From: Filomicrobium sp.
Lineage (GTDB): Bacteria > Pseudomonadota > Alphaproteobacteria > Rhizobiales > Hyphomicrobiaceae
DNA: 64,000 bases
Assembly (NCBI GenBank): GCA_017792465.1
Contig: CP051234.1
Span: forward strand, 994,606-1,058,605
Direction of reading: 5' to 3'
The translations under genes were made by a program, and so were the position numbers. Below the pieces are notes generated by a model. That model was not told the DNA's origin. It searched no databases and saw only the letters and a list, made by a program, of their open reading frames with translations. This document shows, in pieces, positions 1 through 64,000 of this stretch (positions within the stretch are counted from its first letter, which is position 1; every line of letters begins with the position of its first letter).

Positions 1-986
1 GTTGTCGGAGGTTCGTCGCTTGCGGACGCGAACATCACCGGGGGCATCGACCCGTTGCGCCGTTTGCCTGCAATCGTGATTTCGGAGATGCCGTCAGCCG
101 ACGTTTGCGCCTCGACTTTGGGATCGGCGACAAGGCTCAACATGCCGTCCATCGCGTTCTGAAAAATTCCAACGAGCCAGTCTTCGGCCATCCCGGCCGT
201 TGCCGATTGCAGGCTCGTGGGTGCTGAAGGTGCAACGCCCGCATCGCTTTTCAATTTGCCGCTGGCCGCACTCCAAGCGCTCGCAATATTGGCCGATCCG
301 CCATCTTGCTGTGGGGGCTGGGGAAGCGAGGCCAGCTCAGAAACGATATTGCGGAGAAAGAGCGTCTCGAGTTCAGCCTGCTTCCAAAGATCCAGCGCTT
401 GCGGGTTGGTGCCTGCGGACGTCTGCGGCAGGCGCCCAACGTCTTCTCCATAGCGGCACGCTGACCAGTCTGCGTGCGGGAACGACTTCAATGCCGTGCA
501 AGCGACGATCAGCGTGCGCAGCCGGTCGACGGCGGTGATGCTTTGCTGGACGCTCAGCTTCTCCTGCAGCAGCTCCGACCGCTCAATCTGCAGCTTGAAG
601 ATCTGCATTGCTGTATTCAAATCCAGACGCAACGCATCGATGTCCCACGGCTTGACGATGTAGCGCAGGACTTCGCCGCTATTGACCGATTCGATTGCGC
701 TTTCCAGATCGGAATACGCCGTTGTCACCAATCGCACGATTTGCGGATGGTTCTTGCGCAAGGCGCTCAGAAGCGACGCGCCCGTTCGCCCAGGCATGCG
801 CTGATCGCTGATAACGATCCCGACGTTCTCGGTTCCGCTGTTGACGAGAGATTCGGCAATGTCGGCACTTGGCGCAGTGAGAATTTTGAAATTGTCCTCG
901 AAGGACCGCTTAAAATATTTCAGCGCCTGCTCTTCGTCGTCGACGTAGAGGATAGCTGGCTCGTCAGCGCGTGGATTGTATGACAT
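1..986 (-). CDS. Response regulator, PhcR/PhcQ-like receiver with long C-terminal extension (3' end outside window)
   Basis: This frame is open from the ATG at 986 to the left edge (328 codons), so the protein is incomplete. Residues 10-125 form a receiver domain: acidic pair D16-D17, phospho-acceptor D61 in SDQRMPG, T88/T89 switch residues and K112 in YIVKPWD. A helical segment follows (about 125-165), then a low-complexity Pro/Ala/Ser stretch and a tail without a recognisable DNA-binding domain. The receiver (VDDEEQALKYF, TTAYSD) is of the kind found in phc-type quorum-sensing regulators, whose output is a degenerate kinase rather than a DNA-binding domain. Its first 23 bases overlap the end of the upstream sensor kinase, so the two are probably translationally coupled and act as partners. 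The identity of the C-terminal part is unknown because the gene is cut. Confidence 0.85.
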   Translation of the reverse strand, partial: MSYNPRADEPAILYVDDEEQALKYFKRSFEDNFKILTAPSADIAESLVNSGTENVGIVISDQRMPGRTGASLLSALRKNHPQIVRLVTTAYSDLESAIESVNSGEVLRYIVKPWDIDALRLDLNTAMQIFKLQIERSELLQEKLSVQQSITAVDRLRTLIVACTALKSFPHADWSACRYGEDVGRLPQTSAGTNPQALDLWKQAELETLFLRNIVSELASLPQPPQQDGGSANIASAWSAASGKLKSDAGVAPSAPTSLQSATAGMAEDWLVGIFQNAMDGMLSLVADPKVEAQTSADGISEITIAGKRRNGSMPPVMFASASDEPPT

Positions 987-3588
987 GGGAGCCTTCCTGG
1001 CCTATTTTTTCAGAGGGTGCGCGTGGAATATCGAAATTGAATGTTGAGCCGCGTCCAAGCTGGGTTTCGACGTCAATCTTGCCGCCGTGGCCTTCCACAA
1101 TCGAGTGCGAAACGCTGAGGCCGAGGCCCATTCCGCTGCCGACATCGTCGGTCGTAAAGAACGGATCGAAAATTCGCGGCAGGACTTCGGGTGAAATACC
1201 TGGTCCATTGTCTTCGACTGAAATGACGATCCTGTCTTCGTACGAGCGGGCGCGGACGAAGATAACCGGTTTTTCGGCTCGATCCATTTGCACAATACTC
1301 TTAGCAGCGTTCAAAATCAGATTGACGAGCACCTGGGTCAATTGCTGTTCGTTGCCCCAGCCGTACAGATCTTCGGAGACGTCGAGATTGAGTTCAAGAT
1401 CGCGCGTGGCGCTTGCTGTGAAGCGGCGCGCGTGGTTGAGCATCTTGGCAACTGAGAAGCGTTCGCGCAGATCCTGTGCCGACGGTTTGGCGAAGGCCCA
1501 AAGATCCTTGACGATCGACTGGACGCGGTTGACGCCTTCGCGCGCATCGTCGACGCACTCGCCAAGGTCCACATCGGATTTTACCGACTTGTTTTTCGCC
1601 GCATGTGCAAGCGCCATGTTGGCGTAGTTCAGCGGATTGTTGATCTCGTGCAGCAGGCCGGCCGCCATGGTGCCCAGCGCCGTCAGCTTTTCACGATGGA
1701 CAAGCTGCGCTTCGGCTTCCTGCAGGCGTTTCAACGCATCCGATAGCGCTTCGTTCTGCTCGCGCAGTTCGCTTTCCAACCGACTGACGGAATTGAGGTT
1801 CTTCAGCCTTGTCTTGATCTCAAGGTAGCTGAACGGCTTGACCAGAAAGTCGTCGGCGCCAGCCATTAAGGCAGAATACTTGGCATCGTCATCGGCCCGC
1901 GCCGTCAAAACGACGACCTTGAGTTTACTCAATGCGGGGTCAGCCTTGATTTTCTTGCAAAGCTCGATGCCATCAATTTCTGGCAGCATCAGATCCAAAA
2001 CGACGAGTTGGACGGCATGTGTCGTCAGGACATCGAGAGCGGCGCGGCCTTCCTTGGCCTGCAGCACGTTGAAATCGGTTTCGAGAACCGAGGCGAGGTA
2101 GCGCCGCATCTCCGGTTCATCATCAACGATCAGGATTGTCGACTTGTTCGTTGCGCGCTGTTCTGGACCGCTTGCGTTGTCGGAATCGCCAACAGCTCCT
2201 TCAAAGGCGGCATCCAGATAGGCGATTTCGGCTGCGCTCTTGTTGCCAACGTCTTCGCTTGGTTCGAGGCTCGACCCTGCCTCGGCATTGGTATTATGGA
2301 GCGGCAGACGAACCGTGAATTGAGTGCCGGAGTTCAACTCGGATTCGACGGAGATCTCGCCGCCGTGCTCGGCCAATGTTTCCTTGACCAGTGCCAATCC
2401 GATGCCGAGGCCCTGGTAGCGCCGCGTCGTAGAACTGTCGACTTGCTTGAAGCGGTCGAAGATCTTTTCCTTATCTTCCTTGGCAATACCGATGCCGGTA
2501 TCTTTCACGATGAGGATCGCCTCGCCGTCTTTGGCGCGCACCGAGACGTCGATGCGACCGCCTTCGCCGGTGAATTTCACGGCATTGCTGACCAGATTGA
2601 TGACGGCGCGTTCGAGGGAGTGCAGCCGGCCGGCAACTAAGATTTTTTCTCGTGGGATATCAGCGATGAGCTTCAACCCTTTGGCATTGGCGTAATGCCG
2701 GCTTTGTTCGCAGATGCTGTTGGCAAGCCCGGCAAGATCGACCGTTTGAAGATCGTCTGTCGGCTCGCTCAGCTCCATCTTCACGAGATTCAAGAGGTCA
2801 TTCACGAGCCGTTGCAGGCGCAGTGCCGACTTCTGGATTGTCGCCAGGGTTTTTCTCGTTGTCCCGGCCAGGCCGTCTGAGTTCAGGAGTTCCTGCAACG
2901 GTGCGAGGATCAGCGTCAAAGGCGTGCGCAATTCGTGACTGACGTTGGCGAAGAACTCCGACTTCATCTGATCGAGCGCCGACAATTCCTTGTTGGACAC
3001 TTCCAGCTGTTGGCGCAGTTCAAAATCGGCAAGCCGCCGCTTCCTGGCATAATAAACCGCGGTGATGCTGATGATTGCGGCTAAGGATAGGAAGTAGAAA
3101 TTATTGAACAGGATCGGAAAGTTCGTCGCGTCGATGCCTTGGTAGGCGCAGACGGCAAGATAGATGCCAAGCGTTCCAATCGAGATGCCGGCGGCGGCTG
3201 AGACCGTGAGTGGCAGCAAAATGCCAACGGCCAGGATCGAGAGCACCAATCCACCGTAATACGGAGAGACCGCGCCGCCCGTCCGGTAGATCATCAAGCA
3301 GATCATCAAAATGGCGACGCCAAGCCAGATGGTGATCAGCGTCGACGGAATACTCTTGGCGCGGCCAAGTTCATGGGCGGCGACCGTCAGCACGACGAAG
3401 ACATCGGCAAGAAAACGGTAGGCTGTGAACTCGTAGAAATATTCAGGGTAGACGAAAAAATCCAGGGACGCGCCGGCCGGTATCAAAGCAAGCATCAGCC
3501 ACGCACCAATGCGCGACTGGCGATATCGCAGCTCAAGTTCGGAAGCTTCGAAATCGCGGCTCACCGTATCTGGACCGGTTGCGCTCAA
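964..3588 (-). CDS. Membrane hybrid histidine kinase with two kinase modules flanking a receiver
   Basis: An 874-residue inner-membrane sensor. About six hydrophobic helices occupy residues 28-180, with no periplasmic domain of note. Kinase module 1 has its phospho-accepting H218 (SHELRTP), an N-box near 341 and the ATP-lid DTGIGI at 373-378. A receiver follows (D499-D500, phospho-acceptor D542, K594), then a coiled coil and a second kinase module with H657 (LHEINNP) and its own ATPase motifs (DNGPGI, GLGLSV). It starts at a TTG whose TTGA overlaps the stop of the methyltransferase gene, with GGGAG seven bases ahead. Context suggests it senses a signal linked to the upstream methyltransferase and phosphorylates the downstream response regulator. 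Two complete kinase cores in one chain are unusual. Confidence 0.88.
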   Translation of the reverse strand: MSATGPDTVSRDFEASELELRYRQSRIGAWLMLALIPAGASLDFFVYPEYFYEFTAYRFLADVFVVLTVAAHELGRAKSIPSTLITIWLGVAILMICLMIYRTGGAVSPYYGGLVLSILAVGILLPLTVSAAAGISIGTLGIYLAVCAYQGIDATNFPILFNNFYFLSLAAIISITAVYYARKRRLADFELRQQLEVSNKELSALDQMKSEFFANVSHELRTPLTLILAPLQELLNSDGLAGTTRKTLATIQKSALRLQRLVNDLLNLVKMELSEPTDDLQTVDLAGLANSICEQSRHYANAKGLKLIADIPREKILVAGRLHSLERAVINLVSNAVKFTGEGGRIDVSVRAKDGEAILIVKDTGIGIAKEDKEKIFDRFKQVDSSTTRRYQGLGIGLALVKETLAEHGGEISVESELNSGTQFTVRLPLHNTNAEAGSSLEPSEDVGNKSAAEIAYLDAAFEGAVGDSDNASGPEQRATNKSTILIVDDEPEMRRYLASVLETDFNVLQAKEGRAALDVLTTHAVQLVVLDLMLPEIDGIELCKKIKADPALSKLKVVVLTARADDDAKYSALMAGADDFLVKPFSYLEIKTRLKNLNSVSRLESELREQNEALSDALKRLQEAEAQLVHREKLTALGTMAAGLLHEINNPLNYANMALAHAAKNKSVKSDVDLGECVDDAREGVNRVQSIVKDLWAFAKPSAQDLRERFSVAKMLNHARRFTASATRDLELNLDVSEDLYGWGNEQQLTQVLVNLILNAAKSIVQMDRAEKPVIFVRARSYEDRIVISVEDNGPGISPEVLPRIFDPFFTTDDVGSGMGLGLSVSHSIVEGHGGKIDVETQLGRGSTFNFDIPRAPSEKIGQEGSHVIQSTR

Positions 3589-4973
3589 TCTTCGTCTCCC
3601 ACACTGATGTCGACGAACACATTCATGTGCGTATCGTCGTCATAGACAAGCTTTGGATACTGTTCGGGCGACAGGTTGGCGAGGTCTTCCATGGTGCGAT
3701 GGATGAGGTGCCATTCGATGACATGCTCCATAATCCATCGGGTCGGATTGTCGGGGTGCACGTTGGTTGCGATGACGTGCCCACCCGGCTTGGTCCATTT
3801 ACAGAAGAGTTCCAGGAGCCGCTGGCAGACGCGGTCTGAGAGGTAATCGAAAAGGCCGGCGCAATAGACGAAGTCATAGGTCTGCTGATCGGCGTCGTCT
3901 TTTTCGGAAGAGGACTGCTTCAGGAGACTGTGAACCGATAACTGCTTGAATTCGATCTGCGGCCGCCGCGAGACCTCACGCATGGTATTTTCAATCGCCC
4001 CGCGCGCGTATTCGATGGTCTCCGCGTTGAAGTCGATCAGCGTGAACTGGCAGAACTCGCAGTAGGGCGAATTGCGAATGAAGCGGATGAGTTCGATCGC
4101 CGGGCCGCAGCCGACGTTCAAGATCTTGACCTTGCGCCCGGCCTGAGCCGCCTGCTCAGCGCACTTGTTCAATTCGCGCTCGATGATAATCAGGCGATTG
4201 CGGTGAGCCTTGACGAGGTCGATTTCGAGGTAGAAGTCGTTAACGAGGCGGGCGTATGTCGTAGGTCCAGCGCGCCGTCCCTCGACCATCATCTTCACCA
4301 TCATGTAGTCGCCGGCGTAACCCAGCGGCTTGACATACGAGCGATGGAAAAACGGTGCGCGCATCATGAGCGGGAGGAGATCGCGCTGCGCGAACTGGCG
4401 ATGTGCGATCAATTCGTCGCTGCCGACAGCTTTGGCTTCTTCTTCAAACCGGCTTTGCAGTTCGGAGACTTTCGGTAGCAGCGGGCCCCTTAGCTGCTGG
4501 AATACGTCGTCGCTGACGCTGGTCGTTTCGTGCTCGGCGCTGATGTCGACCTGGTCGAGCCATGGACTGAGCTGGGACAGCAAGGATTTCAAATCGCCGA
4601 CGGCCTGCTGATAACCGGGACGAATGCGCTTTTGCTCTTCCCAATCGGTGATGAATTGTTTGACTTCGCCTGACAGATCGTTGCTGCGGGCCAGCGCAAA
4701 GGTGAGGTCGTTCCAATTATCGACGAGGGTCGCTGAGACGACCAGCATCAGGCCGGTATTCACCAGGCTGCTGACCACGGCCTTGCCCTGATAGATCGGC
4801 GCTTCCGCATTGCGGATCGTGACGTCCTGCAGAACCTCGCTCAACTGCACAATCGAATATGGATTGTAGACCTCGAACGAGATCGACGTCCGGGACATGT
4901 GCAGCAGGGTACCCCTGGCAGACTGACCTTCACTGTTCTTAAAAGTCAGCAACCGTTCGATCGAATTGGCCAT
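3585..4973 (-). CDS. PhcB-like SAM-dependent methyltransferase with PilZ-like N-terminus
   Basis: A 462-residue cytoplasmic protein. Residues 1-90 look like a PilZ-type beta barrel, without the full RxxxR / DxSxxG cyclic-di-GMP signature. A helical linker follows, then the family block with YVKPLGYAGDY, and a class I methyltransferase fold with motif I (LNVGCGPA, about 287-295) and the motif II acid in FTLIDFN. The general type is the group often labelled 3-hydroxypalmitic acid methyl ester biosynthesis protein, after Ralstonia PhcB, which methylates a 3-hydroxy fatty acid to make a quorum signal. That function is inferred here, not shown. It is the first gene of a tight three-gene unit with the kinase and regulator. 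The start ATG has only a weak ribosome-binding site. Confidence 0.75.
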   Translation of the reverse strand: MANSIERLLTFKNSEGQSARGTLLHMSRTSISFEVYNPYSIVQLSEVLQDVTIRNAEAPIYQGKAVVSSLVNTGLMLVVSATLVDNWNDLTFALARSNDLSGEVKQFITDWEEQKRIRPGYQQAVGDLKSLLSQLSPWLDQVDISAEHETTSVSDDVFQQLRGPLLPKVSELQSRFEEEAKAVGSDELIAHRQFAQRDLLPLMMRAPFFHRSYVKPLGYAGDYMMVKMMVEGRRAGPTTYARLVNDFYLEIDLVKAHRNRLIIIERELNKCAEQAAQAGRKVKILNVGCGPAIELIRFIRNSPYCEFCQFTLIDFNAETIEYARGAIENTMREVSRRPQIEFKQLSVHSLLKQSSSEKDDADQQTYDFVYCAGLFDYLSDRVCQRLLELFCKWTKPGGHVIATNVHPDNPTRWIMEHVIEWHLIHRTMEDLANLSPEQYPKLVYDDDTHMNVFVDISVGDED

Positions 4974-5020
4974 GTTGAACTTGTACCTACGTGTCTGCCC
5001 CTTCGAGCGAGCCAGGTAAT

Positions 5021-5044
5021 TGACCTATCGACTGACCTATCGAC
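5021..5044. repeat. Perfect 12-bp tandem duplication upstream of the methyltransferase gene
   Basis: TGACCTATCGAC occurs twice head to tail (5021-5032 and 5033-5044) in the 116-bp gap between the GntR regulator and the methyltransferase. The position, about 50-70 bp ahead of the methyltransferase start, would suit a regulator site, but it could equally be a slippage duplication. Confidence 0.7.
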
Positions 5045-5089
5045 ATTGCAACGATGGGCGCGCGACTAGTCCTTGGATGTGGAGCGTCT

Positions 5090-5815
5090 CTAGTCCGGCG
5101 TTCTGCGCTGCAGTGCATAGGCGACGCCGTCGAGGTTGAGATACCTTTCGGAATACTCAACCGGGTCGTCTCCGAGAGAAAGTAGCCGCGCCACCTTCAG
5201 CACTTGTGTGCCTTCTGGAATCCTCAGGATCGAAGCGACTTCGTTGTTCGAAATGTCGGTTGAAATCCACTCCTCAGCGCGCAGTCGCTGCAGGGGGTCC
5301 ATCGCTTGATAGGCGTCTTCCAATTTTTCGTTGGAAAAAATATCTACGTGGCGGACTTCCTCATAAATCGGTTTTGGCAAGTATAGGCAATCGACGGCGC
5401 GCGACTTGTCATCGAAGACGATTCTGCGAACCATGACCGTCAGCATCTGACCTCTGGGAACACCCAGCTTGTCGGCGATCTTCTGTGGGGCCGGCTCTTC
5501 TTTCACGTCAATATCGTCGGCAGGCGGAATATCGGTGCCGTAATCGAGAACCGACAGGCGCGCCTGCGGCTGGGCTGCAATGATCTCTGTGCCGCGACCT
5601 CGGCTGCGGCGGATCATCTTGTCATCGGTCAGCATCGACAGCGCCTTGCGCATTGTCCCGACGCTGACATCATAAGACTGTGCCATATCCAGCTCGCTTG
5701 GCAGGATGGTCCCCACCCGCCAGCGGCCGTTGGCAATTTCAGAGCGGATCACCTGAGCAACCTGCGCGTAAAGTGGGCCTCGGTAAGCCGGTCGTGTCGC
5801 CCGTTCTTCAGTCAA
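5090..5815 (-). CDS. GntR-family transcriptional regulator, HutC/UTRA subfamily
   Basis: A 241-residue DNA-binding regulator. Residues 10-75 are a winged helix-turn-helix of GntR type (YAQVAQVIRSEI, LPSELDMAQSYDVS, GTMRKAL). Residues 95-235 form a UTRA ligand-binding domain of the HutC/FarR kind, with the characteristic VARLLSLGDDPVEYSERYL end. Such proteins repress or activate one nearby operon in response to a small metabolite; the ligand cannot be read from the sequence. The frame begins at a TTG with GAGG six bases ahead. A 17-bp perfect palindrome lies 13 bp upstream of the start and is a likely operator for autoregulation. Possible targets are the downstream methyltransferase/kinase unit (116 bp away, same strand) or genes elsewhere. 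Confidence 0.9.
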   Translation of the reverse strand: MTEERATRPAYRGPLYAQVAQVIRSEIANGRWRVGTILPSELDMAQSYDVSVGTMRKALSMLTDDKMIRRSRGRGTEIIAAQPQARLSVLDYGTDIPPADDIDVKEEPAPQKIADKLGVPRGQMLTVMVRRIVFDDKSRAVDCLYLPKPIYEEVRHVDIFSNEKLEDAYQAMDPLQRLRAEEWISTDISNNEVASILRIPEGTQVLKVARLLSLGDDPVEYSERYLNLDGVAYALQRRTPD

Positions 5816-5827
5816 TTTCCGCCTCGT

Positions 5828-5844
5828 AAATCAAAATTTGATTT
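5828..5844. promoter_or_regulatory. 17-bp perfect palindrome, candidate GntR operator
   Basis: AAATCAAAATTTGATTT is symmetric about its central base and ends 13 bp upstream of the gntR start. Further ATCAAT/ATTGAT half-sites lie at 5936-5941 and 5951-5956, nine bases apart. A repressor bound here would cover the ribosome-binding-site side of the gntR promoter region. The protein-DNA pairing is inferred from position only. Confidence 0.5.
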
Positions 5845-6536
5845 TTGGCCCATGGCTGCAACCCAAAACCGCAACTGGAGTTTGCATCTCCGAGATGATT
5901 TTTTGAGTTTCAAGCAGCGATCAATCCGCACCCTGATCAATGCGGACCAGATTGATTTGTACCCTATTGTTCCCGGCACGCTGTAGTTGGTCAAGAAAAC
6001 TTCAGCTGCATCGGTTATTTTCAACCATTCAAACTTACTTTTCAGGCACGCTTTGACAGCTCTAGTCTTGGCGCGTGCCGTTTCTGTCCAGATATTCGCA
6101 TGTTGTGATGCCGATCTTCGAGTGATTTCTGAGTTCGAGTAAGGGCTTGATTATGTTTTGGTTTGACGCGCACTGGCGGCTTCGCCATTGCGTCCGCCGC
6201 TTTGATTCCTGAGTAGACTTCGCCACTTTCGAAGCTCCAGAGAGGAAACAACCAGAAAATAAAGTGTCATTGAGTTTCAGCAATAAACTGCGGATTAGAG
6301 CGGTTGTATTTGCGTCGTGTTGACTGCTCAGCGTTCTTCATAAAATGGCAGGCGCATTCTGGATTTCTTCGATTCGAACTGGACGGATGCGTCATCGGGC
6401 GCACGTCGGCGAATGCGCCGAGCAGATCGCGCGACGACATCCTGACGTTTATGTCAAAACTTCCCACCGGGCATCTCGTTCCATTGCCGGTTGCCAAGCA
6501 ACCCGCCCGGCGATGCCGTGACAATGGTAGACTGCC
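5845..6536. other. Intergenic region, no convincing gene
   Basis: About 690 bases between gntR and cysK. It is more AT-rich than its neighbours, particularly 5845-6350. The short open frames here (60-85 codons) have no ribosome-binding sites, no coding-like composition and no recognisable motifs. The stretch probably carries the gntR promoter and its half-sites near 5936-5956; the remainder may be a decayed remnant. Confidence 0.6.
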
Positions 6537-6553
6537 GAACGCGGGGGGCGTTC
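6537..6553 (-). terminator. Short GC hairpin just after cysK, possible terminator
   Basis: GAACGC and GCGTTC pair around a five-base loop three bases beyond the cysK stop. No U-rich tail follows on the minus strand, so intrinsic termination would be weak. Confidence 0.3.
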
Positions 6554-6556
6554 TGT

Positions 6557-7633
6557 CTAAAGGCCGGCCATCTGATAGCCCGGCGTCGACTTCATCAGCG
6601 CGATTTCATCCTCGGTCATCACATCCTCGATGTTCTCGAAGAGTGGCGTCGAGAGATAGCGCTCTCCGGTATCCGGCAACATGGCCAGTATGACGGAGCC
6701 GGCTGGGGCCTTTTCGGCGATCTGCATGGCAATGGCAAAGGTCGCGCCACCGGACACGCCGGTCATGATGCCTTCGCGAGCCGCAAGCTTTTGCGACCAC
6801 TCCATCGCCACCGGCGGCGGGACCGGAATGAGTTCGTCAAAATACTTGTTGTCGATGGCTTCCTGCAGCACGAGGGGAATGAAATCAGGGGTCCAGCCCT
6901 GTATCGGGTGCGGCTGGAAGGCTGAGTGGCTGACCGCGGGCGAGCCGTCCGCATCGCGTTCCTGGGCGACGCCGCTGGCCACGAGCGCGGCATTGGCCGG
7001 TTCGCTGAGGACGATTTTGACTTCGGGGCGTTCCTTTTTGAGCGCCCGACCGACGCCTGTCACGGTGCCGCCGGTGCCGTAACCGGTGACGTAGTAATCC
7101 AGTCTCTTGCCGGCGAAATCGGCCAGGATTTCGCGGCCGGTGGTGTTCTCGTGGATCTTTGCGTTGTCGGCTGTCTCGAATTGGTGGGCGAGAAACCAAC
7201 CGTTCGCCAAGGCCAGCTCAACCGCCTTCTGGTACATGCCGAAGCCTTTCAGCTCCTTGGGCGTCAGCACGACCTTGGCCCCCAGGAAGCGCATCAGCTT
7301 GCGGCGTTCCACTGAAAAGCTCTCGGCCATCGTCACGACCAGGGGATAGCCCTTGGCCGCGCAGACCATTGCAAGTCCGATCCCGGTGTTGCCGCTCGTC
7401 GCCTCGACGACGGTCTGTCCCGGTTTCAGGTCTCCGCGCTTTTCGGCCTCTTCGATAATGCTGATGGCGAGGCGGTCCTTGACGGAGGCAGCCGGATTGA
7501 AAAACTCAGCCTTGACGTAGACCTCCACGTTCGCGGGGGCGAGGTTGTTTACCCGGACACATGGCGTGTTGCCGATGGTCTCAACGACACTTTCAAAAAG
7601 CTTGCCTTGTCCGCTGGTCGATCTGGAACTCAT
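6557..7633 (-). CDS. cysK: Cysteine synthase (O-acetylserine sulfhydrylase)
   Basis: A 358-residue PLP enzyme that makes L-cysteine from O-acetylserine and sulfide in the cytoplasm. The PLP lysine is K52 in ASVKDR; the substrate loop TSGNTG is at 79-84; the phosphate-binding glycine loop (GTGGTVTG) lies near 185-192. The C-terminus ([10 protein letters not shown]) is typical of CysK. The chain is somewhat longer than E. coli CysK (about 320), with an insert near 220-255 and a C-terminal extension. The start ATG has GAGG eight bases ahead. No serine acetyltransferase gene is adjacent. A cystathionine beta-synthase-like role is possible but less likely, since there are no extra domains. Confidence 0.93.
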
Positions 7634-7829
7634 TGCGCTGTCCTCGTCACCTGATCACCCGTCGGCTCATCCCTGTGGTGCGGTGCCCGGCGGATTTTTG
7701 AATACATAAAACTGCTTGCCGCGCTGAATAATATAAATGTTCGGCAAAGCCTCTTAAAAGCCTATAGCTCATCCCGGTGCAGCATTAAAGCGATAGCGGT
7801 TGGGCCAATAGGAGCGAAAACCCTAGTCG

Positions 7830-8663
7830 TCAGCTCAGGATCAGGATGCCGGCCAGCATCAAAAATCCCCAGACGAGGCGCTGTAGAAGTCGCGGTTCCT
7901 TTAAGAAGATTGATGCCAAAAGGATCGAAACGGGGATCGAAAACTGTCGTGTGGCGCTGACCTCGGCGGCATCGCCGCCAAGGCCGAAAGCGATCAGGAT
8001 CAGGAGATAGGAAAGATAGGAGGTCGCCGCGGCTATCAGCAATCGCGGCCAGTCGTCCGCCCAGCTCGCCAGAAGGCTTGTTGCTACCGGCTCATTCTGG
8101 CGCCCGACGATCAACGCTCCGATTGCAAGTTCAAGTGAAACGAGAATGTAGACCCAGAACAAAAAGGCTGAGGGCATCGCCGTTGTCATCGCGTGGGCAT
8201 CGGCGATCGAATAAAGCGCTGAGCCCAGCATCGCGATCAGGGCGACGGCCATTGCCTGTCCATCGCCGAAGAAGCGGTTGGGCGTGCGCTGTAAAAAGAG
8301 CGCCCCGACCATGATCAAAAGGATGCCGATGAGATCGAGAAGCGGGTAGCTCTTGTCCAATACGAGCCAGCTGATCACGACGATGGCTGCAGGGGAGGAA
8401 CGAATGATCGGATAATAAACCGATAGCTCTCCGCGGCGCATCGCCAAAAGTGTGCCCATATAGTAGGCGCCCAGGCCGAGTGCCGAGAGGATCGCCGGCA
8501 GCACGGCCGCCGAGGGCAACAGGAGCGGCGTTCCCGAAGCAACCGCCTGTATCCCGGCGATCACGATCCAAACCAGGCAGACGCCAAGATAGGCGGAGAA
8601 GTGGTGCGACGCCCTTTTCAGCAACAAATCCCGCAAGGGATGAATCACTGCGGACGACAGCAC
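7830..8663 (-). CDS. EamA/DMT-superfamily permease
   Basis: A polytopic inner-membrane protein (277 residues from the GTG at 8663) with about nine or ten hydrophobic helices in the two-repeat EamA arrangement. It ends in a basic-poor helix typical of drug/metabolite transporters. The substrate is unknown. The GTG start has no ribosome-binding site and would cut the first helix short. A strong AAAGGAGG lies upstream, placed five bases before an in-frame ATC at 8687, which would restore eight residues (IDRAVLLL) to helix 1. The true start may therefore be 8687. The gene follows pit with only a small gap and may be co-transcribed with it. Confidence 0.85.
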   Translation of the reverse strand: MLSSAVIHPLRDLLLKRASHHFSAYLGVCLVWIVIAGIQAVASGTPLLLPSAAVLPAILSALGLGAYYMGTLLAMRRGELSVYYPIIRSSPAAIVVISWLVLDKSYPLLDLIGILLIMVGALFLQRTPNRFFGDGQAMAVALIAMLGSALYSIADAHAMTTAMPSAFLFWVYILVSLELAIGALIVGRQNEPVATSLLASWADDWPRLLIAAATSYLSYLLILIAFGLGGDAAEVSATRQFSIPVSILLASIFLKEPRLLQRLVWGFLMLAGILILS

Positions 8664-8692
8664 GAGAAGGAGAACTGCGCGATCGATTGCAG

Positions 8693-8700
8693 CCTCCTTT
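8693..8700 (-). promoter_or_regulatory. Strong Shine-Dalgarno ahead of the EamA gene, no canonical start at the right distance
   Basis: AAAGGAGG on the minus strand lies directly after the pit stop codon. The in-frame codon at the optimal distance is ATC (8687-8685), not ATG, GTG or TTG. The nearest in-frame canonical start is the GTG at 8663, about 29 bases away. Confidence 0.6.
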
Positions 8701-8705
8701 GGTCG

Positions 8706-10229
8706 TCACATCACGAGTTGAAGGATCGCATAGGTGATCGCAGCAAGCGTCGCGGCGGCTGGAACGGTAATCACCCAGGCCCCGACGATCATCGTGAAGT
8801 GCGATCGACGGACGAGCTTGCGACGGATGACGTCCTGGTCGTTCATTTTCTTTTCGACATCGGCATCCGGATCGCGACCTTTGCGCAGGAGATACCGCCG
8901 CCTGATCTTACTGTGGGCGATGAAGTGCTCGCGGTAGAAGCCAACGCCGAAGACGGCACCGACAGCAATGTGCGTCGAACTGACGGGCAGCCCCAACCAG
9001 GACGCGACCAGCACCGTAATGGCCGCTGACAAAGCCACGCAGAACGCACGGATCGGGTTCATTCGGGTGATCTGTTCGCCAACCGTCCTGATGAGGCGCG
9101 GTCCAAACAAGAAGAGACCTAAGCTGATGCCGACCGCGCCGATCACCATAATCCAGATCGGCAGGTGGACTTTGCCGGAGACTTCCCCGGTTTCAAGGGC
9201 ATGCAGAATACCTGCTAGCGGACCGACGGCGTTGGCGACATCGTTGGCGCCGTGGGCGAACGACAACAGCGCCGCCGAGACGATCAGCGGAAGCCGGAAT
9301 AACTTGCGCAGAGACTGATTGCGGTTTTCGAGGCCTTGCGATTGGCGATGGATCAGCGGCTTCAGAGCCACGAAAGACAAGATCAGCACCGCAAGTGAGA
9401 CCCCGATAATATGCAGTGTCGAAGGGTGGTAGATCTTCGATACACCCTTGACCATGAGGTAGGCCGTGAAGCAAGCCGCCATCAGGGCGACAAGACCCGG
9501 CACCCAGATTCTGGCCGCCGCGATCTTGTCGTCACGATAGACGATATTGGCTTTCACGAAGGCGAGGAATAGCGCTGCGATCACCCCGCCCATGAACGGG
9601 GAAATGACCCAGCTTGCCGCGATGGCCGCCATCACCGGCCAGTTGACCGCCGCTGCGCCGACCGCCGAAATGCCGGCGCCGACCACCCCGCCAACGACGG
9701 CATGGGTTGTCGAGACGGGTGCGCCGATCCAGGTCGCGAGGTTGACCCAGACGGCCGCCGCACAGAGCGCCGCCATCATGGCGATAATGAAAGTGCCGCC
9801 ATCGGAGACCGCTGCCGGACTGACGATACCCTTCGAGATGGTCTTGACGACATCGCCGCCAGCCAGGAGTGCCCCGGCACTTTCGAAAAACGCGGCGATG
9901 ATCAAGGCGCCGATCATCGTCATGGCGCGCGCGCCGACCGCCGGCCCGACATTGTTGGCGACATCGTTGGCGCCAATGTTGAGCGCCATATAGCCGGCCA
10001 GGACAGCGGCGGCGACGAGGACGGCAGCCTCAGTCTGTGCCCCCGCTTGAAGCGTGGCATAAAGCGCCGTCAAAGCGAGGAAGATGATGGCGATGCCAGG
10101 AGCCAGCAAACCCGAACTTGCAGCACGCGTCTCGTCTTCCAGATGCTGGATTTTGCGCAGATCTTTGTCGAGCGATGCTTTGCGAACGCGATAGCGTCCT
10201 TCCGCGAGTGTCTTGCTATGGTCCGGCAT
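8706..10229 (-). CDS. pit: Inorganic phosphate transporter, PiT family
   Basis: A 507-residue inner-membrane carrier for metal-phosphate/proton symport. It shows the two inverted family repeats: GANDVANNVGP in the N-terminal half and GANDVANAVGP in the C-terminal half, with about ten to twelve membrane helices and a cytoplasmic loop in the last third. The chosen ATG at 10229 has AAGGA four bases ahead; the frame can extend seven codons to a GTG at 10250. No PhoU-like partner gene, often found beside such carriers, is seen next to it. The EamA permease follows downstream. Confidence 0.95.
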   Translation of the reverse strand: MPDHSKTLAEGRYRVRKASLDKDLRKIQHLEDETRAASSGLLAPGIAIIFLALTALYATLQAGAQTEAAVLVAAAVLAGYMALNIGANDVANNVGPAVGARAMTMIGALIIAAFFESAGALLAGGDVVKTISKGIVSPAAVSDGGTFIIAMMAALCAAAVWVNLATWIGAPVSTTHAVVGGVVGAGISAVGAAAVNWPVMAAIAASWVISPFMGGVIAALFLAFVKANIVYRDDKIAAARIWVPGLVALMAACFTAYLMVKGVSKIYHPSTLHIIGVSLAVLILSFVALKPLIHRQSQGLENRNQSLRKLFRLPLIVSAALLSFAHGANDVANAVGPLAGILHALETGEVSGKVHLPIWIMVIGAVGISLGLFLFGPRLIRTVGEQITRMNPIRAFCVALSAAITVLVASWLGLPVSSTHIAVGAVFGVGFYREHFIAHSKIRRRYLLRKGRDPDADVEKKMNDQDVIRRKLVRRSHFTMIVGAWVITVPAAATLAAITYAILQLVM

Positions 10230-10301
10230 GTCTTCCTTGGGTTTTGTCACAATAGTGACATACAGCCCGGGCTCAGGAAAACAACCCTATATAGTTCGCG
10301 T

Positions 10302-10748
10302 TCAACGAGATTCGCTAAAGCGCTGAATAAGTTCGCTCAATTCCGGCTCGCGGACCGCTTTCGCGGCAGCTTTCGCGCTATACCAAATCCGCTCGCGCTG
10401 CTTGGATTCGGGCCAGTCGTCGTTTTCGCCGGTGACGAGGAGCGGATAGACGTCGACCCTGCAGGTGGCACTGGCGAACCAATGCAACCCCTTGCGGTAG
10501 CTGAATGCTCCAATTGGCTCATCGCCGATTTCCCCCGTCAGACCGGCTTCTTCGAAGGCTTCCTTGGCCGCAACCTTATGCGGCGGCTTACCGCGTTCCG
10601 GCCAGCCCTTGGGGATAATCAGGCGGCCGGTCCCGCGACTGGTCACCAGACAGATGGACATCGCCGAACCGTGCCGGCGATAGGGAAGCGCTGCGAGTTG
10701 GACGAACCCGGTGGGATTGGAGAATACGCGATTGAGAAGGGTTGCCAT
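10302..10748 (-). CDS. NUDIX hydrolase, diphosphoinositol-polyphosphatase-like subgroup
   Basis: A 148-residue cytoplasmic hydrolase acting on a nucleoside-diphosphate-linked or polyphosphate substrate. The Nudix box is the KGWPERG type, ending EAFEEAGL: the metal-binding glutamates are kept, while the usual E7 and R15 of the box are Lys. This variant is common in the diadenosine/diphosphoinositol polyphosphate subgroup. The start at 10748 has AAGG eleven bases ahead; the frame can extend to an ATG at 10781 without a ribosome-binding site. The gene lies alone, divergent from the efflux operon. Confidence 0.88.
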   Translation of the reverse strand: MATLLNRVFSNPTGFVQLAALPYRRHGSAMSICLVTSRGTGRLIIPKGWPERGKPPHKVAAKEAFEEAGLTGEIGDEPIGAFSYRKGLHWFASATCRVDVYPLLVTGENDDWPESKQRERIWYSAKAAAKAVREPELSELIQRFSESR

Positions 10749-10970
10749 GACTTGAAGTACCTTTGAAGGTTGCAGCAACATCGCAGACCGGTCGCCGGTG
10801 GGGGCGAGTAACTACCCATCGAACGCGTTTGCGTCAACTGATCGGCCGGAAACAACGGATGGCTAGCCATCGCTGCGTTTTGGTGGTTTGAATTCGCAAC
10901 CCTCGCTATTCGTTTTGCGGCGGCGATCGAGACCTGGACAAAGTCCTTGGGGGACACGGGAGACAGTTTC

Positions 10971-12134
10971 ATGGATATCGCAACGGCTCGTTCGCGACGG
11001 ACGATCCCTTTGGTCCTGCTGGCCAGTTGCTTTCTTGCGGCCTGCGATCAGGGCCAAAAGAACAAAATGCCGGCACAGCCGCCCGCCTCGGTCGTCGTGA
11101 CGCCGGTGGAGTTGAGGGACCTGACTTCGGAACGTACTTTTACCGGTCGTATCGAGGCTATCGACAAGGTGCAAATTCGCGCGCGCGTGCAAGGTTTCCT
11201 GAAATCACGCCGTTTTGAAGAGGGCGCGGAAGTCAAGAAGGACGAACTCTTGTTCGAAATCGAGCCGGAACCGTTCGAGTTGGCCGTGCAGGAGGCCGAG
11301 GCCAACGTAACGAGTGCGAAGGCCGCCAAGACGCTGGCCGAACAGACCTTCGGGCGCACCGAAGAGCTCGTTAAGCGCAATACGTCTTCTCGCGCGTCGC
11401 TTGATGAAGCCCGCTCGACACTGGCGCAGGCGCAAGCGAGCCTGCAGGCGCGGACGGCGGAGCTTGAGACGGCTCGTCTCAACCTCAGCTATACGAAGAT
11501 CTCAGCCCCGATGGACGGTCGGGTCGGGCGTGCAGCCTATTCGGTTGGCAACCTTGTCGGTCCTGACAGCAATCCTCTTGTCGCGCTCGTCTCGCAAGAT
11601 CCTGTCTACGCGAGCTTTCCTGTGCCGCAGTGGCTGCTTTTACAGGTGCGCAAATCGGGGCAAGGACCCGACAGCGTCATTGTGAAACTCAAGCTGGCTG
11701 ATGGCTCTTTATACAAGCACTCGGGCGCGATCGAGTTTACCGACGTGCAAGCGACGTCGGCAACCGACTCGGTTCTGGTGCGAGCGAAAATGCCAAACCC
11801 GGATCGGCTCCTGGTCGACCAGCAGTTGATCAATGTGCAGGTGATCCGCAAGAAGCCTGAAAAGAAGCTCGTCATTTCGCAATCGGCTCTGCTGCTCGAC
11901 CAGCAAGGCGCTTATGTGCTTGCCGTCGACAAGGACAACAAAGTGCAGATCAAGCGGATCACCGTGGGCGAACAGCGCGGGCCGCTGATCGTTGTCGAAA
12001 GCGGCGTCAAGGAAGGCGACCGGGTGATCATCAGTGGGCACCAGAAGGCGAGGCCGGGCGCGCCGGTCGCGCCGCAGATGGCCAGTGACGAAACCAAAAG
12101 CGTCATGACCGGCGCCGAGGCGAAGAAGCCATGA
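10971..12134 (+). CDS. RND efflux periplasmic adaptor lipoprotein (AcrA/MexA family)
   Basis: A 387-residue membrane-fusion protein bridging the RND pump to an outer-membrane channel. It has a lipoprotein signal with lipobox LAAC (Cys25), a barrel-sandwich half-lipoyl domain (near 60-85 and 175-205), a long alpha-hairpin between them, and a beta-barrel and membrane-proximal domain after that. The ATG at 10971 has GGAG eight bases ahead; an upstream in-frame TTG at 10947 is less likely. The stop overlaps the pump start by ATGA, so the two are coupled. No local TetR regulator or TolC-like channel is present, so the outer component must be encoded elsewhere. Confidence 0.93.
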
Positions 12135-15100
12135 TCTTCGATATCTTCATTCAGCGCCCGCGCCTTGCGATGGTCGTGTCGCTGGTGATCACGCTGGCGG
12201 GTGCCATCGCGATCATGGTCATCCCTGTCGCGCAATATCCCGACATCGCACCGCCGACCGTCCGCGTTACCGGAACATATGCGGGTGCGGATGCGAAAAC
12301 GGTTGAGGAAAGCGTCGCCCAGCCGCTTGAGAACGCCATCAACGGCGTCTCGGGCATGCGTTATATGAAGTCGACGTCCGTCAATGACGGCTCGTATACG
12401 CTGAACGTCAGCTTCGACCTTTCGGTTGATCCCGACATCGCGACAGTCAACGTGCAAAACCGCGCGAGCCTTGCGGAAGCCAAGCTGCCACAAGAGGTGC
12501 GCACGACAGGACTGACGATTGCCAAGGTCTCGACCGACCTGTTGCAGGTCTTCATGTTCCATTCGGAAAAGCCGGAACATGACCAACTCTTTCTGTCGAA
12601 CTTCGTCACGCTCAATATCATTGATGAATTAAAACGCGTGCCCGGCGTGGGTGATGCGTCCATCTTTGGTGCGCGGGATTATTCGATGCGCATCTGGATC
12701 GATCCGCAAAAGCTTGCCAACTATGGGCTCGCTGTCACGGAAGTGATCTCGGCGGTGCAGTCGCAGAACGTTCAGGCTGCCGCCGGGCGCATCGGCGCGG
12801 CGCCATTGAGTGACGATCAGCGCATGCAGCTGACGATCACCACCAAAGGCCGACTGACGTCTGCGAAGGAATTCGGCGACATCGTCTTGCGCAGCGAAAC
12901 CGACGGCTCTTTCGTACGCCTGAAGGATGTTGCCCGCATCGAACTGCAGGCGGCGAATTTCGACACCGTTGCGCGTTTCTCCGGCAGGCCCGTTGCGCCC
13001 GTCGGCATCTATCTTTCGCCGGGCTCGAACGCTGTGGCTGTCGCCCAGGCTGTCTCGCAGCGGCTGGAGGATCTGAAATCCCGCTTCCCTGAAGGGGTTT
13101 CCTACTCCTACATCTATAATACCGCGGCCTTCGTCTCGGCGATGATGGAAAAGGTCGTCAGCACGCTCCTTGAAGCTTTCGTGCTGGTGGCGATCGTCGT
13201 GTTCTTGTTCCTTGGCCGGTTGCGTCCGACGCTCATTCCATTGCTGGCGGTTCCTGTCGCGGTCATCGGCACGTTTGCGGTGCTGCTCGCGTTTGGATAT
13301 TCGGCCAATACCATTTCGCTCCTCGCCCTGGTTCTCGCTATCGGGATCGTGGTCGACGACGCCATTATCGTTGTCGAGAACGTCGAGCGAGTCATGGAGG
13401 AGGAGCCGGAGCTCACTCCGGCCGAAGCGACACACAAAGCCATGAGCGAGATCGCCGGACCGGTCATCGCCATTACGCTGGTGCTGCTGTCGGTCTTCGT
13501 GCCGATTGCCTTCCTTCCGGGTTCCAGCGGCGTCTTGTTCCGGCAGTTCGCGATTACGATTGCGGCTGCGATGGTGATCTCGGCGATCAACGCGCTGACG
13601 CTCTCGCCCGCACTGTGCTCGGTGCTCTTGCGTCCTGGTCACCCCAGCGGCGTCATGCGGGCCATCACGGGGGCTATCAACAGCGTTGGCGATGGTTATG
13701 CGTGGATCGTCGGGCGGCTCGTTCGCGTTGCCATCCTGAGCATCGTTTTGCTAGGCGGGCTATTCGCCGGCACTTACTACCTTTTCGAGCGCACGCCTTC
13801 AGGGTTCCTGCCCGAAGAGGACAAAGGCTACCTCATCACGATCTTCAATCTGCCGTCGGGCGCTTCGCTTAATCGGACCAGCGCCGCAGCCGCCAAGGCC
13901 GAAGCCATCATCTCGAAAGACCCGGCTGTCGATAACGTCGTGTCGATCATCGGCCTCGACTTTCTTGGCGGCGGAACCTCGCCCAGCGCCGGCGTCATGT
14001 TCGTGCGCCTCAAGGACTATGAAGAGCGCAAAACGCGAGACATGCATGCTTCCGTTGTCGCGCCTCGGCTCGCGCAAGCCTTGGCACCGCTGCCAGATGG
14101 TTTCTTCCTGGCTCTAAACCCTCCGGCGATTTCGGGCATCGGTCAGGCCGGCGGCTTCGAATACATCCTGGAAGGCATTGAGGGGCAGGAACCGACGTCG
14201 CTGGCGGCGACCATGCGCGGCCTCATCGTCGCGGCCAACCAGCGCCCTGAACTCGCCCGCGTATTCTCGACTTACGATGCCGCAACACCACAGATCAAAC
14301 TTGAGATCGACCGCGACAAGGTTCAGGTCCTCGGTATCGACCTGTCCAATCTGTTTGGATCGCTACAGGCGACGTTGGGCGGATTCTACGTCAACGACTT
14401 CAATCTCTTCGGGCGCACCTGGACCGTGCGCATGCTGGCGGAAAAAGAATACCGCGCGTCGATCGATTCCATTTATGCGATCCAGGTCAAAACCCGCACA
14501 GGCGAGATGGTGCCGTTATCGGCGGTGGCCCGCGCGACGCTCGAGACCGGTCCGCGTTCGGTCGTGCGCTATAACAATTATCGCGCCGTATCGATCAACG
14601 GCAGTCCGGCGCCGGGACGCGGCGATGGCGAAGCGATCGCTGCCATGGCTGCGCTGTCGAAGTCGACGCTGCCTGCGGGCTATGCGTTCGAATGGACGGG
14701 GCAGGCGCTTGAGCAGACGCTTTCTGCCGGTCAGACGCCGATCGTGATCGGGCTGGCCGTCGTCTTTGCCTACCTGTTTCTGGTGGCGCTTTATGAAAGC
14801 TGGAACGTGCCGGTCCCGGTGCTGTTGTCGGTGATTGTCGCCATCCTCGGAGCTATGCTGGCGTTGTACTTCTCACGCATGAGTTTTGTGCTTTACGCCC
14901 AGATCGGCATCGTCGTCCTCATTGCGCTGGCCGCCAAGAACTCGATCCTGATGACGGAGTTCTCGCTGGCGCGGCGGGCCGAGGGGCAAAGCATTCTCGA
15001 TTCCGCCGTGAGTGGCGCGCATCAACGCTTCCGACCGGTGATGATGACGAGTTTCGCCTTCATCGCCGGCCTCATCCCGCTGGTTCTCGCCACCGGTCCG

Positions 15101-15286
15101 GGCGCCGACAGCATGTACGCGGTCGGTCTGCCAGTGCTTGCCGGGATGATCTTTGCTTCGGTGTTCGGGATCTTCCTTATTCCCATGCTGTACGTGGTCT
15201 TCCAACGGCTTCGCGAAGCCGTGACCGGGCGGCGGGGAGAGCGCAAGCGTGCCGAAGACGGCGCCGTCGCTAATTCGGATCGCTGA
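12131..15286 (+). CDS. RND multidrug efflux transporter, HAE-1 family (AcrB/MexB-like)
   Basis: A 1051-residue inner-membrane proton/drug antiporter, full length for the family. The N-terminus [13 protein letters not shown], the paired proton-relay aspartates in the fourth membrane helix ([15 protein letters not shown]), the lysine in the tenth helix (LAAKNSILM) and the two large periplasmic porter loops are all present. HAE-1 pumps export lipophilic drugs, dyes or detergents; the specificity cannot be read. It overlaps the adaptor gene by four bases. Its stop codon lies at the edge of a 15-bp tandem repeat. Confidence 0.95.
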
Positions 15287-15321
15287 GCCTCGGAAAGATG
15301 AGCCTCGGAAAGATGAGCCTC
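15285..15321. repeat. 15-bp tandem repeat at the RND pump stop codon
   Basis: GAGCCTCGGAAAGAT occurs at 15285-15299 and 15300-15314, and its first seven bases again at 15315-15321. The TGA stop of the pump gene (15284-15286) shares two bases with the first unit. This looks like replication slippage in the untranslated region. Confidence 0.75.
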
Positions 15322-15478
15322 ACGGCGGCTATTGGGTCCCATTGGCTTGGCCGGTTCGCGCGTAAGAGCCGGTCAGATCTCTTGGGCACGGATGATACCA
15401 GCTGGAAAGGACAAGCTTTCGCCAAGCTCGGCGGGCAGCTTGTCCTCAATTTTTCGCGAACTGCCAAACCGAGGTGAG

Positions 15479-16846
15479 ATGCCAGCTGCTTCCCCGACAG
15501 CCGCCGCAAGGGTGCACATAGCGTGCGGCCCCTGTTCTGGACCTGCGTTCCGCCTCAGCCATTTTCAACCCTGGCGCGGGCTGTTGGCCTTGATTGCGAT
15601 GATGGGAATGGTTGTCATGTCCAATTCTCCTGCCTTATCTGCGGCGCAATCGTCGGCCCAGGGCTCGGCCGTCGAGACCGGTGCGAAAGTTCTGGCGCGC
15701 AGCGGTTTCGCCATGCTGTCGGGCAAGCGTGTCGGCCTCATCACCAACCAAACCGGGCGCGTCGGCGATCGCCATCTCGTCGACCTGATGGCGGAAGCCG
15801 ACAATGTGCACCTCACCGCCATCTATGCTCCCGAGCATGGGTTTCGTGGAGATGTCGAGGCCGGGAAAAAGGTTTCCGGCCGTGTCGATGAAAAGACTGG
15901 AATAAGGGTCTTTAGCCTCTACGGCGACACGCGGAAGCCGACGCAATCGATGCTGCGCAATATCGATGTCTTGGTGTTCGACATCCAGGATATCGGCGTC
16001 CGGTTCTACACCTACATCTCGACGATGGGACTCGCTATGCAGGCAGCCGCCGAGAAGGGAATCCCGTTCATCGTGCTGGACCGGCCCAACCCGCTCGGGG
16101 GCACATATGTCTCGGGCTTCGTTCTCAACCCGCGCTACACCTCGTTCGTCGGGCAATACCCTCTGCCGATCGTGCATGGCATGACGGTCGGCGAATTGGC
16201 ATTGATGATCAAGGGTCAGGCTTGGCTTTCCGGCCTGAAGAAACTCGACCTCCTCGTGATCAAGCTTGAGGGATGGAACCGTGCGCTTCGATGGCAGGAT
16301 CTTGGCCGGGACTGGGTCGCAACCAGCCCCAACATTCCCTCGTTTGAATCGGCCCTGCTTTATCCCGGCATTGGCATCGTCGGAGAAACAGCCGTCAACG
16401 AGGGTCGCGGCACGGACGGTCCTTTTACGCGCTTCGGCGCGCCGTGGCTCGATGCGGAAAAGTTGGCGCAGCGCTTGTCGGCCCTGCGACTGCCGGGCGT
16501 GCGATTTGAGGCGACGGTCTACAAGCCCCGCTCCATTCCAGGCGTCGCAGCGAACCCGCGTCACCTGAAAGAGCGCGTCAGGGCCGTGCGCGTCTTCATC
16601 ACAGATCCCGATGCTGTCGAGCCGCTCGAAATCGGGATGCATGCTCTTGCGTTTCTTGTTCCCGAGGCGCAGAAGGCGGGGGTGCGAAAGTTCTTTCCCA
16701 ACCGGCGCATGTTCCATCTGATTTCCGGGGACGGGCGGCTATTGCGACAGCTTAGGGCGGGTTGGAGCGGATCTCGGATTATTGCCAGCTGGCAGGATGA
16801 ACTGGCGCGTTTCAAGGAGAAGCGTCGCCGTTATCTCATTTATTGA
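15479..16846 (+). CDS. namZ: DUF1343 exo-beta-N-acetylmuramidase (NamZ-like), secreted
   Basis: A 455-residue exported protein. It has a signal-like hydrophobic stretch (about 33-55, GLLALIAMMGMVVM, ending ALSA) and then the DUF1343 body with GLITNQTG, the hallmark APEHGFRG motif, FSLYGDTRKPT, DIQDIGVRFYTY and LDRPNPLGG. Family members studied in other phyla remove terminal N-acetylmuramic acid from cell-wall fragments, so the role here is probably peptidoglycan recycling or turnover. The ATG at 15479 has GAGG four bases ahead; the frame could start as early as 15332. No other MurNAc-catabolic genes are nearby, and the next gene encodes the channel fusion. Confidence 0.85.
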   Translation: MPAASPTAAARVHIACGPCSGPAFRLSHFQPWRGLLALIAMMGMVVMSNSPALSAAQSSAQGSAVETGAKVLARSGFAMLSGKRVGLITNQTGRVGDRHLVDLMAEADNVHLTAIYAPEHGFRGDVEAGKKVSGRVDEKTGIRVFSLYGDTRKPTQSMLRNIDVLVFDIQDIGVRFYTYISTMGLAMQAAAEKGIPFIVLDRPNPLGGTYVSGFVLNPRYTSFVGQYPLPIVHGMTVGELALMIKGQAWLSGLKKLDLLVIKLEGWNRALRWQDLGRDWVATSPNIPSFESALLYPGIGIVGETAVNEGRGTDGPFTRFGAPWLDAEKLAQRLSALRLPGVRFEATVYKPRSIPGVAANPRHLKERVRAVRVFITDPDAVEPLEIGMHALAFLVPEAQKAGVRKFFPNRRMFHLISGDGRLLRQLRAGWSGSRIIASWQDELARFKEKRRRYLIY

Positions 16847-16892
16847 ATTCACGGGTCAGTAGTTCGGTTTTGACGTGCTTTGGGGGCTAGCA

Positions 16893-19292
16893 ATGCGTCT
16901 GTGCATCGTTCGTGTGTTGGGGGCGGCCGCGCTCGGGTGCGCCGCGTTACTCAGCCGATTCGTTTTGAAAACTCATGCGGCCACGATATTGGCCGTGCTG
17001 GTTATTCTTTTTTCCATTAAGGTCGTTTCGCAAGCGAAGGCGCAAGATGAGGCCGCTGCGGCGACACGGCCCCCGCAAACTGTCGCCGTTTTGCTTTCCC
17101 GGCGCACCGACCGTTGCTTCACCAATGGCTATGACGAAGCCATCCGGAAAATGATGCTGCGCGAACGCGACCGCATTAATGCCCGCGGCGGCATCAAAGG
17201 CGCGCCGTTGGAGGTCAAGTTCTTCGAGGCGGAACGCGGGACTGGCACCACCGAGCAAGAGTTCGACGCTGCGGTGTCGACGGCGCGCGAAGCTTTACAG
17301 CAAAGCGAATTGCTGGCGGTCGTCGGGCTTGCAAGTTCCGACCATGTCAAACGGATCGTTGAAGCCGTCGGCAACGAACTCACGAAAAGCAACATCGCCT
17401 ATATCGCTGACAATTCAGCAAGCGATGTCTTTCAGGATTACCCGACGGTCTTTTCCACCCGGCCAGCGCAAACAGGCGCGGATGGGCGGGCGCGTATCGT
17501 CGCCGAATTCTTAAAGACGCAAGGGGCCGCACGCGTTGGCGTGTTCCTGAATGAAGGGCGCGAATATTCCAAGGCTTTTGGTAACGACCTGATCGACCGG
17601 CTCGGTCAGGACAAGATTGCCTGGGTCGGTCGACACGACCAATTCAACGGCTCAGATGAAGCCGACGGCCTTGATGCCCGGATCGCGGCGCTCAAAGCCA
17701 ACGAACCTGACTTTGTGGTCACCTCGACGATGTCGTCGCAGGCTGAGAAAATCATCGAAAAGATGGGCGAGACAGGACTGCGTCCAAGAGTGTTCGTGCT
17801 CGGCAGCCTTAGCAGCATGAAGCAGTCGGTGCTTGATAACTATCCCAGCGATATCTTTGAACTCACGACGGACGATCTTCCCGAAGTCTTCAATTCGAAA
17901 CTGGGAAACCTCGTCCAGCAAGGCGAGCCTGGCGAATGGGTTTTCGAAGGTCGCCCGGTTGATGAGGCCAAGGGCTGGTCGGATGGCCAGTGCAAGCCGC
18001 GCGACGAGGGCGCCGAAGACCGCGATCCGTTGGATGCAAAAAACCTCAAAGCGATCAAGCGTGGCGCGCAGTACGCCGACGTTCTGGCGATGATCGCTGC
18101 GGGCGCCTCTGATGCCCCGGCGGAAGGAACAATTGCCGACAGACGCAAGGCGGTGGTGTCAGCGCTGAAGGATCGGTTTGCTGCCGGCAAGGGGGCATTT
18201 CGCGGCGAGTTCAACATCTGGTCATTCGATCCGCAATCGCGCGTCGCCGTGCGGCCGCTCTTCGTTGTGATCCGGCCGCCGACCATCAAAGCCCGGCAGC
18301 TGGCGCAACAGCAATTTCTGCGGCTCCGCGACAACTCGCTTCAGAAGATCGATACCTTGTATCTCGATATCGATTTGATCCGGGCGCACCGGGTCGATGA
18401 AAACGAGAAGACATTTTTTGCCGAGTTCTACCTGGCGCTTCGCAAGAACGCCGGCGCCGACATCTCGCGCCTTGAATTCACCAACGCCTATCTCAATCCG
18501 TTGAATGCCAATGGCGTGAGCCACTCGATCTCGGATCGGGCGAAGTCGCGCACAGGCGGCAGGCACCTCATCATCCAAGAGCTGCACGATGGGAACGACA
18601 ACGCAGCATTTCCGGACCGGATGCAGATCTACCGCGTTGCCGGCCGCTTCCTGTTTGACCCTGACCTTTCAAACTATCCGTTCGACAAGCAGCAATTCTC
18701 GATCGACATTCAGCCGCGCAGTGGGGCGGGTTCGTTTGTCATTCAGCCGCCTCCCGACAATCTGCGGGATGGGACAGTCGATTCCGATGACTGGCAGCCG
18801 GTCAGCAAGTTCGTCGGTGCCGGCGAAGACTTCGTGCCGATGATCGATGCCTTTACGCACGCGCCCAGCGTCGTACCGTTCTACACCTCGAAATTCGTCT
18901 GGGTGATGAAGCGGGAGGTGACCGACTATCTGTTGCGGGTTGGCGTACCTTTGGCGTTCATCCTGATCGTCGCCTACGTGTCGATCTTTATCCCGCAAAG
19001 CAATTTCGAGGCGATTGTCACGATCCAGGTGACGGCGCTGTTGTCGGCCGTTGCTCTTTATCTGTCGCTGCCGCAGCTGGAGGCCGACACGGCCACGCTG
19101 TCCGACCGTATGTTCCTCCTCGATTATCTCCTCGTGAGTTTGATGATCGTTATCTCGATTGCGCGGATCAACAAGTTCGTCGTCCGCAACAAATGGCTGC
19201 GGGGCGGCCTCTATTGGCTGCATATCATCGGAGCCCCGATCGCGGTTGCAGGCACGATTCTCTACCTGAGGCATATGACGCTGACGACCTGA
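16893..19292 (+). CDS. Periplasmic-binding-protein / pentameric ligand-gated ion channel fusion
   Basis: A 799-residue predicted membrane receptor. An N-terminal hydrophobic export region ends near AKAQ (residue 50). Residues 58-455 form a type 1 periplasmic binding fold of the LIVBP kind (VAVLLSRRTDRC, GLASSD, TRPAQTGADG, FVVTST). Residues about 465-675 form the beta-sandwich ligand domain of Cys-loop-type channels, with YPFDKQ at 595-600 and no Cys pair, as in other prokaryotic members. Four membrane helices follow: M1 679-700, M2 705-726, M3 740-758, M4 772-792. M2 keeps the GLIC-like pattern E-A-x-V-T-x-x-V-T (E706, T710, T714), which suggests a cation-selective pore. The ATG at 16893 has GGGGG ahead; a GTG at 16875 is an alternative. 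The ligand is unknown; it may be an amino acid or amide, as for LIVBP relatives. Confidence 0.85.
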   Translation: MRLCIVRVLGAAALGCAALLSRFVLKTHAATILAVLVILFSIKVVSQAKAQDEAAAATRPPQTVAVLLSRRTDRCFTNGYDEAIRKMMLRERDRINARGGIKGAPLEVKFFEAERGTGTTEQEFDAAVSTAREALQQSELLAVVGLASSDHVKRIVEAVGNELTKSNIAYIADNSASDVFQDYPTVFSTRPAQTGADGRARIVAEFLKTQGAARVGVFLNEGREYSKAFGNDLIDRLGQDKIAWVGRHDQFNGSDEADGLDARIAALKANEPDFVVTSTMSSQAEKIIEKMGETGLRPRVFVLGSLSSMKQSVLDNYPSDIFELTTDDLPEVFNSKLGNLVQQGEPGEWVFEGRPVDEAKGWSDGQCKPRDEGAEDRDPLDAKNLKAIKRGAQYADVLAMIAAGASDAPAEGTIADRRKAVVSALKDRFAAGKGAFRGEFNIWSFDPQSRVAVRPLFVVIRPPTIKARQLAQQQFLRLRDNSLQKIDTLYLDIDLIRAHRVDENEKTFFAEFYLALRKNAGADISRLEFTNAYLNPLNANGVSHSISDRAKSRTGGRHLIIQELHDGNDNAAFPDRMQIYRVAGRFLFDPDLSNYPFDKQQFSIDIQPRSGAGSFVIQPPPDNLRDGTVDSDDWQPVSKFVGAGEDFVPMIDAFTHAPSVVPFYTSKFVWVMKREVTDYLLRVGVPLAFILIVAYVSIFIPQSNFEAIVTIQVTALLSAVALYLSLPQLEADTATLSDRMFLLDYLLVSLMIVISIARINKFVVRNKWLRGGLYWLHIIGAPIAVAGTILYLRHMTLTT

Positions 19293-19353
19293 TAGCGCGG
19301 TTGCCCAACAGCATGGTTGCCTGGCCTCCCCAGTCACAGGCATCAGTAGTGGT

Positions 19354-19377
19354 GACCGGCAGCCGTTGCCGCCGGTC
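19354..19377. terminator. Hairpin between convergent channel and TonB-receptor genes
   Basis: GACCGGC and GCCGGTC pair around a ten-base loop between two convergent stop codons. It could end transcription from either side, but neither strand has a clear U-tract. Confidence 0.35.
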
Positions 19378-19390
19378 TCCTTGAGTCGCC

Positions 19391-21562
19391 TTAGAAGTTC
19401 GTGACGCTTCTGACGTAGAACGACCGGCCCGGCTCGTTGACGCGGACCTCGTTGTTAAAGCCGTCCTTCTTGTTGAGATGGTTGGCGTAGGTCTTGTCGA
19501 ACAGGTTGGTGACGCCGGCGGTGAGCTGGAAGTTTTCTGTCACGTTATAGGCGCCGAAAAGGTCGACGGTTAGATAGCCGTCGGTCTCGCCAAAGTCGCG
19601 GCCGCTGCCGACAGTCGGATCGGAGTCGATGCGGGTCTGTTTGGCTGCCGCATTCAATCGGGCACCAACCATCCAGATGGAGTTGTCGTAAGCGATTTCA
19701 AACCGGCCCGAGAGCGGTGCGATCTGCGCCAACGGGATATCGTCGCTCAAGTTCTCGCCGTAGGTGTAGGCCCCCGACAGCTTGGCTCTCCAGAACTCTG
19801 CGAACTTGTACTCGGCTTCAGCTTCGAAACCCGTCAGCATGGCATCGATGTTGGTATAGACCGAGACCGACGGCATGTTGGTGAGGACACCGCGCTGGCC
19901 GCGAGCGGTATCGAGCTGGATGAAGTCCTCGACACGGTTGTAGTAGGCGACACCCGAGAGCCGGAAGTCCTGCGCCGCATAGGTGCCGCCCAGTTCGATC
20001 TGATGATGCTTTTCGGGATCGAGGTTGGGATTGCCGATCCAGCTCGTGTTCATCCCGTTCATCATCATATAGCTGCCGATGTACCGCTCCGTCGCATCGG
20101 CGGTGCGCACCGACCGGCTCAGCGCGCCGTACACTTTCACGCCGCCACCCAGATCCTGTTCGAGGCGCAAGAGGCCGCTGACGTTATTCTCGGTCTGATC
20201 TTCGGCTTCTACACCGTAAGTCATGCGGTAAAGATCATTGGGCGAGAAACCGTTTCCAAGCATCATGCCGGCGGCAGCGGCTTCGTTGGCGCGGCCTGCA
20301 GACGCGTTGACGAAATCAAAGCGCAAGCCGGCGACGAGGTCGGTCGTCGGTGTGATCGGTGTGGTCGTCTCACCGAAAACGCCCAGCTCCTTGATCGAGG
20401 TATCGGCCCACAACACCGACTGAACCATCTCGGGCATCATGCCGCCCATGCCGGTGTCGTAGCGGTTGCCGTCGCGCTGAACGTCGCGGTAATCGACGCC
20501 CATGTCGAACGCCGTTGTACCCATCCGGCCATTGAACACGACCTTGCCGCCGAGCGTGTCGGCTTCCATGCGCGCCTGACGGTACCGCATCATGTTGGGG
20601 CGAAGCGAGAAGTTATCCATGACGTGATCGACGGTTGTCAGGTAGACGTCCGCTTTCACGCCCCGGATTGCTCCCCAATCGAGATTGGTTTCGCCTTTGA
20701 GCTGGTAGGTCCAGTCGTCGGTCTTGGGCGCGTCCATGCCGGAACCCGGGAAGAGCGCATCGTCGACGTTGTTGTTCTCGACCTTGAGCGTGATCCAGCT
20801 CGTCGCGTCGATGGTGCGGCCAAGGATAACGCCGCCGCCGATCTGGTCGAAGCTCGAACGGATTTCATTGCCGTCGCCGTCTTTATAGTTGCCGGCAGCC
20901 GCGTAGGATCCGAAGCCGCGCACGTAGCCCCAATCGTTGCCGACGCTCATGTCGACGAAGGCTTCGCGGCCGCTGGCGTTCGAGTTGTAACCGGCACCAC
21001 CTTTGAAGTTCGTCGAAATCTGGTCGCCGGGGTCGAACGTCGGGTTAACGCGTTCGAACTGGATCGAGCCTCCTGGTGCCGGAGGACCGTCGACGACGCT
21101 TTGATAACCGCGTTTCACCGTCACCAGATCGTAGGTGTAAAGCTGCATGTGCGAGGTTGGCGGGTCCATGCGGTTGGGGCAGCCGCCGAAATGGAATGCG
21201 CCATCGTTGGTGATGCCGAGCTGGTTTTGATCGAGCCCGCGGATAACCGGATCGAGGCCGTGTCCGCCGGTGCGTCCAGCATCGACGCCGTTGACGTGGC
21301 GCAGGAATTCTCCGCTGTCTCCGGTTGAGGGCGGACGCGCGGGACTATCTGGATCTTCGAGCGAGGCGCTTGCCGCACCCGCGTGCAGTGCTTCGCCGCC
21401 TTCGGACGGCAACATCGGTGTCGTGCTGTAGATGACAATACCGGGGAGCTGGACCGGTTCGGCGGATGCGGGCGCCGCCATGGCGAGGGACACGGCGCAA
21501 AGAGCGCAAACGGAAACGGTGGCAGGACCGCACAGTTGTGCGCGTCTGATATGACGAGACAT
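19391..21562 (-). CDS. TonB-dependent copper receptor, OprC/NosA-like
   Basis: A 723-residue outer-membrane receptor with a signal peptide (cleavage after PASA, residue 34), a plug domain (about 75-180) and a 22-strand barrel ending in the aromatic residue of SVTNF. The plug carries the CPNRMDPPT block: C128-x-x-x-M132 matches the C-x-x-x-M copper site of Pseudomonas OprC, and H313-x-M315 (DHVMDN) matches its H-x-M partner. Met-rich loops (GMGGMMPEM, YMMMNGMN) add to the copper case. It would import copper using TonB energy. DUF2946 lies 78 bp upstream on the same strand, the usual pairing for these receptors. Start ATG with a weak ribosome-binding site. Confidence 0.9.
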   Translation of the reverse strand: MSRHIRRAQLCGPATVSVCALCAVSLAMAAPASAEPVQLPGIVIYSTTPMLPSEGGEALHAGAASASLEDPDSPARPPSTGDSGEFLRHVNGVDAGRTGGHGLDPVIRGLDQNQLGITNDGAFHFGGCPNRMDPPTSHMQLYTYDLVTVKRGYQSVVDGPPAPGGSIQFERVNPTFDPGDQISTNFKGGAGYNSNASGREAFVDMSVGNDWGYVRGFGSYAAAGNYKDGDGNEIRSSFDQIGGGVILGRTIDATSWITLKVENNNVDDALFPGSGMDAPKTDDWTYQLKGETNLDWGAIRGVKADVYLTTVDHVMDNFSLRPNMMRYRQARMEADTLGGKVVFNGRMGTTAFDMGVDYRDVQRDGNRYDTGMGGMMPEMVQSVLWADTSIKELGVFGETTTPITPTTDLVAGLRFDFVNASAGRANEAAAAGMMLGNGFSPNDLYRMTYGVEAEDQTENNVSGLLRLEQDLGGGVKVYGALSRSVRTADATERYIGSYMMMNGMNTSWIGNPNLDPEKHHQIELGGTYAAQDFRLSGVAYYNRVEDFIQLDTARGQRGVLTNMPSVSVYTNIDAMLTGFEAEAEYKFAEFWRAKLSGAYTYGENLSDDIPLAQIAPLSGRFEIAYDNSIWMVGARLNAAAKQTRIDSDPTVGSGRDFGETDGYLTVDLFGAYNVTENFQLTAGVTNLFDKTYANHLNKKDGFNNEVRVNEPGRSFYVRSVTNF

Positions 21563-21640
21563 GGTTTAAGGCTTTCGAGTTCTAAAGTGATCGCGTTGGC
21601 CACCGGAATGCAGGGCGACCGTTTACGTGCTTGGGGCTGA

Positions 21641-22018
21641 TCAGATCAGAACTCGGGCCGGGGGACCGCGGGCCAGGCGCGTCGTTTGCCGCTTCGCACT
21701 CAGGACGAAAGCGTCGAACCGCGCATGCTCGATGGCTTCGAGCTCGCGCGTCAATAATAGGAGGGGTTGGGGGTCTTCGCCCTGGAAGGCGACCGGCATG
21801 GTTCCATAGTCGCAAGGACGATCGGATTGCTTCTTGTCGGTCTGTTTTGTGGGGTTGCCGTCTTCGTCGAAAGTGATCGTCTCGAAACCTTGCCCGGTAC
21901 AGATCACGACTTTAACGCCGATCTCGCCAGCCTCTTGCGGCGCGAACATGTATCCCGCAGGCACAAAAGCCCGCAGAACAAACGCAACCAAGACGAGACT
22001 GATAACGAACTGACGCAA
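21641..22018 (-). CDS. DUF2946 family membrane-anchored protein
   Basis: A 125-residue protein with one N-terminal hydrophobic segment (VISLVLVAFVLRAFVPAGYMF), an ICTGQG motif and Cys89 (RPCDYG). This is the DUF2946 pattern, a family of unknown function that commonly sits beside TonB-dependent receptors for copper, as here. It may help metal capture or delivery in the periplasm; that is inference. The frame begins at a TTG with GGGGG seven bases ahead. It is the promoter-proximal gene of the two-gene unit with the receptor. Confidence 0.75.
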   Translation of the reverse strand: MRQFVISLVLVAFVLRAFVPAGYMFAPQEAGEIGVKVVICTGQGFETITFDEDGNPTKQTDKKQSDRPCDYGTMPVAFQGEDPQPLLLLTRELEAIEHARFDAFVLSAKRQTTRLARGPPARVLI

Positions 22019-22378
22019 ATTCTTACCCCCGATCGGGCAATCCTAAGCATTACACACTCACTCGAACAACTTTGTTGGAACAATCTGGCTAGAGATATTC
22101 ACATCTTGAGACAAAAGGGCCACAGAATTTTCAGCTTGCGAATTGTTTTCCCAAAGGTCGGCTGCGGGTCTCAAACACATGAGAGAGTGAGTTGTATTGC
22201 GCCACTCATTACCTGAAAGATACTGCTGTTGGTGCCGGAAAGTCGGATAGAATCGCCTCCGGACTCAGGGTGAACTGCGCACCTCGACAGCGCTTGAAAT
22301 GTCAAAGTCCGCTGATACCGTCGCCCGTGTCGACATCGCCCCTTGAAGACCGACACCAAGAAAGCGAGCGCCTCTTTC
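22019..22378. other. Divergent intergenic region between DUF2946 and gcvT
   Basis: About 360 bases that must hold promoters for the copper unit (minus) and the gcv operon (plus). I looked for a glycine riboswitch ahead of gcvT and see no pair of aptamers with the expected conserved blocks. The only local symmetry is a weak 5-bp stem at about 22190-22210. Confidence 0.55.
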
Positions 22379-23533
22379 ATGGGAAATGAAAAATCCGAAT
22401 CTGGTTCCGCGCTTCGCCGTACGCCGCTTCATGACCTGCACGAGAAGCTGGGGGCGCGCATGGTGCCGTTTGCCGGCTATGAGATGCCCGTCCAATATCC
22501 CACCGGCATCATGAGCGAGCATCGCCATACGCGCGAACATGCCGGACTTTTCGACGTTTCTCATATGGGTCAGCTCATTGTGGATGCGCCAAATGGCGGT
22601 GCTGGCGAGGCGGCACTCGTTCTCGAAGCGCTGATCCCTGCCGATATCGTCGGACTTGGCGAAGGCCGCCAACGCTATGGGCTTTTGACCAACGACGCCG
22701 GCGGCATCGAAGACGACCTGATGGTGCAGAACCTTGGGGATCGCTATCTGCTGATCGTCAACGCGGCGACCAAAGAGGCCGACGAAAAGCATCTTCGCGA
22801 AAAGCTTGCCTCCTCCGTGCGCGTTACGCGTTTAGACAATGCGCTCATCGCCCTGCAGGGGCCGGAAGCCGAGGCTGCGCTGAGCAATGTCTGGTCCGGT
22901 TGCCAGGACATGCGCTTCATGGATGTACGGGAAGCGCAGATCCTTGGGCATCCCTGTATCGTTTCGCGCTCTGGCTATACCGGTGAAGATGGATTTGAGA
23001 TCAGCGTGCCCAATGACGGGGTGAATGCGCTGGCCGAAGCCTTGCTGGCGCACGCGGCGGTCCAACCTGTCGGTCTTGGGGCGCGCGACAGTCTGCGTCT
23101 GGAAGCGGGCTTATGTCTTTATGGGTCCGACATCGACACGGAAACGACGCCGTGCGAGGCACAGTTGAAATGGTCGATCCCGAAGGTGCGCAGAACAGGC
23201 GGCGAACGGGCGGGAGGTTTTCCTGGCAGCGACGTCATTCTCGCGCAATTTGCCGAAGGCACCGAACGCGCGCGGGTTGGATTGCGCCCTGAAGGCAAAG
23301 CGCCAGTGCGCGGTGGAGCACCGCTTTTTGCTGACGAAAACGCCGGACAGAAAATCGGCACCGTCACCTCCGGCGGCTTCGGGCCAAGCGTTGGCGCTCC
23401 TGTCGCCATGGGCTATCTTGCAGCCGATTATTGCACGCCGGATGCGCGCGTCTTCGCCGAAGTGCGCGGCAAGTTCCTGCCTATCGTCGTATCGCAACTT
23501 CCCTTCATCGTGCCTAGTTATAAGCGGACTTGA
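22379..23533 (+). CDS. gcvT: Glycine cleavage system aminomethyltransferase (T protein)
   Basis: A 384-residue cytoplasmic enzyme that transfers the methylene group from the aminomethyl-lipoyl arm of GcvH to tetrahydrofolate and releases ammonia. Family blocks are clear: the N-terminal RRTPLHDLHEKLGA, FAGYEMPVQYP, DVSHMGQ, SGYTGEDGFE with GLGARDSLRLEAG, and a C-terminal beta-barrel. The ATG at 22379 starts the conserved part; the frame can extend to a TTG at 22343. First gene of gcvT-gcvH-gcvP, with 48 bp to gcvH. In a serine-cycle methylotroph the system links glycine and one-carbon pools. Confidence 0.95.
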   Translation: MGNEKSESGSALRRTPLHDLHEKLGARMVPFAGYEMPVQYPTGIMSEHRHTREHAGLFDVSHMGQLIVDAPNGGAGEAALVLEALIPADIVGLGEGRQRYGLLTNDAGGIEDDLMVQNLGDRYLLIVNAATKEADEKHLREKLASSVRVTRLDNALIALQGPEAEAALSNVWSGCQDMRFMDVREAQILGHPCIVSRSGYTGEDGFEISVPNDGVNALAEALLAHAAVQPVGLGARDSLRLEAGLCLYGSDIDTETTPCEAQLKWSIPKVRRTGGERAGGFPGSDVILAQFAEGTERARVGLRPEGKAPVRGGAPLFADENAGQKIGTVTSGGFGPSVGAPVAMGYLAADYCTPDARVFAEVRGKFLPIVVSQLPFIVPSYKRT

Positions 23534-23581
23534 ATTTCCTGTTCCGGCCGACGGCTGAAGCAACCCCCAAAGGAGAGACGC

Positions 23582-23944
23582 GTGTTGAAATTTACCGAGG
23601 ATCACGAGTGGGTGCGGATTGAAGGCGATGTCGCAACGATCGGCATTACCGAGCACGCAGCCGAACAGTTGGGCGATCTCGTATTTGTGGAATTGCCCGA
23701 TGTCGGCAAACAAGTCGGCAAGGGTGACAATGCTGCGGTCGTTGAATCGGTGAAGGCCGCGTCCGACGTTTATGCGCCGTTGTCGGGCGAAATTGTCGAG
23801 GCCAACCAAGCCATCGTGGATGATCCTTCACAGGTAAATTCCGATCCAGCGAACGCAGGATGGTTCTTCAAGCTCAAACTTTCGAACGCCAGCGAAGCTG
23901 AAAATCTGCTCGACGAAGACGCCTATAAAGCGCTCATCGCATAA
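23582..23944 (+). CDS. gcvH: Glycine cleavage system H protein
   Basis: A 120-residue lipoyl carrier that shuttles the aminomethyl group between the P and T proteins and is reoxidised by the L protein. The lipoylation site is K58 in [14 protein letters not shown]. Length and ends are standard. The GTG start at 23582 has AGGAG six bases ahead. It lies between gcvT and gcvP, eight bases from the latter. The L protein (dihydrolipoyl dehydrogenase) is not in this window. Confidence 0.97.
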
Positions 23945-23952
23945 AGGCCAAG

Positions 23953-26796
23953 ATGTACACTCCCGAGACCTACAAGCCTTACGACTTTGCCAACCGCCGC
24001 CATATCGGGCCATCGCCGGAAGAAATGGCCGAGATGCTCAGCGTCGTGGGTTACGAAACCCTCGATGACCTGATTGACGCCACGATCCCGAAAGGTATCC
24101 GCCAGGCTGAGCCTCTGGAGTTCGGCAAGCCCGTCAGCGAATTCGGATCGCTCGACCGTATGCGTGAGGTGGCAGACAAGAACCGCGTGCTCACCTCGCT
24201 GATCGGCCAAGGGTATCACGGTACCATCATGCCGCCGGCGATCCAGCGTAACATCCTGGAGAACCCGGCCTGGTACACGGCCTATACGCCTTACCAACCG
24301 GAAATCAGCCAGGGCCGGCTGGAAGCGCTCATCAATTTCCAGACGCTGGTCACCGATCTCACCGGTCTTGATGTCGCCAACGCGTCGCTTCTGGACGAAG
24401 CCACAGCGGTTGCCGAAGCGATGGCGATGGCGCACCGTCTTTCGAAGACCAAGGCCAATACGTTCTTTGTCGATCACGAGTGCCTGCCGCAGACGATTGC
24501 CGTCGTGCGCACACGCGCCCGGCCGCTCGGCTGGGAGGTTGTTGTCGGCGATCCTGATAAAGACCTCGATCCGGCAACCGTCTTCGGGGCTGTCTTTCAG
24601 TATCCCGGCGTGAACGGCGGCTTTCGTGATCTCACCGCGCTGATCGAAAGCCTGCACGATGCGGGAGCGCTGGCCGTTGTCGCGGCGGACCCGATGGCGC
24701 TGACGCTTCTCAAACCGCCCGGCGAAATGGGTGCCGATATCGCGGTCGGTTCGATGCAACGGTTTGGCATGCCTGTCGGATATGGCGGACCGCATGCGGC
24801 GTACATGGCGGTGAAAGATACCTACAAGCGCGCGCTGCCGGGGCGTCTGGTCGGCGTCTCGGTCGATGCGCGCGGCAACCGGGCTTACCGTCTGGCGCTG
24901 CAGACGCGCGAGCAGCATATCCGCCGCGAGAAAGCGACCTCGAACATCTGCACCGCTCAGGTTCTGCCGGCCGTCATTGCCTCGATGTACGCGGTGTTCC
25001 ATGGGCCGCGCGGGTTGCGCGCGATTGCCGAACGCATTCACCGCAACACGACGCGCGTGGCCGGCGGCCTGCAATCGCTTGGCTTTAAGATCGCTCCGGA
25101 CGAATATTTCGATACGATCACGGTCGAGGTGGGTCCCTATCAGGGCCTCATCATGAAGAACGCCGTCGATAATGGCGTCAACCTGCGCAAGGTCGGCCAT
25201 GACCGTATCGGCATCACCTGCGATGAGCGGACGTTGCCCGAACACATCAAAGCGGTGTGGCGTGCGTTCGGCGGGTTTGATCTCGAGTTCTCATTTGGAC
25301 GCGCGCCCTATCATCTGCCCAAGGCGCTGATCCGGACCTCGAAGTATCTTGAGCATCCCGTGTTCCACATGAACCGGGCGGAGAGCGAGATGACGCGTTA
25401 CATGCGGCGTCTGGCCGACCGCGATCTGGCGCTCGACCGCGCGATGATCCCGCTGGGATCGTGCACCATGAAGCTCAACGCGACGGTCGAGATGCTGCCG
25501 ATCACCTGGACGGAGTTTGCTCAAATTCACCCGTTCGCGCCTGCCGATCAGGCCGAGGGGTATGCCGAACTCATCAGCGATCTTTCCGACAAACTGTGCC
25601 TAATCACCGGTTACGACGCGATCTCGATGCAGCCGAACTCTGGTGCGCAAGGAGAGTACGCAGGCCTTCTGACCATCCGGGCCTATCACGAAGCTAACGG
25701 CGATGACGCCCGCGATATCTGTCTCATTCCGGCCTCCGCGCACGGCACCAATCCGGCGTCGGCGGCCATGTGCGGGATGGACGTCGTCGTCGTTGCAACC
25801 GATGCGAACGGCAACATTGACCTCAATGATTTCCGCACTAAGGCCGAAGCGCACAAAGACCGACTGTCGGCCGTCATGATCACCTACCCTTCGACGCATG
25901 GTGTGTTCGAAGAAACGGTGCGCGAAATCTGCGAGATCACGCATGCCCATGGGGGCCAGGTCTATCTTGATGGCGCCAACCTCAACGCCATGGTCGGCCT
26001 CGCGCGGCCGGGCGATCTGGGCGCTGACGTGAGCCACCTCAACTTGCACAAGACGTTTTGCATTCCGCATGGCGGCGGCGGGCCCGGCATGGGGCCGATT
26101 GGCGTCAAGGCGCATCTTGCTCCGTACTTGCCGGGGCATCCGGAAACAGGCGGCGGCGAGAATACCGTTTCGGCCGCGCCTTACGGCTCTCCGGAAATTC
26201 TGCCGATCTCCTGGAGCTATTGCCTCTTGATGGGCGGCGAAGGTCTTACGCAGGCCTCGCGGATCGCGATCCTGAACGCCAACTACATCGCCAAGCGTCT
26301 GTCGGAGGCTTATCCGATCCTCTACACCGGTGCTAATGGACGGGTCGCGCATGAGTGCATCGTCGACACGCGGCCGTTCAAGGACGAAGCCGGGATCACC
26401 GTCGACGACATCGCCAAGCGGCTGATCGATTGCGGCTTCCATGCCCCGACCATGAGCTGGCCGGTTGCGGGAACGTTGATGATCGAACCGACGGAATCGG
26501 AAACCAAAGCGGAGATTGACCGCTTCTGCGATGCGATGCTCGGCATTGCCCGCGAGATCAAAGCCGTTGCGTCAGGCGAACTTGATCCTGAGAACAATCC
26601 TTTGAAACGTGCACCGCATACGGTTGAAGATCTGGTCGGCGAATGGGATCGGCCCTATTCGCGCGAACAGGCCTGCTTCCCGACCGGAGCCTTCCGCGTC
26701 GACAAATATTGGCCGTCGGTGAACCGCGTCGACAATGTCTATGGCGACCGACATCTAACGTGCACCTGTCCGCCGATCGAGAGCTACGCCAAATAG
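23953..26796 (+). CDS. gcvP: Glycine dehydrogenase (decarboxylating), P protein, single chain
   Basis: A 947-residue PLP enzyme that decarboxylates glycine and loads the aminomethyl group on GcvH. It is the fused form, with both halves in one chain: N-terminal [14 protein letters not shown] and the C-terminal catalytic half with the PLP lysine K700 in [15 protein letters not shown]. Also present are [12 protein letters not shown] and the C-terminal [12 protein letters not shown]. No frameshift or missing segment is seen. Last gene of the gcv operon. Confidence 0.97.
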
Positions 26797-27137
26797 CGAC
26801 GTCTTTGGCGTAAGGGCTGCTTGGCATCGAGTCGGCCAACCCGTGTGCCGACGCCGATGCGCGTGGCGCGTCGGCCGACCCGTACAGTGTGTCTGGCGTT
26901 GGAAAATGGGACAGTTTTGCGTTGTATCGACCGCCGCGACCTGTGAGACGTTGCGGCGCTTTTGAGCTTCAGAGCCGGCAAAGCTGGCTGGCCGACACAT
27001 TCAGCGCCATTTGATGGATATTGTCATCCTGGCACGCAGCTTGCGGACTTGCTGTGCTAATACCCAATCCATCACCTGCATCTGCAAACGATGCTTCCCA
27101 CCCAGACGTCCAATCCAAAACCGAACCAGGGATGAAT
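26797..27137. other. Intergenic region after gcvP with direct repeat and hairpin
   Basis: Some 340 bases without a gene. GTCGGCC(A/G)ACCCGT occurs at 26831-26844 and 26870-26883, and GCCGACGC/GCGTCGGC (26847-26854 and 26868-26875) can pair. The hairpin may end the gcv transcript, though no U-tract follows. The remainder should hold the promoter of the secreted-protein gene. Confidence 0.4.
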
Positions 27138-27740
27138 ATGAGACGTATTTGCGCTGCTCTTTTGCTCACCGCCACCGCCTTGCTGCCTCTGCAAGCCCAT
27201 GCCGAAAGCTGCAAAGAAAAGTTCGCTCGCCTGCTGACCGACGTCTCCAGCAAGGGACCGATACGGATTCATGCGACGCAATCGATCAAGGGCGGTATGA
27301 CGACGACGAACTACAATTACCAGAGCGGCGACGGCGACTGGATGAGCGAGATGATCGATCCGAAAACTTTGCCGTGGTCGCTTGTCCGCAATAACGTGCT
27401 CTACTCCTCGTCGGATCAGGGTAAGACCTGGACCAAGGTCCGCGCCATGGATGACGCGATGAGCAATGACGATGTGAAAAAGGTTCAAGAAGCCGCCGCC
27501 AGCACGGCCAAGAACGAGAAATGCGGCAGCGAAGAGCTCGATGGCGTCCTGCACGAAACCGTCGAGGCCGATTACGTCAACACGAAATACAAATCCGAGC
27601 ATCACCAGAAGTACTGGGTCGAGCCGAAATCGGGCTGGATTACAAAAACTGAGACGGAAACCAAGCAGGGCGCTTTCGAAAGCTCCGTGATCCAGATCAT
27701 TGAAAAGGCACCCGATCTCAGCCTACCCTCTCCGCAATAA
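27138..27740 (+). CDS. Secreted periplasmic protein of unknown function
   Basis: A 200-residue protein with a classical signal peptide (MRRICAALLLTATALLPLQAHA, cleavage before ESC). The mature part is hydrophilic, with two cysteines (one near the mature N-terminus, one in KCGSEELDG) that could form a disulfide. Blocks such as GDWMSEMIDPKTLPWSLVRNN and YWVEPKSGW look like a beta-rich lipid- or ligand-carrier fold, but I recognise no family. The ATG at 27138 has AGGG six bases ahead; the frame can extend to 27021. It is a single gene between gcvP and the DUF2478 gene. Confidence 0.75.
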   Translation: MRRICAALLLTATALLPLQAHAESCKEKFARLLTDVSSKGPIRIHATQSIKGGMTTTNYNYQSGDGDWMSEMIDPKTLPWSLVRNNVLYSSSDQGKTWTKVRAMDDAMSNDDVKKVQEAAASTAKNEKCGSEELDGVLHETVEADYVNTKYKSEHHQKYWVEPKSGWITKTETETKQGAFESSVIQIIEKAPDLSLPSPQ

Positions 27741-27899
27741 TGATTTCGCTTCGAAGCCGACAACCCATTGGCGCGCGATCTGAATGCATGAGACATCCGG
27801 GGAATTGCGGATTAGTGTTTCATCGCCTCGGAGGTCCTGGACCGTCTCGCGTTGTCGGGGTGGAATAGCTTCTTAGGTGAGATGGCAGGAGTTGCAACA

Positions 27900-28448
27900 A
27901 TGCCGGCTGATCACGTCAACATCGGCGCTGTCGTTTATCCAGAAGGTACTGGAGAAGGCGCCGACGATATCCTGCGCCTCGTCGCCGAACGGCTCAATCA
28001 GGAGGGGTTGCGGCTAGCCGGTGCCATCCAGCGCAATACCGAGAACCCGCAATACTGCCGCTGCGACATGACGCTGGAAGATCTCGCCAGCGGCCGGCTT
28101 GTTGGAATCTCAGAGGATCTCGGCCCCGGCTCAACCGGTTGCCGGCTCGATGCCCGGGCTCTTGAAGAAATTGTCGGGCTCGTGTGCAGCAGTCTGGATG
28201 CGGGCGCCGATCTCTTAATTGTCAACAAGTTCGGCAAACGGGAAGCGCAGGGCGCGGGCTTCCGGGCGGCGATCGAAGCCGCGTTGTCGCGCAACGTTGC
28301 GATACTGGTCGCGGTTAATTCCGGAAACCTCCAGTCCTGGAACGAATTTGCGGGCGAACTTGATGCGCGCCTGCCGCTTGATGCCGAGGCAATCGTTCGC
28401 TGGGCTCGCCAACCAGCGCTGCAAGACGAAGCGCCGGCTTCGCACTGA
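27900..28448 (+). CDS. DUF2478 family protein (NTPase-like)
   Basis: A 182-residue cytoplasmic protein. It opens with IGAVVYPEGTGEGADDILRLVAERL, where other DUF2478 members have a similar glycine-containing loop, and carries the family blocks GAIQRN, CRCDMTLEDLASG, GPGSTGCRLD and LLIVNKFGKREAQGAGFR. DUF2478 proteins are uncharacterised and often lie near molybdenum-related genes; a molybdopterin-domain gene is 5.5 kb away here, probably by coincidence. The ATG at 27900 has AGGAG eight bases ahead; earlier starts at 27882 and 27852 are weaker. The diheme cytochrome gene follows after 108 bp. Confidence 0.8.
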   Translation: MPADHVNIGAVVYPEGTGEGADDILRLVAERLNQEGLRLAGAIQRNTENPQYCRCDMTLEDLASGRLVGISEDLGPGSTGCRLDARALEEIVGLVCSSLDAGADLLIVNKFGKREAQGAGFRAAIEAALSRNVAILVAVNSGNLQSWNEFAGELDARLPLDAEAIVRWARQPALQDEAPASH

Positions 28449-28556
28449 TTTATCCGCAATTGCCGAACATAGCAGTTCTGGCGATACCGGCGTGCGTCGC
28501 GCTACGATATGCTCCAGGCCCAAGCCTCTGGGGAGGGACTGGTCAGGAGCAGGACT

Positions 28557-29234
28557 ATGATCGAACCAAAACGGATATTGCGTAGCGTTGCAGGTGCGGG
28601 ATTGGCGTTGGGTTACCTTCTTGCGATGAGCGTGGGCGCGCATGCTCAAGAGGATGCGGACGACAAACTCGCAGAAACGCTCATCCGCGAAGGCCGCCTG
28701 GAACAGAACATCATTGCCTGCTCGCTTTGCCATAGCGAGACCGGTCAAGGCGACGTCAATTTTGCCTTTGGCAATCTCACCGGGCAATCCAAAGCCTACA
28801 TCGCCAAGCAGCTTTATGCCTTCAAGGCGGGCGAGCGTGAAAACAAAGTCATGCAGCGCATTTCCAAAAGCCTCTCGGAACGAGATATCGCGGCACTCTC
28901 GGCGTACTATTCGAAGATGAAGGTGGCCGGCGCTGCCTTCGCCGTCAACAAGGTGCCCGAAGTCGGATTGAAGCTTGCCACCGAAGGCGACGATGCGCGT
29001 GAAATTCCCGCTTGCGACGGCTGCCACGGGTTGGATGCGGACACCGGCGAATTGGCGATTGCGAATATCAACGGCCAGCATTCGACCTACATCATCAATC
29101 AGCTGGTGTCCTGGCAGGATGGCGGCCGCGATCCAGATTCAGTGATGGCGCAAATCGCACCGAAGCTGACCGTACCGGAAATCAATGCGCTGGCGATCTA
29201 TTACGCGAGCCGCACGCGCAAGGCTAAAGAGTAA
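28557..29234 (+). CDS. Diheme cytochrome c, c4-like
   Basis: A 225-residue periplasmic electron carrier with a signal peptide (cleavage after AHAQ, about 31) and two homologous class I domains. Heme sites are CSLCH (C55, C58, H59) and CDGCH (C153, C156, H157). Candidate distal methionines sit in VMQRISKSL and VMAQIAPKL, each followed by the family helix ending in ALSAYY or ALAIYYA. Cytochromes c4 donate electrons to terminal oxidases or other reductases. The ATG at 28557 has AGGAG seven bases ahead. No oxidase genes are adjacent. Confidence 0.92.
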   Translation: MIEPKRILRSVAGAGLALGYLLAMSVGAHAQEDADDKLAETLIREGRLEQNIIACSLCHSETGQGDVNFAFGNLTGQSKAYIAKQLYAFKAGERENKVMQRISKSLSERDIAALSAYYSKMKVAGAAFAVNKVPEVGLKLATEGDDAREIPACDGCHGLDADTGELAIANINGQHSTYIINQLVSWQDGGRDPDSVMAQIAPKLTVPEINALAIYYASRTRKAKE

Positions 29235-29281
29235 GAGATACGGATCGCACTTTGTAGGCCCTTCATCAGTCGCGGAACGCT

Positions 29282-29659
29282 TTGCTAGAACGCATTCGAA
29301 ATTGGGCTCGAACGGTCAAGCGCGACGTCATCGCGCTCTACATCGCCGGGCGTGATCCACGCACGCCTTGGATTGCGAAGGTACTCGCGGTTGCCATCGT
29401 CGCCTATGCGCTAAGCCCGATCGATCTCATTCCCGATTTCATACCTATTCTGGGGTATCTCGACGATCTGCTGCTTGTGCCGCTGGGTCTTTTGCTGGTC
29501 GTCGCATTAATCCCAAAAGACCTGATGGCCGAATACCGACATGAGGCAGAGCACTTCAAGCGACCGCCTGTGCAATGGAGTGCGGCGATTGTGATTGGTG
29601 CGTTATGGCTGATCGGGATTGGGCTTCTCGTGTGGTGGGCTGCCGGATATTTCCAGTGA
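29282..29659 (+). CDS. YkvA/DUF1232 family membrane protein
   Basis: A 125-residue protein with the DUF1232 signature ALSPIDLIPDFIPILGYLDD at about 43-62 and a second hydrophobic helix at the C-terminus (VIGALWLIGIGLLVWW). Its function is unknown in the family. The likely start is a TTG at 29282 with a poor ribosome-binding site; there is no nearby ATG. It lies 47 bp after the cytochrome gene on the same strand and converges with endonuclease V. Confidence 0.85.
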   Translation: MLERIRNWARTVKRDVIALYIAGRDPRTPWIAKVLAVAIVAYALSPIDLIPDFIPILGYLDDLLLVPLGLLLVVALIPKDLMAEYRHEAEHFKRPPVQWSAAIVIGALWLIGIGLLVWWAAGYFQ

Positions 29660-29684
29660 GCTGGCTGGGTTGTTTTGTTGGTGC

Positions 29685-30218
29685 TCAACCCAAGCGTTCG
29701 TTTGGTTTGTCCTCAACTGGCGGACGCCGGCATAGCCCGTCGACGGCGCTCAGCAGCGTTGGCAATCGATGTTCACCGTGCATGCTCAATATGAGGCGCT
29801 TGGCTTCTGCCAGCGGCAAACCGCAACAGGTGACGTAGAGTGGCCGTTCGCTTGTCCCGCGCAACAGTTCGCACTCAACAGGGGTTCCTTCAAAGCGGGA
29901 CTTGGCAACGCCGATGACCGGCACTTTGCCATCGAGTGCGTGGAAGAGGTGCGCGCCCAGGCCATCGCGGCTGTCGGGACCGAGCGTCACGTAGCCGTCT
30001 ATGATGATTGTCGCAGGGCGTTCTTCGAAGCGCACCAGCAGGGCCAGGATGCAGGGCAGTTCGCGCTCGTAAAAGCTGCCGGACCGGTAGGGCTGGACAT
30101 TGTCGAGGTGGACGACTTCGGAGCTTTCGATCTTGGGCGAGGTCCAATCGGCAAAGGCGACCCCGGCAGCGATCGCCTGGCCTTCGCTTGGATAATGAAC
30201 ATCAACAGCGAGATGCAT
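29685..30218 (-). CDS. nfi: Endonuclease V family protein, short form
   Basis: A 177-residue nuclease that nicks DNA (or RNA) near deaminated bases such as inosine. The RNase H-like active-site acids are visible: D6 in AVDVHY, E53 in YERELP and D74 in IIDGYVTLG, with the base-pocket block PYRSGSFY. The length is shorter than E. coli Nfi (about 220), which fits the compact subgroup that lacks the C-terminal extension. The gene follows the reverse transcriptase-TIR gene on the same strand after 69 bp and could be co-transcribed with it. Start ATG with a weak ribosome-binding site. Confidence 0.88.
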   Translation of the reverse strand: MHLAVDVHYPSEGQAIAAGVAFADWTSPKIESSEVVHLDNVQPYRSGSFYERELPCILALLVRFEERPATIIIDGYVTLGPDSRDGLGAHLFHALDGKVPVIGVAKSRFEGTPVECELLRGTSERPLYVTCCGLPLAEAKRLILSMHGEHRLPTLLSAVDGLCRRPPVEDKPNERLG

Positions 30219-30287
30219 CTTCGCGATCAGCAGCCGCTCTCCTTAATCAAACTCTCACAAGCGTTGGCATGAGCGCAGTCATTGCCG

Positions 30288-32009
30288 TCACCCGTTATCA
30301 CCACGGCCGAAAAGCCGTGAGATCCAACCGCCCTGTCGCCGTGGCGGTTTATTCGCCGACGCCGTCCAAGGTTGCGCCTTCGAAGTGCCAGCCGCCTCAT
30401 CGTGATGTCCCTGCTGGCCCTTGATCGCAGGCACGCTGCCACGACCTGCGCGCGCGACCGGCGGTGGGGCTGGCATGGTCTGGCGCTTTAACTCCTGAAT
30501 AACCTTATCGGCGTTGCCGTCCCAGGTGAGCCAGCGCTTGGTGCGTAATAGCGGCAGCCGCGTCAGATCCGGATTGCCGACCATGACCGGCAGTACCTTC
30601 TTGGCGCCATCGATCTCCAGCGCGAGGGCCGTGTTGATTTCCTCAAGCGGCCATTCCTTCGTTGTGGAATGCGGTGTAACGATTGCCAGCACGGTTCGCG
30701 ATGCGCCCAGTGCTGTGTTGATCTTGGACGCAAAGCTTTGTCCGAAGCCGATATGGACTTCATCGAGGAACGCTTTGACGCCATGGCGCTGGCAGGCTTC
30801 GAATAGCGGCCGTGCGATTGCTTCTTTGTCTTCGCTGGCATGCGAAATGAAGACGTCATAATCGTCAGCGCCAAAGACCATCTGACGGAGGAACTTGGAC
30901 GGGTTGGGGTCGAGTGCCAGCACCTGCGCGCAAAGCTTCAAGAACACCTCATCGTCGGCGCCGCGCACCATCTTGACGAACGACAAGTGCCCGTAAACGA
31001 TATTGCGGAAAGCGGTGCCTGGACGCGACGGCAGCTTCATCTTTTTTGAGCCGCGGTATTTCTTGAAGTGCTCGGCGCCCGCGTTTTCGATGCCGAATTT
31101 GCGCCAGGCATGGAGCATCGCGCGCAGCTTGCGGATCCTTTCGCGGGCGATATTGACGCGTTTGTTGACGCAGAGCCCCGTCACGTCCTGGTGGAAGTGA
31201 TGGGCCTGCAAACGCACTTTCTTTTCGTTGATCGTAAAGCCCGACTGCTCGATCGCCTGGGCGAGTGCATCTCCCGCCTTCACCTTCCACCCGCCACCCT
31301 CGATCACTTCGTGGATGACGATTGAAGCAGGGAAGTTGGGTTGATTGGTCGAAAAGGTGATGTCGTCGGCGTAGCGCGAATAGACGAGGCGGTTCTGCCT
31401 GGCGAGGCGCGACAGGCGTCGGTCGAGCTGCGCGGCGATGAAGTTCGACAGAATTGGCGAGGTCGGCGCGCCTTGCGGCAGACCGTTGCGATAGGTGACG
31501 ATTTGCGCGCAGACGGTAGCGGCGGCTGGCCCCATCTCGAAGGGCGATTTCATGAAGAGGCCGCGAACACGGCCGAAATTGATCGATGGGAAGAAGCCTT
31601 CCAGGTCGACGTTCAACACCCAGCGTTGGCCGGTATGGTTGGCGGCATTCGACGTTACGCCGCGCTCTTCGATAAAGCCGTGCGCATTGGGGTGCGGGCG
31701 ATAAAGCGCCTTGAAGTCGAGGAGGAGCTTATCCTGCATCGCGCGCACCAAGCCGACGGGCGCATGAATCGGGCGCATGCCACCGGTGCGCTTGGGAATT
31801 TCGAAATGCCGGTAATTCGTACTTGAAGCGTCGTCGTATAGAACGCGCAGCATCTGGCCATGATAAACGCCAAGATACTTTGCAACGTCTTGCGATGTCA
31901 TCAGCGGCTCACCGTCGAGACGCAGATGGGTTATCGGCTCTGGCGCGGGCTCCCCTGCAGCCGTGGGCGCAGGTCCTGCCTCGTGATCGCCGGGTCCATA
32001 TTCAGACAT
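30288..32009 (-). CDS. Retron-type reverse transcriptase fused to a TIR domain
   Basis: A 573-residue protein. Residues 40-370 are a reverse transcriptase with the retron hallmarks: NAxxH at 121-125 (NAANH), first catalytic Asp D135 (NVDLEGFF), LPQGAPTSP near 177-185, YADD at 213-216 and VTG at 276-278. Residues 384-500 are a TIR domain (DVFISHASEDK, then W453 and E457 of the NADase type). A basic Gln/Pro-rich tail runs from about 510 to the end (WISRLFGRG). The same RT-TIR order is known from the anti-phage system called retron-TIR, where the TIR part is expected to deplete NAD+. The start ATG sits inside the a2 arm of a predicted RNA; an alternative start is M37 (31901), preceded by GGTGAG. 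Confidence 0.93.
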   Translation of the reverse strand: MSEYGPGDHEAGPAPTAAGEPAPEPITHLRLDGEPLMTSQDVAKYLGVYHGQMLRVLYDDASSTNYRHFEIPKRTGGMRPIHAPVGLVRAMQDKLLLDFKALYRPHPNAHGFIEERGVTSNAANHTGQRWVLNVDLEGFFPSINFGRVRGLFMKSPFEMGPAAATVCAQIVTYRNGLPQGAPTSPILSNFIAAQLDRRLSRLARQNRLVYSRYADDITFSTNQPNFPASIVIHEVIEGGGWKVKAGDALAQAIEQSGFTINEKKVRLQAHHFHQDVTGLCVNKRVNIARERIRKLRAMLHAWRKFGIENAGAEHFKKYRGSKKMKLPSRPGTAFRNIVYGHLSFVKMVRGADDEVFLKLCAQVLALDPNPSKFLRQMVFGADDYDVFISHASEDKEAIARPLFEACQRHGVKAFLDEVHIGFGQSFASKINTALGASRTVLAIVTPHSTTKEWPLEEINTALALEIDGAKKVLPVMVGNPDLTRLPLLRTKRWLTWDGNADKVIQELKRQTMPAPPPVARAGRGSVPAIKGQQGHHDEAAGTSKAQPWTASANKPPRRQGGWISRLFGRGDNG

Positions 32010-32120
32010 CCCGCCCCTCGTACCTTGTGTTGGTAGGGGATGTTTACATCCCCTACCAAAAGAGAACTTTGGTTTTTCTGCCGCAGGATCGACAGCAGAC
32101 GTAGAAGGGCGGGATGCCTG
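32003..32120 (-). ncRNA. Candidate retron msr-msd RNA
   Basis: Directly upstream of, and overlapping, the RT start on the same strand. Two outer arms (32101-32120 and 32003-32023) pair over 20 base pairs with two G-U pairs and one bulged base, as retron a1/a2 arms do. The 77 bases inside hold a 7-8-bp stem near 32077-32099 (TCTGCTG with CGGCAGA), a 6-bp ACCAAA/TTTGGT option, and a 13-bp hairpin with a four-base loop at 32030-32059, the best msd candidate. The first base after a1 is a G (32100), a possible branch point. The size is small for a retron, so the exact msr/msd limits are uncertain. Identification rests on structure and position. Confidence 0.65.
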
Positions 32121-32253
32121 TCTCGTGGTGCGCTGGCACGCCTCATTCTTTCAACTGACAAGCGGTGATGACGCGCAATTATGGCGGCATTGCGCAGGTT
32201 GGGTGTGATCAGGCTGGTGACGGTGTTGCGAAGTCGAATTCTCACAACCCGCG

Positions 32254-33792
32254 TCAGCTCATGACAGCTTCGATGAGCCGTGGGCCTTTTTCTGCAAGGG
32301 TACGCTCGATTGCTTTTTCGAGATCGGCGACGTTGTCGACGCGCACAGACGGCACGCCCATGCCTTCGCCGATCTTCGCCCATTCCAGGCCGGGGTTATC
32401 GAGCCCGGCCATTGAGCGGGCAATCGGCCCTGGCTCTTGCAGGCCTGCGCGCTGCATCTCGACGTTCAAGATGTTGTAGCTCTGATTGTTGGCGATGATC
32501 GTCAGGACGTCGAGGTTCTCGCGGGCCTGGGTCCACAGGGCCTGGACCGAATAAGCGCCGCAACCGTCCGATTGGAAGTTGATGACCTTACGATCTGGGC
32601 ATGCAATGGCCGCCCCCGTCGCCGAGCTTGGGCCCTGGCCGATCGCGCCGCCCGTTAACATCAAGTGGCTGAAGTTCGGCGCGCATCCGGAGGCTTCGAA
32701 GTATGGTATGCCGACGGTCAGCGCCTCGTCCATCATGATGGCGTTGTCGGGCTGCAGGCGGGCAATCGTCAGGCTCAGCGTGGTCGCATCGAGCTTCCCT
32801 GTTTGCCGATCCGGCACGCCGCCGCTTGAAGAGCGAATTTCATCGGGGGCGTCGAGTTCATCGACCAAAGCCTGTAACGCGCCGAGCGTATCTTCGTCGG
32901 CTCCTGTCAGCAGAACCGTCTGCTCATCGCTCGTCATGAAGCTCGGCATCCCCGGATACCCGAAGAAGGCAACCGGGCGCCGCGTGCCGACGATGATGAC
33001 GCGTTCGTATTGCCCCGTCAGCGCCAAGGCTTCGTCTGGAAAATAGGGGAGCTTGCGGACAGCCGGCGCATCAACGCCGCGCTCCATGCGCGAGAAGAAG
33101 GTATCGCAAATGAGTTCGGAATTGGTGGCTGCTGCAGTACGGCCGGCCAATCGCAGCCCCGTTTTCGACAACCCTTCTCCGCCCAGCAGGAGCGCCGTTT
33201 TGGAAGCCTTGAGTGCCTTTGCCGCTGCCCCGACGCGCTCTGGCGAAAAGGTATTCTTGGTCGCCTCAAGCGCGACTGACGATGTCGTCTCGACGGGTGC
33301 GAGTTGGAAATCGTGCGGGAAGATCAAAGTCGCGATCTGACCGCCTGACTGCCACGCTGCGTTCACGGCGCCCGCCATGTCGATGGCAATGTGTTCAGGA
33401 GAGGTGCATGTCGCAACATGATGGCTGGCCCACCCGGCCAAATGCGCAATGTTGGAAGCTAAAAGCGGATCGGTGTCGCGGTGCCAGCTTGCGTGCTCGC
33501 CGATAACGTTGACGATCGGAGAATTGGCCCGGCGCGCGTTATGCAGATTGGTGAGCCCATTGGCGAGACCGGGCCCGGTGTGTAGCAGGCACATCGCCGG
33601 CTTGCCCGCCATACGCGCATAGCCATCGGCGGCTCCTGTCGCGACGTTCTCATGCAGGCAGAGGATCCCACGTAGGCCCGGCACGCTATCCATCGCGTTC
33701 ACAAGCGGCAGTTCTGTCGTGCCGGGGTTGGCGAGGCAAACCTCGATACCGCACGAGACGGCAGCTGCGATCAGGCTTTCTGCACCGTTCAT
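32254..33792 (-). CDS. Thiamine-pyrophosphate enzyme of the acetolactate-synthase large-subunit family
   Basis: A 512-residue enzyme with the three-domain ThDP-decarboxylase fold. The N-terminal pyrimidine domain has the activating glutamate in LHENVATGAADGYARM; the C-terminal domain has the Mg-ThDP motif starting SDG (instead of GDG) and ending ANNQSYN. It is shorter than anabolic IlvB (about 560-590) and has no small regulatory subunit next to it. Its true substrate is unknown: it could be a catabolic acetolactate synthase, a benzoylformate-decarboxylase-like enzyme or another 2-keto acid enzyme. The ATG at 33792 has AAGG six bases ahead; the frame could extend to 33846. Confidence 0.85.
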   Translation of the reverse strand: MNGAESLIAAAVSCGIEVCLANPGTTELPLVNAMDSVPGLRGILCLHENVATGAADGYARMAGKPAMCLLHTGPGLANGLTNLHNARRANSPIVNVIGEHASWHRDTDPLLASNIAHLAGWASHHVATCTSPEHIAIDMAGAVNAAWQSGGQIATLIFPHDFQLAPVETTSSVALEATKNTFSPERVGAAAKALKASKTALLLGGEGLSKTGLRLAGRTAAATNSELICDTFFSRMERGVDAPAVRKLPYFPDEALALTGQYERVIIVGTRRPVAFFGYPGMPSFMTSDEQTVLLTGADEDTLGALQALVDELDAPDEIRSSSGGVPDRQTGKLDATTLSLTIARLQPDNAIMMDEALTVGIPYFEASGCAPNFSHLMLTGGAIGQGPSSATGAAIACPDRKVINFQSDGCGAYSVQALWTQARENLDVLTIIANNQSYNILNVEMQRAGLQEPGPIARSMAGLDNPGLEWAKIGEGMGVPSVRVDNVADLEKAIERTLAEKGPRLIEAVMS

Positions 33793-33880
33793 CAATGGCC
33801 TTTTTCGTTTTGTCTTTTCGTGCCCGCGGGTCATGCGTCGGGGCATTTCAACTTATTGGGTGGTGGTTTGTGGGCGGTGC

Positions 33881-34423
33881 TTACTGGGCGGTGATCGAGA
33901 ACGCCGACCAGACCCATTTGCCTTCCTTGTCAGCAGCAATCGCTTTGCCACCGGTATCATACATCAACCAAGCCGGACCACGACCGCCGATGCCCAATCC
34001 TTTGCCGTCAACTTCAATGGCGACGATCCAATCCTGCGCCTTGCGGTCGGCGGGCGTGAACTCGACGGCATAGCCATCGAGTGACATGACCGTCACCAAC
34101 GCCTCCGGCTTGACACCGGCTGCGTCGAGGACGTCCTTCAGGCTCGGTCCCTTGGCGTGAACAGCAGACGGCCATCCTTGAACATTGGCGTGGACGGTCT
34201 TCTGGGGCAGCTTTTCGAGCGCGGCCAGGTCGAAGGCAAAGGCCTTCGTGAACGATTTATCGTGGTGCTTGAAGAACGCATCGAAGAAGGGATCGTAAGG
34301 GCCGCGGTTGGTCACACTTATGCTGCCAGTTACGGTCAGTATGTCGGCGGCCTGGGCTGGTCGGTTCATCCCCATCACCGCCCCCGCCGCCAGAACGATC
34401 AGAGCAAACCCAAGATTTCTCAT
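33881..34423 (-). CDS. Periplasmic protein with molybdopterin-oxidoreductase-like domain
   Basis: A 180-residue exported protein with a signal peptide (LGFALIVLAAGAVMG, cleavage after AQA, about 26). The mature part begins LTVTGSISVTN and carries SLKDVLDAAGV, VTVMSLDGYAVEF and a GPAWLMYD block, the outline of the sulfite-oxidase-type molybdopterin fold (PF00174-like). It lacks the conserved Mo-ligand Cys, so it is more likely a binding or accessory protein than an enzyme. The ATG at 34423 has GGAG six bases ahead. It lies 88 bp upstream of the TPP enzyme and divergent from the next gene. Confidence 0.65.
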   Translation of the reverse strand: MRNLGFALIVLAAGAVMGMNRPAQAADILTVTGSISVTNRGPYDPFFDAFFKHHDKSFTKAFAFDLAALEKLPQKTVHANVQGWPSAVHAKGPSLKDVLDAAGVKPEALVTVMSLDGYAVEFTPADRKAQDWIVAIEVDGKGLGIGGRGPAWLMYDTGGKAIAADKEGKWVWSAFSITAQ

Positions 34424-34495
34424 GCTCAACTCCAAATCCTGCTGACGACGACACGGCAGCATCTTCAATAAAACCGCCCAAGGATACCGACCTCG

Positions 34496-34936
34496 ATGAA
34501 TTTCGTTGTTTCGCTTGCCACCACCGCTGTTGCCGTCTTCGCCGCCATCGTCGCGGTCTATTCCCTTTTGCAGCAACGCAAAGAAGCGCAGCTTGTTGTG
34601 AACACTCACTTCCTCAATGACAAGATCCGCATGCTGGTCGAGCATCCTGAACTGATCGAATTGCACGGCATTTCGAGGGCTGAACTCGCGCAACAAGGGC
34701 TGACAGAAGTCGAACTCGCCTACATTCTCAATTCAATTTTCGCAGGCCAAGCCTTTCATGCCGCCGGGCAGGTTCGCCGGGTGAAGCTGAGCCCCTACCG
34801 GGTCGCCATGCTGGAAACCGGGAAATTTGAGACGGCCTGGAAGAATTTCATTCGCGGTCGCCTGACGATGCCGTCTGCCTACAGTGCGGCTATCGACCGG
34901 TTTTACGCCGAACGCGACAAAGCCAGGTCCGTTTGA
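34496..34936 (+). CDS. Membrane-anchored protein of unknown function
   Basis: A 146-residue protein with one N-terminal membrane helix (VVSLATTAVAVFAAIVAVYSLL, residues 4-25) and a cytoplasmic helical region. The part HFLNDKIRMLVEHPELIELHGIS to GKFETAWKNFIRGRLTMPS resembles proteins of the DUF6082 type, which I only tentatively suggest. It diverges from the molybdopterin-domain gene and precedes tRNA-Ser. No function can be assigned. Confidence 0.65.
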   Translation: MNFVVSLATTAVAVFAAIVAVYSLLQQRKEAQLVVNTHFLNDKIRMLVEHPELIELHGISRAELAQQGLTEVELAYILNSIFAGQAFHAAGQVRRVKLSPYRVAMLETGKFETAWKNFIRGRLTMPSAYSAAIDRFYAERDKARSV

Positions 34937-34996
34937 CGCGCAAACGGCTTCAAACGAGATAAAATCTCTCGCGATTTCAGCTTGTTGGAGGAAGTC

Positions 34997-35089
34997 TGGC
35001 GGAGACGGAGGGATTCGAACCCTCGATACGCCTTGACAGCGTATGACGATTTAGCAAACCGTTGCCTTCAGCCACTCGGCCACGTCTCC
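34997..35089 (-). tRNA. tRNA-Ser (anticodon GCT)
   Basis: The minus strand folds into a class II tRNA with acceptor arms GGAGACG and CGTCTCC, anticodon loop TTGCTAA (anticodon GCT, reading AGC/AGT), a long variable arm and the T-loop sequence GGTTCGAATCC. The CCA end is encoded (34997-34999). It lies between two plus-strand genes. Confidence 0.95.
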
Positions 35090-35247
35090 GGTGATCTGCC
35101 CACTTCTATTGATCGCCACTGACGATTGCAAGACGTTGCAGGCAAGACGGCTTTATATTGGGGAGAATGCGATTCAGGCAAGCCCCCCAATGATCCTCGG
35201 GACCAATCGTTTATGGCCCTGCGGGAATGGCCGTTATAAGGTTGGTC

Positions 35248-35934
35248 ATGCAGATTTGGACGACATCAGCCGCTAATAGGCGGGGCCAGGGCCGGAGTAG
35301 CCGTCGCGAGACGCGGTCTACTGTCGTCTGGCATACGCGCGTCATGGCCGGTCTGTCAGCCGCCGGGGCCGTATTCGTTTCGACTTCGCCAATTTCCGCG
35401 CAGGAAGCCTGCGTGCGCTGTGACGAGCCATTTGCGGTCTATCGCTGTCAGGTCAGCAGCCCGGATCTCGTGCCCAATTCGCCCGTGCAGTTCATGTGCA
35501 TTACCGAACTTGCCAAGCGCTATGGCCACCGCACCTGCGCCGTCAGCCGAGACCAGGGCCCGAATTGCGCCGGAGAGCTGGTGGTCATCGCGCCACCTGC
35601 CGATATCCCGATTGCGCCGCCGCCGAACTTAGCCGCTCAGCCTGAGCAGCCGGTCGATCCCAACGCACCGCTCGATCCGACCGTCGGGGTTAAAGAGCCG
35701 GCCGATGGTCAAGAAAAGGTCGCCACGCCGGAAAACGACGGGCCGCCCGAAACAGTCGAAGATCTTGCCAAACAGGCTGCGGATGCTTCGAAGAAGGGGT
35801 TGGACAAGGCTGGCAAGTCGGTTGTCGATGCCGCGAAGACGACGGGTAAGACGATTGAGAAGACCGGCGACGCCATCGGTTCGGCAGCCAAGAAGACATG
35901 GCGTTGCCTGTCGTCGATGTTTGGTGATTGCTGA
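35248..35934 (+). CDS. Secreted Pro/Ala/Lys-rich protein of unknown function
   Basis: A 228-residue exported protein. A signal-like segment (AGLSAAGAVFVSTSPISAQ) ends near residue 52 of this start. The mature N-terminal part has several cysteines (CVRCDEPFAVYRC, FMCITEL, RTCAV, NCAGEL) and probably folds with disulfides. A Pro-rich linker follows, then a Lys/Ala helical tail (about 160-215) and a C-terminal RCLSSMFGDC. The ATG at 35248 has AAGG six bases ahead; 35227 or 35344 are alternatives. No known family recognised. Confidence 0.7.
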   Translation: MQIWTTSAANRRGQGRSSRRETRSTVVWHTRVMAGLSAAGAVFVSTSPISAQEACVRCDEPFAVYRCQVSSPDLVPNSPVQFMCITELAKRYGHRTCAVSRDQGPNCAGELVVIAPPADIPIAPPPNLAAQPEQPVDPNAPLDPTVGVKEPADGQEKVATPENDGPPETVEDLAKQAADASKKGLDKAGKSVVDAAKTTGKTIEKTGDAIGSAAKKTWRCLSSMFGDC

Positions 35935-36182
35935 ACGTTCGTCACGCATTTTGTCGCATGATGATTGCACTGTCCTGGAGTCGCCTTTCGGAAAAATTGG
36001 CGGAAATCAGGCACAAAGCCGAACGCGCTCAGTTTGCCCCCAGGGGCTTCGTTCAGGACGAGTTCATCTGCCACGATTTATCCACTTGTGTGTCCGCTGC
36101 GCGACGCTAATTTGTTTGTCAGGGGACACTCGAATTTTTATGGTTGTGGCAAGGCATTTTCGCCTCAGTGATGGGGGACGTC

Positions 36183-36449
36183 GTGTCGGTTCGTCATGCA
36201 TTAACACGATCCGCTTTTATTCTCGCGCTATGCGGTTTGCTTGCGGCCTGCGCCCAAGCGCCGTCGCTGCAGATGCCCGGCTTGGGAGCCGGTGATCTGA
36301 ACGCAGCCCCAGTCGCCAATGCAGGTGGGCTCGGTGAGATGCAGTATCTTGGGCATCAGACTTTTGCCGGCAAGGTGCTGACGGCAATCGCGCTTGAGCG
36401 CGTCACCGGCTTGAAGCCTGATCCTTCGAGATTCTCGGATCTGCCGTAG
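36183..36449 (+). CDS. Small lipoprotein, unknown function
   Basis: An 88-residue predicted lipoprotein: a basic N-terminus, the hydrophobic stretch SAFILALCGLLAACAQ with lipobox LAAC, then a Gly/Ala-rich mature part ending in an amphipathic helix (VLTAIALERVTGLKP). The GTG at 36183 has GGGGG ahead; the ATG at 36171 has none. It is a single gene between two unrelated units. Confidence 0.6.
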   Translation: MSVRHALTRSAFILALCGLLAACAQAPSLQMPGLGAGDLNAAPVANAGGLGEMQYLGHQTFAGKVLTAIALERVTGLKPDPSRFSDLP

Positions 36450-36613
36450 GGCGGGTCCGGCTTCGCGCGCGGGTTCGTTCACTGCAAAATGGCTGAATTT
36501 ATCGCGTGCTGGCGCGTTCTTGAGTCAGCTGGCTGATCAGCCTGCGGCTGCGTCGGTGCGACATTCGCGGCAAGACACAAAACAACTGAAGAACATATCC
36601 GATGCGGCCGCGA

Positions 36614-38212
36614 CTAGAGCCCCAGACGGCGCTTACGGCTCGAATTGATCACGCGCTTCTTCTTGCCTTTGTCGACAATCAACAAATACCAATCGCTGGT
36701 GCGATAGCCGTCCGGCTTGAACAGGTGCTTCCAGGGGACCTTCAAGAGTTCCGCATCGACGGCCTCGATGCCCTTGGGCAGCAAGAAGCGCAGGTACTTT
36801 TGCGCACGCTGAGGGGACATCTTGGCATTCCAGACATAGGCCACGCGGCCACGCGTCCAATCGGCGCCGTCAGGCGTGAAATTGGGGACGCCACGCGCGA
36901 CGAGTTTGGCGTTCGGGAACAAGGCGCGCAGATTTCCTGACAGCTCCCGCTCAAGCGAGACGATCGTGCCGTTATCGTCAAACCCTCTGGAACGCATCTC
37001 CTGCGCCAAGACTGCGTACGGGATACCCCAGCGGCACTTATTGCAGACCGGATCCATGATGTAGAGGTTGGCCATGCGCGCGAAGAAGGCAACGAGTGCG
37101 ATGATGATGGCGACGCGGCCGAACCATTTGATGTTTTGCGCGTCCTCGCAGGATCGGCGGGCGACTCCGAAAAGCCATATGACGCTCGCGATGTAGAGCG
37201 GCATCAGGACATGAACGGCGAGGCCGTTGATTTCAAAAACGAGAGCGCCAAAGATCGAGGCGACCAGCGCAATCAATCCGGCGTGCAGAATCAAGAGTTC
37301 GTAATCGGGTTCGGTCGTCGCCAAGGGATTGATTTTCAGGTCGGCCCAAGCGGTCTTGAGCCAGCCGGGGAAGATGACCGGCAGAATAAAAATCAGCGGC
37401 GACAGATAGGCTATCGGTCCGCGGAAGGCATCCCACAACCCGCTCCAATTGAAGCTCCAGCCCGTCTCCCAGATTTGCGTTGCCCAAGTCATGCGGCGGG
37501 CGTCGTCGAGCAGCCAGGTCCAGTATGGAGAGGCGATGACAATCGCGCCGACGAACGCCAGTCCCAATAGGGGTGGCGACAGTCTATCGCGCAAGCCCGG
37601 TTGCAGCGCCGTCGCCGCGAGCATCGAAAACAGGAAGACGATGTAGGCTGGTTCTGTCAGGAAGCCGAGCCCCATGGTGATGCCCAGCGCCACATAGTCG
37701 TAGGTGCGTTGATCCTGAAGGATCCGCAGTAGAAGCCACGTCGTGGCGAGCACGGCGACCATGGCGCCGGTTTCGTGCGTGAAACCCTCATGATAGCGCC
37801 AGCTGATGGAATAGATCAGCGCCAGGGATTCAACCGTGAGGAGGGCGAACAGCGCATCGCCAATTGCGCGTCTGGCGGACAGATAGAGCAGACCGGCCGA
37901 GGTGATAAGCGCGGCATATTTGATCAGCAGGAACGTTTCGAGGCGCGGGCCGATGAGTTGTTCCAGCCCCCACAGCACCCAATTGTAGAGCGGTGGCTGG
38001 CGCGGGACCGCGTCATAGCCGAAGCGCAGGTCCTGCGACAGGACGATGTCGAGGACATCATCCTCTCCCAAGACATGCGACGCGAGCAGCCGAAAGCCCG
38101 CATGCAGGCAGGCATATCCGGCCGCTACGGCGAGCACCAGCAAGAGGCCGCGGTGGACGTCATTCAACGCGCGCGGCTGCGCCGGTTCGGTTTCGAGTGA
38201 TGCTTCGGACAT
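36614..38212 (-). CDS. Glycosyltransferase family 39 / ArnT-like membrane protein
   Basis: A 532-residue inner-membrane protein with about ten to twelve helices. The first periplasmic loop carries the family mark FGYDAVPRQPPLYNWVLWG with the catalytic acids upstream (GEDDVLD). Such enzymes move a sugar from a polyprenyl-phosphate donor to lipid A, a protein or another glycan; the acceptor is unknown here. The C-terminal third is a soluble periplasmic domain (ELSGNLRALFPN to WYLLIVDKGKKK). Start ATG with GAGG five bases ahead. No gene for the polyprenyl-phosphate sugar donor lies nearby. Confidence 0.82.
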   Translation of the reverse strand: MSEASLETEPAQPRALNDVHRGLLLVLAVAAGYACLHAGFRLLASHVLGEDDVLDIVLSQDLRFGYDAVPRQPPLYNWVLWGLEQLIGPRLETFLLIKYAALITSAGLLYLSARRAIGDALFALLTVESLALIYSISWRYHEGFTHETGAMVAVLATTWLLLRILQDQRTYDYVALGITMGLGFLTEPAYIVFLFSMLAATALQPGLRDRLSPPLLGLAFVGAIVIASPYWTWLLDDARRMTWATQIWETGWSFNWSGLWDAFRGPIAYLSPLIFILPVIFPGWLKTAWADLKINPLATTEPDYELLILHAGLIALVASIFGALVFEINGLAVHVLMPLYIASVIWLFGVARRSCEDAQNIKWFGRVAIIIALVAFFARMANLYIMDPVCNKCRWGIPYAVLAQEMRSRGFDDNGTIVSLERELSGNLRALFPNAKLVARGVPNFTPDGADWTRGRVAYVWNAKMSPQRAQKYLRFLLPKGIEAVDAELLKVPWKHLFKPDGYRTSDWYLLIVDKGKKKRVINSSRKRRLGL

Positions 38213-38287
38213 TCCGGCCTCTTGCTACCTCACACACTCGCTATCCGTCTACCCGCTGCCCCGGCATCGTCGCCGCCATCGTCATCG

Positions 38288-39262
38288 TCACGGGATCAGA
38301 ATGGTTGAGCCGGTCGTCTTTCTGGCTTCCAGGTCACGGTGGGCCTGGGCGGCTTCGCGCAACGGGTAGGTCTGGTTGACGGCGATGTTGACGATGCCGC
38401 GCGAAACGAGATCGAAAAGATCGTTGGCGCTAGCCAGAAGGTCTTCGCGCTTTGCGGTGTAGGTGAAGAGCGTCGGGCGGGTGGCGTAGAGCGAGCCCTT
38501 CTTGGAAAGTATCCCGATATCGAAGGCTTTGACCGGACCGGATGCCGCGCCGAATGAGACCCAAAGCCCAAGCGGACGCAAACAGTCGAGCGAGGCGGGG
38601 TAAGTGTCCTGGCCGATTGAATCGTAGACGACATCGACGCCCTTGCCGTCTGTCAGTTCGCGTACGCGCTCGGCGAAGTTTTCCGTGCGATAGTTGATCG
38701 TGTGCGTGCAGCCGTTCTTCTTGGCGAGTTCGGCTTTTTCTTCCGAACCAACGGTTCCGATGATGGTCGCGCCCAGATGCTTGGCCCACTGGCAGGCAAT
38801 GAGGCCGACACCGCCGGCGGCGGCATGGAAGAGCAAGGTCGTTTCGGGACCGACCTTATAGGTGACGTTCAGGAGATAGCGCACCGTCATGCCTTGCAGC
38901 ATCATCGCGGCGGCCTGTTCGGAGGAAATTCCGTCGGGCACTTTGACGACGCGCTCAGCTGGAATGAGGCGTTCTTCGGCATAGGACCCAATGGGATTGG
39001 CGTAGGCGACACGGTCCCCGGTCTTGAACTCGCTGACGCCCTCACCGACGGCAATGACTTCGCCGCAGCCTTCCATGCCGATTACAGCGGGCATATCCGG
39101 GACCGGGTACTGACCGGTGCGGTGATAGGTATCGATGTAGTTGATGCCGACGGCCAAATGGCGCAGCAGGAGCTCACCGGGGCCAGGCGCGGGCAATTCG
39201 ATGCTGTCCCACTTCAGTTCCTCAGGCCCGCCGTAGCTGTGAATCCTGATTGCGTGCACCAT
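38288..39262 (-). CDS. qor: NADPH:quinone oxidoreductase, zinc-independent MDR family
   Basis: A 324-residue cytoplasmic oxidoreductase. It has a GroES-like N-terminal half (VGINYIDTYHRTG, PAVIGMEGCGEV) without the zinc-binding Cys/His set of alcohol dehydrogenases, and a Rossmann half with AAAGGVGLIACQWAK for NADPH. It should reduce quinones by one or two electrons. The length matches E. coli QorA (327). The ATG at 39262 has GGAG nine bases ahead; a further ATG at 39277 does not. Confidence 0.93.
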   Translation of the reverse strand: MVHAIRIHSYGGPEELKWDSIELPAPGPGELLLRHLAVGINYIDTYHRTGQYPVPDMPAVIGMEGCGEVIAVGEGVSEFKTGDRVAYANPIGSYAEERLIPAERVVKVPDGISSEQAAAMMLQGMTVRYLLNVTYKVGPETTLLFHAAAGGVGLIACQWAKHLGATIIGTVGSEEKAELAKKNGCTHTINYRTENFAERVRELTDGKGVDVVYDSIGQDTYPASLDCLRPLGLWVSFGAASGPVKAFDIGILSKKGSLYATRPTLFTYTAKREDLLASANDLFDLVSRGIVNIAVNQTYPLREAAQAHRDLEARKTTGSTILIP

Positions 39263-39499
39263 CGGCTTTGTCTCCATTCGTTGTGGTCGAATGATTTACT
39301 GACGCCATCAGAGGCGGTGGGTCAACACCTTGACGGCCAGATCCCGCCTCAATCTGCCTTGACCATGTCACGGCGGCCTTCTATGGGCACAGGCTGGGTC
39401 TCACAAGCCTTTGTGATTCTCCCGCGGCGGTTTTGCGGTTTCTTTGTACAAATCTGGGCACAAATCCACGCCTCTTTTCCTGGCCCTTGCAGGGTGAGC

Positions 39500-39931
39500 A
39501 TGCGACGAGAACGGACTGACATACTTGTGATCGTTGCCGGTTGCCTTGCAGTGGCCGGCTGCGCTGGCAATTCCGTTTCCATCGGTTCGCCCATGGCCGG
39601 TCTCAATTGCGTCGATGACAGCCCGGCGTGCATTTCCAAGCGCCAGGCGACGCTGCGTTATATGACCAATGACCCGACGCGGGCCTGGGTTCGTCAATCT
39701 CCAACGGCGCATGCCTATGCCTCCGGGGTTCGGCTTTTTGCCTTCAAGAAGAAGAAGAAAGAACTTTCCTGCGCCGAACTGAAGATCGGAAAGCATGAAG
39801 CCGAAGCGGCGCCGCGTATCCTCAAGGGTGCTGCGGGCAGCGCGCTTTCGCCAGCGCAAGTGCATCGCGGGACGCTTCTGGCCGCAGAGGTTGCGCGTGA
39901 GCTGCGCCGGGAACTGGGGCGGCGCTGCTAA
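39500..39931 (+). CDS. Lipoprotein of unknown function
   Basis: A 143-residue protein with a lipoprotein signal (DILVIVAGCLAVAGC) and mature blocks NCVDDSPACISKRQATLRYM, ASGVRLFAFKKKKKELSC and EAARPILKG-like text near VHRGTLLAAEVARELRRELG. Four or five cysteines may form disulfides. The ATG at 39500 has AGGG five bases ahead; a much longer in-frame extension to 38702 overlaps the qor gene and is not credible. Single gene, function unknown. Confidence 0.7.
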   Translation: MRRERTDILVIVAGCLAVAGCAGNSVSIGSPMAGLNCVDDSPACISKRQATLRYMTNDPTRAWVRQSPTAHAYASGVRLFAFKKKKKELSCAELKIGKHEAEAAPRILKGAAGSALSPAQVHRGTLLAAEVARELRRELGRRC

Positions 39932-39962
39932 GCCCAAACTCCTCAAGAGAGCTCCGATTGCC

Positions 39963-40502
39963 TTACGACGAACTCTTCGTCGGCAAGACGCGGTTCTGCA
40001 CGCCATAGGCCGATAGCTTCGGGGTACGGCTTGAGATGGTGCGGGTGTTGACCCCGGCCCAGCCGATTTCTCCCGATAAGCGCCCGTACTCGATTTTGGG
40101 GCAGCGGTTCATGATGACCGTCAGGCCAGCGGCTTCGGCTTCGGTGGCGGCTTCATCGTTGCGGACACCAAGTTGCATCCACACAACCTTGATGCCGAGT
40201 TGGTCCTTGAGGCGTATGGCTTCGCGCGTTATCGGCAACGCCGCTTCGGAATTGCGGAAGATATCGACGACATCGAGCGGGGCGGGGACGTCTGCGAGGG
40301 TTGCGAACGTCATGCGGCCGAGGATCTTCTTGCCGGCCTGGCCTGGGTTGACGGGATGGACGTCATAGCCCTTCGCCAGGAGATACTTCATGGCGAAGTA
40401 GCTCGGGCGGCTGGCGTTGGCCGAAGCGCCGACGAACGCAAAGGTGCGTACGCCGTTGAGGAGTTCCGCGATCAGCGCGTCGTCGTATTCGTCGTGGTTC
40501 AT
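39963..40502 (-). CDS. CoA-binding domain protein (YccU-like)
   Basis: A 179-residue cytoplasmic protein with a Rossmann CoA-binding fold: TFAFVGASANASRPSYFAMKYLLAKGY, VHPVNPGQAGKKILG, and the C-terminal MNRCPKIEYGRL typical of YccU/CoA-binding proteins. The exact role is unknown. The start at 40502 overlaps the VOC stop by ATGA, so it is coupled to it. It ends the three-gene unit with VOC and enoyl-CoA hydratase, which suggests a shared acyl-CoA pathway. Confidence 0.88.
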   Translation of the reverse strand: MNHDEYDDALIAELLNGVRTFAFVGASANASRPSYFAMKYLLAKGYDVHPVNPGQAGKKILGRMTFATLADVPAPLDVVDIFRNSEAALPITREAIRLKDQLGIKVVWMQLGVRNDEAATEAEAAGLTVIMNRCPKIEYGRLSGEIGWAGVNTRTISSRTPKLSAYGVQNRVLPTKSSS

Positions 40503-40942
40503 TTGGGTCCCGCAGGTGGCGGCAATGTCAATCCTCCGTTCTCGTCGAGCGGCATGATCGGGTTGTAGGCGATCTCCCACAGATGCCCATCCGGATCGGC
40601 AAAATAGCCGGAATAGCCGCCCCAGAAAACCTCGCGCGCCGGCTGGACAATGTCTGCGCCGCACGTGCGGGCGTGTTCGAGACCGGCATCGACGGCGGCT
40701 TTCGAGTCAAGATTGATCGCCAGGCTCGCGGACTTGAAACGCCCTCCGTCGTCGCTGACGCCAGCATCTTCAGCCAACGCAGCGCGACCAAACAGTCCCA
40801 GAACTGTTCCCGACATTTCGAAGAATGCGACGCTGTCACTTTCAAATCCGGAGGCGACGAATCCAAGGCGCTCATAGAACGCACGTGAGGCGGCGACATC
40901 GGCAACACCGAGCGTCACCAGCGTGATCTTTGCGGGAAGCAT
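40499..40942 (-). CDS. VOC (glyoxalase/bleomycin-resistance) family protein
   Basis: A 147-residue metal-binding fold of two beta-alpha-beta-beta-beta modules: ITLVTLGVADVAASRAFYERLGF at the start, then FFEMSGTVLGLF and YSGYFADPDGHLWEIAYNP at the end, which carries a probable metal-ligand Glu. The substrate is unknown. The ATG at 40942 starts two bases after the enoyl-CoA hydratase stop with AGGG nine bases ahead; a GTG at 40960 is an alternative. It overlaps the CoA-binding gene by four bases. Confidence 0.9.
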   Translation of the reverse strand: MLPAKITLVTLGVADVAASRAFYERLGFVASGFESDSVAFFEMSGTVLGLFGRAALAEDAGVSDDGGRFKSASLAINLDSKAAVDAGLEHARTCGADIVQPAREVFWGGYSGYFADPDGHLWEIAYNPIMPLDENGGLTLPPPAGPK

Positions 40943-40944
40943 TT

Positions 40945-41784
40945 TCAGCAGCCCTTCCACTCGGGCTTACGCTTTTCGATGAAGGCGTTGATGCCCTCTT
41001 CGGCGTCCTGGAAAAGCATGTTCTCGACCATCACGGACGCCGCGTAGTCATAGGCTTCCGACAATGGCTGCTCGATTTGGCGGTAGAAGGCTTCCTTGCC
41101 GACGGCGACCGTGGCGTGCGATTTTTCCGCGATGCGGCGCGCGAACTGCATGGCTTCTTCCATGACATCGGCATCGGCAACGGCTCGGTTCACCAGTCCA
41201 TAGTCGGCAGCTTCTTTGGCACCGATCACTTCGCCCAACAAAAGCATCTCCATCGCGCGCTTGCGGGGCACGTTGCGCGACAGGGCGACCATGGGGGTTG
41301 AGCAGAACAGACCGATGTTAACGCCGGGCGTGCAGAACCTTGCGCTTTCGGATGCGACGGCGAGATCGCAAGTCGCAACCAGCTGGCAACCGGCTGCTGT
41401 CGCCATGGCGTGGACGGCGGCGATAACCGGCTTCGGGCAGTTGACAATCGACTGCATCATGTCGGCGCACACCGACATCGTCTCGGAATAGAAGGCTTTG
41501 CCGCCGTCTGGATCGTCGCGATGTGCGGTCAATTCCTTGAGGTCGTGACCGGCGCAGAACGCGGGACCAGTGGCGGCCAAGACGATCGCTCTGACGTTGT
41601 CGTCTTTTCCCAGACGCTCGAACTTCTCGCGCAAGCCATAGAGCACTTCGAGCGACAGCGCGTTACGGGCGCCGGGGTGATTGAGCGTGAGGCATGCGAT
41701 GCCGGGCTCCGGCATCGCTTCCAGAATGAGGGGAGTTTCAGCTGGATCGGACTTATCCAAGGCTACTTCCAGGTCCGGCTTCAT
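40945..41784 (-). CDS. Enoyl-CoA hydratase/isomerase family protein (ECHDC3-like)
   Basis: A 279-residue crotonase-fold enzyme. The oxyanion-hole blocks GPAFCAGHDL and AAVHAMATAAGCQL are kept, followed by ARFCTPGVNIGLFCSTP, which resembles the ECHDC3 branch where the usual catalytic glutamates are replaced. It probably acts on an acyl-CoA, but hydratase activity is not assured. Start ATG with GGAG six bases ahead. First gene of the unit with VOC and CoA-binding proteins. Confidence 0.88.
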   Translation of the reverse strand: MKPDLEVALDKSDPAETPLILEAMPEPGIACLTLNHPGARNALSLEVLYGLREKFERLGKDDNVRAIVLAATGPAFCAGHDLKELTAHRDDPDGGKAFYSETMSVCADMMQSIVNCPKPVIAAVHAMATAAGCQLVATCDLAVASESARFCTPGVNIGLFCSTPMVALSRNVPRKRAMEMLLLGEVIGAKEAADYGLVNRAVADADVMEEAMQFARRIAEKSHATVAVGKEAFYRQIEQPLSEAYDYAASVMVENMLFQDAEEGINAFIEKRKPEWKGC

Positions 41785-41830
41785 CTCCCGCTCCGATCTT
41801 CGTTCTTACCGTTGGTCATCGGCGCCGAGA

Positions 41831-42376
41831 CTACTTGCCTTCGTCGCCGGCATCCAGAGCTTCCTGAATGAGCTTGTGGTGTTTCTTCACTAGTTCGATG
41901 TTTTCAGTATGCTCCAGCGCAGGCATCGCTGCGATGGCTTCCTCAAGCTCGCTGATGAGTTCCTTCTTCTCGTTTTCAGGCATGCTCGAATCGCTTTTGA
42001 CGTCAGCCAGTTCCTGCTTCATGCCTTCGATCGGATCGGCATATTCGCCGGTTTCGGGATCGATGCCGTCGAGAACAAGCTGGACGTTGGCTGAAACCTG
42101 GTCCAGTTCGTCGAAATCCTTGAAGCCGTGTTTGGTGGCGATTTCATCCAATTCCTTCTGGACGCTGACGTTGGCGTCTTCAGGCAGGCCTTCGAGGCGC
42201 TTGGCGACTTTCGCGAGGTCGGGCTGAGCGGCGACCAGATTTTTGATTTGCGCTTCGGTGAGCGCCAACTGGCGGATGTCACCGCCTGCGTCTTGGGCCA
42301 TGACGCCCGTGCTCAGGCTGCTAGCTCCGATCAGAGCTGCAAAAACTAGTGCAAGAAACCACTTGCCGTGCTGCAT
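41831..42376 (-). CDS. Periplasmic helical protein, unknown function
   Basis: A 181-residue exported protein with a signal peptide (WFLALVFAALIGASSLSTGVMAQ). The mature part is acidic and helical: LTEAQIKNLVAAQPDLAKVAKRLEG, LDEIATKHGFKDFDELDQVSANVQLVLDGID and a final coiled coil (LEHTENIELVKKHHKLIQEALD). No family recognised; a chaperone- or stress-type helical protein is conceivable. The ATG at 42376 has GGAGG eight bases ahead. It lies 46 bp upstream of the enoyl-CoA hydratase gene. Confidence 0.75.
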   Translation of the reverse strand: MQHGKWFLALVFAALIGASSLSTGVMAQDAGGDIRQLALTEAQIKNLVAAQPDLAKVAKRLEGLPEDANVSVQKELDEIATKHGFKDFDELDQVSANVQLVLDGIDPETGEYADPIEGMKQELADVKSDSSMPENEKKELISELEEAIAAMPALEHTENIELVKKHHKLIQEALDAGDEGK

Positions 42377-42986
42377 CGCACGATCCTCCAGTTTGCCGCC
42401 ACGGGGGACGGGATTGCGATTGATTGCCGACGCGGCCGCATTCGGCATTGGCACAATCGATGTCGTGAAAATGTGTTCCCTATAAAGTCCCAGCTTTGAT
42501 AGGTGCGCACATTAGTTAGATACGCACGTCGTCGAGGCTACCCCCTTGGACGTTGACTGCGGCCCGACAGAAGCTCATTTGCTTCATGTTTGCGGCTGGA
42601 GCAAGCTGAAGTTAGGGCGAAAGTCCGGTCTTTATCATTCCGGCTGCGGCATTGCGGCTGAATCTCATTGACTGCTGTGCGGTATTATTTTACCTCAATG
42701 GTAAGCTTCTGATTTTGCTTGCGTATTTTTATTGCTTCCGAATTTTGTTTGACAAGCACAGCGTCGCTGAAGTATCCACCGCGTGATCTGGTTCGGTCAG
42801 ATCCGAACCGTAGTGCATTTTTCCGAACATCCCTCAACCGGTTCCGATCGCAGTCCGGCTGCGAACTCAAGGACTTGTTGGCGGACAGAACCAAGCCAAA
42901 ACCGGCTTTTGCCCGTGTCTTGGACACTTCGACACCGCTCTCAATCCGGATTTGCCGGGGGAGGGCGCAAACAAGGTATCGAACTC
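42377..42986. other. Long leader/intergenic region ahead of rplM
   Basis: About 610 bases without a credible gene, AT-rich at 42640-42760. It holds the promoter of the ribosomal-protein operon (see 42749) and a possible untranslated leader of roughly 200 bases. I see no clear L13-binding or other riboswitch structure. Confidence 0.55.
42749..42778 (+). promoter_or_regulatory. Candidate sigma-70 promoter for rplM-rpsI
   Basis: A perfect TTGACA at 42749-42754 is followed by 18 bases and TATCCA at 42773-42778, a weak -10. It would start transcription about 200 bp before rplM. Confidence 0.35.
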
Positions 42987-43448
42987 ATGAAGACCTTCGT
43001 CGCCAAACCTGGCGAGGTGGATAAAAAGTGGGTGCTGATCGACGCTTCCGGCCTGGTGGTCGGACGTCTGGCCTCGCTGATTGCCATGCGCCTCAAAGGT
43101 AAGCACAAATCGATCTACACGCCGCACGTCGACTGTGGTGACAACATCATCGTCGTGAATGCCGACAAAGTCGTGTTCACCGGCAAGAAGCGGGAAGACA
43201 AGCGCTACTATTGGCACACCGGCTATCCCGGCGGCATCAAGGAACGCTCTCCCAAGCAGATCCTCGATGGCCGTTTCCCCGAGCGCGTCCTGGAAAAAGC
43301 TGTCGAGCGCATGCTGGCCCGCGGCCCGCTGCAGCGCCAGCTGATGCGCAACCTGAAAATTTATAAAGGCGCCGAACATCCGCACGAGGCTCAGCAGCCG
43401 GAAGTGCTCGATGTTGCCGGGCTGAATAGCAAGAACGCGAAAGGCTGA
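42987..43448 (+). CDS. rplM: 50S ribosomal protein L13
   Basis: A 153-residue ribosomal protein. It shows the family core [48 protein letters not shown] and [35 protein letters not shown]. The ATG at 42987 has AAGG ten bases ahead. It sits in the usual rplM-rpsI pair, five bases from rpsI, and ends before a strong terminator after rpsI. Confidence 0.98.
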
Positions 43449-43453
43449 TCCTG

Positions 43454-43939
43454 ATGGCCGAAGAAACCAAAACCTTCGAAGACCTGGGCGAAATGTCCGG
43501 CGTTGCGGCGGGAGCCAGCGAACAGCCCGTCCACGTCCAGAAGCTCGATGCACACGGCCGGGCCTATGCGACCGGCAAGCGCAAGAACGCGATCGCCCGC
43601 GTCTGGATCAAGCCAGGCCGCGGCAAGATCACCGTGAACAACAAAGACTTCACGGATTACTTCGCGCGTCCGGTTCTGCAGATGCTTCTGCAGCAGCCGA
43701 TCCATGCCGCTGAGCGGGCCGACCAGTACGACATCATGGCCACCGTTGTCGGTGGCGGTTTGTCGGGACAGGCCGGTGCGGTTCGTCACGGTATCTCGAA
43801 AGCGCTCACCCACTATGAGCCTGAACTGCGCAGCATCCTGAAAAAGGGCGGCTTCCTGACCCGTGACAGCCGTGTCGTCGAACGTAAGAAGTACGGCCGT
43901 GCGAAAGCCCGCCGCAGCTTCCAGTTCTCGAAACGCTAA
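43454..43939 (+). CDS. rpsI: 30S ribosomal protein S9
   Basis: A 161-residue ribosomal protein with an N-terminal extension of about 30 residues, usual in alphaproteobacteria, before the conserved [14 protein letters not shown]. The C-terminal tail [17 protein letters not shown] reaches the ribosomal P site. ATG with AAAGG nine bases ahead. Second gene of the operon. Confidence 0.98.
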
Positions 43940-43984
43940 TTGCCACGGCGCGAGCGCAATACGGCAACAATTGGTGTTGCATTC

Positions 43985-44019
43985 ACAGCCCGCACACGTT
44001 GCGGGCTGTTCTGTTTCTT
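43985..44019 (+). terminator. Rho-independent terminator after rpsI
   Basis: ACAGCCCGCA (43985-43994) pairs perfectly with TGCGGGCTGT (44000-44009) around a five-base loop, followed by TCTGTTTCTT. It lies 45 bp after the rpsI stop. Confidence 0.85.
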
Positions 44020-44152
44020 CGTGGCAAAGACTTGTCCTTATCGGACTCAAATGTCACATAGCCTCGATGCTGGGCCCCGGACTCTGGAACGGAATTGGCT
44101 TGGCTCGGGTTAGGGAACAGCGCCCAGGCAGGCTTTAAACAAGGGTCAATCG

Positions 44153-44914
44153 ATGGATATTCTTGGTGCCGATGTCGGCTCAATGCTGACGACGTTCATG
44201 TCGGAGATCGGCAACCTTGTGTCACCGGAATGGTGGAAGGCCCACTCGGTCGCCTTGTTCAATATTCTCATGATCGACCTGACGCTGGCCGGCGACAACG
44301 CGATTGTCGTTGGCATGGCGGCCTCGCGCGTTCGCCCCGACATGCGGGCGAAGGTCATCTTCTGGGGTATCGCCGGCGCGGTCGTCTTGCGCATCCTGTT
44401 TTCCGGCGTCGCGCAGCAGATGCTGCAGATCATCGGTCTGACACTGGCTGGCGGATTGCTGCTTCTCTTCGTGTGCTGGAAGATGTATCGCGAGATACTT
44501 TCCGGACACGGTCCGTCGATCGACGAGATCGAGAGCAACCTTGCAGACAAGAGCCCGGTCGACGACGAGAAGGGGTTCTGGAGCGCGCTGTGGACTATCA
44601 TCCTTGCCGACTTGTCGATGTCGCTCGACAACGTGCTCGCGGTCGCCGGTGCTGCCGGTGAATCGGTCGTCGTTCTGGTCATCGGCTTGGCCATCGCCAT
44701 CGTGTTGATGGCCGTCGCATCAAGTTACATCGCCAAGCTCTTGCACAGCTATCCGTGGATTGCGTGGGTCGGGTTGATCATCATCCTGTTCGTCGCCCTC
44801 GACATGATCTATCGCGACAGCCATCACATCGCCTGTGCGGCATGGAATGTCGGATGCTCGGAATCGATTTTTGAAGGCATCCTGCACCGTCTCGGGATTG
44901 GTGCGGGAGGCTGA
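44153..44914 (+). CDS. TerC/YjbE-family integral membrane protein
   Basis: A 253-residue inner-membrane protein with about seven helices. Two DN-containing helices are diagnostic: LTLAGDNAIVVG and LSMSLDNVLAV. TerC-family proteins are linked to manganese export or to metal loading of exported proteins. Start ATG with AGGG seven bases ahead. It lies eleven bp upstream of argC. No yybP-ykoY-like riboswitch is seen in the 130-bp leader. Confidence 0.9.
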   Translation: MDILGADVGSMLTTFMSEIGNLVSPEWWKAHSVALFNILMIDLTLAGDNAIVVGMAASRVRPDMRAKVIFWGIAGAVVLRILFSGVAQQMLQIIGLTLAGGLLLLFVCWKMYREILSGHGPSIDEIESNLADKSPVDDEKGFWSALWTIILADLSMSLDNVLAVAGAAGESVVVLVIGLAIAIVLMAVASSYIAKLLHSYPWIAWVGLIIILFVALDMIYRDSHHIACAAWNVGCSESIFEGILHRLGIGAGG

Positions 44915-44925
44915 GGCAGTACACC

Positions 44926-45861
44926 ATGACAGCGAAGATCTTCATCGACGGCGAAGCGGGCACCACCGGTCTGCAAATTCGTGAGCGTCTGGCCGCACTC
45001 GATACGGTCGAAGTGATTTCGATCGACGATGCACTGCGCAAGGATGCCGGCGCGCGCAAGGACATGATGCGCGCCGCCGACGTTGCGATCCTGTGTCTGC
45101 CTGATGACGCCGCACGCGAGGCGGTGGCGCTTGCCAATGAACTGGGGAGCGAGGCACCGCGTATCATCGACGCCTCAACCGCTCACCGGACAGCGCCGGA
45201 TTGGGCTTATGGTTTTGCCGAACTTGAGCCTGACGATTTGCAGGCGAAGCGGATCGCCAACGCCGACAGGGTTGCCAATCCGGGATGCTATGCGACCGGG
45301 GCCATTGCGCTGCTACGCCCGCTGATTGCCAGCGGAACGTTTGCGGCCGACTTCCCGTTCACGGTCAATGCCGTCAGCGGCTACACCGGCGGCGGCAAAT
45401 CGATGATCGCCAACTACGAATCCGGCACCGGGCCGGTATTTGAACTGTACGGACTGAAGCTCGATCACAAGCATCTGCCCGAAGTCGTCGCGCACACTGG
45501 TCTATCGCAAGCACCGATCTTCATTCCTTCGGTTGGCAATTTTGCGCAAGGCATGCTTGTCAGTGTTCCGCTGCAACTCGGCATGCTTGACAAGACGCCG
45601 ACGCTGGCTGAGCTCGATAAGATCTTTGCGGACTTTTACGCCGGTGCTCGCGCGGTGCGCTATCACGGGCGCGGCGACGACACGGTTGCCAGCCGGCTGA
45701 CCGTCGACCCTGCGAAGGGCACCGACGACATGGAGATCTGGCTTTATGGCGATGATGCCAAAAGCCAAGCGCTTCTCGTCGCACGGCTCGACAATTTGGG
45801 CAAAGGTGCTGCTGGCGCGGCGGTTCAGAACCTGTCGCTCATGCTGGGCCTATCCGCTTAA
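44926..45861 (+). CDS. argC: N-acetyl-gamma-glutamyl-phosphate reductase, type 2
   Basis: A 311-residue NADPH-dependent enzyme of arginine biosynthesis that reduces N-acetylglutamyl phosphate to the semialdehyde. It is the short type 2 form, with N-terminal IFIDGEAGTTGLQI, the catalytic Cys121 in VANPGCYATG and SGYTGGGK. It follows rplM-rpsI-terC as in several alphaproteobacteria. Start ATG with GAGG nine bases ahead. Confidence 0.96.
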   Translation: MTAKIFIDGEAGTTGLQIRERLAALDTVEVISIDDALRKDAGARKDMMRAADVAILCLPDDAAREAVALANELGSEAPRIIDASTAHRTAPDWAYGFAELEPDDLQAKRIANADRVANPGCYATGAIALLRPLIASGTFAADFPFTVNAVSGYTGGGKSMIANYESGTGPVFELYGLKLDHKHLPEVVAHTGLSQAPIFIPSVGNFAQGMLVSVPLQLGMLDKTPTLAELDKIFADFYAGARAVRYHGRGDDTVASRLTVDPAKGTDDMEIWLYGDDAKSQALLVARLDNLGKGAAGAAVQNLSLMLGLSA

Positions 45862-45972
45862 GCCCAAGCAGGACACCGCACCCTGCGTCCCACACCTAGA
45901 GCGCTCGCGTTCTGCACACCGCGTGCGCGCGAGGCGGCGTTGAGCATTGTTCGTCGCGGCGTTGAATGCTGA

Positions 45973-46305
45973 TCAATGGCGATCGAGAAATAGAGCGCGA
46001 TAGCGGCCCTGGTCGTCTTCGACGAACATCTCGTTGACCTGCGGATGGCGCAATGGCTGGCCGGTTTCGTCCGGCAGCAGGTTTTGTTCCGAGACGTAGG
46101 CGATGTACTCGGTTTCTTCATTTTCAGCGAGCAGGTGATAGTAGGGCTGGTCCTTGGCCGGCCGGATTTCTTCGGGAATGGACAACCACCATTCCTCGGT
46201 GTTCGAGAACGTTGGATCGACGTCGTAGACGATGCCGCGGAAAGGATAAAAGCGGTGTTTGACCACTTCGCCGACGCTGTATTTGGCTTCCTTCATGGAA
46301 CTCAT
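45973..46305 (-). CDS. hspQ: Heat-shock protein HspQ (YccV family)
   Basis: A 110-residue protein with the YccV core: YSVGEVVKHRFYPFRGIVYDVDP, PEEIRPAKDQPYYHLLAENEE and YVSEQNLLPDETGQPLRHPQV. HspQ modulates Lon-type proteolysis and binds hemimethylated DNA in enterobacteria. It converges with argC. Start ATG at 46305, or the Met at 46296; neither has a strong ribosome-binding site. Confidence 0.95.
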   Translation of the reverse strand: MSSMKEAKYSVGEVVKHRFYPFRGIVYDVDPTFSNTEEWWLSIPEEIRPAKDQPYYHLLAENEETEYIAYVSEQNLLPDETGQPLRHPQVNEMFVEDDQGRYRALFLDRH

Positions 46306-46485
46306 AGACGTATTACCCGTAAAATATTCGCCTCCTTGAAGCTTGGCGCACGAGGGCAGCCACGGCTTATCTGGAACCGGCTCGAGAACGCAGCTGCCTC
46401 CTAGCGCATTTCGAGAAATAATATACGACGAAAAGTCCGCGTTCGTGTCAATGCTGCAAATTCTGGCATGTTGAACGCCGCCAAC

Positions 46486-46526
46486 AAAAAAGGCCCGGAG
46501 CCAAGCGCCGCAGGCCTCCAGGCCTT
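46486..46526 (-). terminator. Rho-independent terminator for the malyl-CoA lyase gene
   Basis: On the minus strand AAGGCC-T-GGAG pairs with CTCC-G-GGCCTT around a 15-base loop, and six Ts follow (46491-46486). It lies about 20 bp beyond the stop. Confidence 0.85.
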
Positions 46527-46547
46527 GCTCAACCGGTCTAACGCCGA

Positions 46548-47606
46548 TCAGAGACCGTAGGCGACCCCGCGCTCTGGATCCTTCTCAGCGACCAGCTTGG
46601 CGAGATCGACGATCACCTTGGCCTGCTTCCAGGTTGCATCGTCCTGCATTTTGCCGTCGATCATGACGGCGCCGGTGCCATCGGGCATGGCTTCCAGAAT
46701 GCGCTTGGCGAAATCAACCTCGGCGGCATCCGGGCTGAAGACCTTCTTGGCGATTTCGATCTGCGTGGGGTGCAACGACCAGGCGCCCAGGCACCCCTGC
46801 AGGAACGAATTGCGGAACTGGTTTTCGCAGGCTGCCAGATCGGCAAAGTCGCCGAACGGACCGTAGAACGGTTTGATGCCATAGGCCATGCAGGCATCCA
46901 CCATCTTGCCGACGGTGTAATGCCAGAGGTCCTGCTGGTAGTTGGGCCGGGGCGCGGCCGCATCTTCGCCCGGGTCGGCGAGGACAGCGTAGTCTGGGTG
47001 GCCGCCACCGACGCGGGTGGTCTTCATGCCGCGGGAGGCGGCCAGATCGGCCGGGCCCAGGCTCATGCCGTGCATGCGCGGCGAGGCGGCGGCGATGGCT
47101 TCGACGTTCTTGACGCCCTCGGCAGTTTCCAGAATGGCGTGAATAAGGATCGGCCGCTCGACCTTATGGGCGGCTTCGAGCTGAGCCAGGAGCTGGTCGA
47201 GGTAATGGACGTCCCAGGGGCCTTCGACCTTGGGCAGCATGATGACGTCGACCTTGTTGCCGGCTTCGGCGACGATCTGGGTGATGTCATCGAGCGCCCA
47301 CGGCGAGTTGAGGCAGTTGATGCGGGTCCACAAGCCGGTCTGGCCGTAGTCATGCTCTTTGGCCATCGAGATGAAGCCGGCACGTGCGACTTCCTTGTCT
47401 GAGGCAGGGATCGCATCTTCCAGGTTGCCGAGGATGACGTCGACTTTCTTGATCATGCCGTCGAGCTTGGAGCGGATCTTTTCATTATGCGGCGGGACGA
47501 AGTGGATCATGCGCTCCAGGCGGACGGGGAGTGCGCGGTAAGGCTCGGGCGCGCCAATGGCGAGGGGAGCGTAGAATTTCGACGGGGTCCTGCTGGCGTT
47601 GTCCAT
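46548..47606 (-). CDS. mcl: Malyl-CoA lyase, HpcH/HpaI (CitE-like) family
   Basis: A 352-residue TIM-barrel enzyme that splits malyl-CoA into acetyl-CoA and glyoxylate, and possibly beta-methylmalyl-CoA into propionyl-CoA and glyoxylate. Family blocks are [76 protein letters not shown] and [20 protein letters not shown]. These fit the serine-cycle/ethylmalonyl-CoA type rather than citrate lyase. No other serine-cycle gene lies beside it, so it stands alone. Start ATG at 47606 with a weak purine-rich leader; the frame could extend to 47678. It ends in a clear terminator. Confidence 0.88.
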
Positions 47607-47720
47607 GCGGGTTTCTTTCTTTGTCTTTCGTGCTGGAATTGTTGCAGTGCACTGTAGGCAGGCCGGCAAGCCTGTCAATCAGGACACGTGGTCGAAAGAG
47701 GCCCGCAAGCTCGATTTCGT

Positions 47721-48275
47721 TCAGTAGAGCGGCTGGTCGTAGCGGCGCTGACCTTCGACTTCGAGGGCTTTCAGGCCGATCGTGCCGTCGCCCGCGACTG
47801 CGAGGATCGCCCTCAATTGACCGGCTCGGATGAGCTTTTCGAGTTCTTTGCCTTCGCCTTCGGGCACGAAAAAGTTCTCAATTCCGTAGTTGATCCGGCC
47901 GGACCATTTGTTGCGAAACCTGCCTTTGAAAACGACCTCATCGGGCGCGACTTTGTCGGGATAGCGCGTATCGACGGCGATTGGCTGCCAGCCCTCTGAG
48001 GCCTTCTTCAAGGTCACGTAGGCGGGCATCGCCTTTCTGCGAACCGGGAGCGTTTGCAGAAGATCCTTTGGGAGGCTTGAGATCGCGCTGTAGCTCAAGA
48101 TGACATAGTCGCCGCGGAACAGGCTGCGGGGATCGACGGGGCGGACGTCGAGCACGATCTCGCGGCCGTTCTTCAGCAAGCTGGCACGCTCGACAATCAT
48201 GTAGGCGAGAGCGGAGGTTTGCAGGGCCGCAACGATCAACGCCGCAAGCCAGATGTTGAGCTTGAAAGCCTTCAT
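47721..48275 (-). CDS. GDYXXLXY domain membrane-anchored protein
   Basis: A 184-residue protein with an N-terminal helix (IWLAALIVAALQTSALAYMIV) and a periplasmic domain marked by RGDYVILSYS, after which the family is named. Function unknown. The family nearly always follows a DUF2157 membrane protein, as here: the ATG overlaps that gene's stop by four bases, with GGAG seven bases ahead, so the two act together. Confidence 0.88.
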   Translation of the reverse strand: MKAFKLNIWLAALIVAALQTSALAYMIVERASLLKNGREIVLDVRPVDPRSLFRGDYVILSYSAISSLPKDLLQTLPVRRKAMPAYVTLKKASEGWQPIAVDTRYPDKVAPDEVVFKGRFRNKWSGRINYGIENFFVPEGEGKELEKLIRAGQLRAILAVAGDGTIGLKALEVEGQRRYDQPLY

Positions 48276-49387
48276 GGCGTTTCTCCAATCATCTTACGCA
48301 AGCGCCGATCGACCCAGAAGGCGGCGACTGCCAGGGCGACGACGCCCAAGCCGGCGCTGAAGAAGAATACTGAGGTTCCCATCAACGTGCCGATGGTCTT
48401 GATGTAGATGCCGATAACCTCGACCGCGAAGGCTGCATAGGCGATGCGATGCAACGTGGCGTCATGGGTCTTGAGGCCCCACCAGATCGCTGCAACCGAC
48501 ATCAAAAGCGCCAGTACGGCCAGGATTACGAGTGCGGCAAACGAGATATGGGCGGTCAGGAACTGCGCTCCGAAGAGGGCGGCAAAGGCGATGGCATAGC
48601 CGAGCGCAAGCAGCAATCGGCCATGGCGTTCCTCCAGTTGCGGCGTTTTTGAAAGAGCAAATCCGCCAGCTGCGATCACCAGTCCGATGATCAGAACGAG
48701 CAGGTGGTTTGGATAGTCCGGTAGCAGGTAGCCAAGCGAGACGATCCAAGCTCCGATTGCAATCGCGGCGAGCTTCACGCCATAGCGGCAATCGCGCCAG
48801 ACGAGGGCTATGGTCGGCAATGCCCAGACCAGCAGGAACGGCCAGTAGACACCGTACGTCTCCTGGGTTTCCCATGCGCCCCAAAGGCACGTCAGCAAGA
48901 GGCTAAAGACGATTGTCGGGTTGGAGTTCATCACAACGCCGGCCAGAAGGGAGCCAGCCATCCACAGCAACACCGCATCCGGCGGATTGCCGTTCATGTG
49001 ATACATCTGCGCGACGAGCATGATGCTGGCGCCGAATATCACCGAGCCCAGTAGCACCAGAGCATGAGCGAATGCGTCAAGGCCACGGCGGAAGGTGGCG
49101 GCTGCAGCGCCGTAGGACGCCCAGATACAGGTGACCAATAGGCCCAGGCGGAACAGCCGTGGCATATCCTGCCAATTCGCGGCGACGAAACTGAGCACGC
49201 CGGCGCCAATCAGAATTGCGCCTAGGACGCTCAAAATGCTGATCAGCCGGTTTGGCCCACTGGTGCTGGCTTCCTGCTCGCGGACCTCGGCGAGGATCGC
49301 CTTCACGCCATCGTCGCTGACCCATCCCGCGGCAGCCCACCTGGGAAGATCGGCCTCAAGCCGACTGCCGTAACTCCTACCCAACAT
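48272..49387 (-). CDS. DUF2157 polytopic membrane protein
   Basis: A 371-residue inner-membrane protein. The cytoplasmic N-terminus (LEADLPRWAAAGWVSDDGVKAILAE) is the DUF2157 mark; about ten helices follow. The function is unknown; it is the partner of the GDYXXLXY protein. The ATG at 49387 has AAGGG ten bases ahead; a TTG at 49405 is an alternative. Confidence 0.87.
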   Translation of the reverse strand: MLGRSYGSRLEADLPRWAAAGWVSDDGVKAILAEVREQEASTSGPNRLISILSVLGAILIGAGVLSFVAANWQDMPRLFRLGLLVTCIWASYGAAAATFRRGLDAFAHALVLLGSVIFGASIMLVAQMYHMNGNPPDAVLLWMAGSLLAGVVMNSNPTIVFSLLLTCLWGAWETQETYGVYWPFLLVWALPTIALVWRDCRYGVKLAAIAIGAWIVSLGYLLPDYPNHLLVLIIGLVIAAGGFALSKTPQLEERHGRLLLALGYAIAFAALFGAQFLTAHISFAALVILAVLALLMSVAAIWWGLKTHDATLHRIAYAAFAVEVIGIYIKTIGTLMGTSVFFFSAGLGVVALAVAAFWVDRRLRKMIGETP

Positions 49388-50028
49388 CGGTCGAATTCCC
49401 TTCAATGGTCGCGCGTTTCGCCAAGATATTTCGCCGGACCGGACTTATGTCTTTCAACTTCGCGGCTGTTGTGCGTCAGGCCGCAGGCTTCACCAGCCAG
49501 CTACAGCGATCGGCTGGCAATGCGCTCAGCTGCCTCCAAACATCGGAAGCCTCTGAACTGACAAGTCCGATCGAAGAACGAGATTACGAGCGTGATCATT
49601 GTTCATATGAACTTTGTTCACATGATGGCGGCGACGGAAGGAATATTCGGGAGGGGTTTCGGCGTCTTGGTGGATCGTCAGCAGGGTGGATCCTTGGCGC
49701 GGCGGACTTTCAAGGCGGGATGGATTGTGGGAGCGCGGTGAAAGGTTGGAGCAGCGGGTCGGCATACTCAGGCAGGGCGAGCGGGGCAGAGCGAGGTGAG
49801 AGAGCCAGTCAGCGCCGGGGCAAATCTAGGTGCAGCCCGTATGCAAACCGAGCAATAGCTCACTCAGACGGGCTAGTAGCTGTGGCTCCCCCTGATGGTG
49901 AACCTGCTCACGAAAGGAACAGAAGAAAGCCCCGCCCAGCAGACGCCGGACGGGGCTTGGAATTATTCAAGAACGGACGGCGTTGAGAGGTTGCCTACCG
50001 GCAGCCGATCTACGTGCCGCCAGTCTTT
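49388..50028. other. Intergenic region with structured element and terminator
   Basis: About 640 bases. A 193-codon plus-strand frame here has non-coding-like composition and is not accepted. At 49834-49874 AGCCCGT pairs with ACGGGCT and encloses a GAGC-AATA-GCTC hairpin, possibly a small RNA. At 49927-49958 AAGCCCCG pairs with CGGGGCTT, followed on the minus strand by TTCTTCT, a likely terminator for the IalB gene. Confidence 0.5.
49927..49958 (-). terminator. Likely terminator after the IalB-family gene
   Basis: An 8-bp GC-rich stem with a 16-base loop about 70 bp beyond the stop, with a U-rich tail on the minus strand. Confidence 0.6.
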
Positions 50029-50754
50029 TTACTTCTTGTCAGCTTTCTTGGCCTGCTCGGCTTTATAAGCTTCGACGGCCTTCTTCTGGCGTTCGCGGAT
50101 CTGCGCCATGAGCTGACCGCGCGCCTTGGCATAGGCTTCGTTATCGACCGGAGGGCCATCGTAAGCAGCGGTGAAGCCATCGAGAGGAACCGGGAAGCCG
50201 ATCGGCTGGGTCGCTGCGTTCATCGCCAGAACCATGATGCCGCCGCCCTTTTTCATGCTGTCGATCATTTCCGGCGTTGCTTCCGCTTCAGCGGTACAGC
50301 CGGCAGGATGGCAGAGCGAATATTTGAGGGGGAAAGGCTTCAGTTCCTTGTCGTCGACCTTTTCATTCTTGGCCGCACGTGCCCACTGATCTGGCGTGTA
50401 AACAGCGGCGCGGACGCCAGCCGGGATGGCCATTCCGAGTGGGACCATGACCATCAGGCTCTGGTGGTCGGACCCTTCCACTTTGCGGATCGCAGCCGAA
50501 ACAAGGACCATCCCCGTGTTGCCATCAAGGCGCTCGTGGTGGGTCAGGCAGATCTGTTTGGTTTCTTCTTCCTTCTTGCCTTCTTTGTTCATCTTCACCA
50601 GCGGCGCTTTTTCGCAAAGTTTGACCCAAGCGCTCTGCTTCTTGGCGTCTTTCTTGGCATCCTGGGCCGTGGCCGGAGCGATGGAACCGGCAATTGCGAT
50701 CAGAAGAGCAGCGCCGAGCGCATGCGTCCGCGAGTTGAAAATCCGTTGCATCAT
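50029..50754 (-). CDS. Invasion-associated locus B (IalB) family protein
   Basis: A 241-residue periplasmic protein with a signal peptide (ALLIAIAGSIAPATAQ) and the IalB core: WVKLCEK, ETKQICLTHHERL, VMVPLGMAIPAGVRAAVY, FPLKYSLCHPAGCTAEAEAT and a Lys/Ala tail. Four cysteines likely form disulfides. The family is widespread in free-living Hyphomicrobiales, so no link to invasion is implied. The start is one of two adjacent ATGs (50754, 50751) with AAAGG twelve bases ahead. Confidence 0.88.
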   Translation of the reverse strand: MMQRIFNSRTHALGAALLIAIAGSIAPATAQDAKKDAKKQSAWVKLCEKAPLVKMNKEGKKEEETKQICLTHHERLDGNTGMVLVSAAIRKVEGSDHQSLMVMVPLGMAIPAGVRAAVYTPDQWARAAKNEKVDDKELKPFPLKYSLCHPAGCTAEAEATPEMIDSMKKGGGIMVLAMNAATQPIGFPVPLDGFTAAYDGPPVDNEAYAKARGQLMAQIRERQKKAVEAYKAEQAKKADKK

Positions 50755-51101
50755 AAGAGCTATCAACCTTTTGTTTAAAAAGCTGGCCCCGCCAGCTCAG
50801 CCCCACTGACAGCACCCGTTGGCGCGCAGGTCCAGGCGCTCGTGTGCGCCCTCGACGGGTGGTAAATTCCTGGAATGAGGCAACTCCGTGACGGGAAATG
50901 CTCCTATCCTGATCAATCTGGCGGCGGAGAACACGCAAGTTGCAATCGAGCAACGTCTCATGTTGGGCAATTTGACCCCGATTTGACCGCGATTTTTCTC
51001 GAAACCGCCCAGTTCACCGGACTATGGTGGCGCGAACTTCGATCTTTGGCCCGGCGCTCAAAGTTGCTGCGGCAAAATGTGATCCCAGGCAGGCTAAATT
51101 T
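50755..51101. other. Divergent intergenic region, IalB gene / peptide-binding protein gene
   Basis: Some 347 bases between two divergent genes, which must contain both promoters. No clear -35/-10 pair, repeat or operator stands out. Confidence 0.5.
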
Positions 51102-52964
51102 ATGGACTTTGGAATGTCGACATTATGCAAGAGCCGCCGGACGCTGAGCGGCTTGCTGGTCTGCCTCAGTTTGGCGTTCGGCCTTGGCGCCGGTGGAACC
51201 TTGGCGGCACAGTCGGGCGAGAAGCCCGTCGGGGAACACGCCATCGCCATGCATGGTGCGCCGCTGGAAAGCGACGGCTTTGCCCATTTCAGCTACGTCA
51301 ATCCGGAGGCGCCAAAGGGCGGTGAAGTCCGCATCGGCATTCTGGGATCTTTCGACAGCTTACAGCCGTTCATCGTGCGCGGCGTTCCCGCCCAGGGCCT
51401 GCGGGACTTTCTCTACGAGAGCCTTTTAACGCGCGGGCTTGATGAACCTTTCACGCTTTACGGACACATCGCCGAACGGATCGAAGTCCCTGACGACCGC
51501 AGTTCCATCACCTTTCACATCAATCCAGCCGCGCGTTTTTCGGACGGCGATCCGATCGACGCTGACGATGTGCTGTTTTCGTGGAAGACGCTACGCGATC
51601 ACGGACGGCCCAACCATCGCGCCTATTACAAGAAGGTGACCAGGGCGACGCGGGTCGATGACCGCACGGTGCGGTTCGACCTGGAAGCCGGTGATCGCGA
51701 GCTCGTTTTGATCCTCGGCCTCATGCCGGTTCTGCCATCGCATGCGATGAGCGAAGAAAGTTTTCAAAAGACGACCCTGACGCCGCCGATCGGAAGTGGA
51801 CCCTACAGGATCGTCAGCGTCGATCCGGGACGTTCGCTGACTTACCAACGCAACCCGGATTGGTGGGCGAAGGATCTCGGGTCTTCAAAGGGGCGCTATA
51901 ACTTCGATCGCGTGCGCTATGACTATTTCCGCGACGATGCGGCAATGCTTGAGGCTTTTCTGTCTGGCAAGATCGATCTGAGGACCGAAGACGACCCCTC
52001 GCGGTGGGCGAGCGGATACGGCACGCGCAAGTCAGGCGCCATCGAGCTGGTGCGCAAAGAATTCGATATCGGTTTGCCGGCTGGAATGAACGCGCTCGCC
52101 TTCAACACACGTCGCAAGAAGTTTGCCGATCCGCGCGTTCGCGAGGCCATCATCAACCTGTTTGATTTCGCGTGGATCAACGAGAACCTCTATCATGGGC
52201 TCTATGAGCGAACTGAGAGCTTCTTCGAGCGCTCGCGGCTTTCTTCAATCGGCAAACCCGCCGATGCAATCGAGAAAAGGCTGCTTGCGAAGTTCCCTAA
52301 CGCCGTGTTGCCCAGCGTCATGGATGGGAGTTACCGGCTGCCCGTCACCGATGGCTCAGGACACAATCGCAAGAATTGGCGCAAGGCGCTCAACCTCTTC
52401 AACCAGGCCGGCTACGAACTAAAGAACGGCAGGCTCATTAACAAAGCCAGCGGTGAACAATTGGCCTTCGAGCTGCTTGCGGGTACGACGGTTAACGAGC
52501 GCCTGTTCCTCGCTTTCAGCCGCGACCTTGCCCGGCTCGGGATTGATGCGCGCGTTAGAGTCGTCGATAGCGCGCAGTACCAGTCCCGCATCAAGGCCTA
52601 TGACTACGATATGATCCAGACGCGTTGGCCATCCTCGCTCTCACCGGGCAACGAGCAGATCTTTCGCTGGTCTTCGAAACTGGCCGACCGGCAAGGCACG
52701 TTCAACTTTGCCGGCGTCAAGAACCCGGCCGTCGATGCGATGATTGATGCGATGCTGGCAGCCAAAGGCGAAGAGGAATTCGAAAGTGCGGTGCGCGCGC
52801 TCGATCGTGTCTTGATCTCAGGAAATTACGTTTTGCCGCTGTTTCACCTTCCCAAACAATGGGTGGGATACTGGACAAAGCTTGAGCATCCCGAGAAGAC
52901 TTCGTTGTTTGGCTATCAGCTCGATACCTGGTGGGCTGCCAAGGCGGCGCAAGGACAGTTATGA
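51102..52964 (+). CDS. ABC transporter substrate-binding protein, family 5 (YejA-like oligopeptide binding)
   Basis: A 620-residue periplasmic protein. A signal region (LSGLLVCLSLAFGLGAGGTLAAQ) precedes the family-5 fold with YVNPEAPKGGEVRIG, FDSLQPF, ARFSDGDPIDADDVLFSWKTL, GSGPYRI and GMNALAFNTRRKKFADPRVREAI. YejA-type proteins bind oligopeptides, including microcin C. No permease or ATPase genes are adjacent, so it must be an orphan or feed a distant ABC unit. The ATG at 51102 has AGG eight bases ahead; other starts are at 51024 and 51114. Its stop overlaps the acyl-CoA ligase start by ATGA. Confidence 0.9.
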   Translation: MDFGMSTLCKSRRTLSGLLVCLSLAFGLGAGGTLAAQSGEKPVGEHAIAMHGAPLESDGFAHFSYVNPEAPKGGEVRIGILGSFDSLQPFIVRGVPAQGLRDFLYESLLTRGLDEPFTLYGHIAERIEVPDDRSSITFHINPAARFSDGDPIDADDVLFSWKTLRDHGRPNHRAYYKKVTRATRVDDRTVRFDLEAGDRELVLILGLMPVLPSHAMSEESFQKTTLTPPIGSGPYRIVSVDPGRSLTYQRNPDWWAKDLGSSKGRYNFDRVRYDYFRDDAAMLEAFLSGKIDLRTEDDPSRWASGYGTRKSGAIELVRKEFDIGLPAGMNALAFNTRRKKFADPRVREAIINLFDFAWINENLYHGLYERTESFFERSRLSSIGKPADAIEKRLLAKFPNAVLPSVMDGSYRLPVTDGSGHNRKNWRKALNLFNQAGYELKNGRLINKASGEQLAFELLAGTTVNERLFLAFSRDLARLGIDARVRVVDSAQYQSRIKAYDYDMIQTRWPSSLSPGNEQIFRWSSKLADRQGTFNFAGVKNPAVDAMIDAMLAAKGEEEFESAVRALDRVLISGNYVLPLFHLPKQWVGYWTKLEHPEKTSLFGYQLDTWWAAKAAQGQL

Positions 52965-54577
52965 GTACGCGCAAGTCGGCTTCTGTGTCGGTTTCAGGCT
53001 CAGGTGGCTTTCAAGGAATGCCGCCGCCCGAACGCTTCAACATGGCGCGCTATTGTCTGGCCGGAGCCGCAGCAGGGTCTCCGCAAAAGCCCGGGCTGAT
53101 CGTCGTCGACGATATCGAGGCCGGCGAGCCGTCCGAAGTCTGGAGCTATGAAAAGCTGGAAGACAGTGTGTTGCGGATCGCGACGGGCTTGATCGAGCGC
53201 GGGCTGCAACCGGGCGATCGTCTCTTCATCCGGCTCGGCAACACCAGTCTTTATCCGCTCGTCTTTTTCGGCGCGCTGGCGGCCGGCATCATTGCCATTC
53301 CAGCGTCAATCCAACTGACGGACAACGAAATCGCCTTTCTCCTTGAGGATAGCGGCGCGCGTGCCATCGCTGCCGACGATGAAGCCGGAATGTCGGTTGC
53401 CGGAGCCGGGCTCCTGCATTTAAAAGCCAGCGAACTCATCGAGATGAGCCGAACATGCAAACGCGCCAATTGGGCCGATACGCACGCAGGGTATCCGGCC
53501 TACCTCATCTACACCTCCGGCACGACCGCCCATCCCAAAGGGGTTCTGCATGCGCATCGCGCGGCGTGGGGTCGGCGCCCGATGTACCAGGGCTGGTATG
53601 GCATCACCCGCAACGACCGCATGCTGCATGCCGGCGCGTTCAACTGGACCTTCACGCTGGGCACCGGGCTGACCGATCCTTGGGCCAACGCGGCGACGGC
53701 AATCATCTACACGGGCGAAAAAACGCCAGCCGTTTGGCCGCGGCTGATCGGCACGTTCAAGGCGACGCTGTTTGCCGCCGTCCCCGGCCTCCTCCGCCAG
53801 ATCCTGAAATATGGAAGCGACGATCTGAGTCAGTTTGAAAGCCTGCGTCATGCGCTTGTCGCAGGCGAAGCTCCGCCGCCTGGCCTTTTTGAAAACTGGG
53901 AGGCGCGCACCGGCACGCCGCTTTACGAGGCGCTCGGCATGAGCGAGATCTCGACCTACATTTCGACCGCACCGGGAACGCCGCACAAGTCGGGAACGGT
54001 TGGTAAGCCGCAAGCCGGCCGCGCGGTCGCGATCCTTCCGACGGAGCGCGGTGTTGAGCCGGTGCCAATCGGCGAAGACGGTCTGATCGCCATCCACCGC
54101 AGCGACCCTGGCTTGATGATCGGCTATTGGAACCGGCCTGACGAAGAAGCAGAGGTCTATCGCGGCGACTGGTTCATCGGCGGCGATCTGGGGCGCATGG
54201 ATGCCGAGGGTTACATCACGCATCTGGGGCGTGCTAACGACGTCATGAAGGCGCTTGGGTATCGTGTGGCGCCGCAGGAAGTCGAAGCGGCACTTTCGGA
54301 ACATCCCGAGATCGCCGAAGTCGCTTGCACCGAGGTCCGCGTGCGCGAAGACCTAAGCGTGATCGGCGCCTTCATCGTGCCGCGCAACTGGCGGCATCCT
54401 CCCGAACCCAAATCCGTCCTCGACTTTGCCGATCAGCGGTTGGCCGCCTATAAGCGCCCGCGCGAAATCCGCTTCCTGCCGTCGCTGCCGAGGACCGCCA
54501 ACGGCAAGATCAAGCGCTCGATCCTGGTCGAATTCGCGGCGGCTCACGCGAAGACCGGCGCGGCCTCAGCAAGTTAG
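52961..54577 (+). CDS. AMP-forming acyl-CoA synthetase (benzoate-CoA-ligase-like)
   Basis: A 538-residue adenylate-forming enzyme that activates a carboxylic acid as its CoA thioester. Motif A3 (YTSGTTAHPKG) is at about 184-194; GGDLGRMDAEGY and GRANDVMKALGYRV are the A7/A8 region; K516 in ANGKIKRS is the catalytic lysine. Closest in outline to benzoate/aryl- or medium-chain ligases; the substrate is unknown. It is translationally coupled to the oligopeptide-binding protein, an odd pairing. Confidence 0.92.
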   Translation: MSTRKSASVSVSGSGGFQGMPPPERFNMARYCLAGAAAGSPQKPGLIVVDDIEAGEPSEVWSYEKLEDSVLRIATGLIERGLQPGDRLFIRLGNTSLYPLVFFGALAAGIIAIPASIQLTDNEIAFLLEDSGARAIAADDEAGMSVAGAGLLHLKASELIEMSRTCKRANWADTHAGYPAYLIYTSGTTAHPKGVLHAHRAAWGRRPMYQGWYGITRNDRMLHAGAFNWTFTLGTGLTDPWANAATAIIYTGEKTPAVWPRLIGTFKATLFAAVPGLLRQILKYGSDDLSQFESLRHALVAGEAPPPGLFENWEARTGTPLYEALGMSEISTYISTAPGTPHKSGTVGKPQAGRAVAILPTERGVEPVPIGEDGLIAIHRSDPGLMIGYWNRPDEEAEVYRGDWFIGGDLGRMDAEGYITHLGRANDVMKALGYRVAPQEVEAALSEHPEIAEVACTEVRVREDLSVIGAFIVPRNWRHPPEPKSVLDFADQRLAAYKRPREIRFLPSLPRTANGKIKRSILVEFAAAHAKTGAASAS

Positions 54578-54615
54578 GTCCCGGCACTCACAGTGCTTTG
54601 CGATTGCAGCGCCTT

Positions 54616-56001
54616 TCAGAAGCGCTTCAGCACTTTGCCGTTCTCAGCCAGGATGACGTAGCGATCGCCGCGCGTATCGATGCGCAGTGTCGTTTCGCCA
54701 TTACCGCGGCTTTCGCGACCGTTACCGCGCACGTGGAAATCGTAGTGGTAGGTCACGTCATAGACGTCGGGCGTGCGCGTATCCTTGATCTCAACCGTGT
54801 CGTCTTCCACCCGGAACGCGCGATCAGGCCAACGCTCGGCGTAATCTTCCTTGTCCTTGATCACCTCGGAAACCGGCTTGTTCTTGTCACCGTAGTAATC
54901 GACGCGGTTGGCGTAGGTGTCGCGCAACTCGCTGGGCGTCATGGACGCCGTGCGATGGAAGACGTTCTTGATGAAGCCGAGCATCTTTTTATCGAGATTG
55001 GGGGCAGGTTCTGCTCGCTCGTTTGGCGGATCGTAACGCGTGTCGGGTTCGGGTTCGCGGTCATACTCGTTGTCGCGATCGCGGCCGGTATCGAGTTCGG
55101 CGCGGTCGCGCGGCGCATAGCTGTTGCGGCGCTCTTCATCGTCATCTCTGCGGCCGTAGTCGCCACCATCGCGCCGGCCGTATTCGGCTCTGGGGTTGGT
55201 GTTGCGGCCATACTCGGCGCGTGGGTCATCGTCGCGGCCATACTCATCGCCGCGGCCGTATTTGCGATCCGTCTCGGCTCCGTATTCGCGCGAGAAGGGT
55301 CCGGAGCGTGGCGCTCCTCGTCCGAGGTGGCGTCCGGCAACTTCGATCCGCGACCAGTCGCGATCGTAGCCGGCCGTGCGTGCCGTCAAGGTGATGCGGG
55401 CAATGAAGCGGCCGCGACCGAAGGGACGCAACTCCAACAGATTGGATATTTCTCCGGCGCGAAATGTCTTGCGGAACCGCATGCGATGGCGCTGGCCATT
55501 GCCGTATTCGACAACGATGGAGCGAAGCCGCACGGAGCTGTCGCGGACGCGGAACTGCAAGGCATCGAAGCGGCCTTTGGAAAACCCAACCGGGATGACG
55601 AGAGATTCGAAACGGTCGTTGGCTTCGACGGTGCCAAGAGCTGCCCAGCGCGCTTCGCCATCAACAACTTCGCGCCGCGGACGGCTGGCGTCGCGACCGG
55701 CGTCCTGCAATTCTGCAATGCGATCGTGGTAAAGCTGCTCGATGCACCGAGCCCGGTTGCCGCAGTTTTCTCGCGCGTCGATCCATTCGTCTTGATCGTC
55801 CCGCAGGCCCAAGCGACCGCTCTCAGGAACGTTCGCCATCGCGTCGTCGTAGATCGCGTTCATTTCGTCGTCGAGGCTTTGCAGAACGACGCTACCGCAG
55901 ATCGCTTTTTCGACGGGTGAGCCCGCGTCCCGGCAGGTATACGCTTGGGCGCTGGTGGCGGAAAATATCAAGCCAAATGCAAGCAAGCACAGCGTTCGCA
56001 T
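54616..56001 (-). CDS. Exported LprI-like protein with RDE-rich repeat region and NTF2-like C-terminus
   Basis: A 461-residue secreted protein. Signal peptide (LCLLAFGLIFSATSAQA), then an LprI/DUF1311 domain (CRDAGSPVEKAICGS, LDDEMNAIYDDAM, CGNRARCIEQLYHDRI). A middle beta region (about 105-215) is followed by a repeat-rich linker (about 230-330) of EYGR-, RRDD- and RAEY-type units. The last 125 residues (YANRVDYYGDKNKPVSEVI, YAERWPDRAF) look like an NTF2-like fold. LprI relatives inhibit lysozyme or bind lipids; the role here is unknown. Start ATG with AAAGG eight bases ahead. Confidence 0.8.
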   Translation of the reverse strand: MRTLCLLAFGLIFSATSAQAYTCRDAGSPVEKAICGSVVLQSLDDEMNAIYDDAMANVPESGRLGLRDDQDEWIDARENCGNRARCIEQLYHDRIAELQDAGRDASRPRREVVDGEARWAALGTVEANDRFESLVIPVGFSKGRFDALQFRVRDSSVRLRSIVVEYGNGQRHRMRFRKTFRAGEISNLLELRPFGRGRFIARITLTARTAGYDRDWSRIEVAGRHLGRGAPRSGPFSREYGAETDRKYGRGDEYGRDDDPRAEYGRNTNPRAEYGRRDGGDYGRRDDDEERRNSYAPRDRAELDTGRDRDNEYDREPEPDTRYDPPNERAEPAPNLDKKMLGFIKNVFHRTASMTPSELRDTYANRVDYYGDKNKPVSEVIKDKEDYAERWPDRAFRVEDDTVEIKDTRTPDVYDVTYHYDFHVRGNGRESRGNGETTLRIDTRGDRYVILAENGKVLKRF

Positions 56002-56120
56002 CGGTCAGACCTTTCGTGCACGCGCAATCTTTCCTAGATCTCCTAGATCTACGAATAACCCGTAAAGATGGCGTAATTAACTGATGGCGAACGCACTATT
56101 TGGCGACGCTGCGTCTTCGA

Positions 56121-59100
56121 TCAGGCGGCTTTGCGCCCTTTTTCGGCAACTTCTGCGAGTTCCGCCATCACGCCGCGCACGCCCTTCAAGCGCTGTTCGG
56201 GCAGATCCCAGTTGCCTTTGAAGACCAGCTTATGATCGGACTGCAGCTTGATCAGGCCGCGCGAACCCTGCATGAGCTCGACCAGACCTTCGGGATTGGC
56301 GAACTTGTCGCCATGGAACTGAACGACGGCACCTTTGGGTCCGGCATCGACCCTGACAACGCCAGCCCTGCGGCAGAAGCCTTTGATCTCCATGACGTCG
56401 AGCAGATGGCTGACTTCTTCCGGCGGCGGGCCGAAGCGGTCGGCCAGTTCGGCGGCGAACTCGTCGATATCGGCACGGGTCTCCAAGCTCGACAGGCGAC
56501 GGTAGAGGCCGAGGCGGGTTTGCAAGTCGGCAACGTACTCTTCGGGAATGAGGATCGAGGTGCCAAGCGAGATTTCCGGGGACCAGCGTTCGCTTGACGC
56601 CTCTTCGTCGCCCTTCATGGTGGCGACGGCTTCTTCGAGCATCTGCTGGTAAAGTTCGAAGCCGACTTCGCGAATATGGCCGGATTGTTCTTCGCCAAGC
56701 AGGTTGCCGGCGCCGCGCTGATCGAGGTCGTGGGAAGCCAGCGAGAAGCCGGCGCCCAGTGAATCGAGCGAGTGCAAGACCTTCAGGCGTTTTTCGGCTC
56801 CCGGCGTCAGCACCTTGCCGGGCTGGGTGGTGATGTAGGCATAGGCGCGCGTTTTGGAGCGGCCGACGCGGCCACGGATCTGGTAGAGCTGCGCGAGCCC
56901 GAAGATATCTGCACGGTGGACGATCATGGTATTTGCGTTGGGCACGTCGAGACCGGATTCAACGATCGGCGTCGACAGCAAGATGTCGAACTTGCCTTCG
57001 TAGAACGCGGTCATGACGTCTTCCAATTCGGTCGGCGTCATCTGACCGGAGGCGCGGGCGACGCGTAATTCGGGGACGGCTTCCTGCAAGAACTCAGAGA
57101 CGTCGCCAAGGTCGGAAATGCGCGGTACGACATAGAACGTCTGGCCGCCACGATAGCGCTCGCGGCGCAGGGCATCGCGGATGACGACGGGATCGAAGGG
57201 CGTGATGTAGGTGCGGACTGCCAGACGGTCGACCGGCGGCGTTGTGATGAGCGAGAGTTCGCGCACTCCGGTTAGCGCCAGTTGTAGCGTGCGCGGGATC
57301 GGCGTGGCCGATAGCGTCAGGACGTGGACGTCTTCGCGCAGTTGCTTCAGGCGCTCCTTATGCGCGACGCCGAAGTGCTGTTCTTCATCGATGATCAACA
57401 AGCCGAGCCGCTGGAACTTGATCTGCTTACCAAGTAGCGCGTGGGTGCCAATGACGATGTCGATGTCGCCAGACTGCAGGCGCTCTTTGACCGAGTTCAG
57501 TTCCTTGGTGCCGACCAGGCGCGAGGCCTGGGCGATCTTGACCGGCAGGCCTTCGAAGCGTTCGGAGAAGGTCTTGAAGTGCTGGCGAGCGAGCAATGTC
57601 GTTGGGACGACGACGGCGACTTGTGCGCCGTTCATCGCGGCGACATAGGCTGCGCGCAGGGCGACCTCGGTCTTGCCGAAACCGACGTCGCCGCAAACGA
57701 GGCGGTCCATCGGGCGGCCGGAGCCGAGGTCTTCCAGAACGGCTTCGATGGAGGCTTCCTGATCCTCGGTCGCTTCATAGGGGAAGCGGGCGGCGAATTC
57801 ATCGTACTCGCCTTGCGGAACGGTATAGGGCGGGGCTTCGCGCAACTGTCGGAGAGCGGCGACCTTGATCAGCTCGCTGGCGATTTCCAACAGGCGCTGC
57901 TTGAGGCGCGACTTGCGCGTCTGCCAACTTGCGCCGCCGAGGCGGTCGATCTGCGCGGAGGTTTCATCGCCGCCGTAGCGGGAGAGAAGCTCGATGTTCT
58001 CAACCGGCAGGAAGAGTTTGTCACCGCCGTGATAATGCAGTTCCAGGCAGTCGTGTTTGGAGCCCAGCGCCTCGATTGTCTTGAGGCCGGCAAAGCGGCC
58101 GATGCCGTGATCGGCGTGAACGACGAGATCGCCAACCGACAGGCTCGTTGCTTCGCTTAAGACATCGGCGGCGCGCTTGGCCTTCCGCTTTGGCCGGATC
58201 AAACGTTCGCCCAGGATGTCGGTTTCGCCGATGACCGTCAGCTCCGGCGTCTCGAAGCCTTGCTCCAGGCCCAAGACTGACATGGCGACGACCTTGCCCG
58301 GCAGGCCGCGTGCCTCGTCGAAATTGGCAACGTGGCGCGTGTCCTTCAGGCCGTGGTCGGCGAGCAGGCTGATCAGCCGTTCACGCGAGCCGGGCGTCCA
58401 GGCGGCAACCATCACGCGGCGATTGTCGGCGATACGGGAACGGATGTGGCCGACGACGGCGTCGAAGACGTTGATGTCGGAGCTATGGCGTTCGGGCGAG
58501 AACGACCGGCCGGGCTGGCCCGACCAGGATCGCGTCGTCTCATTATCTTCGGCCGAGAAAGGGTTGAGGCGATAGGCTTGGCGGTTCCTCAACAGGTCGG
58601 CCCAGCTGGCGCCATCAAGGAACATCTGTTGCGGCGGCACCGGGCGATAAGGCGGTGCGCCGAAGGTCTCGGCTTCGAGCGACTCAACGCGGGCTTCGTA
58701 GTGTTCGGCGATCTGGTCGAAGCGCTGGCGGATGGCTTCATCGGCGTTGTGGTCGAACGAGATGGTCGCGTCGGGCGCGTAGTCGGCGAGCGTTTCCAGC
58801 TTCTCGTGGAAGAGCGGCAGCCAGTGCTCCTGGCCGGGATAACGAATGCCGGAACTGACGGCTTCATAAAGCTGGTCATCGCTGCGCCCGCCGCCGAAGA
58901 GTTCGATATAGCGCTGGCGGAAGCGGCGTGTCGCCTCCTCTCCCAGTGCGACTTCGGCAATCGGCATCAACACCAGTTTCTGCACCGGCTTGTTGGTGCG
59001 CTGGGTCTGCGGGTCGAACGATTTGATGCTTTCGAGCGTATCGCCGAAAAAGTCGAGACGGACGGGCGTGGCGCGGCCGGGCGGGAAGAGATCGAGGATG

Positions 59101-59636
59101 CCGCCGCGGATCGCATATTCGCCAGCTTCCATGACGGTGCCGGTGCGCGTGAAGCCTGCCAGCTGCAGCCGTGTGAGCAGGCGGTTCATGTCGATGCGCT
59201 GGCCGGGAGCCATCTGCTTCAGGTTTGCACGCAGGAAATCGCGCGGGGCGACGCGCTGCAGCATGGCGTTGACGGTCGTCAGGACGATGGTCGGGACTTT
59301 GCGGCGGCCGACGGTCAACTTGGCAAGCGTCGCGATACGGCGGGCGACGATATCGGCATTGGGGCCGATGCGGTCGTAAGGGACCGTATCCCAGGCGGGA
59401 AAGTCGAGGACCCTGACGGAAGGCGCAAAGAATTGGAGGCCGGCTTGCAGCTCCGCCAGCCGGCGGTCGTCGCGCGCGACATGGATCACGATGCCGGGCT
59501 GTCCCTCGCCGTCGAGCGGGATCTCGCGCACGAGCTGTCCCAGCACCCAGGGCTCCATGCCTTCAGGAACGCCTACAAATTGGATATCACGCCGCGTTTC
59601 GGCGCGGCCGGACTTTTTCGCGTCAGTCATTGCCAT
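56121..59636 (-). CDS. mfd: Transcription-repair coupling factor
   Basis: A 1171-residue DNA translocase that removes stalled RNA polymerase and recruits UvrA. It has an N-terminal UvrB-like region, an RNA-polymerase interacting domain (SVGDLVVHADHGIGRF), and RecG-like helicase motifs (GDVGFGKTEVALRAAY, DEEQHFGV, SATPIPRTLQ, RADIFGLAQLYQIRGRVGR). The C-terminal domain is complete. Length normal. Preferred start ATG at 59636; a GTG at 59651 is an alternative. It is followed on the minus side only by the LprI-like gene. Confidence 0.97.
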   Translation of the reverse strand: MAMTDAKKSGRAETRRDIQFVGVPEGMEPWVLGQLVREIPLDGEGQPGIVIHVARDDRRLAELQAGLQFFAPSVRVLDFPAWDTVPYDRIGPNADIVARRIATLAKLTVGRRKVPTIVLTTVNAMLQRVAPRDFLRANLKQMAPGQRIDMNRLLTRLQLAGFTRTGTVMEAGEYAIRGGILDLFPPGRATPVRLDFFGDTLESIKSFDPQTQRTNKPVQKLVLMPIAEVALGEEATRRFRQRYIELFGGGRSDDQLYEAVSSGIRYPGQEHWLPLFHEKLETLADYAPDATISFDHNADEAIRQRFDQIAEHYEARVESLEAETFGAPPYRPVPPQQMFLDGASWADLLRNRQAYRLNPFSAEDNETTRSWSGQPGRSFSPERHSSDINVFDAVVGHIRSRIADNRRVMVAAWTPGSRERLISLLADHGLKDTRHVANFDEARGLPGKVVAMSVLGLEQGFETPELTVIGETDILGERLIRPKRKAKRAADVLSEATSLSVGDLVVHADHGIGRFAGLKTIEALGSKHDCLELHYHGGDKLFLPVENIELLSRYGGDETSAQIDRLGGASWQTRKSRLKQRLLEIASELIKVAALRQLREAPPYTVPQGEYDEFAARFPYEATEDQEASIEAVLEDLGSGRPMDRLVCGDVGFGKTEVALRAAYVAAMNGAQVAVVVPTTLLARQHFKTFSERFEGLPVKIAQASRLVGTKELNSVKERLQSGDIDIVIGTHALLGKQIKFQRLGLLIIDEEQHFGVAHKERLKQLREDVHVLTLSATPIPRTLQLALTGVRELSLITTPPVDRLAVRTYITPFDPVVIRDALRRERYRGGQTFYVVPRISDLGDVSEFLQEAVPELRVARASGQMTPTELEDVMTAFYEGKFDILLSTPIVESGLDVPNANTMIVHRADIFGLAQLYQIRGRVGRSKTRAYAYITTQPGKVLTPGAEKRLKVLHSLDSLGAGFSLASHDLDQRGAGNLLGEEQSGHIREVGFELYQQMLEEAVATMKGDEEASSERWSPEISLGTSILIPEEYVADLQTRLGLYRRLSSLETRADIDEFAAELADRFGPPPEEVSHLLDVMEIKGFCRRAGVVRVDAGPKGAVVQFHGDKFANPEGLVELMQGSRGLIKLQSDHKLVFKGNWDLPEQRLKGVRGVMAELAEVAEKGRKAA

Positions 59637-59666
59637 CGATCTTATGCGCACAGGGCGCGCGCGTCG

Positions 59667-59927
59667 TTATTGAAACCCGTTAAGGCGCCGAATGTCTGCG
59701 ACGATTGCCGCAAAGGCTGCCTCATCGACGGGTTTGCCCTTCATAACCCAATCGTCGAGCTGTGGTTCGGATACGGCCAGGAATTGCTCGAACACCGTCA
59801 TCTCACCGTCCGACATTTCTTTAACGCGCGCGTTCGCGAAACGGCTCATGACGATATCCATTTCCTTGGTGCCGCGGTGCTGCGCCCTGTAAAGCGCTCT
59901 GCGGCGACGCACTTCGATATCGTCCAT
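59667..59927 (-). CDS. sdhE: Succinate dehydrogenase assembly factor SdhE
   Basis: An 86-residue cytoplasmic protein with RRRRALYRAQHRGTKEMD, the RGxxE motif that promotes FAD attachment to SdhA. Length standard. It lies upstream of mfd with a 30-bp gap and divergent from recG, the usual alphaproteobacterial arrangement. Confidence 0.95.
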   Translation of the reverse strand: MDDIEVRRRRALYRAQHRGTKEMDIVMSRFANARVKEMSDGEMTVFEQFLAVSEPQLDDWVMKGKPVDEAAFAAIVADIRRLNGFQ

Positions 59928-60301
59928 GATCTCTCGGCCCTTCTACGTTCGCTCGTGTCGGTTGTGACGCAGTCGCACATGTCAGTTGTGAGGCAGTCGC
60001 ACGGCTTTGGAAAACTCTGGCCGCACCTTATCGGGGATGTTGACCCGGCGGCGCGCAACCGCTTTCCTCTCGCCTCACGCGACGTGCTCTATGGACGGTA
60101 TAGCGCCCGGACGTCCGTCGCGAAAGCCGCTCAGCCTGTGCCAATCTGTCGACCCTGTAACGGGTTGCATATAAAGCGATGCTTGGCGATTGGAAGGGGC
60201 CCTCCGAGCGCGGCGCTCGTCTAATTCCGTCTGATAGAGTATCGGTCACCCTCCGGCGCGGCCGGATCTTGAAGAGTTTGAGGATATAATAGCGTTCCGT
60301 C
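59928..60301. other. Divergent region sdhE/recG with an imperfect direct repeat
   Basis: About 374 bases holding both promoters. GTTGTGACGCAGTCGCAC (59961-59978) is repeated with one change at 59985-60002, period 24. No clear sigma-70 site was identified. Confidence 0.5.
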
Positions 60302-62419
60302 ATGCGGCCAGTGTTTCTGACACCACTATTTGCTCCGGCGCAAAGCCTTGCCGGCATCGGTCCGCGGCTGACGTTATTGTTGGCCAAGGCGCTCGATATG
60401 CCGCCGGGTGTCAGCGAGGCACGCGTTGTCGATCTGTTGTGGCATTTGCCGACAGGCGTCATCGACCGGCGGGCGGAACCCAGCGTCGCGCATGCTGCTC
60501 CAGGGTCCATAGCGACGCTTAAAGTCCGGGTGCTGAAGCACCGTCCGGGCCCGCGCGGCAATAAGAAAGCGCCACACAAGGTTTCCTGCGAAGACGATAC
60601 GGGCAAGATCGATCTCGTCTTTTTTCATGCCGACGCCCGTTTCCTTGAGCGGCAGCTGCCGGTTGGCGAAGAGCGCTTCATTTCCGGACGGGTCGAATTC
60701 TACAACGACAAGCTGCAGATGACGCATCCGGATTATATCGTCGCGCCGGATGCACGGTCCGAACTTCCGCTGATCGAACCGGTTTATGGGCTGACAGCCG
60801 GGCTTTCAGGCAAGGTGCTCTATAAAGCTGTCCGACAGGCGCTCGAGCGCGTACCGGAGATGGCCGAATGGCAGGAGGCGAACTGGCTCAAAGAGCGCAA
60901 TTGGCCAAGCTTCAATGAAGCGATCAGCCGGCTGCATCGGCCGCTGGAGGCTTCCGATGCCGCAACCGGCAGCGTGCCGTGGCAGCGCATTGCGTATGAC
61001 GAATTGCTCGCCGGACAGATCGCGCTGGCGATCGTACGCGCCAAGCTCAAGGCGCAGGCTGGTCGCCGGATCGCCGGCGACGGGCATATCCGCGCCAAGA
61101 TCGCCGAAGCTTTGCCGTTTGCGCTGACCAAGTCGCAGGTCACCGCGCTTGAAGAGATCTCTGAGGACATGGCCGGGCCCTACCGGATGCTGCGGCTGCT
61201 GCAGGGGGATGTCGGATCCGGCAAGACGGTCGTCGCGTTGATGGCAATGGCCAATGCGATCGAAACCGGCGCCCAGGCCGCCTTGATGGCGCCGACGGAA
61301 GTTTTGGCGCGGCAGCACCTGGAGACGATCGAACCGCTCGCCGAAAAGGTCGGCCTCCGCGTGGGGATCATCACCGGCCGCGAGAAGGGCAAGCCCCGGC
61401 AGGCCGTGCTCGATCAACTCGCCACGGGCGAGATCGACATCCTGCTCGGTACACATGCGCTCTTCCAGCCTGATGTTGTATTTTCCGATCTGGCGCTTGC
61501 CATCATCGACGAGCAGCATCGGTTCGGCGTTCATCAGCGTCTGGCGCTGCAGGCCAAGGGGAAGGCTGGCGGCGCCAATATGCTGGTGATGACGGCAACG
61601 CCTATTCCGCGGACGCTTCTGATGACGCATTTCGGCGATCTTGACGTGTCCCGCCTTCTGGAAAAGCCGCCCGGACGCAAGCCCATCGTAACAAAAGCCT
61701 TGCCCGTCGAAGCCATGGAACGGCTGATCCTGCGTCTCAAAGCGCAAATCGCAGAAGGTGCGCAGGTCTACTGGGTGTGCCCGTTGATCGAGAATACCGG
61801 CAAGAGCGAACTGGCGGCTGCCGAAGAACGGGCGGCGCATCTGGCCCAGCTCTTTGGCGGGGAGAACGTCGGCCTGTTGCATGGCGGCATGACCGGACAG
61901 GCCAAAGACGCGGTGATGGCGAAATTCTCGGACAACAAGCTGCAGATCCTGGTTTCGACGACGGTGATCGAGGTCGGCGTCAACGTGCCGAACGCCAATA
62001 TCATGGTCATCGAGCATGCCGAGCGGTTCGGTCTGGCACAGCTTCACCAGTTGCGTGGCCGCGTCGGGCGAGGCGAACGCCAATCGTTCTGCATGCTTTT
62101 GCACAAATCGCCGCTTGGTGATGTCGCCGCGCAGCGCTTGCAGATGATGGAGGCAACGGAAGACGGCTTTGCCATCGCCGAAAAAGACCTCGATTTGCGC
62201 GGCGGCGGAGAAGTTCTCGGTGCGCGCCAAAGCGGGCTGCCAGGGCACAGGGTTGCGAACGTTCCCAACTACGAGGCGCTGATGACGGCCGCCCACGACG
62301 ACGCCCGCCTCTTGCTCGCCAGCGATCCGGACTTGACCTCGACGCGCGGAGAAGCCATCCGCACGCTATTATACCTCTTTGAATGTGACGAAGCGGTCCG
62401 GCTGTTCCGGGCTGCCTGA
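60302..62419 (+). CDS. recG: ATP-dependent DNA helicase RecG
   Basis: A 705-residue helicase that remodels stalled replication forks. An N-terminal wedge/OB domain (ATLKVRVLKHRPGPRGNKKAPH) is followed by helicase motifs GDVGSGKTVVAL (Walker A), DEQHRFGVHQR, TATPIPRTL and LHQLRGRVGRG. Length and ends are standard. Start ATG at 60302. DUF3147 follows after 19 bp and shares its terminator. Confidence 0.97.
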   Translation: MRPVFLTPLFAPAQSLAGIGPRLTLLLAKALDMPPGVSEARVVDLLWHLPTGVIDRRAEPSVAHAAPGSIATLKVRVLKHRPGPRGNKKAPHKVSCEDDTGKIDLVFFHADARFLERQLPVGEERFISGRVEFYNDKLQMTHPDYIVAPDARSELPLIEPVYGLTAGLSGKVLYKAVRQALERVPEMAEWQEANWLKERNWPSFNEAISRLHRPLEASDAATGSVPWQRIAYDELLAGQIALAIVRAKLKAQAGRRIAGDGHIRAKIAEALPFALTKSQVTALEEISEDMAGPYRMLRLLQGDVGSGKTVVALMAMANAIETGAQAALMAPTEVLARQHLETIEPLAEKVGLRVGIITGREKGKPRQAVLDQLATGEIDILLGTHALFQPDVVFSDLALAIIDEQHRFGVHQRLALQAKGKAGGANMLVMTATPIPRTLLMTHFGDLDVSRLLEKPPGRKPIVTKALPVEAMERLILRLKAQIAEGAQVYWVCPLIENTGKSELAAAEERAAHLAQLFGGENVGLLHGGMTGQAKDAVMAKFSDNKLQILVSTTVIEVGVNVPNANIMVIEHAERFGLAQLHQLRGRVGRGERQSFCMLLHKSPLGDVAAQRLQMMEATEDGFAIAEKDLDLRGGGEVLGARQSGLPGHRVANVPNYEALMTAAHDDARLLLASDPDLTSTRGEAIRTLLYLFECDEAVRLFRAA

Positions 62420-62438
62420 ACTCTGCAGGTTTCGAGAA

Positions 62439-62789
62439 ATGCTCTATCTCGCCGTCAAAGCCATGCTCTCGGGCATCATCATTGCCGTTGTATCGGAAGT
62501 CGCGCGGCGCAGCCCCGGTCTTGGCGCCTTGATCGCATCGCTGCCGCTCGTTTCAATCCTGGCGATGATCTGGCTTTGGCACGATACGCAAGATAATTCT
62601 CGAATTGCCGCACATGCCGAAGCAACATTCTGGTTGGTTTTGCCAACCTTGCCGATGTTTTTACTTCTGCCGATTCTGCTCAGATCGGGATTTAGTTTCT
62701 GGCTTGGCCTTCTACTTTCGTGCAGTATGACGATTTTACTTTACAGTTTTCTGATCTGGATCGCGCCACGCGTCGGAATTCAGATCTAG
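62439..62789 (+). CDS. DUF3147 family membrane protein
   Basis: A 116-residue protein with four hydrophobic helices and the family block SEVARRSPGLGALIASLPLVSILAMIWLW. Function unknown. ATG at 62439 with AGG nine bases ahead, 19 bp after recG, probably in one transcript. Confidence 0.88.
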   Translation: MLYLAVKAMLSGIIIAVVSEVARRSPGLGALIASLPLVSILAMIWLWHDTQDNSRIAAHAEATFWLVLPTLPMFLLLPILLRSGFSFWLGLLLSCSMTILLYSFLIWIAPRVGIQI

Positions 62790-63114
62790 ACTTAATTTCT
62801 TAAGTATTTTTACTTGCTGTAATGAAGTATTAATTCGCCATCCGATTGCTGAATATCTCAAGTTATTGGCGCCGCGTAGCTAAAGAGCAAGCACACGGGT
62901 CGTGCAATGGACGCGTTTGGCGTCTTTTTGCTTGGCCACCACTTATTTTGTTGTGTTTCTGAAGCGAATCTTTGGATTTTAGAAACTGTTTCCGCGCAAA
63001 TGTACGAGTCGTCCCGAATGGACCGGCAGCATTGTGCCTTCTGCAAAGGATGGCCGAATTGCGCTGCCGAGCGAACTTGCAATTGCTTGCGGATCACCGC
63101 TGAAAGGAAGAACG
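62790..63114. other. Intergenic region between DUF3147 and the chemotaxis gene
   Basis: About 325 bases, AT-rich at 62790-62870. It holds the terminator at 62910-62929, and the rest should include the promoter of the next gene. Nothing else stands out. Confidence 0.5.
62910..62929 (+). terminator. Rho-independent terminator of the recG-DUF3147 unit
   Basis: GACGC (62910-62914) pairs with GCGTC (62920-62924) around GTTTG, followed by five Ts. It lies about 120 bp after the DUF3147 stop. Confidence 0.8.
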
Positions 63115-64000
63115 ATGAAACTTGGCGAAATTGGAAGACTGCAGTTTTCCAGCTCACCCAAAGCAGGTTTCAGCTCACCGTCCCCGGCTACAGCAGATTC
63201 GGCTGCTTTCGACGTCGACACAATTTTGGAAGCGATCGAAGCCGCCCGCGACAGCCGCTACTACGAGGGCAATATCGATCCTCGAATTAGCGCCGCACTC
63301 AAATCTCTCGTTGACGAACGCGCAGCGCGACGCACAACCGCAGCTCAAGGTGTTGTTCAACAGAGCATTCAATATACGGATACGGCCATCAATCTTGGCT
63401 GGATCACGCATGACGTTCGCGAAGTCGACGAAAGCACGTCGGCAATCGGCGCTGCGGTCTCCGAGCTGGCTAGTTCGATCGGTGAGATCAACCGGACGAG
63501 CAAAGTCGGTGTGGAAATGGCCAACAGCGTCGACGAAGCCGCTCAGGAGAGCCGCGTCGAGATCGCCACTTCGGGTGAGCGCATGCAGGCGATCGCCGTG
63601 CAAGTCGGCTCCGTTGCAGATCGCGTGCGCGAGCTTGAAGGTGCGGTTTCGCAGATCGCCGACATGATCCAGACGATCGACAACATCTCCAAACAGACCA
63701 ACCTTCTGGCCTTGAACTCGACAATCGAAGCGGCGCGCGCGGGCGAAGCCGGTCGCGGGTTTGCCGTTGTTGCTGCCGAAGTTAAAGCGCTTTCGGCCCA
63801 TACTGCAAAAGCGACCAAGGAAATCCGCGAGCGCATTACGACGCTTTCGGAAGGCATGAATTCGATCCGCCAAGTGACTGACCAGTCGGTCGAGGAAGTG
63901 CACAAGGGCGAAGAATCGGCGCGCAGCGTCACACTCAAGATGGACGGCCTGGTTGACTGCGTCGGCGAGATCAATTCCTACATCTCGACGCTTTGCGAGC
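63115..64000 (+). CDS. Soluble methyl-accepting chemotaxis-type transducer (3' end outside window)
   Basis: The frame is open from the ATG at 63115 to the right edge (295 codons). It contains the signalling coiled coil with the tip [30 protein letters not shown] (about 195-222) that binds CheA/CheW. No membrane helix occurs in the visible part, so it is a cytoplasmic transducer; residues 1-100 show no known sensor domain. A further C-terminal domain may lie outside. The ATG has AAGGA six bases ahead. No other chemotaxis genes are in the window. Confidence 0.9.

Follow-up and report, generated by a model that had tools for sequence, protein, structure and literature searches.

GLIC and ELIC are bacterial members of the pentameric pLGIC superfamily. 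GLIC is gated by protons, and to our knowledge little has been established about what bacterial pLGICs do physiologically. According to the available parts of its descriptions, DeCLIC opens when calcium is removed, has no periplasmic binding protein (PBP) and bears a flexible, calcium-binding N-terminal domain with a modulatory role (PMC9897478, PMC12664993). Fusions of a type-I PBP (PBP-I) to such a channel have also been described: the accessible part of Tasneem et al. (2004; PMC549065) reports PBP-I fusions to ART-LGIC in Magnetospirillum magnetotacticum and Bradyrhizobium japonicum, for which a chemoreceptor-like role was proposed. As far as its accessible part goes, the survey of Jaiteh et al. 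(2016; PMC4795631) set aside the sequence ends beyond the two signature domains and states that genomes are the sole basis for associations with further domains.

We found that the gene at 16893-19292 of the window, which is the whole 64,000-nucleotide stretch of Filomicrobium sp. DNA that was analysed, is a further case of this already described PBP-I::pLGIC fusion architecture. A sequence-only reading of the same DNA had stated that some PBP-fused members were noted in surveys, and the accessible part of Tasneem et al. bears this out. The frame is open for 799 codons from an ATG and is followed by a stop codon; an alternative in-frame GTG start lies at 16875. The host is a soil or water bacterium, and its genome comprises 4.47 Mb in a single contig. 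The encoded protein of 799 aa is laid out as a putative signal peptide, a PBP-I domain, a pLGIC-type beta sandwich and four membrane helices, with the coordinates collected in Table 1.

Table 1. Positions of the fusion gene, its features and the related type M genes
Feature	Position	Strand	Basis or remark
Fusion gene PBP-I::pLGIC	16893..19292	+	65 distinct sequences, itself included, have the same architecture
Putative signal peptide, residues 1-51, hydrophobic stretch ending ...QAKAQ/DEA	16893..17045	+	Inferred from sequence and alignment by eye
Type-I periplasmic binding protein domain, ~residues 62-461	17076..18275	+	Peripla_BP_6, AF2, Foldseek to LivK 3td9
Cys75, likely disulfide partner of Cys367	17115..17117	+	Co-occurrence in 65 sequences
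Cys367	17991..17993	+	Co-occurrence with Cys75 in 65 sequences
pLGIC extracellular beta sandwich, ~residues 473-674	18309..18914	+	AF2 strands; ELIC/GLIC alignments
Pro-loop YPFD, residues 595-598	18675..18686	+	P596 and D598 in 65/65; superfamily signature F/YPxD
Pre-M1 Arg674, putative salt-bridge partner of the Pro-loop Asp	18912..18914	+	65/65; pair from PMC4795631 (available part)
M1 helix, residues 677-699, contains P686	18921..18989	+	AF2
M2 pore helix, residues 702-725: E706 (-2'), T710 (2'), T714 (6'), L717 (9'), A721 (13')	18996..19067	+	AF2; conservation
M3 helix, residues 736-759	19098..19169	+	AF2
M4 helix, residues 767-798	19191..19286	+	AF2
Type M, PBP-I + pLGIC-like sandwich + MscS, 1022-1086 aa	L163, L164, L179-L184 (alphaproteobacteria); L212:3474-6542 (Azospirillum sp. 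B510, WP_012976639.1)		Pro-loop Asp replaced

The AF2 model of the window protein, built as a single chain from a 28-row alignment, showed a mean pLDDT of 81.1 and a pTM of 0.76 and contained two folded parts and four helices. A LIVBP-like domain at residues 58-455, a beta domain carrying YPFDKQ and four C-terminal membrane helices had been proposed from the letters alone; the model agrees on the first with residues 62-461, places the motif (residues 595-600) within the sandwich and reproduces the four helices. Upon submission of this model to Foldseek, the PBP end matched LivK (3td9, E 2.2e-17) and T1r3 among the top matches, and the channel end matched DeCLIC, GABA-A and GLIC with E values of ~1e-14; no target exceeded a TMq of 0.39 among the 50 matches listed. 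No PDB chain spanned both halves of the protein, as 19 of 19 matches of the full-length profile covered the PBP or the channel part alone. The proposed fusion itself held up, since the same architecture is shared by 65 distinct sequences and both profiles and Foldseek find pLGICs. This set of 65 was drawn from 117 frames, each 600 aa or longer and scoring >250 bits with the full-length profile, with identical ones removed and the window protein included.

The PBP-I domain was readily recognized by Pfam, as the earlier reading had expected of Peripla_BP_6: this model matched residues 93-313 of the window protein with an E value of 3.3e-11 (43.9 bits against a cut-off of 31.7), and ANF_receptor was likewise above its cut-off (E 4.6e-8). 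All 28 aligned lineage members matched Peripla_BP_6 at E ≤0.1. The domain is less conserved than the channel, with mean column identities of 48% and 61%, respectively, in the 28-row alignment. Cys75 and Cys367 were both present in 53 of the 65 sequences and both absent in 12, and one was never found alone. Being gained or lost only as a pair is as expected of a disulfide, and a Cys75-Cys367 disulfide is likely on this pattern, which two changes on the tree explain, too few for a test. With respect to the pocket, Ser149 aligned gaplessly to LivJ Ser79 and was kept in 55 of 66 rows, and the position of LivJ Thr102 was Ala in the window PBP and Val in 50 of 66 rows (gapless mapping only). We take Ser79 and Thr102 of LivJ to be contacts for the alpha-amino acid in LIVBP. 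With the Thr102-type position lost, the window PBP may bind something unusual, or nothing, and we suggest with low confidence that its ligand is other than a canonically bound alpha-amino acid.

To assign the channel part, we compared it with known structures and family models. A phmmer search of PDB chains with the window protein retrieved the ELIC/GLIC chimera, ELIC and DeCLIC (E 5.9e-6 to 1.5e-3), and a 28-row channel profile retrieved GLIC, ELIC and DeCLIC at 1e-7 to 5e-5 among the matches listed (60 of 126). The NCBIfam model LIC matched below its cut-off (E 0.0015). In contrast, the proposed check against Pfam Neur_chan_LBD and Neur_chan_memb gave no match, whether run on the whole protein (E up to 10), on residues 464-799 alone (E up to 1) or on the aligned homologues (0/28; E up to 0.1). 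A search of the own genome with PF02931 also gave nothing; its 14 controls were silent as well, so that this search is uninformative. The misses seemingly reflect a limit of the Pfam models, because phmmer, the channel profile, LIC and Foldseek do find pLGICs.

The available part of Jaiteh et al. (2016; PMC4795631) ranks seven residues as the most conserved across pLGICs, lists in its Table 1 an F/YPxD motif with an absolutely conserved Pro, and pairs the pre-M1 Arg with the Pro-loop Asp in a salt bridge. Against this list, six of the seven residues were clear in the window protein (Y595, P596, D598, W634, R674 and P686), and P727 is probably the seventh, the Pro between M2 and M3. This last residue, part of an LP pair, is Pro in 54 of 65 sequences; the alignment puts it off the Pro column of the short pLGICs, and the loop length differs by ~2 residues. 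P596, D598, W634 (the beta9 Trp), R674, P686 (the M1 Pro) and L717 were invariant in all 65 distinct sequences, and residue 595 was Tyr in 57 and Phe in 8. R674, W634 and P686 also share alignment columns with their counterparts in other pLGICs. The cysteines of the metazoan Cys-loop are absent, with no Cys around residues 585-608; the label "Cys-loop-type" given earlier is therefore right as to pLGIC membership and loose otherwise, as this is a bacterial Pro-loop without the two cysteines.

The M2 helix was compared with that of the chimera 4yeu, whose membrane part we take to be that of GLIC. The window M2 reads FEAIVTIQVTALLSAVALYL and the chimera M2 reads YEANVTLVVSTLI. Of the GLIC pore pattern E-A-x-V-T-x-x-V-T that had been noticed, E-A-x-V-T-x-x-V stands, and the last position does not, being Thr where GLIC has Ser. 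The GLIC-type M2 carries Ile at 9' and Asn at 0', whereas the window lineage has Leu at 9' and the window protein has Ile at 0'. Across the 65 sequences, T 6', L 9' and A 13' were each invariant, and the -2' position was Glu in 52, Asp in 7, Asn in 5 and Gly in 1; it is thus acidic in 59 and not in six, the own-genome paralogue (Asn) among the latter. Lys or Arg at 0' was found in none of 66 rows. Such an acidic -2' ring, which GLIC has too, is consistent with a cation-selective pore. For comparison, the available part of Jaiteh et al. gives the M2-M3 Pro in 88%, Leu 9' in 75% and Lys/Arg 0' in 79% of pLGICs, the 0' residue not being universal.

Its sequence features place the window protein in a divergent lineage, found mostly in Hyphomicrobiaceae and marked by a paired-cysteine pattern in the PBP, by a -2' ring that is acidic in most members and by a Leu at 9' in all. 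A single-sequence scan of genome contigs detected no relative, and an alignment-based scan of genome contigs revealed 70 loci. Forty-five of these stood under Hyphomicrobium (23), Filomicrobium (10), Rhodomicrobium (1) or Hyphomicrobiaceae (11), the others under broader or doubtful titles. With the full-length query, 45 of 99 relatives matched at E 0.001, a count that includes PBP-only and short matches, and 36 of 58 genomes of the own family matched at E ≤1e-30. No match to the window protein was found by tblastn of plasmids. One further locus of the 70 is from Adhaeribacter terrigena, presumably a member of Bacteroidota, and there (L095:7794-12153) two PBP-pLGIC frames lie in tandem, which makes hetero-oligomers conceivable.

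Over the class, the full-length profile returned mostly binding-protein matches through its PBP half, with at most three candidates scored per genome, and was replaced by a channel-only profile. With this profile, one of 289 genomes of the class matched, namely the own genome, and no second genome of the same family was among the matches listed. At the level of the order, 37 of 397 genomes matched; these consisted of 20 strong window-lineage genomes (E <1e-100), three with distant PBP-bearing proteins, hereafter type B, and 14 with weak, short frames. Eighteen of 279 genomes matched in the phylum. All 21 strong channel-profile loci whose frames were checked (L132-L152) also matched the PBP profile (E ≤2e-45), and PBP-I was found by Pfam in both type B proteins checked. 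Peripla_BP_6 was carried by 7/7 long frames from the phylum survey, the frames that the Pfam check covered, and nine further matching genomes lay outside this check or had a short frame only. The PBP-I domains of type B and of these seven frames show that PBP-I::pLGIC fusions recur in several divergent lineages of Pseudomonadota. The type B loci (L153-L155) and those of the phylum survey (L204-L210) represent further divergent PBP-I::pLGIC lineages with quite different M2 helices. A tandem pair of PBP-less pLGIC genes of 374 and 351 codons was also observed (L156:113-2373). The window lineage is thus frequent in its family, yet missed by the Pfam channel models, and a literature search, chiefly of open-access papers, retrieved no study of this lineage.

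The surroundings of the gene were inspected in 44 loci, consisting of the window and 43 of the 70 loci, namely those whose flanks were usable. In the window, genes for an HlyD-type adaptor, an AcrB-type pump and a NamZ exo-muramidase precede the fusion gene on one strand (10947-19292), with 46 bases between the NamZ stop and the fusion-gene ATG, and this tight row could be one transcript. NamZ was near none of the 43 other loci examined. An RND pump gene was near 11 of the 44 loci, eight of which are Hyphomicrobium-type loci with the pump at one position; pump and NamZ were dropped as context clues on these counts. No conserved neighbour that would indicate the ligand was found in the 44 loci.

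The own genome also encodes a paralogue that is 32% identical to the window protein, lacks the Cys pair and has Asn at -2'. It lies directly downstream of a gene for a 1003-aa MscS-family protein (MscS/DUF3772; L211:3605-9161). In the paralogue sub-clade, an MscS gene was directly upstream at 5/5 loci whose upstream sequence could be used, counting the own genome; one of the five is a fragment at a contig edge, and a sixth locus has only 216 bases upstream. When searched with a profile of these five MscS sequences, neither the 70 loci nor the window showed a further MscS frame. Since the whole block around the two genes is syntenic among the sub-clade loci, the five count as one event. The position of the paralogue behind a separate MscS gene hints that both pore types may serve one solute or osmotic response.

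A second association with MscS was found within single proteins. When 240 genomes of the class were searched with the type B channel query, the matches comprised, besides the own paralogue, two frames (1041 and 1086 aa) that matched through their sandwich alone. Pfam revealed Peripla_BP_6 (E 2e-35 and 8e-34) and the MscS beta-domain (E 2.4e-18 and 6.8e-19) in these two frames and no Neur_chan match, and phmmer of one such frame retrieved YnaI and MscS. We refer to these proteins as type M. Judged by blastp, the domain between PBP and MscS is homologous to pLGIC sandwiches, with E values of 1e-18 to 8e-15 to type B and of 4.6e-6 at best to PBP-less pLGICs (two queries). The window lineage's own channel profile did not find the type M sandwich, so the link between the two runs through type B. 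In Azospirillum, PBP and sandwich of type M align collinearly with those of type B as a single unit of 568-620 residues, at 26% identity and with E values of 1e-59 to 8e-59. In five type M sequences (HPYGT twice, HAYGT, RAYGT twice), Gly takes the place of the Pro-loop Asp, the residue through which pLGICs couple their sandwich to the pore, and the Pro of the loop is retained in two. Of 98 genomes around one carrier, 22 matched at E 1e-20, six of them with near full-length type M and the others via one part only; 2 of 230 genomes of the class had a near full-length copy at E 1e-60, and nine Azospirillum plasmid records cover at least 80% of the type M query, out of 358 records with any match. 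The protein of Azospirillum sp. B510 is annotated as an ABC transporter substrate-binding protein. Its gene leads into a set of type I secretion genes (ABC, HlyD, TolC), and a VCBS-domain protein is encoded next to it (L212:3474-10015). No study of the MscS fusion was found in the same literature.

In the sandwich tree, the PBP-bearing rows (16 of the window lineage, three type B and four type M) were split from 12 PBP-less channels with a support of 100/99.8, although long branches meet there, and the full-channel tree agreed weakly (92/79). The PBP tree joined B and M (100/98) and set the window lineage apart; a single clade was not rejected (p-AU 0.182 for A+B+M and 0.089 for A+B). An independent origin of the PBP fusions was considered and dropped, because these p-AU values leave one clade standing and the sandwich tree groups all PBP-bearing rows. 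The simplest reading of these unrooted trees would be that one PBP + sandwich module is present on two kinds of pore. Its reuse as a whole on an MscS pore suggests that the two domains work as one gating unit, and it supports the idea that the whole module may control gating in the window protein too. On a wider view, which we regard as possible and somewhat short of an even chance, PBP-I and the pLGIC sandwich form a single portable ligand-gating module, more than a mere add-on to pentameric channels, that sits on a Cys-loop-type pore in the window lineage and its kin and on an MscS pore in Azospirillum and others. The latter proteins, whose Pro-loop Asp is replaced, would then be mechanosensitive-type channels gated by a ligand. 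MscS channels are heptamers, so the same sandwich would form five-fold and seven-fold rings if this were true. This is the part most worth pursuing, and the function proposed below for the window protein itself appears plausible.

We consider it somewhat probable that the window protein is a PBP-modulated, cation-selective homopentamer that is gated through its PBP by a small periplasmic solute. The protein would be exported, its leader cleaved, and five copies would form a cation-selective channel in the inner membrane, with the sandwich ring on the periplasmic face and, on top of the ring, a PBP-I clamshell for each subunit. The PBP would close on a small periplasmic solute, and the movement would pass through the PBP-sandwich joint and the contact between Asp598 of the Pro-loop and Arg674 before M1 to M2, which would then open the gate at Leu717 (9'). 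Cation entry could thereby turn the solute concentration into a voltage or a Na+/Ca2+/H+ signal. The predicted fold, the superfamily residues, the pore-lining residues and the PBP kept at all channel loci checked speak for this account. Ligand gating of this kind, which the sequence-only reading had also put forward, is a reasonable proposal that is strengthened by the reuse of the PBP + sandwich module on the MscS pore, whereas GLIC and DeCLIC, which gate without a PBP in response to protons and to calcium removal, respectively, count against it. Further points against the account are the weaker conservation of the PBP, the loss of the Thr102-type position in its pocket, the six sequences whose -2' residue is not acidic, and the lack of a conserved neighbour indicating a ligand at the 44 loci.

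These two channels lead to the rival that we regard as unlikely, yet ahead of the others, in which the PBP serves only for modulation or for docking and assembly, and the channel is triggered through its sandwich, as GLIC, DeCLIC and ELIC are, by pH, a divalent cation or an amine. The better conservation of the channel part would fit such a role, as would the modulatory N-terminal domain of DeCLIC described above; against it, the PBP is kept at all 21 strong channel loci tested and the whole module recurs on the MscS pore. A ligand-binding receptor scaffold without conduction is very improbable, given that the pore helix retains T6', L9' and A13' throughout the 65 sequences. That Pfam detects the binding protein alone might even suggest that the binding protein of an ABC transporter and a membrane protein were joined by chance or by an assembly error; this is scarcely credible and is refuted by the homologues, the architecture being shared by 65 distinct sequences drawn from many genomes and both parts being folded by AF2. 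Gating through the PBP is retained as the preferred account.

In plain terms, the window protein is a relative of the nerve-cell receptor channels with an extra outer domain of the nutrient-binding type, a design known since 2004, and its MscS-fused relatives would bear on how much of pLGIC gating resides in the sensor module and how this is re-coupled to a foreign pore. By description rather than by sequence, the fusions in the available part of Tasneem et al. (2004) resemble it in the order PBP-I, LBD and 4-TM channel and in their origin from alphaproteobacteria. GLIC and ELIC share the sandwich, the four helices and a Pro-loop without cysteines, and GLIC also the EAxVT start of M2, but both lack an N-terminal PBP. 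DeCLIC (6v4a, 9eva), the best pLGIC match of Foldseek among the matches listed, is likewise a bacterial pLGIC with an extra N-terminal domain; according to the available text, however, its extra domains are two jelly-roll lobes and no PBP. Type M (L179-L184; WP_012976639.1) has a homologous PBP + sandwich module and differs in its MscS-type pore and in the replaced Pro-loop Asp. NMDA/AMPA, mGlu and T1r receptors also carry a PBP-I-type ligand domain on a signalling membrane protein, but with another pore or a seven-helix core, and the window lineage is a bacterial parallel, in a pentameric channel, to the architecture of the glutamate receptors.
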